DNA of 64,000 bases, taken from Medicago truncatula. Taxonomy: Eukaryota; Streptophyta; Magnoliopsida; Fabales; Fabaceae. This document shows positions 1-64,000 of the stretch, piece by piece. Positions within the stretch are counted from its first letter, which is position 1. Every line of letters begins with the position of its first letter. The notes beneath the pieces are model-generated. The model was not told where the DNA came from. It made no database searches and saw only the letters and a list, made by a program, of their open reading frames with translations. Where the stretch lies: positions 41,520,494 through 41,584,493 of the forward strand of contig NC_053045.1 in assembly GCF_003473485.1 (NCBI RefSeq), given 5' to 3'. The position numbers and the translations under genes are program-made.

Positions 1-446
1 CATTCCTGTGAACATCAAGCTTAAAGATTTCTTTGAATCCTAATCAGTAGTCAACTCCTTTCATTAAGATAAATGCATTTGCACAAAATTTTAATATTAT
101 CCAAGGGGAATTTTGACTTTGCTAGGGAGCCAAAAGCTTTCATGTTGCTCATATAGTTACTCAAAATGGTAAAAGTAATAGAAGATGCATGTATTACAAA
201 ATAATACGGTGAGAATTTCACGAAACAAATATTGGGATTTTCTCATGACAATAGTATTCTGTATACTTTCCCAGAAACAGCTTATATATTATATCTTGAG
301 AACTGCAGCTGCATATTAACCTTGTGAGAGTTATCATGAATAGTGAAATCTTCAAAAAGTACTGGTAGTGAAGTGTTGGCTTTGCAGGTGACGGATTATA
401 AATGTGATTTAGTTTTAGTGATCTGATATTGCTACTCCTTTTGCAG

Positions 447-3400
447 ATTGCCCTTTGAATTTTGCTGCTTCAAACTTTACACTGGCATCCTCTTTATGCT
501 CTGACCAAGGTGAGCGAGGAAAATGTTGCCGCTACATTAATGCTAATATTGCAATTTCTGTTGCTCATTTTGCTAATGCAACAAGCAACCTAGGGGTCCC
601 TCTAAATACCTCTGATATCTGCCTCCAAACCATATCTCAGAACTTGCAACTTTATGGAGTTCCACGGCTTGCAACAGTCTTCTGTGGATTCGGGACAAAA
701 ATTCGCGTTAATTATGAATGCAAGGGTCGAACTAGTGTTATGCAGATGCTGCAATCTCCCAGATTTGTGGAGGTCACAAAACATTGCAGATTGCCTCTTG
801 CAAAGGAAAGTAAATGTAAGAAGTGTGTAAACGCGAGCATTGGTTATCTGCGCCAATTAGGAATTGAAGATAATATTACACTGAGTACATGTCGTGATGC
901 TACTTTTGCTGCACTAGCAAGCCAAGTAGATGAGATGTATACCACTGATATTGCAAGTTGTTTCTTTGGCGTTCAAGGACTTCTCAGGACTCCTGGTAAT
1001 AACAGTTTAAAATAAAAAGTTTTAACGAGAATTGTTGTGACACACACTTCCTTAAGCTGTCTCTATGTACATGAGTTTATTCATTCGTTAATGCTACTAT
1101 ACATAATTATATGCATGAGACTCATTTTCATATGAAGCAATAGGATTGGATGAGATCTCTACTTTAGAATGTTATATATAATCATCATAAATGATAGCTT
1201 CTTATAAAATAAACAAGTGTTGCTCAAATCCCTTTCACGGCATGTCTAGAAACAGTACTCAAAATTAATTCTAAAATTGAATTAAGCATGGTAGAACTGG
1301 ATAAATTTCAACTCTTTTATTTTCCCTATTAAATATTAATCCCACGGCTATTCCTGTGGAGATTCCTTGTCAAAGACCAAAATGTTCATTTAATATATCA
1401 AAGACATGGACCAAATACGAAATATATCAAATGAAGTCAGTAAATTGTTACTGATAAGATTATAACATAGCTGATCATATTTTTGTAACTGTGATGCTAG
1501 TTTCAGAATCATCCCCATCATTACCTGCTCCTGAGGTTTCGCCAAGTCCACCAGTTGCTGCTGATAGCCCAAGTCAACTATTGTTAGGTCTACCAACTAA
1601 GGGAAAACACCATTCATATCACTTGGCATTAGTTCCATGTATTGCTATTGCAGTTACAGCTGTTGCTTTTGTGATGTTCATAGTCTTGATGATTCTAATT
1701 CGCCAAAAAAGCAGAGAGCTAAATGAGCCTCATAATTTTGGTAAACCCAGTTCGAAAACTGTTCCTTCTATGGCAAAATGGAAATTTCAGGAAGGTAAGG
1801 TTCTGATTTATTGCATTTTTTGCTTACTGTTTGAGGTCGTTTTTGTAATTTTTGGGAGAGGGGTGCAGGCTCGTCATCTATGTTTCGAAAGTTCAACTTT
1901 AAAGAGATAAAGAAGGCAACAGAGGGGTTTAGCACCATTATTGGCCAAGGGGGATTTGGAACGGTATATAAAGCTCATTTTAGTGATGGCCAAGTTGCAG
2001 CAGTAAAGCGAATGGACAGAGTCTCAGAACAGGGAGAGGATGACTTCTGCAGAGAAATTGAGCTTCTTGCTCGGCTGCACCACCGGCATCTTGTTACGTT
2101 AAGAGGTTTTTGCATCAAAAAACAAGAGAGGTATTTGTTTCTATGTGCTTACTTATGTTCTTTGACATTGTATATTGGCATACCTAACCCTTGTGTGCGT
2201 GTAATGGCAGGTTTCTGCTGTACGAGTACATGGGAAATGGAAGCTTAAAAGATCATCTTCATTGTATGCCTATTGTTTTCTCTGGCATGTTTAAGATATT
2301 ATTTGAACGGATTACAAATTAAAAAAACCTTTATCTCGCTCTCATGTGCATGAATTCCTATTCTAATTTTGTGTGCTTTTGTGCAACATCTAATTAGCAT
2401 CACCTTCTACCATACTGAATACGGAAATAATACATGGATGCAACAAATGAATGGCATTAAAATAGTGAGAAAACAGACAATATACTAGCTTGTTTCCCCT
2501 ACTAACCCCATAATCTCAAGTGATATATTTTGTTGATTTGCACAGCCCCTGGTAAAACACCACTAAGTTGGCGAACTAGAATCCAAATTGCCATTGATGT
2601 GGCTAATGCACTGGTAATTTCCTTGACTTTGATTGACTTTCTGCTTCATTTTTTATTCTATGGAATTTATATTTTAATCTCTTTTTCTCTCATGTGCAGG
2701 AGTACCTTCATTTCTATTGTGATCCTCCACTGTTTCACAGAGATATCAAGGCTAGCAACACTTTACTGGATGAGAACTTTGTTGCTAAGGTTGGATGATT
2801 CCCTGATCTCATTAGTATTTATTTTGCAATGGAAGAGTTCAAAACACCACAAGATTAAAATGATGTTATGTATGAATTATTCAAATCTACACCGTTCCAT
2901 TAGATGCTAGTAAAGTTTAACTAATTCATTATTCCCTATGTTGTCCAATTTCACAGATAGCTGATTTTGGCCTTGCACAAGCTTCAAAAGATGGTTCGAT
3001 ATGCTTTGAACCTGTAAACACTGAAATATGGGGAACTCCAGGTATAAAACTTTCCTTCTTCACCATGTTTCCGTTAGGTATTTTGGCCCTGTATATACTT
3101 CAAAAGACGGAACTATACCTGGAAACCGAGGGCACAAACCAGCATCATTGACGATACTGATTTCTGGATGTTTAACGCATTCCAGGTTATATGGATCCGG
3201 AATATATTGTTACTCAAGAGCTCACCGAGAAAAGTGATATATACAGTTATGGGGTGTTACTACTGGAAATTGTGACAGGAAGAAGAGCTATTCAAGATAA
3301 TAAGAATTTGGTGGAATGGGCCAAACCATACATGGAATCAGAAACTAGATTATTAGAACTAGTAGATCCCAATGTGAGGGAATCTTTTGACTTGGATCAG

Positions 3401-3730
3401 CTTCAAACAGTAATTTCTATAGTAGGATGGTGCACACAGAGAGAAGGAAGAGCAAGACCTTCAATAAAACAAGTCCTTAGGCTTCTGTATGAGACATCAG
3501 AACCAATGCACACTGAGTTTCTACAAGCTGTTGAAGACGAGGAGAGTCAAGGAAATGAGCAGAGAGGCAGAAGAAGCAAAGGAAAAATGCTCAGAAATGA
3601 AGGAAATTTTCACAGTGGGGATGGAAGATATCTTGCTTCGTCTTCAAGTACATCTCGGTCGTATTGTAGTAGAAGTTTTTTACTAGAAAATGGGTCTGCA
3701 CAGTCATCACCAAATGTATTTTCAGTCTGA
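447..3730 (+). CDS. SPARK-domain receptor-like kinase, At3g19300-like (5' end outside window)
   Basis: Probable plasma-membrane receptor kinase. Exons placed by eye: 447-995, 1507-1794, 1869-2130, 2211-2263, 2546-2613, 2700-2789, 2957-3041, 3186-3730; the joins tested keep one reading frame (for example G at 995 plus AA at 1507 gives Glu). Exon 447-995 encodes the cysteine-rich extracellular SPARK domain, starting [13 protein letters not shown] and containing [11 protein letters not shown] and TFCGFGTKI. Exon 1507-1794 has a Pro/Ser-rich linker and one membrane segment ([19 protein letters not shown]). The kinase looks intact: [17 protein letters not shown] lysine, [39 protein letters not shown]. 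The first codon of exon 447 is split (G|AT), so a signal-peptide exon must lie upstream, probably beyond the window edge. The order and sequence match the Arabidopsis At3g19300/At1g49730 type from memory. SPARK kinases include members needed in arbuscular mycorrhiza; whether this copy is one of those is not known. Confidence 0.9.
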
Positions 3731-4692
3731 AACAATTATTAGATTCTTGACTGGAGTTTCTCATTTATTAACTGTCTTCAAAATTTTGGTTTGTTAGAAG
3801 TAGGAAAACCATTAAAGAGTCCATATATGAATATTGGATTGGGAGAGATGAGAATTATATAACTTTCTCTGCTTCTATCATCTACACTGGCTTGCAGTTG
3901 CATATAAACTTTCTTTGGTCATTGTTATACCTCTTTTTAAGAAATTGCTTTAGATTACCTGTTAAATTTAAACCTACAAAATCAATGTTGTTTTGGTCCC
4001 TGAAGTTTATATTCATTATGGCAAAATGGTCTGAGAGACTAAAAGACAAATATGTGAAAAACAGAGAAATATTTTGGAGAAAATCTATATATATGGACCA
4101 ACAATTAATGACCTATTTGCAACAATCGCAGTAATGGCCAAAATCAATCAACTCCAAAACCATAAAAACTAAAAAGAATGATGTTCAAATAGGAATTAGT
4201 ATCTCAATACGTCAACATACATATAAAAACTGTTTATGACTATCAAGATTGAATCCAGGATAAAAGTGAAAAAACTATTAGTGTTACACATTCTCCCAAC
4301 TTACTGGAAATAAGGAGCACAGGAATTATACAAGGTTCAAATACATGCAGGACAGTGACTATAAAAAAACACTTACGCCCAGCATATCATGTTTACAAGA
4401 CAAAAGAAATAAATTAACAGAAACAGATGATGTGGCTAGGGAAAAGACGTATTTTCTGAGCGTTGGTGGTACATTTAAGGGTTCTCACAAAGAGCACCCT
4501 GCGGTTAAGAAATCAAGATATAGAACCTTTTTTATCGAAAAATATAGCATTAGTAATATTAAATACTACATTTTTCAATAATAGCTTTTCACCTTTGATT
4601 CCTTAATCGGTGCTCTTAAGACATATTAGGATTTGCCTTAAAAACACCAGAAAGGTTAAAACAAAATAGCAAGCAGTTTCTTGCTTAAGTTT
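3731..4692. other. Intergenic space between convergent genes
   Basis: AT-rich sequence between the end of the receptor kinase gene and the end of the NYN/LOTUS gene, which converge here. It must hold both 3' UTRs. Two open frames of about 80 codons (3892-4134 and 4345-4581) have no recognisable domain and no coding-like context. Nothing else seen. Confidence 0.6.
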
Positions 4693-6285
4693 CTAAGCAT
4701 CGACAGCAGCCAGGAATTTCCTCTTGCTTACTGGTTCCTCGTGCAATGTTACCACATCACTCACTTTCTCCAACAAATCCTCCAGCTTATCCACACCATA
4801 TCTCTGATATTCCAACTGTTTCTTGTATCGTTGCTGGTATACAGCCTCAAAACAACTTAGAAGTATCCGACAGGAATAGCTGACCAGAATCTCCTGCAGC
4901 TCACACTTAAACTGCTCAACACTGCCATCAATTTCACATCTGACTGCTCTCCCCTTATTACCCTTTCCTGTAAAACTTCTTTCATCATGTTCTTCTACAA
5001 CAACTCTTTCTTCATCTGACAACTCATCTGAAGAGCAGCTACCATTGACAACATTTGCATTCTCTTCCAGTTCCCTTTTTCCTTTCTTATCTTTCTTTGC
5101 AAGAGACACCTGAGGAGCACTTGGGCCTCCCTTCCTGTTTTTGAGATATACAAATCTGCGAGCCCCTTTCCCTTCCACAGAAATAGCATCATCCATTTTT
5201 TTGAAAAGATCGACCAACTTGAATGCCCCATAATCAGATATAAAAAGTGTCTTACCATAAATTTTCTGGTACTCTGCTGGAATTCGGACCAGGGGCACGC
5301 ATCCTCCAGAAAGTTCGAGCAACCTTACCAGCTGACCCTTGAGACCATTTAAATCCCCAGGCTGTACCCACATCTGGCATTCAGTATTGTCGCTATAAGG
5401 AATAGGTCCTCCTGCAACATCATTCACTCCAGATGGAAGGCTATAAGATCTCATAGATGTTGGCAAGCAAGGCATGTATGGTGAGTTATATTCCGACAGA
5501 GATTGTGATACCATTGAGAATTCCCTTGAGTTGTAATAGCTCTGTGACATCCCTCTATAAACTATCGCTTCTTCTTCATTTTGTCCCTCAGTGTTGTCAT
5601 TGTTGATATGGCATCCCATCAAATATCCAGCAAGCTCAACTGAACCTCCACGGGGTGCCACCAAAGCCTTTGAAGGGGGAACAAAACCTTCTCCACGAGC
5701 CACAATTGGCCAGTCCCAGACAAATTTACCAGCATTGCATAGAGCAGATGAAACACCAACCCCAGCAGGGATGACAAGAATTATAGTGTATCCACGCTGA
5801 CCAAGAATGTGGAGTGCTGGAGCAAAATCAACGTCTCCAGAGATTAGCATGATAGAGGACGGTGGAGGATTGTCAAGAGCAAATAAGAACATGTCAACCA
5901 AGATCGCTTTGTCAGCAGCATCTTTTCTCCCATTGGGAACATCAATCAGTTTAACACCGGTTCTCTGGCAGCCCTCTCTAAGTCGCCTCGGGAAAGAATT
6001 GAAATCTCCATAAGCAGAAAATGTCGTAACAGCTCCTTGAATTACTGGGTGCACCTGCAGAGCCATTCTTATGTTACCTGCCACATCATCTGGGCGTACA
6101 TCACTTGGAACAGGACAATTTTCAATATCCCAAAGGATAGCTACTGGACCATCTAAGGAGTTACGGTGTTGCTGGCTTAAAGGACATTGACTTATGCTTG
6201 CATTAGATTCAGTAATATTTTTCCCCTTCTGTTCCATGGAGTCCAACGACATTGTTTGTGTAGAATTTCTGCTTGGGTTAGCCAT
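4693..6285 (-). CDS. NYN-domain putative endoribonuclease with LOTUS/OST-HTH domain (MARF1-like), 530 aa
   Basis: Single-exon coding region. Residues about 46-200 form an NYN (PIN-like) domain: AILWDIENCPVP with Asp53, KDAADKAILVD around 121-131 and the acidic motif SGDVDFAP (149-156), so the metal-binding carboxylates typical of the fold are present. Residues about 313-384 form a LOTUS/OST-HTH domain (LKGQLVRLLELSGG ... YGAFKLVDLFKKM ... RFVYLKN), an RNA-binding module. The last 80 residues look like a second, weaker LOTUS-like helical unit. Animal MARF1/limkain-b1 pairs NYN with many LOTUS copies and cleaves RNA; plant proteins of this layout are mostly uncharacterised, so RNase activity here is inference. 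The first Met, at 6285, is the only good start before the NYN domain. Non-coding upstream exons at 7377-7454 and about 7576-7640 are described separately. Confidence 0.88.
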   Translation of the reverse strand: MANPSRNSTQTMSLDSMEQKGKNITESNASISQCPLSQQHRNSLDGPVAILWDIENCPVPSDVRPDDVAGNIRMALQVHPVIQGAVTTFSAYGDFNSFPRRLREGCQRTGVKLIDVPNGRKDAADKAILVDMFLFALDNPPPSSIMLISGDVDFAPALHILGQRGYTIILVIPAGVGVSSALCNAGKFVWDWPIVARGEGFVPPSKALVAPRGGSVELAGYLMGCHINNDNTEGQNEEEAIVYRGMSQSYYNSREFSMVSQSLSEYNSPYMPCLPTSMRSYSLPSGVNDVAGGPIPYSDNTECQMWVQPGDLNGLKGQLVRLLELSGGCVPLVRIPAEYQKIYGKTLFISDYGAFKLVDLFKKMDDAISVEGKGARRFVYLKNRKGGPSAPQVSLAKKDKKGKRELEENANVVNGSCSSDELSDEERVVVEEHDERSFTGKGNKGRAVRCEIDGSVEQFKCELQEILVSYSCRILLSCFEAVYQQRYKKQLEYQRYGVDKLEDLLEKVSDVVTLHEEPVSKRKFLAAVDA

Positions 6286-7376
6286 CAGTGTACTAGAAAA
6301 CCAGAACTTCCTGCGCAGGATTGAAAGAAGACATCGTTAGATAAAAAAAAAAAATATAAAAAAAACAAGATAGTGAGAAGGTAATATTATAGGCATGGAT
6401 ACTCTATCCACAAGATTCAAAATAGGTGTAACCGTTACAGTAGCACCATAAATGTCAAAAAAGACATGTGGAACCACGAAAGAAATTTGTTCTTACGTCC
6501 CATTAGAAGGTTAACAAAGTCAAAAAAAATTATCAAGTATTAACACGGTGTACCAAATTGTAATTAGAACCACTAGAACGGGAATCTGAGCTGATGCAAG
6601 GGTGCACGACGCAAAACAATGGTGACGTATAACGATGCCAAACTAATGACTAAAAGATCCTTGAACACTACCCCTCACCCGCCAAAAAAAATTGAATCTG
6701 AAAGACACAATAAACACACAAAATGAACTCAAAACATCACTCCACTTTATGTGCATCAGTTCAATCCATGTATCCAATCTATATTAATGGATGAAATAAG
6801 ACTGCAACCTAGCCTTGTTCATATTCCCATCATTATACCGGTATGTTATCACTTATTGATGCACCCGCAGAGTGATTGAAATCAACATTAACATCCAAAC
6901 AAAATTCCCAACCCTCACCCACCCTGTAGCATCCCATGCATTAAGAGTCCAAAATCCCATTAGATCAAGATTAACAACCCAGATAAAAAGAAACATACTT
7001 CATGCAACTTCTAACAGTAACACCTATCTTCACAACAAAGCAATCAAAACCAGTAACCAGTAAAAAAAGAATCAAATTCCAGTATTCCACAAACCTAGGT
7101 CTAGCAAGATAAAATTTTAGAGCAAAGCATAATATATTTCAACATAAAACACCAATTTACATTCCAAATTTCTCACCTTTATAGACTACTAGGCATAAAA
7201 TCATCTAATCAGAACTAAATCGGAGCAAACCAAAAACAAAAAAATCATATTTTTTTAGCAAAAGCAGAGAACTCAAAACCCAAAATCTCAAACCAAGTTT
7301 TATGCATAATAATCCATATAATTTTATTGAAAAGAAAAAAAACAAAGCGTAATGAAGAAAATAAAGAAAAAAGTAC

Positions 7377-7454
7377 CAATAATTAGTGGCAGTAAATGGA
7401 GAATTATTGAGGAATCAAATCCGATGAAGGTGAAACCGTGATTGAGGTGGTGTT
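7377..7454 (-). other. Probable 5' UTR exon of the NYN/LOTUS gene
   Basis: Read on the minus strand, this stretch is preceded by CTTGTTACAG (acceptor) and followed by GTACTTTTT (donor). The coding exon has a matching acceptor CTGCGCAG just upstream of it, at 6311-6318. A further 5' exon probably ends at 7576 with donor GTAGT and begins near 7640. Assignment rests on splice signals alone; a cDNA would decide it. Confidence 0.55.
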
Positions 7455-7529
7455 CTGTAACAAGAAACGCAAATCAATGATCAAATCCCGAAGAACAATT
7501 AAGGTACAAGAATCGTGTGATTATTTTAA

Positions 7530-7533
<4 letters not shown>

Positions 7534-7572
<39 letters not shown>
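7534..7572. repeat. (GA)n microsatellite in a 5' UTR intron
   Basis: About 19 uninterrupted GA units on the plus strand, so (CT)n in the sense direction of the NYN/LOTUS gene. It starts a few bases inside the first predicted intron, directly after the donor at 7575-7574. It is likely length-polymorphic. Confidence 0.9.
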
Positions 7573-7573
<1 letters not shown>

Positions 7574-7740
7574 ACCTGGTGTGCGTGTAAATTTGAAGAA
7601 ACAAGATTTAGGACAGAGGTTGAGTTAGGTCGGTGCGTTATTTTATAGTACTGGATGAGAATGAATGGGAGTGAAGTAATTGGTGGGTGACTTCAAAAGT
7701 AAGGGTTTATTTCTTTTCTAAATTTCTTGCTACTCAAAAA

Positions 7741-7868
7741 TTGGAGTGGCAAGACTACTAATTGAAAAAATCACTTATAGTATAAGCGCTTATTATATGG
7801 ATGATTGGAGTGGCAAGGCTACTAAATGAAAAGATCGCTTATAGCATAAGCGCTTATTCTATGGATGT
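7741..7868. repeat. 64-bp tandem duplication upstream of the NYN/LOTUS gene
   Basis: Two direct copies, 7741-7804 and 7805-7868, each starting TTGGAGTGGCAAG and ending near CGCTTATT.TATGGATG. They differ at several positions, so the duplication is not recent. It lies about 100 bp beyond the inferred transcription start of the divergent gene. Confidence 0.75.
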
Positions 7869-7871
7869 TTT

Positions 7872-8330
7872 ATATAGCTTGGATTTCTTCTCTGGAGAAT
7901 TTCTACAAACTAAACATTGATGGTTCTATATTATCTCAATCATCATCCGTTTGTGGAGGTCATATCATGAATTATGTGTTAAGCCTGACCCGCTTGCGGT
8001 GGTTCATCTTTGCTTAACTTTAGGGTTTTTACTATGCTCTTTTTAATATTCTTGTTGAGTCTGACTCGCTTGCGGTGGTTCGTCTTGTTGCAATGAATAT
8101 TATTGCTGATAGTTGAATTCAACCTCTCCTTTTTGAGATGCTTCGTCTGATCCACAACATTGATTGGGTGATTACCGTCGCTCGTGTTTATATAAGCGCC
8201 AACAATTGTGCTAATTTCCTTGCAAAGTTTGGTTAAAGCGGACCTTTTGTTTGCTCCATTCTTAACGTTTCTCCTTCCCATATGCGTCTTCTTCTTTGGT
8301 TAGATGTTATAGGGAGTAGTATTGTAACAT
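7872..8330 (+). pseudogene. RNase H (RVT_3 type) relic of a LINE-like retroelement
   Basis: The plus-strand reading frames spell scattered RNase H pieces: KLNIDGSILS near 7910, then ESDSLAVVRLVAMNII near 8055-8100 and FEMLRLIHNIDWVITVARVY, ANNCANFLAKFG near 8130-8235, ending SHMRLLLWLDVIG near 8280-8315. This order and wording match the RNase H domain at the 3' end of plant non-LTR elements and its stand-alone relatives. Stops and a frame change interrupt it, and no reverse transcriptase is visible upstream, so it is a dead fragment. A 100-codon minus-strand open frame at 7979-8281 is its antisense shadow. Confidence 0.65.
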
Positions 8331-8427
8331 CCCACAATTTTTTCATAGCTAAATATTCTTCGCCTTACCCTTCCTTAACCTACTTAAATGAATTAAAGGA
8401 TAAACTGATTAGTAGACCAAGAAATAT

Positions 8428-9070
8428 GGTGGCATTTCACATGGGAAAGGTCAATCCTTTCCCACCATGGAAAAGTTGGATTCAATAATTAGATTAAGTG
8501 AAGAACATATTCTCAACATGCTCTTTCAACACTAGATTTTTCTTCACACTATCTTCCAACAATTTTAAAAATTTTGAAAATTAATTTCCAGAAATTAAAA
8601 AATAGTAAAAAATTCAAATAATTTTTTTAAAAAATTTTGTAATTCATTTATTGAATGATTAGAAAAAAAATTGAAAATTTATTTATTTATTTTTCAATAA
8701 AAATAAAATTCTGGAAACTAACATAAGTTTTTATTTTTCTAATTTTTTTTAATTTCATAATAAAATGAGATATTCTGAAAAATAAAATAAAAATCCTAAT
8801 TTCTTTTAAATTAAAGTTTTTTATTTTCAAAAAATATTATCTATTTTTATGTTTTTATACTAAAAAAAACATTTATTTTGAAAAAAACTTTTTAGAATGT
8901 TTGAAAAAAAAAATCTGCTCCTTTTTTAATTTGGAATAGTAGTAAAGGTGTAAACAAAAATCTAATGTGGAGAGAGTATGATAAAATTGTTTTATTGATT
9001 TGATCTAATGGTTAAATACCAACTTTCTTATGGTGGAAAAGGATTGACCTTTTCCATGTGAAATGCCACC
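8428..9070. mobile_element. Non-autonomous TIR element (MULE-like MITE), 643 bp
   Basis: The ends are inverted repeats of about 41 bp with about two mismatches: GGTGGCATTTCACATGG at 8428 and its reverse complement ending at 9070. The flanking 9-mers, AAGAAATAT on the left and AAAAAATAA on the right, agree at 7 of 9 positions, which fits the 9-bp target duplication of Mutator-like elements. The interior is AT-rich with no coding capacity. Confidence 0.78.
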
Positions 9071-10641
9071 AAAAAATAAGCAAACCCAACTAAACTTAGG
9101 ACCAAAACCAAGAAGAGGAAGAAGAAGAATAAACACAAAGGTAATGGTTAATATTAATCAAGGGTAAGAAGGTAAATTGACACAATCGTTATAAATATGA
9201 GACATTAAGGTTAGAAATCAGAATTACATAATTTCTCTCACCATTCTCTTTCACGGTTCTCACACCCTTTCACCTCAAAACCCTCGTCCTCACCAATTCC
9301 TCCAATTTATTTGATCAAATACCACGTGCAAGTATAATTTATGATGAGTAATTCATTCTAGGGTTGAGAAGGCCGAGATAATGAAAATTCAATGGAGTAT
9401 TATGGAGAGAAGATTTTAGGGTTTCAAAGAATTGAGAAGATTTGAGAAAGTTAGAGATTAAATAAGAATCAATGAGCAATGGAAATAGGAGTAACATCAT
9501 CATAGAGACTTAAAGGTGGGTTTCTCTTCCCCTCATCCCTCGTGCAAAATCTAAATTAACTAATTTAGGGGTTATGGAAAATGAAATTAATTGATGAAAA
9601 GTAAAATGTTCTTTATGCATGTTATATTTTAAGAGTTGAAGTTGTTGCGTTGATTGTTTGTGTATTTTTACTAAATTGATTGTGCGTGAATGATAACATG
9701 ATTGAAATGTTTATTGATTTAACTACTGAAATAATTTGATTGATTGATTGGGTTTTTGTGGTGGAATGATTCTTATTGTATATGATAAGGAAATTATAAA
9801 AACGAGCTAGGATTTTCTAAAATTTACTACATAAAATAGAATTAGTGTGTGATTTTTAATAATTTATTGATTTTAAATTTTTAAATGGGACCAATTGCAT
9901 AAGGTGCATTATAAACTGGCTACCTTCAGTAAAATAATAAAAAATGTTTGATTTCATATGACCATTCAATCATAGGTTTATGGAATGCAGTTATGGAATT
10001 GATTTCGCAGATCAGTTTTAGTGTTAGATTTTTCTAAAATTGATTACTTTGAATTTGGATATTGGACAAAATGCATTGTCTTCGTATGTGTATTAGTCAT
10101 ATGCAGAAAAATTTATAAAAATTTCTAACTTCAATCTCTATGTCGCTCATGGCTTTGATTGACATATGTTATATGTCTTTCTAAAAGGTCTTGAATGGTG
10201 AATGTTACATGAAAGAATGATAATTGACCTAAATCTGAATTCTATGTGAACTTAGCCATTTCTTGTCTGCGATATGTTAATGTCTCATGATTGTTTAGAT
10301 AAATGGTAAGTTTATGTGGGAATATTAGTATTTGTCCTAACTAGGTGGATCCTCCGTCTACGATAGGACGTGTAAGAAGGGGTAAACAGGGCACTCTGTT
10401 TATCAGAGTTAATCTATCTCTGTCTTACCAAATAATTTCTAGAATGGTTTAGGTTATCAAGGTTTTCCCACGCTCGGTAACCCAAGGATTGTTTATATTA
10501 GTTATAAGTGTTAATTTTAAGAATAAGTGATTGTATACTAATGTTAACTGTGAATAATTAACTTATGTCTTTTAACCGAGTATATTTAATTTCCTGATTA
10601 TATTTACATCTCATTCATAGAATCAATTTTTAAAAACACTT
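9071..10641. other. Gene-free AT-rich stretch
   Basis: No open frame of note and no recognised domain. 9220-9300 is pyrimidine-rich and UTR-like, and 10340-10500 has a less AT-rich patch (around CTACGATAGGACGTG), which could be non-coding transcript or old repeat sequence. Nothing could be assigned. Confidence 0.4.
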
Positions 10642-11394
10642 GGGTGTGTTTGGTTGTGGAAAGAAAGTGTGAAGAGAGAAAAAAGTGAGAAAGAGTTTGA
10701 AAAGAGAGAAATAGATGAGAAACAGAGTAGATTTGATATATTGTTTGGTACATGAGAAGAAAGAGAGAAATAGAAGAGAGAGAAGTGTGTTTAATTTTTG
10801 AAAAGACTAAAATATCCTCGTATTAAAAAACTATTACAATTTATTATCTTAGTAGTTTAATTTTATATATAATTTTTTGAAGAGGATTTCATATATAAAT
10901 TAATGCAGTTTTTTTATTCTAATTTAATTAAGAAATTGAATTGATTATTTTTACACAGAAATTGGACTACTTCTTGATTAATTGTTTAAAATATTTTAAC
11001 GTAGTAAATTAATTAAATCAATTCATTACAATAGTTTTATCCAAAAAAAATACTAGATAATCATACTATTTATTTTCACTAATCGTATGGTTTTTTTAAG
11101 ATTATTTGTTATTTGGTCATAAAAAAAAACTGTTATTTAGCCTTTCAAAAGTAACAAGATGGTCAATGTCACTGTTATCTAAGCAAGGGCAAAATTGAGA
11201 AATGTCCAAAATAACAACAGCTCCTCCCCTTTCTTCGCTTCCATGGAGAGAAAGAATATTAACGTGGGACCCACTGATTTTTTATCTCTCTCCCCTATTT
11301 CTTCTCTCACCAAACAGCTTTGATGGAACACTTCTCTCCTTTCTCTCTCCCTTCAACTTCTCTCTTCTCATCTTCTCCTCAACCAAACAGCCCC
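10642..11394. mobile_element. PIF/Harbinger-type MITE, about 750 bp
   Basis: The left end, GGGTGTGTTTGGTTG, is mirrored by CAACCAAACAGCCCC at the right end. The right flank is TTA and the left flank CTT, so the TTA target duplication expected for this family is only partly preserved. Just inside the ends lie purine-rich (left) and pyrimidine-rich (right) arms that would pair as a long hairpin. No transposase is present. The open frame 11202-11471 lies in the pyrimidine-rich arm and is not a gene. Confidence 0.65.
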
Positions 11395-12070
11395 TTAGAG
11401 TCTTTCAACTCTCTCACACTACAAACTTCTTCATATTAAACACTTTTTCTAAAATCATTTGTAGGATTTGAGATCTAGTTTATCAGGGTGTTATAAGATA
11501 TTGCAAGTTTGGTTTCTTTCAAGGATCTTGGTGGAGCATCAAGGATTTAAATCAAAAGGAGGTATTTTTCACCTCAAAAGGTAATTGTGGAGGTTGTTTC
11601 TCAAACAATACAGGTTCAAAGGGATCGAAGCGGGGACATATCAAAGAAGATTTCTTGGCAAAGAAGATTGAAAAGATTTCAGGCAAGCTTGAGATTCGAA
11701 GACCTTGGGATAATCTAATTTCAAAAGAGCTTGAAGATTGGATGCTTTATGTGATTGCCTAGGATAGAAAAATCAGATTAGGAATTGAAGGAATCTTTGT
11801 GAGCATACACTTGTAAACATTTTCAACATTTTATTGGAAGCATGTGGAATAGACGTTTTCTTTTACGAAGAGATGATGTACCCTTAGCAAGGACAAAAAA
11901 GGGGAACTTCTATAAACATATGGTATTCTCTTCTCCTTTATCTCTTTAATTTCAATAATTAACTTTGATGTATGATGTTTATTGATTATCTTAATTACCA
12001 CATGATTGTGATTGAATATTTTCCAAAAACCTAATTTCCACTGATCATTATTGTGATCAACATATCACCA

Positions 12071-12511
12071 ATTCAACCACCTTACATATTGGAGATTAAC
12101 TTGTTTATAATCTTCCTTCGTGTATCAAAGTAGCTTATTCCTTGTGGTAGTTGTTTCTTGTTTAAGGTTAGGTTTGGTTTGACATAGTTTTTGGTTGTGG
12201 ATTATTTTGTGTATTGATAATTGATTGTTACATTCAATTGAAGTGTGAATCTCTTGTTCAGATTGAATTGTTCTTTACACATTGCAACTAATTCAACCAC
12301 CTTACATATTGGAGATTAACTTGTTTATAATCTTCCTTCGTCTATCAAAGTAGCTTATTCCTTGTGCTAGTTGTTTCTTGTTTAAGGTTAGGTTAGGTTT
12401 GGTTTGACATAGTTATTGGTTGTGGATTATTTTGTGTATTGATAATTAATTGTTATATTCAATTGAAGTGTGAATCTCTCGTTCAGATTGAATTGTTCTT
12501 TACACATTGCA
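12071..12511. repeat. 220-bp tandem duplication
   Basis: Copy one is 12071-12290 and copy two 12291-12511, both beginning ATTCAACCACCTTACATATT and ending TTCTTTACACATTGCA. They are nearly identical; copy two has an extra TTAGG unit in GGTTAGGTTAGG and a few substitutions. The duplication lies inside an unassigned repeat-like region (about 11470-12660) that has no readable protein. Confidence 0.85.
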
Positions 12512-12662
12512 TTGCTTATTATCATTCGTATCTTGTGCGCAATTTCGAATAGTCATTCGTTTTTCAAAAAGAGTTTCAAAACCAAACTTTTTAAGAGCTT
12601 ATCGTTGTATCTGTCATATTGGATAACACAAGAAAAGAATGACTCACTCATCAACAATAGTC

Positions 12663-12875
12663 TAGGCTGTTAATGTGATTGCAAAAACTTGTAAGTCACG
12701 AAATGAGGCCATAACTAATGCACCTATTTGTGAAGTGATTGGTGAGATTCAAAACATGGATGAAGTTACCCGTGATCAAGAATTTTATAAAATATGCTGT
12801 CAACTAATGATGTTTAAGCCAGCAAGGGAGATGTTTGTATCGCTACGAGTTTTTGAGGAAAAAAGGTTGACTTAG
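12663..12875 (+). pseudogene. C-terminal relic of a Myb/SANT-like transposon-associated protein
   Basis: A 66-codon open frame contains YKICCQLMMFKPAREMFVSL followed by EEKRLT, the type of ending seen in Myb/SANT-like proteins (L10-interacting or PIF/Harbinger ORF1 relatives). The SANT domain is absent and the frame opens abruptly after the tandem repeat region, so this is at best a truncated remnant. Identification is by resemblance to the family ending only. Confidence 0.35.
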
Positions 12876-13672
12876 CTCAAATTTGCAACATATAACCCTA
12901 CACTATATTCAAACATAAATCAATTCACATTCAACTCACTTTTAACCAAAATTAATTCTCTCAAACTCAATTCTATCAAAAATAATTCTCGCCGCAGCCA
13001 AACCTAACACATACTTAGGGTATTTTTGGTAAGGCTAGAAAACAAGCTTATAGCTTATAAGCTCGTATGACAAAAAAAAGTCATCTTTGGTAACGTTATT
13101 TTATCATGAGCTTATAACTTATTTCACGAGCTTATTATTTTTCGGACGTTGTTTTAAATAGCGATTGAGTTTATCGCTTATCATAAATTAATAAATTTTA
13201 TTATAAATTAAAAATATCATTTTTTGTCATTTTACATTTATCGGATAGTTAAACCGCTATTTTTACCAAATACTTCAATTATCCTATCAGCTATCATTAA
13301 TAAGTCATCAGATATAAACTATCAATTTCAACTGTAAACTATCACATAACTTATCAATTATCCGTTATTTTTACCAAAACTTTAATCTACTTGTCCTTTC
13401 TCTCTGGATCCCGTGGGCAAAAAACATTGGACATGTTGGTTTATTTGTTTGTACTCGATAGAATTTTAAGGTATTGAATGCTAAATAAGTGTTTTATTTT
13501 TTTATTATCAATTAAAAGACCTTGAATGCTGTTTTTTTTTTCTTCTTATGCTGGAACACTATCTTGATATTTGAATGTTGATCGAGTGTTTGTGCTTTAT
13601 TATTTCCATCGGTAGCCTGTACACAATGGACCAAAAAGAATAGTTGAAAATGTAAATATTTTCAAATAGAAT
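12876..13672. other. Gene-free stretch with possible decayed hairpin repeats
   Basis: 13018-13385 has GTATTTTTGGTAA near its left end and TTATTTTTACCAAAAC near its right end, with AAGCTTATAGCTTATAAGC palindromes between. This looks like a decayed foldback MITE, but no clean target duplication was found. The rest is AT-rich filler. Confidence 0.35.
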
Positions 13673-13823
13673 AATGATATTTGTACAATTATTTCGGGAC
13701 AACTTTTGTGACACTCTTCTTTTTCTCTTTTTTTATTGGTCAAAAACAATTGAGGGAGAGAAAAAAAAAAAAAAAGTTAAAATTGTCCAAAAATTATAGT
13801 AAAATGGTTGTACAAATATCATT
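13673..13823. mobile_element. Short MITE, 151 bp
   Basis: Perfect terminal inverted repeats: AATGATATTTGTACAA at 13673-13688 and TTGTACAAATATCATT at 13808-13823. The core TTTTTATTGGTCAAAAACAA recurs at about 32018-32037 in a second copy of the same family. Confidence 0.8.
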
Positions 13824-15675
13824 TAAGATCACTTTGTTATTCTTTGTTTTTAGTTTTCATTGACTTTTGGGTGCAGCCAGTGAGTTGTAGGCTTGTAGCT
13901 CTATTGGCTGGTATATATTTTTATTTTCCTATAACAAGTTAAGAGTTTGTTTGGGTAAATCAACAAGTTTCTTTGACCATTTTATATGTTATTGGTACAA
14001 AGTTTCAATTGGTTTATCAACGACTAATCTCCATTGTGTATATGGGCACACAAGATGAGGTTTCCACTCTCAACCAATTTTTTCTCCATAGACGGTCATT
14101 GAATTCCTGATCACTGACTTACTTAAGAAAACCAAATCAATTTTTTTAAGAAAACCAAATCATTTACCATTAAACCAACCTATAGTTGGTAGGTGCATAA
14201 GCAGGCTAAGAATGCTGAAACAGAAATGAATATTTACCATATGACTATGGATAGAAGATTTCAGAATGATATGGATAGAAGATTATGTGGTAATCAATAA
14301 GATAATCTAACTACAGATTAGCAATACATAGGACCTTTACTAACAGAGTGTTGGATTTGAACACAAGTCATACCACTGCTATGGACAGAAGATTATACCG
14401 TAATCAATAAGATAACAGCTAATGTTTAGAACTTCAAATCAGACAATGAATACACAATCAAATTCAATGTAATTATTTCTATCCAGAAATCAAACTTGGG
14501 TTAAAGAAGTTATATTTAGCTAGTAACTAATGCTGAAAAAAAGTAACCAATGCTAAATGAATTACATGAGCTCATTTAAAAGAGTAAAACTCTACTTTGG
14601 ACAGGGAGAGTCAATGAGAGAATTTCTGAAGCAACTTCAACCAACCAAACAAGACCAATTAAGACAGCAGCTCTAACAAGTAATCAATACATAATCCAGT
14701 TGGTATGATGCAATTTCCAGGAGATTTAAAGAAAGACTAAATCATATCAAAGGGATCCTGAGGTTTTAATGCTCCTGATTTGTAGTTACAAAAATATAAA
14801 CTGGTTTTGTAGGTCTAATAAGCAATATAATTTAATTAGGTAACAAATCACACATTTATATGCATAAGCAATATAATTTAATCATGTAACAAATCACACA
14901 TTTATATGCTTTTTCTTCCTTCCATTCATATATACATACATAAATATCATTATGGGGCACAAATTAATGATCATCAACAAAGATTGTTTTACAGAATTCA
15001 TATACTGATGACCATATCTTTTCTCAAGAACATTTGTTTGGCATGTTACAGTTTACATATTTCATCAAGCCTTAATCACAAACAAGTAACATTCAACAGA
15101 AAGAAAAGAAGAAAAAAAAACTGATGAAAATCAAACCAGAACTTAAGAGCAACATAAACAAGTTCAGTTGTCTCAGACAATTCCAATCCAATAGATTGAT
15201 AGCATGACAATATCAAATGATAAGTAACATAACAATGAATCAAAATGTTCTGTAGAGGACATTGGTATAAACGCCAAATGGTACGAATTATGAAACTATT
15301 CAATCCAAATGGACATCGGTATAAACACCAAATGATACAGTGCAGTATGATTCATTTTAACTCAGAAGTCTAAAAAAAATCATCACAAAAACATCCATTA
15401 TTAAACTATCAATTATCAAAATCTTTGATCTTCTTTTCTCAAGAACCACAAAAACACCGATTTAATCAATCTATAACATCATCAAAAGACTTGTAAACAA
15501 CAAACATGAATATCCTCAAAAAATTATAACTATGATGATGCTCAAGAGGCAGTATTTACATTACCGCGTCCACACAAATTAACAAGAGTGGAAGCAGAAA
15601 AATTGCATACATCTTGAAACATCGTGAATCAGTATACCTTTCCCCCACCAATTAAGAATCTGAAACTGAACTGAA
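13824..15675. other. Gene-free AT-rich stretch with short duplications
   Basis: No protein gene seen. Around 14240-14420 the phrase ATGGATAGAAGATT followed by GTAATCAATAAGATAA occurs in diverged copies. At 14818-14909 there is a 46-bp tandem duplication, described separately. The right part probably includes the 3' UTR of the ALP1-like gene. Confidence 0.5.
14818..14909. repeat. 46-bp tandem duplication
   Basis: Copies at 14818-14863 and 14864-14909, each ATAAGCAATATAATTTAAT... to CACATTTATATGC, differing at only a few positions. Confidence 0.85.
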
Positions 15676-16875
15676 CTAACTAATTTTCTTTGCCATAGTA
15701 GCCAATGTTGCCCTCATCGCCAAAGCCTTCGAAGTCTTCACAGGATCATCCTCCAACACAAAAGGATCCACACTCTTCCTCTGATATTCAAAATCACTAA
15801 CCAAAGCAGAAAAATCCTCCCTCATCAACAAACTATTATGAAGAATCGAACAAGCACCGATATAAGCCACAGCCATCTTAATCTCCTCGCGAACCGGTTT
15901 ACTCAGAACACCCCATTTCCTCAAACTAGCATCAGTTTTAAAAGCTGGAATCCGCATTAGTCCATGAGCAGCATTGAAAGTCTCTTCAACAGAACCAGTA
16001 ACACATACATTATCAGCAAAAGGTACCATTAGCCAAGGAAGTAAAGGATACCCAGAATCACCAATCAAATACTGATTAACCCCGTTAACGGACGGAGCAT
16101 TCAAAAGACTTCCTTCCTCAATATCATTAAACAAACTTGAAGCTTTTAAAATCGTATAATCAGTTTTATGACCGAAATAACCCGCGGCAATGCTAAGTAT
16201 TCGACATGTAGAATCAACGACTATTTGAGCCGCAATCGATGAATGTGGCTGTTGTGGTGATGTTGAAGGGGCAATTTGGAAGCGTGATGAGAAAACAACG
16301 CCAGAACAATTAGGTAAACCGGAGATTGATTCGAAATTCTGCAAAATTGATCGATCATTTGCGTTTGGGAAAGAAACCCAAAAGCGGAAATTGGTACAAA
16401 GAACTCTACAAAGCTGTTTGACGCAAAATTTAGCGACGGAAACAGTGACGTTGAATTGGTTAGCGATTTGTTGATAATCGGAGCCGCTGGCGAGACGGAA
16501 GAGACCGATACCGAGACGAACGCCGGCGGTGAGGTTGAGAGGTAAAAGGTACGCCGGGTCACGGCATTCAAGGAGAGGTTCGAGTAAATTGGTTAACCAT
16601 TCAAACGTAGAGGATGTCATGAGGAACGTGGTGGGGAACCAATCGGGATTAGGGATGAGACGGTGGTGGTAGCGTTTGCGTTTGCGGGAGAGGAGGGTGG
16701 TGGTTACGGCGGTTTGTTGAGAGAAAAGAAAGTGGTGGATGAGGGAGAATGTTTCGGTGGAATTAGGAGGGAGGGAATTAGGGGGGAAGGAATTAGGAGG
16801 GAAAATGAGGAGGAGGATGAGGAGGAGTTGAGAGACTAGGGAAGAAAGTAGCGCAGCTAATTTGCGAGATTCCAT
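15676..16875 (-). CDS. ALP1-like protein, domesticated Harbinger transposase, 399 aa
   Basis: An uninterrupted intronless frame with the DDE_Tnp_4 (Harbinger nuclease) fold. A helical region at about 85-165 (FEWLTNLLEPLLECR ... DYQQIANQFNVTVS) resembles the N-terminal part of HARBI1-like proteins, and the nuclease-like region runs from about 190 to 350. The third catalytic position is kept in YLIGDSGYPLLPW (Asp273) and GHKTDYTILKAS keeps an Asp. The first motif, normally GxIDGTHI, reads SGVVFSSRFQI, and the region normally holding the last Glu reads FNAAHGLMRIPAFKTDASLR, so cleavage activity is probably lost. No terminal inverted repeats border the gene. Known domesticated relatives such as Arabidopsis ALP1 and HDP1 act in chromatin complexes; a similar role here is inference. 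The N-terminus is Leu-rich, then PPNS occurs three times (residues 26-39). Confidence 0.85.
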   Translation of the reverse strand: MESRKLAALLSSLVSQLLLILLLIFPPNSFPPNSLPPNSTETFSLIHHFLFSQQTAVTTTLLSRKRKRYHHRLIPNPDWFPTTFLMTSSTFEWLTNLLEPLLECRDPAYLLPLNLTAGVRLGIGLFRLASGSDYQQIANQFNVTVSVAKFCVKQLCRVLCTNFRFWVSFPNANDRSILQNFESISGLPNCSGVVFSSRFQIAPSTSPQQPHSSIAAQIVVDSTCRILSIAAGYFGHKTDYTILKASSLFNDIEEGSLLNAPSVNGVNQYLIGDSGYPLLPWLMVPFADNVCVTGSVEETFNAAHGLMRIPAFKTDASLRKWGVLSKPVREEIKMAVAYIGACSILHNSLLMREDFSALVSDFEYQRKSVDPFVLEDDPVKTSKALAMRATLATMAKKIS

Positions 16876-18120
16876 GAAGGAACGGAAATCGAGGTTAGGG
16901 GGGGTTTTAGGGGCTAATAATTTTTAGGGGTATTTTTTCATTTTGATTTTGGTTGGGAATGGGTAAGTAAAGGGTAGGGTAGAGAGTGTAAATATATACT
17001 GACTCATTCTGTAGAATACTGCCCTTTCATTGGTTCTAATTGTACTATCAATGAACCTTCTATTTCGGCGCCGTTTATGCCTTTTCGAACATTCTATTTT
17101 TGTCCCCCATGTGTCATTATGATATTTATTCTCACCTCTATTTTACCCTTTTTCATTCTTTTCTCTTTTTCTATATAGAACACGACAGGACAGACCTTAT
17201 GGCTTTGAGAAAGTTCACCATAGATGTACTAATTGTTGGATTACGATGAGAGTCTCGGGTGTTGCGGAAGGGGCGAAACTCGAGATCATTACACCGAGTC
17301 AAAAAATAATAGTACCGTAATTTAAATCCTTATGACATTAGATATATCGATAATAAATGTTGAACTCACACTTTTGCAATGTATGATGTAACTCTTTGCA
17401 ACAAACTTTTATTGGCTTGTACTTTTCATTCCATCACGATATTCCCTCTAGTCTCAAATCAGTAGAAGTGTATATATAATATAAATATATTAAGAATAAT
17501 TAAATTTAATTTTCCTCATAAAAATAATTGTATTTTAAAATTATTCTTGCTTTTTATTTAATTTTGTATAAGAAATTGTTTTTTGAAGGACATTTTGAAA
17601 ATAATAGCATTTAATATGGTCAAATTTATTATATTTGGAACCACAACACTCTCTTACTCACACAAAACAACAGGGTAAAACAATGTTTTTTCTTTTCAGG
17701 GAAATAGGGTGAAACAATGTTATTATTTAATTGAATTTAAGTGGTTAATAAAATTTGAGTTTGATTATTGAGTGAAATCGTTTTTTGAATAGATATTACT
17801 TAATTTCCGGCCGAACACTAAATTACTATGGAGGGTCAACACTCAAAAAAGTTAAACACTTGATATTTCATTTTAAAAATTACTCTCTCCCTCTTAATTA
17901 TAAGAATGTTTAGAAAAAATTGTTTGTCCTTATGTATAAGACCCTCTATAAATTTGAGGGGATGTCATATTATCAATTTGTCTTGAAATATGAAAACTAA
18001 CATTGAATACGTTTATATACTAAATGTAATTTAGTAATCATTGCACATTTCAAACAAATTTATCATTTAAAAAAAAAAATTAATATCTGTGATTTTTTGT
18101 ATATATATATATATAGAGAG
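16876..18120. other. Upstream region of the ALP1-like gene, then AT-rich sequence
   Basis: Contains the presumed promoter of the minus-strand ALP1-like gene, with a GC-rich spot at TTTCGGCGCCGTTT (about 17064). 17881-17900 starts like a Stowaway terminus (TACTCTCTCCCTC) but no matching right end was found. No gene seen. Confidence 0.45.
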
Positions 18121-18309
18121 GGTGTTTCAAATGAGAAGAGTTTTTAAATGAGAGGGTGAGATGATGAAACATCAACCTTTAGATTAAATATACGGTTTAG
18201 ATTAGATTTTAATTTAATACAAAACACGTGACTCTCTTTCATTCTCTCTCCCACGTTAATAACTATGAGTCTATGACTCTCACTCTTCCATCTCCTTTTG
18301 TTCTTCCTA

Positions 18310-18552
18310 TCAAGTTTCTCCATAAGACTCTTCTCCAATTTGGTTTCCCACAGAACAATAACCAAGACTGATCTTAACAACATCATCAGCAGTAACTTTC
18401 TCAAACAATCCTTCAAGAGATTTATGAGCCTTTGAAGTAGCAGCAAGTGACCTCAAACCAGTTTTATCAACAGTTTCTGACATCCTTAATGACTCACAAG
18501 TAGAGAAATCAATAGTAGCAGAAAGAACATTCAAGATAATGCTTTCTTCCAT
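18310..18552 (-). CDS. Unrecognised open frame inside the long-TIR element
   Basis: An 80-codon frame starting MEESIILNVLSATIDFSTC and containing SLEGLFEKVTADDVVKIS. Its composition is protein-like, not AT-rich noise, but it matches no family I can name. The short phrase encoding MEESII is duplicated just upstream (near 18573-18595). It could be a captured exon or remnant of an element gene. Function unknown. Confidence 0.25.
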   Translation of the reverse strand: MEESIILNVLSATIDFSTCESLRMSETVDKTGLRSLAATSKAHKSLEGLFEKVTADDVVKISLGYCSVGNQIGEESYGET

Positions 18553-18625
18553 AGCTTCTCAAAAAAAATAAGATAATGCTTTCTTCCATAGGTATAAACT
18601 CCATAATAATATCTTCAATTTGATC

Positions 18626-18786
18626 ATAACTATTATCATGTTGAAAATGAACATGAACGTGAGTTATACCATCTATATTACACGTCATATGTATGTCTTT
18701 GAACAAATGAAAATCAATATCCTGCTCATTATCCCTGTACCTGTTACTATTATCATGTTGAAAATGAACCTGAACGTGAGTTACCC
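18626..18786. repeat. Direct repeat, two copies 120 bp apart
   Basis: Copies of about 41 bp at 18626-18667 and 18746-18786 read ACTATTATCATGTTGAAAAT and then GAAC.TGAACGTGAGTTA, differing at about two positions. Both are inside the Mutator-like element. Confidence 0.75.
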
Positions 18787-20407
18787 TCGTCGTTACAATT
18801 AACCTTGTTCCATAATTTTTTTACTTAATTAAGGTAGTTAAAATATGTTCATTGGGTTCATATCAGTACCTTAAAGTGGACAGGGAAACTGTTAAAATAT
18901 GGTGTGTAATTAATTGGTTGTTGGAAAAGTATGGTGTGAAAGACTTGTACCAAAATATTTTGATAGGTGGGATTGGTAACAACTAACAAATCTTGACTTG
19001 ATTGTAAAAGACTTATAAAAGCCTTATAACATGAATATTAACCAAAATCTGTTACTGATTCAAGCGTGTACAAGAAGCACAACAAACTCGAGAGCATAAC
19101 AAATACAAGCGTCTCCGACATACCGGAAAACAAGCCCAAAACAGATCCTTAAACAGTCAATTGTTTAAAGAGGCCTATTTAGTTTTATTGGTTAAATTTT
19201 CAGCATTTTAAATGTTCGGATATCAAATTATGCAGCTGGCAGTAATCTTATACAATTTCAATCAAACTTCTTGATCTGAACTAAGCACTGGCAGTAATCT
19301 TTAATAGACAGTAGCAACGTTAATTTAAATCAACATTGCAAAAATTAATTACAAAAACATTAGGTCATCAATTCCTTTAACATTAGGTCTTCTAACTTAT
19401 CAATTCCTTAAACCCATCAGTCGAGGATTTTTCAAAAATCGGCGACGGCAAACAACTTTTTCGTCTTCACCGGTTGTGTTCATGGCGGCGAGAAGAGAAG
19501 GAGATGGCGAGGTAGATTTGTGCGATGATAAGTGATCTGTAGAATTGTAGAGATTTAAGTGAATCTGGGAGCAGATTTGAAGAGATGACCAGGACAATAA
19601 AATTGAGATTTAAGAACAAGAAGGTTACAGTTATGGCAACGGTGAACAAATTTTCACGGATTCTGTTTGTTGCAACGAGAAGAGAGGGTGAAGTAGGAAA
19701 TTGAAATTGAGAGGGATGCTCGTTTCCCCTAGAAAAGGAGATGGAAGAGTAACGTGAGAGAGAGAATGAAAGAAGTCACGTGCTATGTATTAAATTAAAA
19801 TCTAATCAAAACCGTATATTTAATCTAAAGGCTGATGTTTCATCCTCTCACCCTCTCATTTAAAAACTCCTCTCATTTGAAACACCATATATATATATAT
19901 ATAAAGGAACCAATGGAGTAGAAAATTATATACAAATATTTTTCATATAATTTGACTTTGTCAAAAAAAGTTGAATACATCCCTTTTAATCCAACAAATA
20001 GATTGGTCTAGTTCGTAATAATTCAACTCAAATTTTATAAGAATTTGAGATTAAATTCTGCCACCGATTTGATAAATTTGTTGGTGAATAATATATAATT
20101 ACATCTTGTAGGATTCTCTAGATATTGAAGCTTTCCCCGACTCCAATGAACCCATCAAGTCAAATCCATATCCATATCCATCTAACTTAAAAAAAATAAA
20201 ATCACTTTCAAAAATAAAATAAAAACTAGTAAAATATCCTCTCTATTCCTTTATGAGCTTGGTATTATAGGCCATTACAACACTTGTTAAGGAATAAAAA
20301 ATATATACAAATTTGTGTTGAAAAAACAACTTAAAATCAAAATTCCCTAAAAAAAAAACATAAAGATCAAAATATTTTCATCTTTTTTATTTTTAAATAC
20401 TTTTGAT

Positions 20408-20490
20408 TTTAAATTGTTAAGGAGATGGTTCTGTTACGTGGTTGTAGGTTTTAAATTGTCAAGGAGATGGTTCTGTTACGTGGTTGTAGG
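20408..20490. repeat. 41-bp tandem duplication spanning the LINE 5' junction
   Basis: 20408-20448 and 20449-20490 are near-identical (TTTTAAATTGT[T/C]AAGGAG, then ATGGTTCTGTTACGTGGTTG). The copy includes both target-site sequence and the first bases of the LINE, so the duplication was made during or after insertion. Confidence 0.8.
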
Positions 20491-21766
20491 TGGAGGATAG
20501 GTGATGGGACTCAAATCCGCGTAATGCATGACCCTTGGCTTCGAAATGAACATGGAGGTTGGCTAGCATCTCCGCAAAACCAAGACGTGTATGATTTATT
20601 CTTGGCTGATTTGATGATTGAAGGGGGTAAGGAGTGGGATGTTGACAAGATTTTTGATTTGCTGTCTTTTGAAAGTGCAAACTCTGTTTTGAAGACTCCA
20701 TTGTTCCCTTCGGTCCAAGATGATCAAGTGATCTGGCAAGAGGAGCAGAATGGGGTTTACTCCGTTAAGACGGGGTATCGAATTGATGCGCGTGATGTTG
20801 TTCCGGCATCTCAATACCAAGTTCGAGGAGACTGGAACAAATTGTGGAAAGTGTGTTCCCCTCCCAAGGCTCGTAACCTATTATGGAGGATTTGTCCGGG
20901 TTGTATCCCTACGCGTGTAAAGTTGGTCCATCGTCAGGTGCCGTGTGCTTATCTCTGTCCCTGGTGTGGTCTGGAAGCTGAAACGGATTGGCATGCTTTT
21001 ATTGGGTGTACAATTGCTAAGGAAAGCTGGTCTTTTGCGGGACTTTCAGAGTTGTTGCATGAGTTAGTATTTAATATTTGCAGTTGTGAGAGTGCAAATG
21101 CAGTAGGCCGGGGTGCAGTTTTGTTATGGCAGATTTGGTCAGCCAGAAATGATGTTGTGTGGAATGATACTTGTGAGACTTCAATTACAATTGGTGGATT
21201 GGCAGTGATTGGTTGGCAGCAATGGAATCAGGTGCAAACTATGCGGGATTCGAGCCATCCTACAACTATGCATATGTAATCTAACAATAGTTGGGAGCCA
21301 CTGGGTTACAGATGGCTGAAATGTAACGTCGACACCGCAGTACACAAGACTGGAGTTGCTTATTCCATAGGGTGTTGTTTTCGAAATTCTGAGGGTCGGT
21401 TTGTTCATGCTCAATCAGCGTGGAAGGTTGCGAATTTGACAGTTCTTCTTGGAGGGGAAGCTTGGGCTATGCAGCATGCTATTCAGGTAGCCATTGACAA
21501 AGAGTGGCATAGAGTAATTTTTGTATCTCTTCCCCAACACATGGCAGATCCGAGTTTCATGTCTTAGTTTCTCTTATTAAGTCTATTTTAGTTTTACATC
21601 CTAACTTTGAGGTAAAGTTTAGGCGACAAGCGAACATGGCTGCTCACACTCTTGCTAAGGCGGCTTGTTCTTGGGCTAGTCATCGTATATTTGAGATTTG
21701 TCCTGCTTGTATTGATTCTATTTTAAATAATGATATGAATTAAGTTTGCTTTGGTTAAAACAAAAT
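20470..21766 (+). mobile_element. 5'-truncated LINE (L1 type): zf-RVT and RNase H part
   Basis: The frame 20467-21279 begins in the C-terminal part of a LINE ORF2: WRIGDGTQIRVMHDPWL, VIWQEEQNGVYSVKTGYR, WNKLWKVCSPPKARNLLWR, CPWCGLEAETDWHAFIGC, which is the zinc-binding zf-RVT domain. After its stop, pieces of RNase H follow (WLKCNVDTAVHKTGVAYSIG, GGEAWAMQHAIQVA) with later stops. Endonuclease and polymerase are missing because of 5' truncation. An exact 14-bp target-site duplication, TTGTCAAGGAGATG, borders it at 20456-20469 and 21767-21780. The 3' tail is only a short A-rich run, so the insertion is not very young. Confidence 0.88.
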
Positions 21767-22041
21767 TTGTCAAGGAGATGAATGAAGTATGTAATGAACA
21801 ATTGTGATAGAGAGAAGATTGAACAAAAGTTAGGAACAATATATTTTTAGAAACAATGAAAAATAATATTTTGTCATTTTCGAAATCTTAAAATTGTATA
21901 TCTATTTTCAAAACTTATAGAAGAAAATTGCGAGGAAAGTATTAAGTCGTCAATATATTTTTTAAAAAGTGCCATAAACTTTTAAAAATAAAACATTTCT
22001 AGCGACTCACATGCAATTGTTACTATCATTTATCTCTTTTA

Positions 22042-22046
22042 AAAAC
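22042..22046 (-). terminator. Pol III terminator of the first tRNA-Arg
   Basis: On the minus strand the tRNA 3' end is followed after about two bases by a T-rich run (GTGTTTTTAAAAG), matching the oligo-T stop used by RNA polymerase III. Confidence 0.6.
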
Positions 22047-22047
22047 A

Positions 22048-22120
22048 CACGCCCGGTGGGACTCGAACCCACAATCGCTTGATTAGAAGTCAAACGCCTT
22101 ATCCATTAGGCCACGGGCGC
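22048..22120 (-). tRNA. tRNA-Arg (anticodon UCU)
   Basis: A 73-nt cloverleaf on the minus strand: acceptor GCGCCCG/CGGGCGT (G1 opposite U72), D arm GCCT..AGGC, anticodon loop CTTCTAA flanked by TTTGA/TCAAG, and T arm GTGGG-TTCGAGT-CCCAC, which also supplies the B box. No intron. A run of five T follows soon downstream as the Pol III terminator. Confidence 0.95.
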
Positions 22121-22309
22121 TGGTTGTTTACTATCATTTACCTTATCAATAAAAATATTCTTCTTGACTATTTATGGTAAAGAGATATAGTAAGAATGAT
22201 ATAAAATCAATAGGTAAGGTTGTATTTTAAATTACACTTAGGCAACAAATTTATTAATTTTCTTAATATATATGTAAATAACTTTAACACGATAGAAAAT
22301 AAATTATTC

Positions 22310-22430
22310 TTTTTATTAGTAGATAGACGAAATGGCAAAGCCGTTATAAACTCACACACACAAGTGGAGGTGTCATGGTTCGAACCCCAATCAAGACGTC
22401 TGACCTAACTAAAATCCTTGAGGGACCCAA
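22310..22430 (+). mobile_element. Possible tRNA-derived SINE fragment
   Basis: A consensus-grade B box, GGTTCGAACCC at 22377-22387, lies about 45 bp after an A-box-like AAATGGCAAAGCC (22331-22343), the arrangement of a tRNA-derived SINE promoter. No cloverleaf forms and no clear tail or target duplication was identified. Confidence 0.4.
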
Positions 22431-23819
22431 TGAGTACTTTATCATGCATGTTATTTAATTAATCTCTATAATTTACGTGAACATAACTGATAACTGATGT
22501 AAGTAAAGAAAGTAAATTACACAGACACATGAAATTGAAACAGATATCTTTTTAGTTAAGTTAGAAAATCCATCCTAGTCTCTTTGAATGAATATCCATT
22601 ATTGGTTCCTAGGACTCTTTATTTGATATCCTTGGTTATAACTGTCAGTAATAAAGTTCACTTATTAGCTAATTAATCACCGTTAAACTAGTAGGAAGTT
22701 ATGATAGTAATTTTGTAACCATCAGTTGTGGATTGAGATTCTCTGATTAAGCTTAGTTAAATAGTAATTAAGCTTACTCAAGTGGTAGGAGATGGTATTA
22801 TATCAGTTTCTTTGCAAGGTATTTGTTAGTTGTCCCTTATAAATCGAGTTTCTGCCAGGTTATTCAATTGGATAAGGATTTTTAATCTTAAAGTCACAAT
22901 TACTCGTAATCTGATCAAAATTAATCCCATAAGTTTCACAAGGTCTTGCATTTAGCAACTCAGATTCCCAGCGGCCAATGTTTTGACGCATATATTCAGA
23001 AATTTATGACAACCATGATTGTTGGATTGAGATCAAACGATTCATATTTTAAACTCGGTGTTTTTAAATAAAAACAAAACAAATTTTGTATTGAAATGTT
23101 AATGTAGACCGTCTGATATCAATACAACGACCACAATTGTTGAGCGTGTGAATGCGACAAATTTTGACCGTAAGTTGTCGCATCACTGTATATGGTTTTG
23201 TTGCATGTCGACTATGACTCCTAACTGATAACCAAAATTGACTAACGTGTGTAACATAAGTTATGGAAACGAACAATCACTTTAGTCCCCGATGTTAAGA
23301 TACTAGCAACGGTATATTCCAAAATACTACAATTTGTTGTTTTGTTATGTTTAAATCATCGTTATTCATATAGTTGCTCAATTGAACATGATAATTTGAA
23401 TGAATTCATGTTATTACATTACTCAAACACACATGCTTGATCAAGACAAGAGTCAATAAACAAGGGAAACATGGTTGAATAAGGGATATAAGAAGAACAT
23501 GGTAATCAAATTGTACTTTCAGAACAACAGATGCTGTTCAAATCAGGTACCAAAGAAGCAAACAAATTCAAAATGTATCTAAACAATACTTTTCAAAGAA
23601 GAACAGTTAAACTGGGCGGGATATTCATCACTAAAGTAGACTCTCAAGATCGCACCTATTGTGTGAAAAAAAATAAAAATACACCAAGTATATACATGAA
23701 GAACTCAGTAATGTTGAGCAGCCTGACAAAATAACCTAAAAATTTAGCTAAAATTCAACATGACTTGTAATCGCAAAAGTTTATCCCTTTACTGAGATTT
23801 TGTCCACACGGATCCATGT
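22431..23819. other. Gene-free AT-rich stretch
   Basis: No recognised coding or repeat signal. Open frames up to 70 codons on both strands show no domain. The right end, from about 23,500, probably includes the 3' UTR of the thioredoxin gene. Confidence 0.5.
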
Positions 23820-26582
23820 TTAAGACTTGAGCATCCTCTCAATTGCAGTCACATAAAATTCCTTTGGCATGGTACCAACTACAGCATCACATTTTTTGCC
23901 ATTTTTAAACAATACAACCACCGGTACTGCCTTAATTCCATATTCTTCAGCAATTTGCATATCGGCGTCTGTGTTTAGTACAAAGCACTTGAGTCTTCCA
24001 GCATACTCTGTTGCAATCTCGTCAATAACTCGGTGTACCATCTTGCATGGACCACACCAATTTGCATAGAACTCAACAAGGACTGGAGTTTCACTTTTCA
24101 GAATCGATTTTTCCCACAGATCTTTGTTAACTGGTGTAGCTGCCAAGTGACAAACTCAAATAAATTAAAAGGCCATCCAATGATTAAAACTATAATACAC
24201 ATTGACATTTGCAAGGTTCAAAAAACCAAAACGAGAGGACTGGCTAAAAGTAAGAAACACCGGAGAAGAAGGCACGAGCCTTGCACTGAGTGAAATGTTT
24301 CCCATAATTCCACAAGTGAGGAATATAGTTCACATAGACAGAAAAACTGTCTACTCATTAAAAAATACAAATTATTTCAGATGCCGCTTCCATGTGGTTG
24401 GCTCTAAGCCTTTGCTTTTGCGGCAGAATGGTGAAATGTTATCTCAGAACTAATGTTAGATTGCATCTTCATGATTAGATTGAAACAAGCTGAAGTTTGT
24501 AAAAGAAACATTTATACTTAAATATACATCATGGAGGTCATTATGCGTAAGCATCCAAGCCTATGCATGAAACAAAAGAACCAAAAGAAAGAGAAAAGTA
24601 GGAGGGAGAAGAGCACGAGTAAGGAAAAAAACTGAGCTTCTCCCCATGTTTTGATTTCTTCACACACAAGAATCAGTACAACAGCAACAACAATACACAA
24701 GAATCAGTACAGAAGAAAAAATATCATTGCAATACAGCTACTCAAACCAAGAATCAGTACAATGATCAACTAGGCCTTGCAACTTCCAGAAAATTATTAT
24801 TTCATTAAGCAAGAGAGAAAAAGATAAAACTGATCCTAAGGTTTACAATCATCCTAACCTATAGTTAATTAGTTAGAAGAATACATCATTGCAGTGGGTC
24901 ATATTCCGGGGTTTTAGGTTTGAGCAAAATAATTATAGGCCACAGACCATACTCTACAAGCTATTTTGGGCAAACACAATTTACAGCAATCAAGTTTTGC
25001 ATAACTCGACTTCAATTCAAATGATTAAATCTTTTACATGAATATAAATATTCATTTATGCGAACACTTTTCTGAAAGAAAAAAAAAAAACAGAGAGACA
25101 AGTAAAGGAAACCCCCAGTTCTTACTACAAACATACCACTGACCTCATAATGAATGTCCATCATCCAAAATGACAGTCTCATCACATTCATAAAATTTAC
25201 CCAATTTTTTAAGCAGAAATATTTCAAAAAAGTTGTTTGATCTTAATTCTTCAAATTATAAACAAGTACTTGAGTTCCCTCAAAAAAAAAAAAAAAAAAA
25301 GTACTCGAGTGATACAGCGTAATGACAATTAAAAGCTGTCTATGCTAAAATCACATAGCAACGTATTCCAAACACCTTATTTTAAAAAAAAAAAAACTAA
25401 CAGAAATTGGAGAATGAAATAAAGTATGAAAGTCAAACAACAAGTTTGAGTGGAAATAAAAAGGGAAAATACATAAATTAAAAGTTTTTCGGGTCATGCT
25501 AACTTGTGCCTTTAGGCCACGTATTAAGGAACTAAAAGAAAAGTTTTGTGTTAAAAAGATAAATTTTTAACTTTCAAGATATTAAATACACAATTTCCAA
25601 TTATATTTCTATATTTGGTTTCTCAGCCTCACAAGGTAGCATTTCCCAAATCTTTAAGACAATATTCATAAGCTTTTCTTAACTTATTTTCATAAGTTCT
25701 CCGATATAGCTTATAAAAACAACCTATAACATATACAAAAACGTTCAACGTTGTTTTATCTTTCGCTATAAAAATAGCTTATGCAAGCTTATACATAAGC
25801 GCTTGTGTTTAAGTGCAAATAATATATTTAACCAAACAGGTCCTAGGTCTATAATCATCCAAAAAATGGAAAGCAAGAAAGCATTACAGATGCAATTCAA
25901 GCAATCATATATTTCAAATCTATAACCTGACCACACTACCCAATAGGATACTTGGGAAAAGGAAAGATTTGCTAGAAACATGGCCACAACATGAAATGAT
26001 ATGTGAAAAACTGTTACTATAATTAGATACTCTAAAGCATTGGATCTTGAAATTTGAATGCACCCTAAAGCTATAGGCAACGGATTAGATGCAACAACAC
26101 AAACACAATCTTGATCTTGATCCTACCTCCAAATTAAACCTAATCAGTTCAAATTTCGTGTTTAACCCTTTCTGGATCAAAACAAGAAACCCCAGAACCA
26201 AAAATAGAAAATAAAACTAACCATGAATGAAAATGAGTAAAATCATGAATAAAAGATATAAACTTTCCCAGTTATTTTTTGTATAAAGTTCAATAAATCA
26301 ATTATATCACTTTCCATTTCCATAATTATAATTTATTTTCACAAAATTCGGCTAAAAATAAAAAGGTAAAGTATAGAAAAAATAATTACCTCTGATTTCT
26401 TGACGCAAAGAACGAATCTTGGGGTAAAGGAGAAGAGGGGTTTGAAGGTGAAGGGGTTTGTGGGTGATTCGGGAATGGAAGGGAAATGAGGGAAGAGGAT
26501 TGAGACGTGAAGGGGAAGAAGAGAATGTGGGTATGTGAAGGTGAGAGGAAGAAGTGAGAGAAAGGGAAGTTGAGGAAGCCAT
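23820..26582 (-). CDS. Thioredoxin m-type, TRX m3-like, plastid-targeted precursor, 170 aa
   Basis: Two coding exons, 26582-26390 and 24139-23820, joined in phase (G|CT gives Ala65) across an intron of 2250 bp. Exon 1 encodes a Ser-rich, acid-free N-terminus ([14 protein letters not shown]), a typical plastid transit peptide. Exon 2 holds the whole thioredoxin fold: [15 protein letters not shown] with the redox Cys pair at 93 and 96, the cis-Pro motif AVPVVV and the ending [13 protein letters not shown]. The MVHR...DEIA wording after the active site and the ending are closest to Arabidopsis TRX m3, recalled from memory. TRX m3 (GAT1) affects callose and plasmodesmatal transport in meristems, unlike the photosynthetic m1, m2 and m4 forms. 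An exon-2-only reading would start at a non-ATG codon, which supports the split model. Confidence 0.9.
24140..26389 (-). other. Large intron of the TRX m3-like gene
   Basis: Donor GAG|GTAATT at 26389 and acceptor TTGGCAG at 24140. The interior is AT-rich. 25650-25850 has AGCTTATA/TATAAGC palindromes and ends near AACCAAACAGGTCC, like a MITE terminus, but no matching left end was found. Poly-A/T tracts lie at about 25079-25090 and 25281-25300. No nested gene seen. Confidence 0.7.
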
Positions 26583-27793
26583 TGGTAATTGATGAGAGTG
26601 AGAGTGACGAGTGAGAAGAAGACAAATGCAAACAAAACAATGGGAAGGAACCGCACAAAACTAGCAACAAGAAGAATACTGCTCCTATTGAATGAAAATG
26701 AACCTTAAAAAAAAAAATTAGTCAACACTTAATATGTCTTCTTAATTTTATTTTAAATAAATCTTCGATTTAATCTCTAAACTAACATATCGCTATCGCT
26801 ATCTGTTTGCAAGGGTAGATAAGAAATATTCGGTAAAATAGAGGTTTTAGGCAAAAATTCATAGCGAAGATGATGCCTGACGATGAGAATGTGTTTGGAA
26901 ACACTTATTTTATATATGATTGAGATGCGTGGAACGTTTAGAATGAGACACACTTTGATTGCATTAATAAAGTGGTATTGGATTTTGGTCAACCTAAAAG
27001 CTTATACTATAACAATTTTCATCTTAACAACATTTAACATTTGATAAAGTCTGACTCCTTGAGATTATAAAATAGTTAGCGTAGGATATAATAATAAAAA
27101 GAGATGCAGGTGTGCAAACCATGAGTCGTTTAAAGTGGTTGTTGTTGGAGGTAGCGATTGGCACTTATTGGAGTGGTGATTGGTGGTGATCAGATCGATC
27201 AATTGATGCTCAACAGTGGTCGAGTTACAATGGTGGTGGTCATAGTGGTTGTTAGTAATTATTAAAGTGGTGGTTGGAGATGATCATATAAGTGGTTAAA
27301 GTGGTGGTCAAATTTGTGGCTGGAGGTGATCAAATAAGTGATTATTGGTGGTCAGAATAGTGAATATTGACGACCACGTATGGTAACATGTCAGCGTTAT
27401 AAAATATATAAACAAGAATTATGAAAAACATGTTTTATGTGGTTTTGAAACTCAAGTGAAAAGTTTTTTTTTTTTTTTTTGTGTTCACCCTCTGATTCAT
27501 ACGGGAAATTAGCTCTAGTAATTCGAAATTCAAACGAAATGTAAGTAAAGTCTGATAAAAAAAATATGATTTATTAATAAGTTAAAAAAAAATCAATTCA
27601 GCTCACTTTTACCGGAACATGCTTTATCTTCAAATTTAACTCTTAAAATCAAAAATCATCTTGAACGGTTGATAAGACACGAAATTAAAAGCAATGTGAA
27701 GGACTAAACAATGCAGCTGGGCTGGAAATCTAAAAATTTAATATAAGTAGCGTAAAATAACACGTGAAGGAATAATTTAAAAAAAAAAAAAAA
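26583..27793. other. Upstream region of the thioredoxin gene and degenerate GTGGT-rich repeat
   Basis: 26583-26950 is the presumed promoter of the minus-strand thioredoxin gene. 27117-27370 is rich in imperfect units built on GTGGTGGTTGGAGGTGATC, a degenerate minisatellite with no open frame. A T-run of 18 lies at about 27464-27480. No gene seen. Confidence 0.55.
27778..27793 (-). terminator. Pol III terminator of the second tRNA-Arg
   Basis: An oligo-T run (minus strand) starting within a few bases of the tRNA discriminator base. Confidence 0.65.
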
Positions 27794-27866
27794 CACACCC
27801 GGTGGGACTCGAACCCACAATCGCTTGATTAGAAGTCAAACGCCTTATCCATTAGGCCACGGGTGC
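27794..27866 (-). tRNA. tRNA-Arg (anticodon UCU), second copy
   Basis: The same 73-nt cloverleaf as at 22048-22120, with an acceptor stem GCACCCG/CGGGTGT. The only differences are at positions 3 and 70, where A-U replaces G-C, so the stem stays paired. The long A-tract on the plus strand (27778-27793) gives more than ten T after the 3' end, a strong Pol III terminator. Confidence 0.95.
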
Positions 27867-27979
27867 TGTTTCATGACAACCAAGCATGTGAAAATTATAT
27901 AAAATTAAATAGGCAAACTTCAGGCATCAATTCTATCATAATTTTACTACTTATGGATATGTTATTTTTTAGGGGACTT

Positions 27980-28040
27980 TATATATATATATGTTATGTT
28001 CTCTCAAAAAAAAAAAATATATATATATATATATATGTTA
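27980..28040. repeat. (TA)n microsatellite, duplicated
   Basis: Two (AT)n tracts, at about 27980-27991 and 28018-28036, each followed by GTTATGTT and separated by CTCTCAAAAAAAAAAA. The pattern suggests a local slippage duplication. Confidence 0.75.
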
Positions 28041-28357
28041 TGTTACTCGTTGTCTCGTATACATATATAGGTCCAATGCTTAAACAAAAGTCAAAAGAAA
28101 CAAAATTTTGGAGTAAATGCAATGTGTTTAGCAAGAAGCATTTTTATTATAAATGTTGCAAGTTGACATGATCAGGAAGGAATTACTTCTTGTCAAAAAA
28201 AAAAAGTAAGGAATTACTTTTCACTCATTCCCTTTTACATATTTTTGTTTGTCCTGCCATTCAACCCCTCCCCCCTCTTTTCCTATGTAAACAAATCTAC
28301 ATCAGACTTTAGGCTTTAGCAACATTTAGCGCACAACAAAGTTTTAACATCACATAT

Positions 28358-31300
28358 TCACATTCTAAATACACCATATTTGGTATTTTCTGTGGCACGG
28401 TTCAAGGAAGCAGAGACACATAGACCAATCACTTTTCTTGTATCAGCTGGATCAATGATTCCATCATCCCAAAGCCTCGCCGTTGAGTAATAAGGACTTC
28501 CTTCTCTCTCATACGCCTCAACTACTTTCGCTTTGAACTTTTCCTCTTCTTCCTTGTTCCACTGTATTATAACCATGAATCCATGATATATACATTGATA
28601 CAAACAAAGACAAACCATGAATTTATCACAAGATAAAATAGCCTTGCTCCCAATAACATTACTTTTACCTGAATTCCTTGCTTTTTCTTATTGCCTTTCT
28701 CTATTTGAGACAGAACACCAGCAGCCTGATGAACATTATCAACTAATGATCAATCAAATGTTCCAAATCCAGTAATTTGTAAGGAATCATGACTTGATAG
28801 ATAAACTACCTGAGCACCACCCATCACAGATATTCTAGCATTAGGCCAAAGGAACATGAAGTTCGGACTATAGGCACGACCACACATTGCATAGTTTCCA
28901 GCACCAAAGCTTCCACCAACAATTATAGTGATTTTAGGTACCTGTAGCAGATATTTATGCGAAGCAAAAATGATCATTAATCCTTTATAAATATACTACA
29001 ATTTGTTTCATTTCTCTTCTAGTATCTTATAGTCTTCTGAATGAATTGATTTAAGTTAACAGCCTCACCGTCACTGCCCCAAAAAACACATGCAGCGGGA
29101 AAATAAAGCAATGCAAGTAACTGTAACAAATGTTATAAGTAGTGTGCTGGAATCCACTAACCTTTGCGCAAGATACAGCCATCACCATTTTTGCACCTGA
29201 CTTTGCTATGCCATTTGCCTCGGATTTTGAGCCCACCTACCAAATAGACATTGTTATAGTTTCATTTTTCATCAAACTACTAGCAGGTAGTTTTTCCAAT
29301 ATCATAACTCAAAATTGTTTATAGAAAGAACATTAAGGTTTAACAATTCTTGATTTGAGGGAATTAGACACAAACTAATTGTTAACATTTTCCTTCACCG
29401 TTCTAATCATTTCCAGACAACAACTATGACTGTAATTAGGACACACAATGATGGATGTCATTAAGTGTATTTGTTATTTACTTCAGAAAACCAATTCAAT
29501 GATGTTCTGAAATCTTCTCTGAAGTCAGAATATAATGAAGCAATACATCATAATCAGAGAAACCAAACAAAACTTTTTAATACATACCATGAATCCGGTG
29601 ATGTTCTGAAGAAAGACCAAGGGAATGTTACGTTGAGTACATAGTTCAATGAAATGGGCCCCTTTCAGAGCCGATTCATTGAATAAAATTCCATTGTTTC
29701 CAATAATTCCTACAGGCTGTCCAAAGATCTTTGCAAAACCTGTTACAAGAGTCTGCACATAGATTTCGAATAAGGATATATTTTGCATATAGGGTACCAG
29801 TATGTTGATGATTTGTGAAACATTTACAGGTTGCTGCTTATACTTGCCGTACTCCAAATATTCATTGTGAAACCCGAAAACCAACAACCGATAAAGGTCT
29901 GTCAACTCATCAAGGTACAGGCAAATATAAAAATAAAGTTCCATCGCAACACATTCACATAAATACAATGATTAAAACAGTAGAGAGTGAAGTGAATAAG
30001 CCCTCACAGTGCCATACAGTTTCTTGAATTCATCAAATTCACTTCCGTCAACAACGCGAGAAATCACTTCTCGGATATCAAACTGCTGCTTAAGATCAGT
30101 AGGGGCAATTGAACGAAGTTCATTGACATCATATAGTGGCTCTTTATACTCATAACTCGTGTTTTGCAATCCATTTGTCGAGACATCTCTCCCAGCCATA
30201 TGCAAATTCTTAACGATGTCCCTCCCAAGTGCAAGTGCGTGAAATTCATCTACAGGAAACAGAACATGTACAATGTCACTAATACAGACTAGTTTGATTA
30301 TTAGCTGTCACGTTTTCTATCCACTTAGATGTGCGAGATAGAAATTATCCACCGCGAATACCTTGAGCAAAATAGTCTGAAACACCCGATGTCTTGCAAT
30401 GCACTGCAGCACCTCCCAAATCCTCCGCAGAGACTTCTTCTCCAGTGGCAGCCTATAATGTCAATCAATTGATGTTAATTTAAGTCATAGACACGCAGAA
30501 AATACATTATCACAAACGGAGACACTGTTTAAATCTACAGAAATTTATTAGAAAAAAATATAGCCAGATAGTATCACAGAAAGGATATTGGAGCTGACCT
30601 TAACAAGAGGGGGCCCTGCTAAAAAAATAGTGCCATTTCCCTTGACCATCACACTTTCATCAGCCATAGCAGGTATATAGGCACCACCAGCAGTGCAAGA
30701 GCCTAACACCAATGCAATTTGGGGAATCCCTTGAGCAGACATTATAGCCTGATTATAGAATATTCTACCGAAATTTTCCTTATCTGGAAAGACATCAGCC
30801 TGCTTGGGAAGGAAAGCACCACCACTGTCAACAAGATACACACACGGCAATTTGCATTGAGCCGCAATCTCCTGTGCTCTGAGATGTTTCTTAACTGTAA
30901 TAGGATAATAAGTCCCTCCTTTAACAGTAGGGTCATTTGCCACGAACATACAAAGTCGGCCGTGCACTGGACCGATCCCAGTCACAACCCCACCAGAAGG
31001 CAAAGGCTCTTCATACAACTCGTGCCCTGCAAGCTTCATCATCACTCAAAAGTTCAGACCTTTCTTGAGATAAACACATAATCCATTTTTGTACTTCTCA
31101 TTTCTAATTGTCTACTTCATTCCAGTTATCAGGTTTCCACAAACCCAAATGAACGGTAAATACAAAGAGTATGTGTGGAAGTGCTTGTTTCAGTTTATCA
31201 TAAAATATAGGCACATAATTAAGTGTTTAAAAAAACCCATAAAAAGAATTTAATGTATTATAAGCTGTTTGCAGCTTATTTTAAAAGCTCCTAAGCACTT

Positions 31301-31725
31301 ATGTGTAGCAATATTTGGACAAACAAATGTTTGTTGGATTCCGTGCTTGATAGCTGAAAATAGCTTATGGACATGTAAGTGTTTTTGGGAGCTTCCCAAC
31401 TCATCTAATAGTTACTTGGGCAAGTAAATAATCTGAAATAAATCAATTGAAGGAAATGAATAAGAACCTGTGAAAGCTCAAGGAAGGAAGAACCAGGATC
31501 AAGAAGACGATCAATTCTTTCTCTGGGTAGAAGTTTATTTCTACTATTATTCCTCTTGACAGCTTCGGGTCCACCACCAGCAAGAACCTTATGAACATGA
31601 GATTGAAGTTGAGTGATCAAGTGTTCCATGGCTCCGCCATTAGGAAGGGCACCCAAACACAATTCTCTTCTTAACAATAAATTGGAGGGTATCCAACTTG
31701 ATTTTCTTCCAATTAGTTTCAACAT
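28358..31725 (-). CDS. MCCB: 3-methylcrotonyl-CoA carboxylase beta subunit, mitochondrial, 552 aa
   Basis: Non-biotinylated carboxyltransferase subunit of the mitochondrial enzyme that carboxylates 3-methylcrotonyl-CoA in leucine breakdown. Nine exons in phase: 31725-31468, 31033-30599, 30452-30362, 30249-30008, 29752-29588, 29236-29162, 28941-28810, 28725-28669, 28561-28358. Diagnostic stretches: [110 protein letters not shown] and the ending [10 protein letters not shown]. The acceptor at 31034 was chosen because it restores [11 protein letters not shown]; the more obvious CAG six bases further on breaks the frame. The N-terminus ([20 protein letters not shown]) is basic and amphipathic, as for mitochondrial import, and about 35 residues shorter than Arabidopsis MCCB as I recall it. 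The gene looks intact. Confidence 0.95.
31034..31467 (-). other. First intron of MCCB with a hairpin-rich insertion
   Basis: 31160-31400 carries several AAGCTTATT/AATAAGCTT-like inverted phrases (TTATAAGCTGTTTGCAGCTTATTTTAAAAGC), similar in style to the palindromic repeats near 13,050 and 25,700. It is probably a decayed foldback MITE. No target duplication was resolved. Confidence 0.35.
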
Positions 31726-32302
31726 GTTTTCTCTTCTATCTATGGTTCAGTGTTCACCTTTCTTCTTCTAAGTAACAATGCCGTGGAGTCATTGAACTCT
31801 GCCAGCACACATTCCAGCTAAGTATGTCTATCGGATCGGAGGGATGGTGATTATATAAATAAAATACGTTCATAAAACTCATTGGATAATTTTGCCACGT
31901 ACTTATTTGTTGTATTTTTAGAATTTCATTTCATACATACAAATTATTTTGGATAAAACAAGTTAGGTTAGGTTGTCCCATAAAAAATAAAGACAACTTT
32001 GTTGTTCTCTCTTTTTATTGGTCAAAAACAAACAATAGAGAGAGAATAAAAACATAATTAGAGTATGAAGGAGAAAGTTGTACAAAAGTTATACCAAAAT
32101 GAAGAAAAAAAAAGTTAGTTTGTAGATAAAATTGATAGCTTTTTTGGACTACTCATAACAAGTACTTCTTCAAGACCCATAAAAATATAGTTGAGAAGTA
32201 GAGACAGTGAGAGAAAATAATTTTCACTTTTCATTTCATTTCACTGCTGAAAGAAAACCATTATCCTAACCGGAACTGTGTTGTAGTAGCAGAGCAGAGT
32301 CC
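31726..32302. promoter_or_regulatory. Bidirectional promoter interval between MCCB and the DJ-1 gene
   Basis: The start codons of two divergent genes for organelle proteins are only 577 bp apart, so both promoters and 5' UTRs must fit here. A small MITE-like insertion occupies about 31970-32095, leaving roughly 240 bp on the MCCB side and 200 bp on the DJ-1 side. No specific factor site is claimed. Confidence 0.6.
31970..32095. mobile_element. MITE related to the one at 13673-13823
   Basis: Shares TTTTTATTGGTCAAAAACAA (about 32018-32037) with the 151-bp MITE at 13673. Flanking arms GACAACTTTGTTGTTCTCTC and AGAAAGTTGTACAAAAGTT form a weak inverted repeat. The ends are not sharply defined. Confidence 0.55.
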
Positions 32303-35219
32303 ATGTCGTTCCTGCTACTTCTTCTGCCTCAACCTTCCACCGCCACAAGACTCTCTCCATTCACCATCTCCACGTCCACTATCTCCCTTAAACCCTTATC
32401 CACCCTTTCACCTCCACGCTCCATTCCAAACTCCACCCTTTCCATTTCCACCTCTCCACCACCAACACCTACAAATGCACCCCCTCCAAAGAAAGTTCTT
32501 CTTCCCATCGGTTTCGGCACCGAGGAAATGGAAGCAGTTATCTTAATCCACGTCCTCCGTCGTGCTGGTGCTCATGTCACCGTTGCTTCCGTTGAGCCTC
32601 AGCTTCAAGTTGAAGCTGCTAGTGGCACTAAATTAGTTGCTGATGCTTCTATTTCTGAGTGCTCTGATCAAATATTTGATCTTATCGCTTTACCGGGAGG
32701 AATGCCTGGTTCAGCAAGATTGAGAGATTGTGATGCCTTGAGAATAATCACATGTAAACAAGCTGAGGAAAATAGGTTATTTGGTGCTATTAATGCTGCT
32801 CCTGCTGTTACTCTTTTGCCTTGGGGACTTTTGAAGAGAAAGAAGGTGCTTTACTTTAGTTTTAGAGATATTGGAGTTTGATTTCGTGCATGTTTGGATT
32901 GACCGTGAGTTTGACAAAATTCTATTGCTTGTCAATTGTGATTCTGACAAACTCACTGTGAATATAAATATCTTTTTCTTTTTCTTTTTCTTTTTTTGTT
33001 ATGGTATTTGTATGGGGCTGATTTTTTCCAGTTTGTCTTGCAAGATAACATGTCACCCTGCATTTTTCCACAAGCTACCAACGTTTTGGGCTGTTAAGTC
33101 GAACATTCAGGTTTCAAATGGGCTTACAACAAGCCGTGGCCCGGGAACTGCTTACATGTTTGCTTTAACTTTGGTTGAACAGCTATTTGGGGAGTCTATT
33201 GCAAGGGAGGTTGCTGAATTCTTGGTAATTTGCTTTGTTATAATTGAATTTTATGCATTTTCGCGATAGGGAAGAAATGAATATTTAGGAATCACTTTTC
33301 AACTTAATAACCGGATTCACTTGCTGTTATTATGTGGTAAATTTGTAACCTTTGAACTGATGTGATAACGCATACACCGGAAGCCATAGTCTAGCTGGTC
33401 GAACAGAAGAGTCAAATAACTAACTACTTACTCTGTCATACTGAATTAGTTGAACTGGAGAGTTTACCAAGGGTGGAAAAGAAAAACCCAAAGGATTGAT
33501 TCAAAATGATGAATTTTGCTTGGAAACTAAAAAGCCTGTTTACTTTTTAATAACATTTTGTTTTTTTAAAACTGTAAAAGAAAATGGTGCGGGAAAAATT
33601 GATTTATATTGTCATATGTTTAGTGGTTGAAATGAAAATGAAAACAGGAAATATGGAAAATAAACAGAACCTGAAGTTTTTAAATCTGGATCCTAAGTTT
33701 TGGTGTTGATTTATGTCTGCAAGAATCAATATCTTTTACCGTTCTTTCTGATATCTGATGCATGTTGGAAAATCAGTTACACTATGCATCTGATCTAATG
33801 CTCTTTCTTCTTTTATGATAGTTGATGAGAACTGATGATGACAATGTATCTAAGAAGGAGTTTAATGAAATTGATTGGTCTGTTGGCCACCATCCCCCCA
33901 GTGTAGGTTACTGTCTTATATGTATAATTTGTTAAAACGTTGTTGTCCATGCTTCTGCAACGAGGATCTTACATGTATGTTATGCTAACCAGGTTCTCAT
34001 CCCAATCGCACATGGTTCTGAAGAGATTGAAGTAGTGACCCTAATAGATATTCTAAGGCGAGCAAAAGCTAATGTCGTAGTTGCTTCTGTTGAGAAAACT
34101 CTTGGAGTCATGGCTTCTCAAGGAACCAAAATTGTTGCTGATAAATTAATTAGTGATATTCAAGAGTCAGCACATGATTTGATTATTCTCCCGGTAATAT
34201 GAATTCATGAAAATAAATAAGTTGCTGCATTTTTTTGTCTGTGGTGTTGTTTTATGGTTTCTTTTGTTTTATTAATTTTGTATTCCATCAAAAAAGTTAG
34301 TTCTCATGTTCACAATCTAGTCTTTCAAGCTGCTGTTTCTTTGTGGTGGTATTGTAGATCTTACAACAAAATGTCTTTATGTTTGTATATTATGATATGA
34401 CTTGACGTGAACACCAACTCTCATGTTTGAAGCCACATTGCAGAATGAATGATTTTAGTTGATTTGTAAATTTTTATGCGTAGAACACCTTAAAAATAAA
34501 TGATATACAGCATATATGGATAAATTTGTCATCAAGCATTTGTAGGAAAAGAAAAGTGAAGAGATCTAGTAATGACTAAGAATCTCTTATAGTAGCTCTC
34601 ACTTAAATTGAAAATTAACTTGATCTCAACTTTTTTCAAAAACTCTTTCATCTAACCTCTTCATATCACCTATAAACTTATATTTCTGGGGGCCTTCAAA
34701 TTTTAGTCCTTATCTGAAGAATTAGACGATTCTTATTATTGTTCCACCCATCGTTCTTTGTTGCTAAGATTGTCGTGAAATTTCAGGGAGGAACTGCTGG
34801 CGCTGAAAGGCTAAGCAAGTCAAGAATTCTGAAGAAGCTTCTGAAAGAACAAAATTCAGCTGGAAGAATATACGGAGCCGTCTGCTCCTCACCTGCTATT
34901 CTACACAAACAAGGTTTACTAAAGGTATATGACACCCTTTTGTTACCATTGTGATTCTTGATCCAATTCTTTAGTGAAGCCTTACTGAAATCCTTTTCTG
35001 TTAAAGGACAAGAAGGCTACAGCTCATCCCTCTGCCCTAAACAAACTTAAAGACGGAGCAGTAAATGATGCCGTAGTAGTTATTGATGGCAAAGTGATTA
35101 CTAGTGAGGGACTTGCCACTGTAACTGATTTTGCATTGGCTATTGTGAGCAAGTTATTTGGTAATGGAAGAGCAAGAAGTGTAGCAGAAGGCCTTGTTTT
35201 TGAGTATCCTAGGAAATAG
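32303..35219 (+). CDS. DJ1C: Tandem two-domain DJ-1/PfpI family protein, plastid DJ-1C-like, 451 aa
   Basis: Six exons, all joined in phase 0: 32303-32845, 33045-33224, 33822-33902, 33993-34193, 34787-34924, 35007-35219. About 60 N-terminal residues are Ser/Thr/Pro-rich with almost no acids, as in plastid transit peptides. Domain one starts [17 protein letters not shown], has [11 protein letters not shown] and the elbow GAINAAPAV with Asn164 where DJ-1 has its nucleophilic Cys. Domain two starts [15 protein letters not shown], has [11 protein letters not shown] and the elbow [10 protein letters not shown] with Cys368. The arrangement matches Arabidopsis DJ-1C (At4g34020), reported as needed for chloroplast development and about 20 residues longer. 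The first coding exon runs into the intron as an open frame, but the GTGCTT donor at 32846 restores [15 protein letters not shown]. It is head to head with MCCB. Confidence 0.92.
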
Positions 35220-36543
35220 ACTACTAGAGCATGTGGTTTCAAGTACTTGTAGGTGTGATAGAAAAATTATAGGTAGTGTACCCCAGCCCAAGCTTGATTT
35301 GTTTTCAGGTGGTGTTAAATTTGTACCCCCTTTAACGCATCGTTTTGATTAGTTGAACGATGACAATCACCATCTCCACTGAATCTCATTTTTTGAGGGG
35401 TGGCTGCATAGGAAAAAGTTACCTGCAGGGTGTGCAAAATATAACAAGATTAGAATCATAGTTTCAGCTTGGTTGAACATTTGATGTAATTTCCATATTC
35501 TACAGAGTTGAAAATAGGCTGGGATCAATGTTGTGTGAAAATATCCATACCTCTGGTTGTTAAAAGGGACCGAGACTTGAGTTTAACGTCTGAACAATTA
35601 AAAATTACTCGAAAATAGCACACACCTGACACTGAAAATATGATTCAGGCTTACCAATTTACTCATACCTGATTTATGTTCAGATCACTGGACAGTTAGA
35701 GAATCTAACGTCAAGGTCTACAACTTTCTTCAAATCCTTCAAGCCACTTAGCAATAAGTATCTACAACTTTTTTCATCCATTGAACACATTTTTTTTATT
35801 TTTTTTTACCTTTTTATTGTTGGGCCAACTTTCTAATTTGTCGTTTTCAATGATTGATATATAATTGCTGGGTTCATTTCATTTTGTAAGTATCCATTTT
35901 TTCTTTGGTGTTTATCACAACACAGCAATTTCTGTCTTGTTTTTGTTCCCTTATTCGACTCCTTATCTTCGATCCCCCCACTCCCCAAATATACTTTTTA
36001 ATCTTGTAAAAAGTTTAGACGAAAAAGTTAGTTTAAATTTTGTTATTATATAAAAGTATAGAGTAAGATGGAGAGGAAGTATCAAAGAGAAACTTCAAGA
36101 TTTGGAACTTTAATCATACTAGCTGTCTAAAGTTTGTTAAGCAAATGATATCAATTATCGTTAATTATGTTTGGCGTGTTAAACAGAAAATAAATGGGAA
36201 CCCAAGTCCATTGATGAATATATGTAAAAACACAAATTTAATTGGTCGGAGAGGTGAGAAACATAAGACAGTCTTAAGTCTTAACAGGGCACAGGCAGGC
36301 TGGTCTAATCATCATTAGTATATACTTAATACAAGAAAATGACATTCAAGTAAATAAAATAGTTAATTACACAAGATGGAAGTTTAATACTTTAATTTAC
36401 AACTAAATGCTTCTAGTACCTAATACCTATACATATTAGCTACCATCCTGTCTAGTGTAAAATTGTAATCACTTCACACCTTACATACAATACTCCTGTC
36501 TTTGTGACATAATGGCTTCATTTTCTTAAACAACTCACATAAT
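35220..36543. other. Intergenic space between convergent DJ-1 and bZIP genes
   Basis: Includes both 3' UTRs and AT-rich sequence. An open frame at 35865-36053 has no domain. No repeat structure of note. Confidence 0.55.
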
Positions 36544-38010
36544 CTACCATGGACCTGTAAGTGTCCTTCTCAAGTATTTTATTTTATTTGTCCGCACCAG
36601 GTCCTCCTTACTTTTCTGCATTTCCATAAACTCTGCCTGTATCATACCAAATGTAGTCAGAATCTGTCAAAAAAACCTTATCGAACAAATTACCATTGAG
36701 GATGCAGTCGCAAAATGATGATCTAACATACCTGTTTCCTTTGTAATTCCTCGTTTACTTCCTTAAGTTTTGCAACTTCAGCCTCCAGTTCAACAGTGTA
36801 GGCCTTCCATTCAAAAGAAACAAATATTTAGAAGTTATGTACACTATAAGCCAATGCTTACAGCATTTTAATACTTTGAATAATTTCCTTAAGCTTATAA
36901 TCTTGTTGTACATTATATCTATATTGAAGGAAAATAATGAATGAACTTAACAAGCTTAATCATTCTGATCAGAGAAAAAGAACAGATAATTGAATTTTCT
37001 TCATATTGACAAGAATGCATAAATGACTAAAATGAAATGCTAACCTGCTTGCGAGCCCGTGACCTCGCAGCTGATTCTCTATTCTTTATCATTCTCTTCT
37101 GTCTCCTTTCAACACCTTTTTCTACAGGAACACACTTCCTCCCTCTGTTGATTGCATAAGGAACTGGTGACAGTAAAGAAGGATCTAAATTACGCTTTGT
37201 AATCAAATCCGGCGACATTTTACTTCCCGGAGAAGCAACAGGAGCTGTGATATTCGAGGCAGATAAACCAAGCGTTCCAACACCAGGACCTACACTTCTG
37301 CCATTGTTACCAAGTTGAGCATTGTTTAGCAAATGCATAGGAGAAGCAAATGCTACAGTTGTAGGTTTCGGGAAAAGTGGTGGCGGCCGTTGAGAGTGAT
37401 TCAAGTTAATTGAGGAAGGAGGAAGAGGAACGTGTTTCGGAACTAAGTTATTGTTGTCGCTCATATCCCCATTATTTCCATTTGGTTGTTGAAAGCCAAG
37501 TAGATTGGTGTTATTGTTTGACCTAGAAAAGTCACTAAACCATTCATTATTATTCGGTCTTTCGATTTGTTGAGCATGATTAGGCGTATCTTCTTTCACA
37601 ACACCAGCTCTCACCAAAAACTCCTCCAAAGTCACTTCACCTAATGTTGGTTGTCTTTGAGGCATAGATGAACCACTATCTTTCATCAAATCCCTCCAAA
37701 CTTCATCAACTTTTCTCTGACTAAGTGTCCTTGGCAATGTCAATGAGCCTTGTTTTTGCAAAGTACCACCATTTGGGTTGTTAGGTCCTTCTCCTACTCC
37801 TCCACCAGTTAGAGATGTCAAGGCTTGAGTCTCTTCAACATTCCATATGTTTTTCAAGAGTTCATCCATGTTCATTGATCCAAAATCTTTTCCAACTCCT
37901 CCAATGGTGCTTTGTAACTCATCAAAAGTGAGGGAGTATATTGAAGACTGGCTTGCTAGGTTAACACTTCCAGGTGTCTTCACACTCATTGCATCCCAAG
38001 CGAAGTTCAT
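36544..38010 (-). CDS. Group A bZIP transcription factor, ABF/AREB/ABI5-like, 376 aa
   Basis: Nuclear factor of the type that binds ABA-responsive elements. Coding exons 38010-37045, 36803-36732 and 36636-36544, all phase 0. The conserved group A blocks are in order: QSSIYSLTFDELQST (21-35), the TLPRTLSQRKVDEVWRDL block (91-108), PTLGEVTLEEFLVRAGVV (121-138), the basic region ERRQKRMIKNRESAARSRAR (301-320) followed by a short leucine zipper in exon 2, and the C-terminal LRRTLTGPW. The R/K-x-x-S/T sites in these blocks are SnRK2 targets in family members. The exon break right after RARKQ is the family's usual position. The protein is shorter than typical AREB1/ABF2 (about 416-433 aa), partly from a compact Asn-rich middle. 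Which ABF member it is cannot be settled by eye. Confidence 0.92.
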
Positions 38011-38485
38011 TTTGACCCCACTTTTAAAGACTTAAAGCAGAAGTATGGTCTTTACTTAAGCAATCTCTGTCTTAAATATTAATCTTGCTAAAGTAGATCA
38101 TGTGGTATTTTCAGTCAGGGTCCTTTGGAATGATTACCCTGTATTTAGATTTATAAACTTCAAATTATGGACAAATACGATAAATTAATTAATAAAGCTA
38201 CTAAAGCAGATAACTAATTTACTCCTTGAAATTCCAAACGCCACAAGTTATAGACACCAGTGTGTTGATTTGTCTACCGACATATGTACGGGATAAGCAT
38301 CTTTGAGAATGTTTGGGAGAGTTTATGGAAACAATTTATAATATGTATGTAAGCTACTTTGAACTTATATCCATAAATTTTTTAGGATAGCTCATGAAAC
38401 CAACTTAAAATTTACATAAAAATATTTTGAATTTATCTTTTTTCCTTTCTATAGAAATAACTTGTACACACTCTCCTATATGATA

Positions 38486-38766
38486 CTCCCTCCGTCCCAA
38501 ATTGTATGACGTTTTGAGCATTTCACACATATTAAAAAATGTAATTAATATTGTGTTGGAAAAAGATATTATAAGTTATTTTACAAAATTGTCCTTAATA
38601 AATGATATGGGAAAGATAAATGAAAGAATTGAAAGAAGAAAAAGTAATAAATAGTTAATGATATAATAGGAAAAGTAACATTAATGTTTCATTGGTATTA
38701 TAAAGTGACATACAATTTGGGACAAATATTTTTTCTAAAATAACATACAATTTGGAACGGAGGGAG
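38486..38766. mobile_element. Stowaway MITE, 281 bp
   Basis: Ends CTCCCTCCGTCCCAAATTG and CAATTTGGAACGGAGGGAG form an inverted repeat flanked by TA on both sides (38484-38485 and 38767-38768). This is the hallmark terminus and target of Tc1/mariner-derived Stowaway elements. It sits inside the inferred 5' UTR intron of the bZIP gene. Confidence 0.92.
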
Positions 38767-39111
38767 TAAACATTACGCTTAATTAAACCGTTTATTCAAG
38801 GAGGCATACAACTTCACAGTTCTATTTATATTCTCTTGATAGATTAGAAAATTTTTAAGCCTCTCAAAATAGATAGTACAAGAAGAAACAAAAGTACAAC
38901 CCCCTTTAACAACATTGGAGGGAAACAGATACATAAGAACCAATATAGTGAGTTTTAAATGGGTTTAGATCTCATCTCAAAAGTTAGCTTAAACGGAAAG
39001 GGATATTCAAACACATTTATACATCTAACTATTCAGGAACCTCACCAATGTGGGACTCTAAACAAACTACAAACAATTTCAATAGCGAAGAATAAAAACG
39101 AAAATGTTAAC

Positions 39112-39258
39112 AAATGCTCTTAGACATTGTTTAAGGAATCAAAAGAGGTAATTTTGTCTAAAAAGTGATATTTATTACTTGACAGTTGTTTGACTTATAT
39201 TTCTAAAACTAGAACAGAATTTCTTTTCTAGAAACTTTAAACAATGCTCTTAAAAGCA
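39112..39258. mobile_element. Possible small MITE
   Basis: ATGCTCTTAGACATTGTTTAA on the left is partly mirrored by TTTAAACAATGCTCTTAAAAGC on the right, enclosing about 150 bp of AT-rich sequence. No clear target duplication. Confidence 0.4.
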
Positions 39259-39890
39259 TCTGTTAGCTTTACCATGATAAAAAAAACTTGGCATAACATT
39301 CGAAAATAGTTATGCAGAATTAATTGAATCCACCAGCAGAAGTTCCAACAGTAAAAGTTTATAGTCAACAACCACCACCCATAGAGACAAGTGAGATCAA
39401 AACCTCATTTGTCTGTTATTATACTAAACTAAGATCCACAGATGAATTCACCCAAAAACACATAGAAATTTTGAAAAAACGTTATATACAAATTGGGTAA
39501 ATTAGAAATCTGATGTAGACATAGCATAATTTATCATCACCTTATCTGTTTAATGCTTTTTGAGTTATAAATCACATAAACTAAAAAATCTTCCCCGATG
39601 TGACACGATCGCTAATAAAAATTATCACTAGAACTAGAAGAGCGAGTGAATTATAAAAACTTTGTAAGATAAATAAATAATTAGGCATAAGGTAAGAAAG
39701 CCATAAAAGGAAAGAAGAAAAAAACGGCGGTGAGAACAATTACCTTAACTCACTCGTGTATGTTCGGTTCGGCAAAAACGTTGTTGTTGGACTTAGAAGA
39801 GTGTCGTGTCTGAACGATCTTCAGATTGGGGTGTATGGTGGAATCGACAAGTGTCTTTGAGTTTATAAGGAGAGACTCGGCAACCATATG

Positions 39891-42686
39891 AAGATATTTA
39901 ATTAATTAAAATTATTTTGAACCAATCATTTTTCAAAACGTGGAGTGAGATGAACCCTTGATGTGATGTGTAACCAATCAAATTTCAAAATGTGGAGAAA
40001 TCTAGAGCAACTACATTTTATTTTGATGCTTCTTTCCGACAACATTACATTGGTGCCCATCATTTAGATTTTTATTTGTACGTTTTTATTTTGTGACTGA
40101 ATTTCAGTACTATATGAACTTTTTTATTTTGATAATAATGTAACTTTTACTTTTATAGGTTTCCATTTTTCACCTCAATTGCAGCAGGAACCTAGGGCCA
40201 GTCCCACTTTTTATGGGATGAGGTAGGATAACATATTTTATTTGGTGATGGGACAGAATTGACGTAAGTTTAGGGTCACTTTTTCTTGTCTCCTTTTTGC
40301 AAGGTAAGGAAGTGGAAGATGTGCATTTTTGGTAATTTTGTTTTCGCCTTATATTCTCATTATCATTAGAAAGTTAAAAAGATGAAATGTATTTGGTCTT
40401 CATTTTGTATTACATTAAAGTTAAACTTCTTAATTTCTTTTTAAAATACAAAGTACTAACAATTATGGAGTTCAAATTTTAGTTTTTTAACTTATAAATG
40501 TTGGAGTATTTGTTTAAATTGTTTAAATATATTTTTCAATCACCCAAAAAAATTGGGATGAATCACATACTAAGTCACTCTCTCTTTAATATTGTTTGTG
40601 ACATTGTATAAAATTGTGCAAATAAAATATCAATCACAATTTTTTATGGATAAAACAATTCAATTACAATGGAAGAAAAGAGAAAACTCAGAAATGCTTC
40701 TAGTCTTAGTGTATGTTGGAATGAGATGCAAACACCCTTTATATAGTGCGAAAACCGAAATGGAAATAAAAAAGAACGTCTAAGATCGAATGACCGTTGA
40801 GAAACAGACTTCCTTGATCAAAACGACAATTAAACTGGACGTGAAATGTATTGGATCGTGGAGCGTGCACGTGGGCGTATGTTCGGCACACATTGGTGTG
40901 TATCAAACGCATGCATGCTGCAAAAGGTGTCGTGGTGATTATGTACAATGAAACCAAAAATTCTAAAAAATAATCAACAAATTAACGTTCTGTGTTCTTA
41001 AACAATAATACACCACATAGCTCATGCCCAACCGAGCCAACAATGGCACGCTCGCTCTTGTGGTGGTCATATTCATTGCATCATCTCTTGTTTAAAAAAT
41101 TGAATACCCCCTTAGGACACACCCCGACGAAGCATACTTCCACTATATAAACATTAATATTGTGTGTAATCTTCGATATGTGGAACTTCTAGGATTTTTT
41201 CAATTCACATACGCATACATTGTGTTCCAACAATCAATCTAAATGTTTGGTCCTTTAGTTACAAACGATATAAATGACTAAAGTGTCTAACATTTATAAG
41301 TTTCCAAAGTGTATGTATAATGTTTGTAATTTTAAGGGCTAAAGAAGAAGAAGAAAAAAATGTAATGATGTTACTTAAAAGATCAAATTTAAAGGAAAAA
41401 ATTTAGATAACCAAAGGAAACCTAAACATAACTTAAAGGACAAAATAACAAAATTTGAAAAATTATTTATTAAGTAAATAATATGAAAATTGATGATAGA
41501 GAAAATCACACCAAAAAACGAAAACCTATTTTAGGGTTCGTATAAAAATTACTACTTTTGTGTAGAGGATTAGGACTGATTCAACATATAATACACTATT
41601 CTGCATGATGAAATCTCTTAATATATCCTAAGACAATCTACGAAAACTTTAAGAGAGGTTTATACAGGAAAATCTAAGCCTATAAATTTAAACGACCTCG
41701 TCTTTTAGGTTAATTGACGCTTCTTGACTTCTATATTTTATTGAAAGTTGTCTTAATCCCTTTGAATTGAAACATGTTACTGTTATTGTGTTCGTTAAAA
41801 CTTCTATGAACATATCGTTTTTACGAGGACACTTCATCTGTTGTTTTTATGCCGGTGATATGAGTATACGGTGAAAATATTTTTTTATCCATTAAGAATT
41901 TCATTCAGGTTTTGACTATTATAATTAACTATTATTATTAAAATATAAACAAGAACCATAACTTCAAAAATTTGGTCTAGTAATAAAATGACAATTAAAT
42001 TAGAGGTTTCGAATTTGAGCTCCACTAGAGTATTTGAATGGAGAAAAATGTAAATCTATTTGTAAGCGCTATTTGAGTCGAATATATCTCCTTCCTTAGA
42101 CTTAGGCATCCTCTCGTCCAAAAGTCCACATTGACACATTAATTATTCGAACATGAAAAAAAACGCAAAATATAGTCTAATAGTAAAAAGACAGTTGAAT
42201 CTAGATGTCATGAGTTTAAGCTCTGTCATTTATCTTTAGATAGAGTTAAATGTAATTTCGTTCGAAGATCTTCTCTTCTTATAAAAAACAAATTGACCCT
42301 TACAATTTTCAAAGTCATATTAATTATATTTTATAATTATACCATCTAAGTAACAGTGCAATGCACAACTCTAAATTCAATATCTAATACTTTATGTTTT
42401 TGGTAATGATAACTATATCAATATTTGATTAACATAATATAGCAAAATAATATTTATTCTTTCTTTTTTGGTTACTATTCATTCTCCTTCTTGTAGAACA
42501 TATTCCTCAACGGGGGAGGCTTAACTTCATAAACATTGGTACCCATCGATGGCTCATTGAGTAGAGGTGTTACTTTAAGCATCTTTTCTCTCAATGGATT
42601 CCACATCATATCATGTTGAAATAATGAAATATAATTATATAAAATTATTGACGGTCTCTATTTAAGAAATTTTTTGAGGTACATTA
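39891..42686. other. Gene-free AT-rich stretch with possible SINE-like pieces
   Basis: No protein gene recognised. At about 41966-42060 and 42170-42245 two related phrases, GTCTA[G]TA.TAAAA.GACA.TT followed by ATTTGAGCTCC or GTTTAAGCTCTG, look like diverged copies of one short repeat, perhaps a SINE remnant. The rest is unstructured filler. Confidence 0.4.
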
Positions 42687-43318
42687 GACCATCTATAATG
42701 GGGGAGTCCTTCCTCTATTTGACATCATGCTAAATAGACACTACTATTGTGACACCAATTAATATGGTGTTTGTAAAGATTAGTGCTTTTATAGGCGCAC
42801 TCTCTCCTATTACTCATGCGTCCTATATATATAATTAATTCTATTTTTTTCTCTATTCTATTGTTGTATTATTTTAATATTAAAAATTAAATTATATATT
42901 AGTTGCAAGAGTAATATTTAATTGATTAACATTAAATTTTCAACTGAAACTTTTTTTAAAAAAACAAATAATTTACCCATCTAAATGCAAAAACAAAAAA
43001 AAAACATACAATGATTGGATTTAAACAAAAAAAATATTTTACCGTCATTTATTTTACATTGTTTTTTCAAGTTTAAATTTTTTTTAAATTTATAATTAAA
43101 TTACTTCAATATTTTAAAATTGTATAATTATGAATGAATATATAAATTATTGTTAAAATCTAATGATATAGAGTTATTTCAGGGGCTCAATTAATAATTA
43201 TTTTGAGGTGCTGGGTTGGAGAGATTGGATGTTTATTAAGTATTAATTATAAAACGAATGACTTGTACAGTCGGGACCTGTTTAAGCACCCAAATGGAGT
43301 GCTGCATTGTGGATGGTC
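42687..43318. mobile_element. PIF/Harbinger-type MITE, 632 bp
   Basis: The terminal inverted repeat GACCATCTATAATG on the left and CATTGTGGATGGTC on the right are flanked by TTA on both sides (42684-42686 and 43319-43321), the target of PIF/Harbinger elements. Non-coding interior. The right TTA is also the left flank of the large Harbinger element that follows. Confidence 0.85.
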
Positions 43319-43624
43319 TTAGACCATTTACAATAGTTGAAAATTTTCAATAACCCTCAACACCCACTTTTTCAATTCCCAACACTCCACATCATTTTCT
43401 CTATCTTAATTCAACACTCATTCAATTTTTACCTCTCCAATGGTTTTTTCATTCAACTCTCTATCCCACCACCTTTTATTTCTTATTCTTATTTAATTTT
43501 ATAATTTTGTTTTATAATTATATAAAATTACAATTATCAATTATAATTAAATTAAAATAAAGATACACTTAACATTTTTTTTTGTAAAAACAAAATTTAT
43601 TTAAATAATTTATTTTTATTTGAG

Positions 43625-44500
43625 GAAGTCTAATTGATTTGACGAAAGTTGGATAAGAAGGGTAGATACCATCATCTAGATAGTATGTCATATTATAGGG
43701 ACGTTGATTCACAAAGTAATTCACCCTTGGAGCCTTTCCATGTTCCACATCATCAAAGACTCGTGACCGGTCTAGAACGTTTATATCGTTCAACTTTCCT
43801 GGACATCCAAAAAAGGCATGTCAAATCCATAGATCATGAGATGCAACTTCTTTAAGAATAACTGTTGTGTTTCCCTTATCCCCCCCGGTGAATTGACCTT
43901 CACATGCTGTAGGATAATTTTTCCACTTCCAGTGCATGCAGTCAATACTCCCGATCATCCCTGGGAACCCCCACATTTCACTAACATGTAATATTCTTTG
44001 CAGGTCATCTTGGGTTGGTGCTCTCAAGTACACTTGCTCATACAGTCATATGATTCCTTTGCATAATCTAAGTAAGCACTCCAATGATGTACTACTTCCT
44101 ATTTTGATGTATTCATCGACCGCATCTGCTGCCACACCATATGCTAACATTCGCATTGATGTGGTACATTTTGCTAACGGTGATATACCTTCTTTATTGG
44201 CTGCATCAAATCGTTGGGCGAAGTAGTTATCACTACTTGAATGGTCTCCAACGATTCGAAGGAAAACATGTTTTTGCATCCGGTACCGACGACGAAACAT
44301 TGCATCGTCGTATGTACGCTCATTGGCAAAGCAGTCGTCAATTAGTCTTTGGTTTTCCGCTGCATGATCTCTATTTAAATATTTTCTAGTACGAGATGCA
44401 CTACCTTCCTCTAATTTTTTTCAACGCTGAATAAATCGGTTGACGATATAAGTGACTTCAACATCACGTTTTTGGAAGTAGGCTTCGATATCAAAAGGGT
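43625..44500 (-). pseudogene. Harbinger DDE transposase, broken
   Basis: Pieces in order on the minus strand: DPFDIEAYFQKRDVEVTYIV, FRRRYRMQKHVFLRIV, GISPLAKCTTSMRMLAYG, SSTSLECLLRLCKGII, GFPGMIGSIDCMHWKWKN (first Asp), NDINVLDRSRVFDDV (second Asp), NMTYYLDDGIYPSYPTFVKS (third Asp). The expected ending with the conserved Glu and the final helices is missing: recognisable sequence stops near 43625 and TE-end sequence follows. In-frame stops after FIQR, after KGII and after HDLWI interrupt it. All stretches are in correct order, so this is a decayed full gene and not a rearranged one. Confidence 0.85.
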
Positions 44501-44895
44501 CCAATGAGAGTTTTTTTTGAAGTAGATATGAATGAAATTTGTGTAGATATGAGTCCTTATATATAAGTAAATTGTGTGGTGGACACTGACGGATTCGAAA
44601 TAAGTTATTGTATTGTATTAAAGCAAACAATGGAGATAATTATTAAAGCAAGCAAATAGTATGTGAAATAATGGGCACACAGTGAGCATAATTATTAAAG
44701 CAAATAATATGTAAAATAAGTCACAGGGGACTGAACAACACTAGGGACTATCACTGAGGACTAGACAACACTGTCAATTATTAAAGTAAACATTGGAGAC
44801 TAGACAACACTAACAATTATTAAAGTAAACATTGGGAACTAGACAACACTGACAATTTTGACCGAATACCAACAAATATTTGATTGAAATTAATT

Positions 44896-46026
44896 TCAAA
44901 ACAGCTCACGCTCCAACTCTTCCAACAACTCTTTTTTCCGGTCATCGAGATGCTCTTCGGAACTTAACTTTACATATAGTTTCAATTTCTTCAATCTGTT
45001 TTTCTCCTGTTGCACCAACGTGAACTCTTTCAATTGTTCAATCTCTTGCACCTTGATTTCTTTGAATTGAACCCACTCCTTTTCCACCTCCTCCAAGCCA
45101 GCAGCGTCCTTACTTTTCTTTTTACCTTTTCTTTTAGCTGCCTCCCTATCCATTGGACGAGCACTAGATCCTACAGAGTCCTCGTGAGATCTCTTAGATC
45201 CACTACTTTCTGACCCAACATTTCCTCCCATTTGACTACCATAACGTGGTTGATCACGGAGAGCGTGCCATTCTTCCTTTAAAGTAAATTGAACATTCTT
45301 CCCACATGCAAATAATTCATGCGCTTTTGCCAAAACATCATCTTCCGACCAACCGCTTCCTTGCAAACGCTTAGCGCTTTCATAAGCACCAATCCATTTA
45401 TTTATTACTTTGCTCATATAATTAAAATGATTTCGGCAAGCAATTACATCACGCGGAGGATCGAATGAGTAATGTTCATTACAATACTCAACAATTTTAC
45501 CCCAATATAATTCAAATTTTATCCACCCACTAATTAGCACCAGATTTTGTTCAGTGTTCCATCCTGGTTGCGGATTTCTCTTGCTCTTAGGAGTTGTATC
45601 CTCTGGAATTGGAATAACTTCATTAGCCCTTGTCATTCCACCACGATTTATTTGTGTTGAATATTCAGGATATTCACCAACATTCTGAAAATTGTCATTC
45701 ACCATTGACATATAACCATTAAATGGGGGTGTTTGAGATGGATATCCCATCATAGATCTATGATATGGATTAAAGTTGTTTTGAACAGAGGATGACTGAT
45801 TGAAATTTGATGCAAAACCAAAATTAGGAATGTTTTGAGGATGTTGATTGGGAATTTGATTTGGATTTTGAGGATGTTGGTTGGGAAAGTGATTTGGGTT
45901 TTGAAGATGTTGGTTGGGAAATTGATTTAGGTGTTGATAATTGTTGGGATTTTGGTAGCTAAATGGGTAATCAGAAGAATTTTGGGTGTTGAATTGATTA
46001 TTATTGAGATCCATTTCACTAAACAA
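44896..46026 (-). CDS. Myb/SANT-like ORF of the Harbinger element (NAM-associated C-terminal type), 376 aa
   Basis: Open from ATG to stop. Residues 1-135 are Asn/Gln/Pro-rich with a repeated NP.. FPNQH(P/L)QNPN unit. A trihelix/SANT-like DNA-binding region follows: GWNTEQNLVLISGWIKF, YWGKIVEYCNEHYSF, RNHFNYMSKVINKWIGAYES. Then comes a charged C-terminal half (REAAKRKGKKKSK, and a Glu/Lys coiled coil at about 310-376). Such proteins, often wrongly named glutathione S-transferase T3-like in databases, work with the transposase in Pong-like elements. Compared with relatives I remember, the helix region seems about a dozen residues short between WIKF and YWGK, so the product may be impaired even though the frame is open. 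Confidence 0.8.
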   Translation of the reverse strand: MFSEMDLNNNQFNTQNSSDYPFSYQNPNNYQHLNQFPNQHLQNPNHFPNQHPQNPNQIPNQHPQNIPNFGFASNFNQSSSVQNNFNPYHRSMMGYPSQTPPFNGYMSMVNDNFQNVGEYPEYSTQINRGGMTRANEVIPIPEDTTPKSKRNPQPGWNTEQNLVLISGWIKFELYWGKIVEYCNEHYSFDPPRDVIACRNHFNYMSKVINKWIGAYESAKRLQGSGWSEDDVLAKAHELFACGKNVQFTLKEEWHALRDQPRYGSQMGGNVGSESSGSKRSHEDSVGSSARPMDREAAKRKGKKKSKDAAGLEEVEKEWVQFKEIKVQEIEQLKEFTLVQQEKNRLKKLKLYVKLSSEEHLDDRKKELLEELERELF

Positions 46027-46540
46027 AGACTAAAACTTCAAAAGAAATGCTTTTAATAAGATTAAGATAGTGAAAAACTTGTTTTTTTTTCTGTGTCCAA
46101 ATCAAATGATCAAAGTCTCTATTTATAGAGAGAAAAAAATCACGAATTTTGGTAAAAAAAAAAAAAAAAAGGTTTAAATATGTAAAAGGTCTCTGTAAGT
46201 TCGCGTGTTTTTGGTTTTCGTCCTTGTATCTTTTTTTTTTCTAAAACAAACCCTGTAAGTTGTAAACATTTTGGTTTTAGTCCCTAACGTTAACATCTGT
46301 TAGAAAAACGCTTAGCTGGCAAACGGAGTCACACGTGGCAATCGCTAACATGGGAAAATACGCTTATGTGTACTGACAGATCGCAAGTGACTAGATTTGA
46401 GGGACCAAAACCAAAAACGTAAAATTGCAGAGGGATGAAATTGAAAAAACGTAAACATAAAAATTTAAAATTTAAAAACTAGATCTTCTTCATCTCTCTG
46501 ATTTTCCTTCTTCATCTCCGACCCCAATTTCTTCATCTGT

Positions 46541-47183
46541 GATGGAGTTCCTTTTCTCTTGAAATCCGGCAAAGCTCTTCATACTAAATGGTATGAAACA
46601 TTTCGTCTTTGTTTAGAAAAACTGCAACTTTTGAATTAGCTTTGCATTCTTTGGAATCATGAATTACAAAACATTCCACACACAAAAATGTATCAGTGCA
46701 GAAAGCAGAGTACAATTCAGACACGTCCCGGGTAACTTGTACAAGCGGAACTTTGGAACTAAGTTGGACAAAGTTACAAATGAGCTTGTGCTTCGTGTAC
46801 AACCTGATGAAGCTATATATTTGAAGATCAACAACAAAATTCCTGGTCTGAGAATGAGATTAGACAAAAGTGACATTAATTTTCTTTACGGATCAAGTTG
46901 TTAAGATCCTCTAGATATGTTCTTCACGGAGCTCGCTAACTAATCTAAATTCAAATGTGAAAGTTAACATAGTAGTAATACTATTAAATGCGAACGGAGG
47001 CTGTTCATCAGAAGTGATGAACTTGATGCAGCTTGGGCACTGTTCACTCCATTGCTAAAAGAAATTGAAAACAAGAAGATTGTTCCAGAGATTTATCCTT
47101 ATGGTAGCAGAGGACCAGTTGGAGCACACTACCTTGCTGCAAGGCACAATGTAAGATGGGGAGATGTTGGGGGCGATGAATGA
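46541..47183 (+). pseudogene. Captured fragment of a plastid glucose-6-phosphate dehydrogenase gene
   Basis: Three exon pieces on the plus strand: 46541-46590 (DGVPFLLKSGKALHTK), about 46702-46900 ([54 protein letters not shown]) and 46992-47183 ([48 protein letters not shown] then stop). FRHVPGNLY and the ending are those of plastid, not cytosolic, isoforms. Between pieces lie intron-like segments (GTATGA donor at 46591, GTGCAG acceptor at 46696-46701), so genomic DNA was copied and not mRNA. A segment around AYERLLLDAIEG is not visible, and the NAD(P)-binding half is absent, so no enzyme can be made. Confidence 0.9.
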
Positions 47184-47488
47184 TAAATGACTGACCTCTT
47201 ATGATTATAAGCATATACATTATCAGTTTCATATTTAGATTTATAGGATAGTTTTGTGCTTTCCTCACTATTCATTTTAAGAAGAATATTTCATGTAGAA
47301 TAATAGCAGAATTTATCATGTACTATATCTTGCACTTGCGGTGCTTTTAGTTGGAGGGGGCGAGGGGCATCTAGTTGATTTAGAATTATAACAAAATCAT
47401 ATATGCCTATATTTAAAGAAGATGCCAACTTTTTGTATAGCAATTTTTCTTCTAATTTTGTATAGCAAAATAATGAATAACGATTGAA

Positions 47489-47605
47489 GTAGACGCATTT
47501 GCTAACACTCCTCACCATGTTTCCATAAACAATTAAACGACGTTCAAAACTGTGTCCAACAATAAGAGCAGAAAGAAAAAGTAGACGCATTTGCTACCAA
47601 TTCCC
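47489..47605. repeat. Short direct repeat inside the Pack-MULE
   Basis: AGTAGACGCATTTGCTA occurs at about 47488 and again at about 47580, 90 bp apart. It may mark the junction of a second captured or duplicated segment. On the minus strand, 47600-47740 reads NSKMGIELFEEIERNKVKP, which is protein-like but unassigned. Confidence 0.5.
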
Positions 47606-48559
47606 CTTATGAACATCCTTTACCATATAAGCAGCTTTCTTAGTCTTCCCTTCTTTAAAATATAAGGTTTCACTTTATTCCTCTCTATCTCCTCAAAAAG
47701 CTCAATCCCCATTTTACTATTACCAACTGTTGTTAGAGATGAAGAAAATGAGATTGGAGATGAAGAAGAAAAAACAGAGATATGAAGAAGATCTACTTTT
47801 TAAATTTTAAATTTTGATGTTCATGTTTTTTCAATTTCATCCCTTTGCAATTTTGCGTTTTTGGTTTTGGTCCCTCAAATCTAGTCACTTATGATCTGTC
47901 AGTACACATAAGCGTGTTTTGCCATGTCAGCGATTGCCACGTGTGACTCCGTTTGCCAACTAAGCGCTTTTCTAACAGAGGTTAACGTTAGGGATTAAAA
48001 CCAAAATGTTCACAACTTACAGGGTTTGTTTTAGAAAGAAAAAAAAGATACAAGGACGAAAACCAAAAACACGCGAACTTACAGGGACCTTTTACATATT
48101 TAAGCAAAAAAATATATATATATATTTGCAATGAAATAATTGAGTCCAAATTATTAAGAAGATAAAAATCCAAGCAGCCAATCGTGAAGCAACACGTGTC
48201 ACTGCTTTATCCACAACTCATTCTCTCTCCGCGTATTCCTGCACGCGACGCGCCTTGTCGGCGCGTGCCTCACATGTGCCCTGCTTGGCAAATGGAAATG
48301 CGACGCGTGGCCCCTCCAGTCAGACTTTCAACATGTTTAAACCTTTCATCACCTCTTTCCTCTTCTCTCATTTTCAATAAGTCACTCCAATGATTTCAAT
48401 AGGTTGAAAATGACATTCAATAAGGTAGATGGTCTTAGAGTGATTGCGTGTTTATTAAATATTTTTATTAAGAAATTATAGATGTTGTTGTAGATAGGGA
48501 CGGCCCCACGTGCCAAGGCCCTCACTACTTTTTCTATTTTTTTTCCTTCTAATAATAAT

Positions 48560-48583
48560 ACCTATATATATATATATATATAT
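48560..48583. repeat. (TA)n microsatellite
   Basis: About eleven TA units between CC and TTTCTCC. Confidence 0.85.
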
Positions 48584-48640
48584 TTCTCCATTGATGAACA
48601 AAGAGATGAATGGTAAAAGGCCTACACTTAATAAACTAAA

Positions 48641-48906
48641 GAGTTAAATATATTTTTAGTCTATACAAAATCATCAAGTTTTTAAGTTTAGTTCTTATAA
48701 AATTTTAATGGTAATTTTAATTTTTCATAATATTGTAGTTTATAAGAATAGTCCTTATTTTGAAAACTTTTTGCAAAAAATGTCTACGTTTAGTCCTCTG
48801 AAATAGTCCAAATAATATCCAAATAAGAACTAAAAGTGGATAAAAATTTTATAGGGTCTAAACATAAAAGCTCATAATTTTGTAGGGATTAAAACATATT
48901 TAACCC
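48641..48906. mobile_element. MULE-like MITE with exact 9-bp target duplication, 266 bp
   Basis: The inverted termini GAGTTAAATATATTTTTAGT and AAAACATATTTAACCC are flanked by an exact 9-bp direct repeat, TAAACTAAA, at 48632-48640 and 48907-48915. The terminal sequence resembles that of the Pack-MULE next door (TTAAATATG), suggesting related families. Confidence 0.88.
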
Positions 48907-48915
48907 TAAACTAAA

Positions 48916-49677
48916 AGCCAAATATATCTTGATTCCCAAGTTGCAAACCCCATTCCATCGGAAAACATGACAATTGCAACTAATGAAATAGTTTTCTTAG
49001 TTATGAGTATTTACAGAAATTGGATGTGAAATTGCATGAAGCTGAATGGTCAAACAATTATTTGTTTACTTATATCGAGTGATATTTTAATTGACATTGA
49101 AAATGAGAAAACCATTCCATATTTGAGTATGAAAAGTAGTAGAGAACAATTATTATGTATATTTATGCATTTAAAAATAAAATATTATATCACGACTTTT
49201 GCTTACACTTATTACGACCGATGGAAACACCTCATCCCTTGTATGGGTGTCATCTTGTAATCTTTTGGTTTGGTTGGTGCTCTGATTTGATTTGGGCACC
49301 ATAACTTTGTAAATATTTCTTGGTGTTTCTCCTTTTGCACACCTTGTGCGGGGGGTAATATCGTTAGTTTACTTTAGTAATATATTTCATCTTGATTTGT
49401 TCAAAAAAAAATATTATATATATATTGGTTAAATAAATTTATATTTATATGGTCTGCACTACTTAAAATTTATAGGTTCGTCACTGTTATGGATCATGTA
49501 GTATTATTTGTGACCGATGGAGTGGTATTATGTCAATGGATACAACTATTCACAGAATGAAGATGGGCAGAACTGAAAAGTAAATTGCAAAATCCTTTAT
49601 GAAAAAACTTAATTGTAAATTTGTATTTAATTAATCATATCATATTCATGTATAAACTAGTATTATTTTTCAATAAC
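48916..49677. other. Gene-free AT-rich stretch
   Basis: No gene or clear repeat structure seen. An open frame at 49036-49260 has no domain. Confidence 0.5.
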
Positions 49678-50012
49678 CATTAAATTGGTACTCGTTTTTG
49701 TACCAAATACTCAATTTAATCCCTAATTCTATTAATAATTCAAAATTATCCATGTCTTTGTCAAACGTGTATAAAAATAGAATAAAATCGCCATTTTTAA
49801 CTGCAGTCAAGGCTGATTTGGACTTGGAGGATGCAGACCCGGCTGATTTCGTGTTGTTGGACGCAGGCTGGACTTATTCGGTTTTGATGGAAACTAATAA
49901 AGGAATCTAATTGAGAAACATTTGATAAAAACAGAGACCATTTTAAGTTAATAATAGAGTTATAGACCAAATTAAAAATTTGGTACAAAAAAATGGACCA
50001 ATTTAATTGTTT
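49678..50012. mobile_element. TIR element, about 330 bp
   Basis: The left arm ATTAAATTGGTACTCGTTTTTGTACCAAAT is mirrored by ATTTGGTACAAAAAAATGGACCAATTTAAT on the right, with the arms continuing toward CTATTAATAATTC. The interior has a GC-richer patch (49800-49870). The target duplication was not resolved. Confidence 0.65.
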
Positions 50013-51225
50013 ACTCGTTATTTTTTCATTAAACCAATGCCTGCCTGCATAAAAGTATCATATGCTGCCAAGAAACATATGACTATGACTAGGTTGAGAA
50101 TATGTGAACCTGCTACTAGTGCTAAATCATATCCAGGCTGCAGCAAATCAGCAAGAGCTATGCTAGAGGCAGGGAGATAATGAAAATGAAAAGTGAAACC
50201 TCTAAGCCCTGCAAGAGTCAGAGAGTCTCTTGGCTTGGAATGAGGCCGTATGTGCATTGTTGTTGTCTGGTGATTGGTTAAATTTACTTCATATAGGTCT
50301 CTACACTTTAACCATGTTTTAGATTACCCCAATTATATAGTTTTGTACGTGGCTCTTAATATAAATAGATTTTTTTGGGGGCTCTTAATATAAATAGAAC
50401 TAAAATAAATATTTTTAAAAGTTAAATATGTTTTTCGCCACAACAAATTTAAATTTTGTTTTTCATTTTATAAAAATAAATCGCACTTTTTAGTCCGTAA
50501 AACATTATCCTACAATCAATTTTAATTATCTTTACTTTTAAGTCAACCTATACTTTTGGATGATTCTATGCGGACATACTTAGAATACTAGAAAAAGTTT
50601 TTATCAAAATTTTATCATTATCTATTCAATTAAATGATTCAGTTTTTAAAGTAGCTATACCTATACATAAAATTATATCATTTTTTTTTTCCAATTTTAC
50701 CTGTTATTTAAAATATTTTATATATATTATTTGTATCCAATCAAATAACAAAATTTATTAAATGGTATTGAGAAAAGCATACAGACTTGCACGTAAGTTT
50801 TAATAATAACTTTTCCGTTCTCAAGTCCATAACATTGTGTTTTTGAAACATTCTCTATTTTAGACCTTGTGTGATTCCTTACGGTTTTATCACAAAAGAA
50901 ATTTTGTTAGATTGAGAAGTGAAAATGTCTTTTATGAACATTTCTTAATCCCTGTTCTCAAACAATATGTAAGATTATTTTTGGTGTATAAGGACGATAA
51001 CATTCAACGTGTAATTAACATGTTAGAAGAAATTGTTTAACATATATTACAACTATGAAATTAATAAATAAAAAATTACACAGTCGATTAAACATAATCA
51101 TTATATTATAAAAATATTCAACTTTAATCATATCTATTGTTAAAAATTTACATGTGAATGTTTATGATTTCTTAACGGGTACAACTTTTGCTTTATTTTT
51201 TACTTTAGCAACATAATAAAATTAA
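50013..51225. other. Gene-free stretch
   Basis: A minus-strand open frame at 50018-50257 contains a hydrophobic run (ALVAGSHILNLVIVICFLAA) and has less AT-biased composition than its surroundings, so it may be a captured or broken exon. I do not recognise it. The remainder is AT-rich. Confidence 0.35.
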
Positions 51226-51634
51226 GGCAAATTCTATGGTACACCCAATGAATTTGGGTGTATCGGTACACCAAGTCGTAAAATTAATAATAAATTAGTT
51301 GTTTTTTTGAAGAAAAATAATTATTTTCTATCATTGACAACTAAGATAATTAAATTTTATTTACCAAAAGCTTCGACGAAATAAAATTTAATTTTTAAGA
51401 ATTTTTATTACTCATAACAATGAATATTGATTATTTTTTATGACAAAATGTAATTTTTTTAATATAATCCTTATAAACAATGAAATGCTGGTTTTTCTTA
51501 TGAAATGATGTTTTCTAAAATATAAATATTGACAAATACTTTTTTATTTCATTAAAGTGATCGTTAATTTATAAATTTTGTGCAACAAGAGTACCGGTAC
51601 ACTCAAAATTGTGGGTGTACCATAGAAGTTCCCC
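51226..51634. mobile_element. Foldback MITE with 8-bp target duplication, 409 bp
   Basis: Left GGCAAATTCTATGGTACACC (51226) and right GGTGTACCATAGAAGTTCCCC (ending 51634) are inverted copies. The second arm phrases CGGTACACC and CCGGTACAC extend the pairing. AAAATTAA is repeated exactly at 51218-51225 and 51635-51642. Confidence 0.85.
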
Positions 51635-51642
51635 AAAATTAA

Positions 51643-52961
51643 ACTTTTACATTGTACCAAAAGATATTAAACTTTGTCAATAAATATAAGGTCTAAGTTC
51701 AAGTTATATTGTCAACTTTGATGATTTTTTTTTTGTGAGTGATCTGTTAGTATTTGTTGAATTTAGAAGTTTTTTTTAATCTGGGTGAGTCTCTAGAGCT
51801 TTACCCACTTATACTTTTTTTCATAATTTTTTTTTTTATAAACTTTTGTCTCCAACAAAGATTCTTAAATGCAAAATTTATTTATGAATACATTTTAAAA
51901 AAAGTGATAAATTTTTCGACCCTACAACATAAAATATACTACCTTTCCAATTACTATTTAACACCAAGTCATAAGCACCACGTGGAATGGTGTCCTCATT
52001 TGTAAGATTTTTTTTGGGATGATATTTTAGGGTTATTGGAGAAATACTTGGAATTAGTTCTAAAATAGGAATAGAGTTTCCTAGTGAGTAGTGAGTGGGT
52101 GCCGTACTATCACGGAGGTGAGGAATAAAACGGGTGAATATTCGGTTATGGTGGTGCTCATCTCAGTGGGGACCAACACACAGATGTTCTGAGCTGCTGA
52201 CACAAAAATCGTCCATAATGCGACCTGCGATTCCCAAATAGGACAGGGACGATGCAAGAAATGCATCAAGAGTCAAGACTACTTATACACAAAGATATTG
52301 CAAGGATTTTGGTTGAGATAATAGTCATTTTATTCCTTGAATATTGTCGCGTTATTTTTCGGAGGTCAATGCCATTTGATTAGCGTTTGACTCACTTTTT
52401 TATTTCACGACTGAACAATTTTTTTTTTTTAAGGGGAAAAAGTTCCAAACAACCCATTTTGAAAAATATTCGTAATACTCTATGAGAACCTCTTGATTTT
52501 ATTCAACTTTTTGTGCTTAAACTTGCTTGTTTTTGAAGAGATGAAAATAGAATTGAATGATGAGTTGAAAAGGAAAAGAAAATTGATTTTAGTTGAAAAG
52601 AAAAAGAAAATTTATTTTTAGTTGATTTGGAAGGACAAAGTCCTCTACCTACATACCTGTGAGGGATCAAAACCTCGTAGTTCGGGGTAGAAATTGACGT
52701 TTGGGTTGTTTTGTGATTTTTATTAGTTTTGAAAAATGTTTTAAAGTAAAAAGCCAAATGGCGAAATAAACTTGTTTGTGTTTTTTAATATTGAAGAAAG
52801 TAGACTCAAAGTAGAATTAAAATTGATTTGAGATTTGATTAAGAAAGAAAATAAAAAGAACAATCACCTGATTTGAGAATCAAGGTTTAAGAATGTGCAA
52901 AATAACAACAAAATGGTTGCAACTTACAACACTAATGTGTGACATGGACTGCACTAATAAG
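51643..52961. other. Gene-free stretch
   Basis: A GC-richer patch at 52080-52270 breaks the AT-rich background, but neither strand gives a recognisable protein. 52500-52760 has a minus-strand open frame of low-complexity composition. No gene supported. Confidence 0.45.
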
Positions 52962-53189
52962 GGAGTAAACATCAAATTGGTCTCTGTCTTTGTAAGTCAT
53001 TCTCAAATTAGCTCATATCTTTGTCCAAAGTTTCTCAATTAGGTCTCTTTCTTTATGTTTTTATCACATGATGAGGGACCAAATTGAGAAACTTTTGTCA
53101 AAGACAGAGACTAGTTTGAAATATTAATAAAGTCATGGACTAATTTGAGAGTCTCCTACAAAGACAAAGACTAATTTAATACTTCACCC
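52962..53189. mobile_element. MITE with 8-bp target duplication, 228 bp
   Basis: The ends GGAGTAAACATCAAATTGG and the stretch before TTCACCCC are inverted (rc GGGGTGAAGTATTAAATTAG), with arms continuing as CTCTGTCTTTGTAAG / CTACAAAGACAAAGAC. CTAATAAG is repeated exactly at 52954-52961 and 53190-53197. Confidence 0.82.
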
Positions 53190-54101
53190 CTAATAAGTCG
53201 ATAGTCTAAAAAATATAGAGTAAATAGGTAATTATCTCCCCCCTCGAAATTATAAGTTTCGTCAATTACCTTCCGACATTAACAAAACTTCAATTACCCA
53301 ATTGATATTGCACGACGTTAATCAATTTACCCCCTCGGTCAAATTCTTCTGTTAGTCAACATGACGTGGCATTTGACTGTCTATGTGGCACTGCCACGTG
53401 TTTGACGTGTCATGCCACGTCACAGGTGGTAAAAAAATTCAATTTTTTTGAAACAAAAATATGGATTTTCTTTAAGATTATGAGCAAATACATGCGTGAT
53501 GAAGATCTTCGACATAATGACAAAAATTTGCAGGGACCAATTGCAATAATTTTCAAAAAGAGGAACCAAAAGGTAACAATTTTTTGCATGGAGCTGAAAA
53601 AAATAGATGCCCTATTTTGAATTACTAAAAAAGATTTTTAGACCAACATAGCCTACGATAGGTCAGGTCAGACTAGACTTTTTTTCTTTAAACAGAGAAA
53701 ATCTAAGCTTTTTTAGAAGCCTATTTAGCTTACATTTTCAGTACCATTTTTATCTTTTATTTCAAGGTCAAATTCTTGGAGGAGAAAAATTCATCGGATC
53801 AACCTCGGCTTGACATCCTTTTTAGTTTTGCACTCATCTGCAAAATGCCCCATGAACTTGAAATTTTATATTTTTTTCTTCTTATCCTTAACTCAAAAGA
53901 TATTATTTAGCTTTTAAGGATGGGGCAGCCTAAAGGACTAAGGAGGCATGACAACTAAACCCATATCCGCGGGTACCCATCCGAACCAAACCCGATTTGA
54001 CAGATTTTACCTGCTTAGATTGGGTTTGGGTATGGGTTTAAGTTTTCCTCGATTTAATAAAACAGGTATGGGACGGGTAACGGGGATATAGGTACCCATA
54101 C

Positions 54102-54890
54102 TAGGGGAGTTCGTGGGTGGCTTTGGGTTGGGTTTGGCCAAACCCAATATCACCCGTTATACTATTGTGTGGGTTTGGGAAAACCCTCTAATTTTTGGGT
54201 TGGGTTGGATTAGGTAATGGGTTACCCAACTTATTTTTCTATTATTTTAATATTAAATGACTAATTGACAAGTCCTCGTAGGTTTGTTTTAAAATAGTAC
54301 TATACTTTTTAATTTTCTTAAAAAAAATGTTTAACTTATTTTAATATAATTTTATGCATCATAAAATATCAAATAATAAACTCTATCATAAAATACTACA
54401 ACAAACTAAAGTTGCATGACATAAAATTGCATTAGTATCAAAATAACCAAAAAGTGCAACATATTAATTTGTAACTCTAGTACTCCCTCCGGTCCTTATT
54501 ATAAGAAACTTTTGATTTTTTAGATTCATTGAGTAATTAATGTATCTTATTGTAAATATAGACTAGATACATCACTTACACAATGAATCTAAAAATTCAA
54601 TTGTTTTTTATAATAAGGACCGGAGGGAGTATGTTTTTATTTCAATATATAGGATACAATGTGTATGTTTTGAAAATATAATTTTCTTTCTACACTATAA
54701 AAATAAAGATAAAAATATTAACATTATTGGGTAAGTGGATTTTTTGGGTTTGGGTCTGATTTTACCCGAAACCCATTTATTTTTATGGGTTTTTCATTTT
54801 TAGAAACCATACCCATCCAACCCATTATTTTGGGTTTTTTGGGTGGGTTTGACCGGGTTTTTTGGGTTGACCCAACCCATGAACACCCCT
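54102..54890. mobile_element. hAT-type MITE with exact 8-bp target duplication, 789 bp
   Basis: Left TAGGGGAGTTCGTGGGTGGC and right CCAACCCATGAACACCCCT are inverted. ACCCATAC is repeated exactly at 54094-54101 and 54891-54898. It lies wholly inside the hAT element 53945-55348 and itself contains a Stowaway. Confidence 0.87.
54483..54629. mobile_element. Stowaway MITE, 147 bp
   Basis: CTCCCTCCGGTCCTTATTAT and ATAATAAGGACCGGAGGGAG inverted ends are flanked by TA on each side (54481-54482, 54630-54631). Same family as the copy at 61584-61730. Innermost member of the nest. Confidence 0.93.
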
Positions 54891-56476
54891 ACCCATACCA
54901 AAACCTGCCCTGAATGTAGAAAATCAATTTATTACCCCTTTTATATAAATAAAAATCAAAACCCTAAATCATTTCACTCACACAGTCAGAGTCTTAATAT
55001 TTCATATGACACTCACTTATCATAGTTCTCTCTTTTCTCCATCCATATCTCACACTCTCGGCCTTTCTCTACTCTATAACCATAGCCATCGATTGTCATA
55101 ATCTTTTTGCTCGATAATGCATTACAACATTGTGCTCGGGGATGAAAAATACTTATATTTTTATTTAAAATATTATCGGCTGCGGGGATGGGGATGAGGC
55201 GGGGATATCCGGACCCGTCGGGGAAGAGTATGTGTTTCGATTTCCCATCCCTGCTGGGTATGGGTAGGGTAATGAGTAACTATTTGAGAGTAAAGTATAG
55301 GGACGAGGAAAATAAAACTCGTCCCTAACCCGCCTCATTGTCATGCCTACTGAGGAGCTTGATGGATTTGAAGCTGCGTATAACCACCACTTCGAATTAG
55401 AGACATGTATGGTGTTCAACATATGTCAATGTTACTGACACGACACCAACACTTATATTACATTAAATTATTTTCTTAAATTATTACTAGTATGAGAGTA
55501 TCAGTGTGGGTGTTGCTGAGCTATTTGTCGATGCCTTATAGATTAAAATAGACCGTATTATTATTTTCAAGATAGGTTGTTTTAATCACTACCTCAGTTA
55601 AAGGTGATTGGATTCGAATTGTAAGGGAAGTATCTTAACTGCTTGTGAACAATCGACATGAAAATGAAACCAACAATGATTGTAGAAATTTAGTCCAAAT
55701 TCTTTATGGAGAAAAACCAAATGTGCCGGTTAGAGTTCATTTTTTACGAGGTGGAATAGTGGTATATTGATTATGGAAGGTAAGCAATACAATGGTTAGA
55801 GAATAATCTCCTTGGAGGAAATGAAAAACCATAAATGATAGATAAATGTGAACTCACCATGAGAGCACCTACCGGTGTGAAAACAATTCACACTCAGTCC
55901 TCATTTCCTACTTGCTCCAAAATTGTCTTTTCCTTTCCATCCTTCTCTCTAATTATGAGATTCTCTTTTGCATTGAAATAACAATAGGGATCAATTGTGT
56001 AGGAGGAGATATTTAAAATGACTAATAAAATGTGTGATTCTTCTTCTTTCTCCTTTCCAACTCAAGAAAGAACTTTGTAAATGCATCCATAGTAGAAACC
56101 TGAATGCTTGTAGAGTTTAAAGTATTAAAATTAACTCTTAATTGTTTGTCTTTAATATCTTTCGAGTCAATGATAAGAAAAAATATATATAAATTTTTAA
56201 GTTCAGTGGGCATTTTGCACATAAATGCAAAACTTCAGAGGGTATTTGCTCATAACTGTAACAATCCAAAAACAAATTTGACCTGGCATGACACGTCAGA
56301 CACGTGGCAGTCTCACGTAGACAATCAAATACCACGTCAAGTTGACTAACATAAATTTTTTGACGGAGGGATAAATTGATTAACTTTATGCAATTTCAGG
56401 GGGATAGATGAAGTTTTGTTAATGTCTTGAGGTAATTGACGAAACTTACAATTTCGGGGGTAATTATCTATTTACT

Positions 56477-56999
56477 AAAAAAATAATAGTTGTAGCAATC
56501 TATGTTGGTCTAACAGGCCACCACAAAATTTGAGGGCGTCAATAGTTGTCAAATTTTTGCGGTTAAATAACTTAAAGGACATAATTGATATGAAAAAAAC
56601 TTAAAGGATTGACTTATTACACTTAATTAACTTAAAGGACCTAAGCGGTACGAAAAACTTAAAGGACCAATTTATTACAATTAAATAACTTAAATGACCT
56701 CTTGTGTAATTTAGCGTGAGCTAAGATACATGAAAAACATCGTGAAGACCAGCTAGGGAGAGTAGTAAGGCTAACTAATACACCACAAAACCTACTCGTC
56801 TGAGAATCTATCCCACATAGCGTAAACTAAGCTTATTTATCTTAAAAATTCATCTTAAACCCAATGTTGGCGTCATTCTGGAAAATACACACACGGTCAC
56901 CTTCTTGAAACACTAAAGTCATGCATCTTTTATCCTCCTAACTCTTCTACCTACCTCGAGCTATTTTCATCTTTTCCTAATCGAACCTTTTTTTTTGTG
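56477..56999. other. Gene-free stretch
   Basis: Contains diverged tandem phrases of TTAAAGGA(C/T).. (56570-56700: ACTTAAAGGACATAATTGAT and similar, about three copies), otherwise unassigned. Confidence 0.45.
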
Positions 57000-57720
57000 G
57001 TCTCTTGGATTATCACATGTCCAACTATTCCTTTGTTCCCCAACTTCTTCCCAACGCGAATGTGCTCTACACTTTAAGATACAATACTTCATATGGCGCA
57101 ATACCAATGTTGGAGTGTTAACTGTTGTTATATGCATATTCAATCAATGGCAAATGTTTATTCCAGTTTTTGCCATCCTAAAAAATGCAAGCTCATAGGA
57201 TATTTTATAATGTTTGGATAGCCATCTATGTCTGGTCATCAATCTGAGGGTGATACGTTGTAGTGAAACTTAAGAGTTTCCAAAGCTTTATGAAAAGCTT
57301 TCCAAAATCTTAAAGTGAACTTTGGGTCTCGATCTGATACAACGCTAACTGGTACCCCATGTAGTCTTACTATCGTCATTGTGAAGATTTCTACTAGTGG
57401 GTTGCCTCATAAGTGGTTCTGACTAGTAGGAAATTTGTCGATTTTGTCAACATTTCAACAATAACCCCAATGGAATCGTGACCCTTTGGGTACAAGGCAA
57501 TTCTACCACAAAGTCAACATAGATCATTTCTCATTTCAACTATGGTATCTCCAATGGCTGCACCACACCTCCCAGACTTTGGTGTTCTGCCTTGACTTGT
57601 TGACATACCAAACTTTGTGCAACAAATTCTACAACATGAATTTTCATTCGCAACCGTTAGAAATCTCTCTTCAAATCGTGGTACATCTTGATGGATCCCG
57701 GATAATTCATTGATAGTATA
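57000..57720 (-). mobile_element. Fossil Ty3/gypsy integrase fragment
   Basis: Read on the minus strand this stretch shows, in order, the zinc-binding and core parts of a plant Ty3/gypsy integrase and the start of the following region. No LTRs, capsid or polymerase region were found nearby, so only a small piece of the element remains. It is broken, with many interruptions, and looks old. Confidence 0.65.
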
Positions 57721-57905
57721 AAAATATTTACATGGTAATGGATACCAATTAAATCCTTTAGTCCTTTTATGATTATGTTTGATAAAAATAGTGGATGACT
57801 AATAAGTTATATGATAGTCTATAATTGATAGTTGATGGCTGATACTGATATACGATAATCTAATTAAAGCGTTTGGTAAAAGTAGTGATTTAACTAACTC
57901 ATAAA

Positions 57906-58012
57906 TATAACCCACTTGGGTTGCCTTGGTGGTATTGGCTTAGGATCTGGGAGCGTGGTCCTCCTTGAGGTCTTAGGTTCGATTCTCTTCGGTGCCAATT
58001 TAGCTTATTCAA
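57906..58012 (+). mobile_element. tRNA-derived SINE
   Basis: ACTTGGGTTGCCTTGGTGGT (A-box region), then GGAGCGTGGTCCTCCTTGAGG, then the B box GGTTCGATTC at 57976-57985 and GGTGCCAATTTAGCTT. The order and wording are those of a SINE family common in legumes, from memory. The tail is A-rich (AAAAATAAAAACT). Confidence 0.75.
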
Positions 58013-59059
58013 AAATAAAAACTAACTGATAAATATAAAAAAAACATAAAAGAATATTCTTAAGTCATAATAAAATTTAAATCAATTAATATTTAAGATA
58101 TTTAAAACTTATTAATTTAATGTATCATTTTTATATTTTATTAAATTAATTTCTATTCTTTAAAATTCTATTTTAAATTTATGTCCATTTCAGTTTTAAT
58201 ACTTTATAAAAATTAACCAAAATTAAACACAACAATCAAATATATTCTAACACATGTATGAAAATTAAATGTGACAACATTATTTTTTTGCTTAAACGTA
58301 ACAACACATATATGACAAAAAAATTATAAAGAGTGAAAATGGGTTTTAATTAAAATGACGAGGGTAACGACGAGACAAAAAAATATGAGTTATAAATTTC
58401 AATATTATTTTATTTATTTTTTTATTTTGTGTGAATTGAGCATCCTCAACATGCAACCAAAGAAATTGATTCTTAAGTCCGGTTGGACAGTAATGGGTAA
58501 ACCCTTCTTCAAGATATTTAACAATAGGTTCGTATTCGAACTGAGGACCTCTGATTAAGCTGAAAGAGATTGTAAACGCTATTTGAAATATCATCAAAAA
58601 AATAAGTTATAAGCTAGTAAAATAAAATAAGTTCGCGATGAAATGTTAGTTGTTAAACAAATTTTTCAATCATGTAAACTTATAAGCTATAAACTAATTG
58701 ATGGGTCTTGCCAAACAACTCATGTATATAAAGTTTTTCAACTATCCTCTTTTATAAATCCTAAAAAAAATAATTCATCGTATATAAAAATTCAACTGTA
58801 TATATACCGTATCGGTAAAATATTTAAAATTCAGATACACTTTCCTTTATAAATTGTTTAGCAAAAAAAGAAATAAATCCATTCCTTTTTAAAAAAATTC
58901 CTTCGAAAAATAACCAATTAACAATTACAATTTCATAAAAAAATAAAAAGCCACTAATTGGCAACCATAATCCACGATTTTAGATAACATAATCCAATCA
59001 TCATCGAAAAAACAAAAAACACAATCCTAGTAACCAAATCTTTTAAATTTGTAATCATT
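58013..59059. other. AT-rich upstream region of the DUF1685 gene
   Basis: No gene seen. 58590-58720 has TTATAAGCTA palindromes like the hairpin repeats near 13,050. The last few hundred bases are the presumed promoter of the DUF1685 gene. Confidence 0.5.
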
Positions 59060-60006
59060 ATGTCAAAAAAACCATCAAACGCGCCACCACCTTCACAACG
59101 GCTCTACAAACATATGTCATGGTCGCCTGACATGCTTCGAGAAAAAGCGTGGCAGAGACGAAAGGAAAATCACCGCAGAAGCAGCAGAGACGGTCACCTT
59201 CGCCTAAGCAAGAGTCTATCGGAGTATGACCTGCAGGAACTCAATGCTTGTTTTGAACTTGGGTTTGGGTTTGATTCACCGGAAATTGACCCGAAGCTAT
59301 CAGATACTTTCCCAGCTTTGGAGTTGTATCATGTTGTTAATAAACAATATCATAATCATAACATGTCACGATCTTCTTCTTCATCTTCTATTGTTTCTGA
59401 TAGTGACATTGCTAACACCACAACCATATTTAATCCAGGTAACTCAATTCAAAAACGCGATCGTCACAATTTAAATTTTTCATTAAATTAGTAGAGTTAT
59501 GCAAATTAAATAATAGTTTTGTCGTTAAGTCATTAATATCAAAACTATAATTGCTTAAATTTAATCAAACAATAAACCAAACAGTTGAGTTCGGGTGGTT
59601 AATTATCCGAGTTAGGATGAAAGGTTCAAGATAATCAAATTCAAATTTTAGCTATAAGAATCCTTGTTCAGGCTTTATCACATCAAACTTGGATTACCAG
59701 ACCCCTGAGGGTTAAGACGACAAATTTCAATAAATAAATTTTAAGGTTAGACTGCATTTTTCGACGCCTAAGTTTTAAAATGTTACGATTTTGACCCTCT
59801 ATTAAAAAGTATAATTTTGGCCCGTTTCATTCCAAAATTGATGAGAAGACGCCACATCTTCCAAAATTTATTTTCAATTTTGTTATGTAGCTGATGATTT
59901 GCCTGCGAAGAAGACTCGTTTAAAACAATGGGCAAAGATGGTTGCTTGTGTGGTGCGACAAACTTCTCCATCATCTGCTTCAGGATCTTCTAACCTAGTT
60001 GATTGA
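59060..60006 (+). CDS. DUF1685 family protein, 164 aa
   Basis: Two exons, 59060-59438 and 59891-60006, joined in phase (G|CT gives Ala127). The family core is SLSEYDLQELNACFELGFGF followed by LSDTFPALELYHVV (residues about 54-95). The second exon gives KKTRLKQWAKMVACVVRQ near the C-terminus, the other conserved block. The N-terminal region is basic (RRKENHRRSSRDG) and a Ser run precedes the intron. DUF1685 proteins are plant-specific and of unknown biochemical function. Splice sites are CCAG|GTAACT and TTATGTAG. The gene looks complete; nothing in the sequence points to a role. Confidence 0.87.
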
Positions 60007-60500
60007 TACTACCTTCTGGCATCTTTGCACACACATGAAGCTCATAGGAAAAAAGAGTGTTTGGACTGAACTGTGTTCTAATTTGTTCATACATAGTCAT
60101 GTATGTTCTCTTTTTAGTTTTTTATTTTATTTTGTGTTTTGTTATTTGGTTACTGGATTGGTTCTAAGTTTACTATACAAACATAATGTATGTTTCCATA
60201 CTCAAAAACATTAAATTAAGGTGTTGATTTTAGCTCTCTTGCTAGTGGTTGGATACAAATTATTGCAAAGGGACTGAATGTTTATGATGGTTTGTTTGAT
60301 AGTAGTAATTTTCATTGTTTCATTGTTCATACCGATAATGATGTATTTTATTGGTCATGAATATGACTCTTCACATTTGGTCAAAGTTACGCTTTTACAT
60401 TCAATTGATGCTAAAATTATTTTAAATAGAAGCACATTGGGTTATGAAATATATTTCAGTCAAGAGAATCTTATGAATTTGGTTACTGACTATTGTTATA
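60007..60500. other. Gene-free stretch after the DUF1685 gene
   Basis: Holds the 3' UTR. An 89-codon open frame, 60278-60547, is hydrophobic at its start but overlaps the following Stowaway end and shows no domain. Confidence 0.45.
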
Positions 60501-60627
60501 CTACTTTCGGTTCTATTTATAAGAGAAATTTAGGTCAACAAAAGTGAATGTATTTGGACTGAATTTTTAACTAGATACATCAACTTTTGTTGACCCAAAA
60601 TTATCTTATAAATAGGACCGGAGGGAG
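60501..60627. mobile_element. Stowaway-type MITE with one degraded end, 127 bp
   Basis: The right end AGGACCGGAGGGAG followed by TA is typical; the left end CTACTTTCGGTTCTATTTAT preceded by TA is a decayed match. The arms TTTAGGTCAACAAAAGT and ACTTTTGTTGACCCAAAA pair strongly inside. Confidence 0.75.
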
Positions 60628-61583
60628 TATTAACAATTGGATCAATAGTAGCTAGGGATGCAAATGTGTTAGGTCGGGTAGGGTGAGTTTTAGTTAAACA
60701 TGTTATTCAATACATTTATTTACAGAAAAAGGACGACGTCCGACGAGCAGTAGTTGTGATGCAAGTTGGGGTACCTGCAAAAATTCTAACTTTATATCAG
60801 AAAGAGAGCATGCGTCGAAGGCAGAGGGTGCCTTTTATTAACGAGGCGCAAATCCATTAAGTATTGATGGGGAATTGTTATTTTCGGCGCCCATCAATAG
60901 GTTTTGTGGCATCCGGTAGGAGTTGTTTAACAGTTACAAGATTATAGAATCCAATATTGACCGTTTAGGTGCTTTAATTTAGAGATAATTCAAAGTTTGT
61001 TGGTTTGGGCCTATTACACTTGGGCATGAGTATACCCGATACTTGTATGATGAAGGAGATTTTGGGCAAAGATGTCTTGACCTCTTCATGGTTGAGTTTA
61101 TGTTCAATAAGGATTGTTGAAACGTAGACCTTTGAGCAGTCCAAAAAAAATAAAAAAATTTATTGAATTGTATTGGGTCAAAAACCTGTAATTCTCATTT
61201 TTCTAATCCAATTTAAATCATCTCAACTTAGCAATGAGCTATTAGTTTGGAACAGATCATAGAACATAAAATTTTTCAAATTTTCAATACACATATGACA
61301 ATCTTATTCACAAATATTTGTATACTAAATTAAAACAATTTCCAAATACATGTATACTAAACGGTTGTGATTAATTACAATGTGAAACTATGTGTATTTC
61401 TACAACAACAAATCTAGGCTCAATGATTTCTGAGCTACAAAGTATTTTAAAAAATGCTGAAAATAATATTTTTCTATTGTGATTTTTAAAAATGTTGAAG
61501 ATGTTAACAAAAATTGACAATGAAAACAGTAATGACAACAATTTTTTTTAATCTCATGCTCTATTTAAGTGAAAATGGGAATA
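60628..61583. other. Gene-free stretch with a less AT-rich patch
   Basis: 60720-61135 has higher GC and looks like decayed coding or repeat sequence (GGACGACGTCCGACGAGCAG, GGCGCCCATCAATAGG), but no protein family could be read on either strand. Confidence 0.35.
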
Positions 61584-61730
61584 CTCCCTCCGGTCCTTAT
61601 TATAAGAAACAATTAACTTTTTTGGTTCATTGTATAGGTGATGTATCTAGTTTATATTTACAATAAGATACATTAATTATTCTATGAACGTAAAAAGTCA
61701 ATTTTTTCTTATAATAGGGATCGGAGGGAG
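61584..61730. mobile_element. Stowaway MITE, 147 bp
   Basis: CTCCCTCCGGTCCTTATTAT at the left and ATAATAGGGATCGGAGGGAG at the right, flanked by TA (61582-61583, 61731-61732). Same length and family as the copy at 54483-54629. Confidence 0.92.
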
Positions 61731-61732
61731 TA

Positions 61733-62900
61733 TTAAATAAAATAGGCAAACTAAATCAGGCATAGGCATATTGAGAAAAATTGATTGAACCCGTGCTACC
61801 CATATTTTATTTTGAATGTCACGATCGGGTTATGATGGACAAAGTTGGGGTGGATTGAAGGAAACTGTTATGAATGGGCTCAACCAATTGGTTTTGGGTT
61901 CAAAAATATGAACCCACAGTTAATCGAACTCGGCCGGATCAAGGGTAGTAAACAAACCAACTATAGGTATAATTTTTTCCACTTATTCCTCTCACTCACC
62001 CACAATTTCACTTTGTTTAGTTTCATTTTATCTCTTTCCATCTTATGAGAGGATGAACTCAAAGTCTCTCACAAACCTATGGATTTATTGTTTGTTGTTT
62101 AATTCTAACTATTTTTTATGTCTAGACATAAGCTTTTATGTTGAATTAAAAGATATATTTTTTCATTAAAATAAGACCATGAAAAATGGCTAAATTAAGT
62201 GACCATTAACCGATCTAAATCGCCTGTCTAACCCGCTAAATCAATGCACCCGCAACCCGCTCAAAATGATGTCAAATAATTCAAATTTGAATCAAAATAT
62301 ACCACAAACAGTTTAGTTTGGGTTGATATTTTTGCACCTAAATCAATTCATACTTATACTCAAGCCTAAATGAACCATAAAGTCCTAAACCACATAGATT
62401 AAAAAAATGGTATTGGATCAATCCATTTTTGTTGAGTTTTGAGGAGATTTCTCATAATTAGAGCGTGTACCTTGATTTGGAGAGGTACACCCTTTTATAG
62501 ACCATCATAAATTGATATGATGATTTTACCCTTGTGGCGCGTTGGTCGGGTGATCATTTGGTCGAGTGAATGGCTCAAAAGTGCTTTGAGTATGGTCTTC
62601 AATGTGACACAATCCTTCTTTAGTGCATGTAGTCATCAATTGTTTGTGGATGCCTTATTGGCCAAATTGGCACTGTCCAAGATATCCAGCTTTTACATTA
62701 TCCAAGACATCATTTAAACGAGTATTTTCAGCCAAATTTCCTTTAAGTTGGTTGGTGAGATACTTTGAAAATTCCCCCAAGGAATTTATGTTATTGTAGG
62801 ACCAACTGGGTCCTTTATGTCTAGAAATACATGTGAAAATTAGTTAGTGCATGTTTGATAGTTGTTTGTATTTATTAGTTTTCCTTGATGTTCATGGTTT
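61733..62900. other. Gene-free stretch
   Basis: Mostly AT-rich. 62500-62720 is somewhat GC-richer with an open frame of 66 codons but no recognisable domain. Confidence 0.4.
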
Positions 62901-62909
62901 ACTGTCTCT

Positions 62910-63820
62910 TTCATGTTTTATAGAGAAAATGGTTGGTGTGCAATATTACTAAGAGGTGCAAACCCATGTCTCTACTCAAGAGGGGGTTCGCTTCTCGTCA
63001 TTCTTCTCAAGGTGGAAGAAGTCCAAACTCCTTCCTCAACCCCCAAGAGATGGAAATAACTCTCATGATGCCTCTCTATTGGGTGCTTTGCTTCCTTCTC
63101 ACAAATTGATCGAGAAGGGTGCATCTCCTTCCAATAACGGGTTCAATCTTCAAGAATAAACACTAAACAATTGCCACATGAAGGAGGACCTGTCAGCCCC
63201 CACCCCTGAAATGATTGTGGTGGTGGATCATCCCCATCCTTCCCTAATCTCTAGTGTTTGGGCTTCTCCTTATCCTTTCGACAATCAACTAGAGAATGTA
63301 ATTTTTGAAGCGGACTCTGTGTACCTAGACGGTACTCGATCTCATTGTTATGTATGGTTGTGGCCCTGTTCAGAGGATCTGAGTAACCTTTGGAAGTCCA
63401 AGACTTTTTTAGAGGCAAAGATAGATACGTTTAGTCAAGATAAGTAGAAGCCCAAAACCCTATCACAAAAAATTATCGAGAAGCTTTAGGCCTTAGAGGA
63501 GGAAGTTTAGTACCTTGAGAAGGCCATAATGGAAGCCATCGAAGTGCTAAAGTAAAGGAATACAATATGAAGTTGGAGATTCAAAATGTGAATGAGCACT
63601 CTAACGCACTTAAGACGAGGATGACAGACCATTCGACAACTCTCAAGAGTGAGTTGGAGAAATAGGAGGCAACGCTGAAGGTGTTTGCCGTGGTTTATGT
63701 CAACCAGCCTAAGAAGATGGAAGAGTTATTTGCCTAGTCTTTTGTGGAATCTTTCAAGAATGACATTGACCAAGTTTCTGTTGCCGACCATGGAGTCCAA
63801 TTGAAGTTATGAGGGTTGGA
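62910..63820 (+). pseudogene. Decayed coding-like tract, unidentified
   Basis: Plus-strand frames read as ordinary protein-like sequence (FSSFFSRWKKSKLLPQPPRD, HSFDNQ-like Pro/Ser-rich parts, YVWLWPCSEDLSNLWKSK) and, beyond 63480, Glu/Lys/Leu-rich sequence suggestive of a coiled coil. It is broken in several places. The tract could be part of a retroelement gag-like region or a dead host gene; I cannot assign it. It may continue beyond the window. Confidence 0.4.
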
Positions 63821-64000
63821 TTTTTTTTTCATGTTCGTAGCTTTTGCAGTCTTCCCTTTATTGATATGATCTTTCTCTCTTTTTGTTTTTGAGTGTGATA
63901 CGTAGGTGGACTTGAGTTTATTGCTGGGTACCTTTGGGACTATGTTCCATTCTTTGGTAAAACCCGATAACTACCCTATATGAGGCCGCCTCCTTGGGAT

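Follow-up and report, generated by a model that had tools for sequence, protein, structure and literature searches.

At 46171-48105 of the window, a stretch of 64,000 nucleotides of Medicago truncatula DNA (C4:41520494-41584493), we found a two-gene chimeric Pack-MULE that carries pieces of a glucose-6-phosphate dehydrogenase (G6PDH) gene and of a pentatricopeptide-repeat (PPR) gene and lies inside a Harbinger element (Table 1). Searches covered the genome of 430 Mb in 42 contigs. The earlier note on this DNA had read the locus as a Pack-MULE inserted in a Harbinger transposon, and this reading is supported by the arm family, the uninterrupted paralogous sites, the duplications flanking two sister elements and the presence of the donor family elsewhere.

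Table 1. Features of the element, its captured fragments and its host (window positions)
Feature	Position	Strand	Remarks
Host Harbinger	43322..48434	-	Interrupted by the MULE; TTA at 43319-43321 and 48435-48437; ends by eye
Harbinger transposase pieces, two reading frames	43569..44033	-	PF04827
Second Harbinger ORF	44896..46026	-	Open; 376 aa if begun at TTG, 372 aa if begun at the ATG at 46014
Putative left target-site duplication	46162..46170	.	AAAAAAAAA; A-run; flanks and empty-site alignment
Left arm (terminal inverted repeat)	46171..46538	+	Starts GGTTTAAATATG; inverted-repeat search and alignment with right arm
G6PDH exon piece 1	46541..46590	+	DGVPFLLKSGKALHTK; 5′ truncated at arm
Captured G6PDH intron	46591..46696	+	GT and AG retained
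G6PDH exon piece 2	46697..46897	+	Includes FRHVPGNLY
Remnant of following G6PDH intron	46898..46976	+	TT in place of the parents' donor GT
Last G6PDH exon	46977..47186	+	5′-truncated; C-terminus and stop present
Captured 3′ flank of G6PDH gene	47187..47491	+	Part from 47380 also in sisters L052/L053
Captured PPR fragment, antisense	47487..47728	-	Donor C7:42422123-42422409 (L078)
Right arm	47737..48105	-	Last letters CATATTTAAGC; inverted-repeat search and alignment
Putative right target-site duplication	48106..48114	.	AAAAAAATA; flanks and empty-site alignment

The Mutator-like element and its Harbinger host

The element measures 1.9 kb (1,935 bp), with arms of about 368 bp each. Inverted repeats were found mechanically at 46174-46238/48039-48103 (98%) and at 46231-46538/47737-48044 (92%). 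Alignment of the left arm with the right arm gave 92.7% identity over 368 columns (K 0.078), and the inverted arms of about 350 bp described earlier do align as such. Their length fits the range of 100-500 bp that PMC4858842 gives as usual for Mutator-like elements (MULE), together with target duplications of 8-11 bp in which two mismatches are tolerated. The sister elements described below terminate in ...TTAAGCC, compared with the right arm end at 48105 in the window, and the true right end of the window element may lie at 48106, as in these sisters. When the whole element was searched against the genome, the 40 of 514 first-look candidates that were scored gave at least 104 matches, among which the window and the G6PDH loci are counted; further copies of the terminal inverted repeat, which the earlier note proposed to look for, are also among them, and the arms form a multi-copy family. 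The arms and the G6PDH and PPR pieces account for almost the whole 1,935 bp, and no transposase was recognised inside. Matches to the MULE transposase profile PF10551 are plentiful (150 of 923 candidates scored); set against the positions of the arms by eye, none could be linked to these arms as an autonomous partner.

In the host element, a Pfam profile search matched the two transposase pieces to PF04827 (E 4.8e-28 and 1.1e-26). The second ORF, for which no Pfam match was obtained up to E 1, is presumably Myb/SANT-like, as judged by eye. The host resembles PIF/Harbinger elements by its PF04827 transposase, its second ORF and the TTA on either side, and differs from them by its broken transposase frames and its interruption by the MULE. 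We observed that the 376-aa second ORF is open whereas the transposase frames of the same Harbinger are broken, and that the MULE lies upstream of this ORF, about 155 bp from its ATG. The right-flank search returned 41 rows, 20 of which were taken as loci (the window and 19 others), the remaining 21 rows being left out. All 19 Harbinger loci outside the window aligned across the joined flanks (46170|48106) without interruption, and the joint was viewed base by base in 13 of them. With the PF04827 pieces and the flanking TTA, these copies running through the insertion point (19 of 19) bear out the location inside a Harbinger. The two putative target-site duplications of the window match at 8 of 9 positions, or at 7 of 9 if the element is one base longer; located in an A-run, this duplication is weak on its own. 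Two further Harbinger-related stretches were observed nearby. The first (42684-43321) is shorter, and its ends, TTAGACCATC...GATGGTCTTA, resemble those of Harbinger by eye; it adjoins the host element on the left and has a TTA in common with it. The second, L058 at C4:41483028, is another copy of the host family (right flank, 91%) and precedes the window by about 37 kb on the same contig.

The captured fragments and their donors

The two longer G6PDH exon pieces matched PF02781 (E 6.8e-12 and 7.8e-12), and the best solved-structure match, 6jyu_A (E 3.8e-07), confirmed G6PDH in general. The G6PDH homology begins no more than 3 bp from the end of the left arm, and 46538-47459 (with L049, at C8:4.91 Mb) or 46538-47491 (with L050 and L051, G6PDH copies at C8:18.35 and 20.69 Mb) aligned at 86-91% with these three C8 loci. 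Both results bear out the three exon pieces that had been recognised from the letters. The gaps between them had been called intron-like: the first is indeed an intron with GT and AG, but the second is a mere intron remnant, because a deletion at 46976|46977 (283 bp relative to L049, 280 to L050 and 279 to L051) removed the 3′ part of the intron together with the 5′ portion of the last exon. Since exons, introns and 3′ flank align alike with the three loci, the fragment was copied at the DNA level rather than from a spliced transcript, in agreement with the earlier claim of capture from genomic DNA.

The 283-bp deletion, the loss of the splice donor and the truncation at the arm leave the fragment dead as G6PDH, and a functional enzyme is ruled out accordingly. 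In the coding part, comparison with L049 gave dN 0.059 and dS 0.143 (NG86), with 14, 4 and 16 differences by codon position. These unequal positions and a dN below dS could hint at past constraint, in an earlier constrained phase of the fragment; as the constraint of the parent itself contributes partly, we do not take them as function.

G6PDH was copied repeatedly on C8, with copies at 4.91, 18.30 (C8:18299300-18300933), 18.35 and 20.69 Mb. L050 and L051 are 99.1% identical over 3,962 bp and have in common a 5-bp frame-breaking exon deletion, absent from the window and from L049; they look like pseudogenes, and this deletion rules them out, in their present form, as the parent. Profile coverage failed to separate the C8 copies: positions 2-295 of the C-terminal domain profile were almost fully covered at both L049 and L050. 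At sites where L049 differs from L050 and L051 (the latter two being identical), the window sided with L049 at 19 and with L050/L051 at 21, so that no single C8 parent is singled out and the window copy branched off before the split of these loci. The donor lineage is the small C8 G6PDH family, and the capture predates its duplication. Kimura distances at noncoding sites between the window and L049, L050 and L051 were 0.111, 0.125 and 0.128, respectively. Alignment to the G6PDH genes of the genome, by which the earlier note expected to find the parent copy, has thus located the family and its distances but not one parent.

At the protein level, exon piece 2 showed 87% identity with C8:4.91, 78% with C8:18.35, 78% with C8:20.69, 79% with C7:7.68 and 55% with C7:52.9 Mb. 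The G6PDH loci at C6:8.2 and C7:14.0 Mb were absent from the matches of this search (6 of 6 candidates scored). The fragment may belong to the plastid group, a label drawn mainly from sequence motifs; the genome comparison shows only which G6PDH loci it groups with.

The second captured fragment, of PPR type, had been overlooked in the earlier note, which was made from the sequence only. A search with 47464-47736 found four places (4 of 4 candidates scored): the query itself, the two sisters and the C7 donor, which lies inside an open frame of 570 aa that matches PPR profiles strongly (PF13041, E 1.3e-86). The alignment with this C7 gene contains 53 gap positions in 291 columns, with 87% identity at the 238 aligned bases (K 0.143). 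The G6PDH and PPR homologies overlap at AAGTA (47487-47491), a micro-homology joint. Since this PPR stretch was captured besides the G6PDH stretch, the element is a two-gene chimera, and several donor genes in one element are known for Pack-MULEs.

Two sister elements with a different left half

Two sisters of the window element were found, L052 (C1:50.27 Mb) and L053 (C8:49.58 Mb), identical to each other at 97.7% over 1,553 bp, up to the element ends. From 47380 to its right end the window matched them at 95%, with K 0.038 in the inner right half. The part common to the sisters and the window comprises the remnant of the G6PDH 3′ flank, the G6PDH/PPR joint, the PPR piece and the right arm, and a stretch of 80 bp within it has 89-90% identity with the C8 G6PDH locus as well. 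In contrast, the left arms of the sisters showed only 69-71% identity with the window arms, and their left half matched a different MULE, L081 (C8:27.75 Mb), at 87.7% over 780 bp. A third fragment, present only in L052 and L053, resembles L082 (79%) and L083 (70%). The MULE at about C8:27745600-27748128 (L081/L084) in turn contains an inner piece that resembles C3:35377262 (L082, 79%).

Each sister is flanked by a 9-bp duplication, AAGTAATAA/AAATAATAA for L053 and AAATTTAAA/AAATCTAAA for L052, both matching at 8 of 9 positions by eye and thus within the two-mismatch tolerance given in PMC4858842. On the simplest reading, a hybrid of two elements was formed, by a route that these comparisons only suggest, and then moved; two copies at separate sites, each with its own 9-bp duplication, argue that the hybrid still moved. 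Comparable is the Pack-CACTA model outlined in PMC13317346, where hybrid elements form from neighbouring elements. L052 and L053 similarly join the left and right ends of two elements around captured DNA, but they are MULE, their ends are only about 70% alike, and their formation is reconstructed from alignments. That MULE ends of clearly different arm families, about 70% alike, can be joined into a working transposon, and that the L052/L053 hybrid moved at least once after its formation, is a proposition for and against which we see equal weight.

Order of events and origin of the element

The earlier note had placed the capture before the insertion into the Harbinger; the divergences favour this order, short of proof. 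This Harbinger differs from the three copies measured, among 19, by K 0.056-0.067. The captures (K 0.11-0.14) look older than this spread of the Harbinger and also seem to precede the separation of the element copies (K 0.038), as far as distances, which are not a clock and were taken at different loci, allow a rough ordering. The G6PDH/PPR joint is, in addition, present at C1 and C8.

The opposite order, in which the MULE entered the Harbinger first, gained its fragments in place and later seeded the C1 and C8 copies, appears improbable. The window was the one place where G6PDH exons turned up between MULE arms (6 of 6 candidates scored), so that the sisters could derive from the C4 copy; the distances to the G6PDH loci (0.111-0.128) and to the PPR gene (0.143) nevertheless exceed those of this Harbinger from the three copies measured (0.056-0.067).

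We consider it quite unlikely that the locus is a regulatory element whose transcripts, across the arms or antisense to PPR, give rise to small RNAs acting on the parent genes. The arms are 92.7% complementary, the G6PDH piece is in sense and the PPR piece in antisense orientation, and in rice, according to PMC4858842, 24-nt small RNAs map to the arms and insides of MULE. However, the pieces have diverged from their parents by about 9-13% at aligned bases, leaving few long perfect stretches, and their coding parts are decayed. An ordinary segmental duplication, or a pseudogene lying between repeats by chance, is hardly credible: a duplication of about 4 kb does exist among the C8 G6PDH copies, but the homology of the fragment starts no more than 3 bp from the end of the left arm, two unlinked genes lie between the arms and 19 of 19 Harbinger copies are uninterrupted at the site.

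Very probably, a non-autonomous MULE captured G6PDH and PPR DNA and moved repeatedly, one copy entering the C4 Harbinger and another lineage hybridising. The element would have gained a G6PDH stretch (3′ exons, introns and 3′ flank) by copying at the DNA level, and a PPR stretch would have been gained as well and joined to it at the short shared sequence, between two similar arms. We suppose a gap-repair or template-jump step here, while the pieces and the joint can be read off directly. The packed element would then have moved more than once: one copy would have landed in the A-run on C4, upstream of the Myb-like ORF and about 155 bp from its ATG. Another copy would have given rise to a lineage in which the left half was exchanged for the end of a different MULE, the resulting hybrid reaching C1 and C8. 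The G6PDH and PPR pieces of the window are most likely passengers in decay that serve no coding function.

Pack-MULEs are known from Jiang et al. (2004), cited in PMC13317346 and PMC6446971, the former of which counts more than 3,000 Pack-MULEs with fragments of more than 1,000 genes in rice. The window element resembles them in its long arms, the lack of a recognised transposase inside and the gene fragments copied with their introns. It differs in nothing essential, having taken the 3′ end of one gene and sitting in another transposon. In the excerpted literature on Pack-MULEs or Medicago Mutator-like elements we met no description of this element, and a literature search combining Pack-MULE and glucose-6-phosphate dehydrogenase gave no match.

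Pack-MULE capture is a known kind of event, and the hybrid sisters are the most interesting side of the locus. It is a clean case of a plant Mutator-like element that captured pieces of two genes, and its donors, its sisters and the uninterrupted sites all lie in one genome. The sisters further suggest that elements swap halves, a point relevant to the origin of multi-gene Pack-MULEs: if true, the exchange of halves between packed elements would be a route to multi-gene Pack-MULE chimeras.
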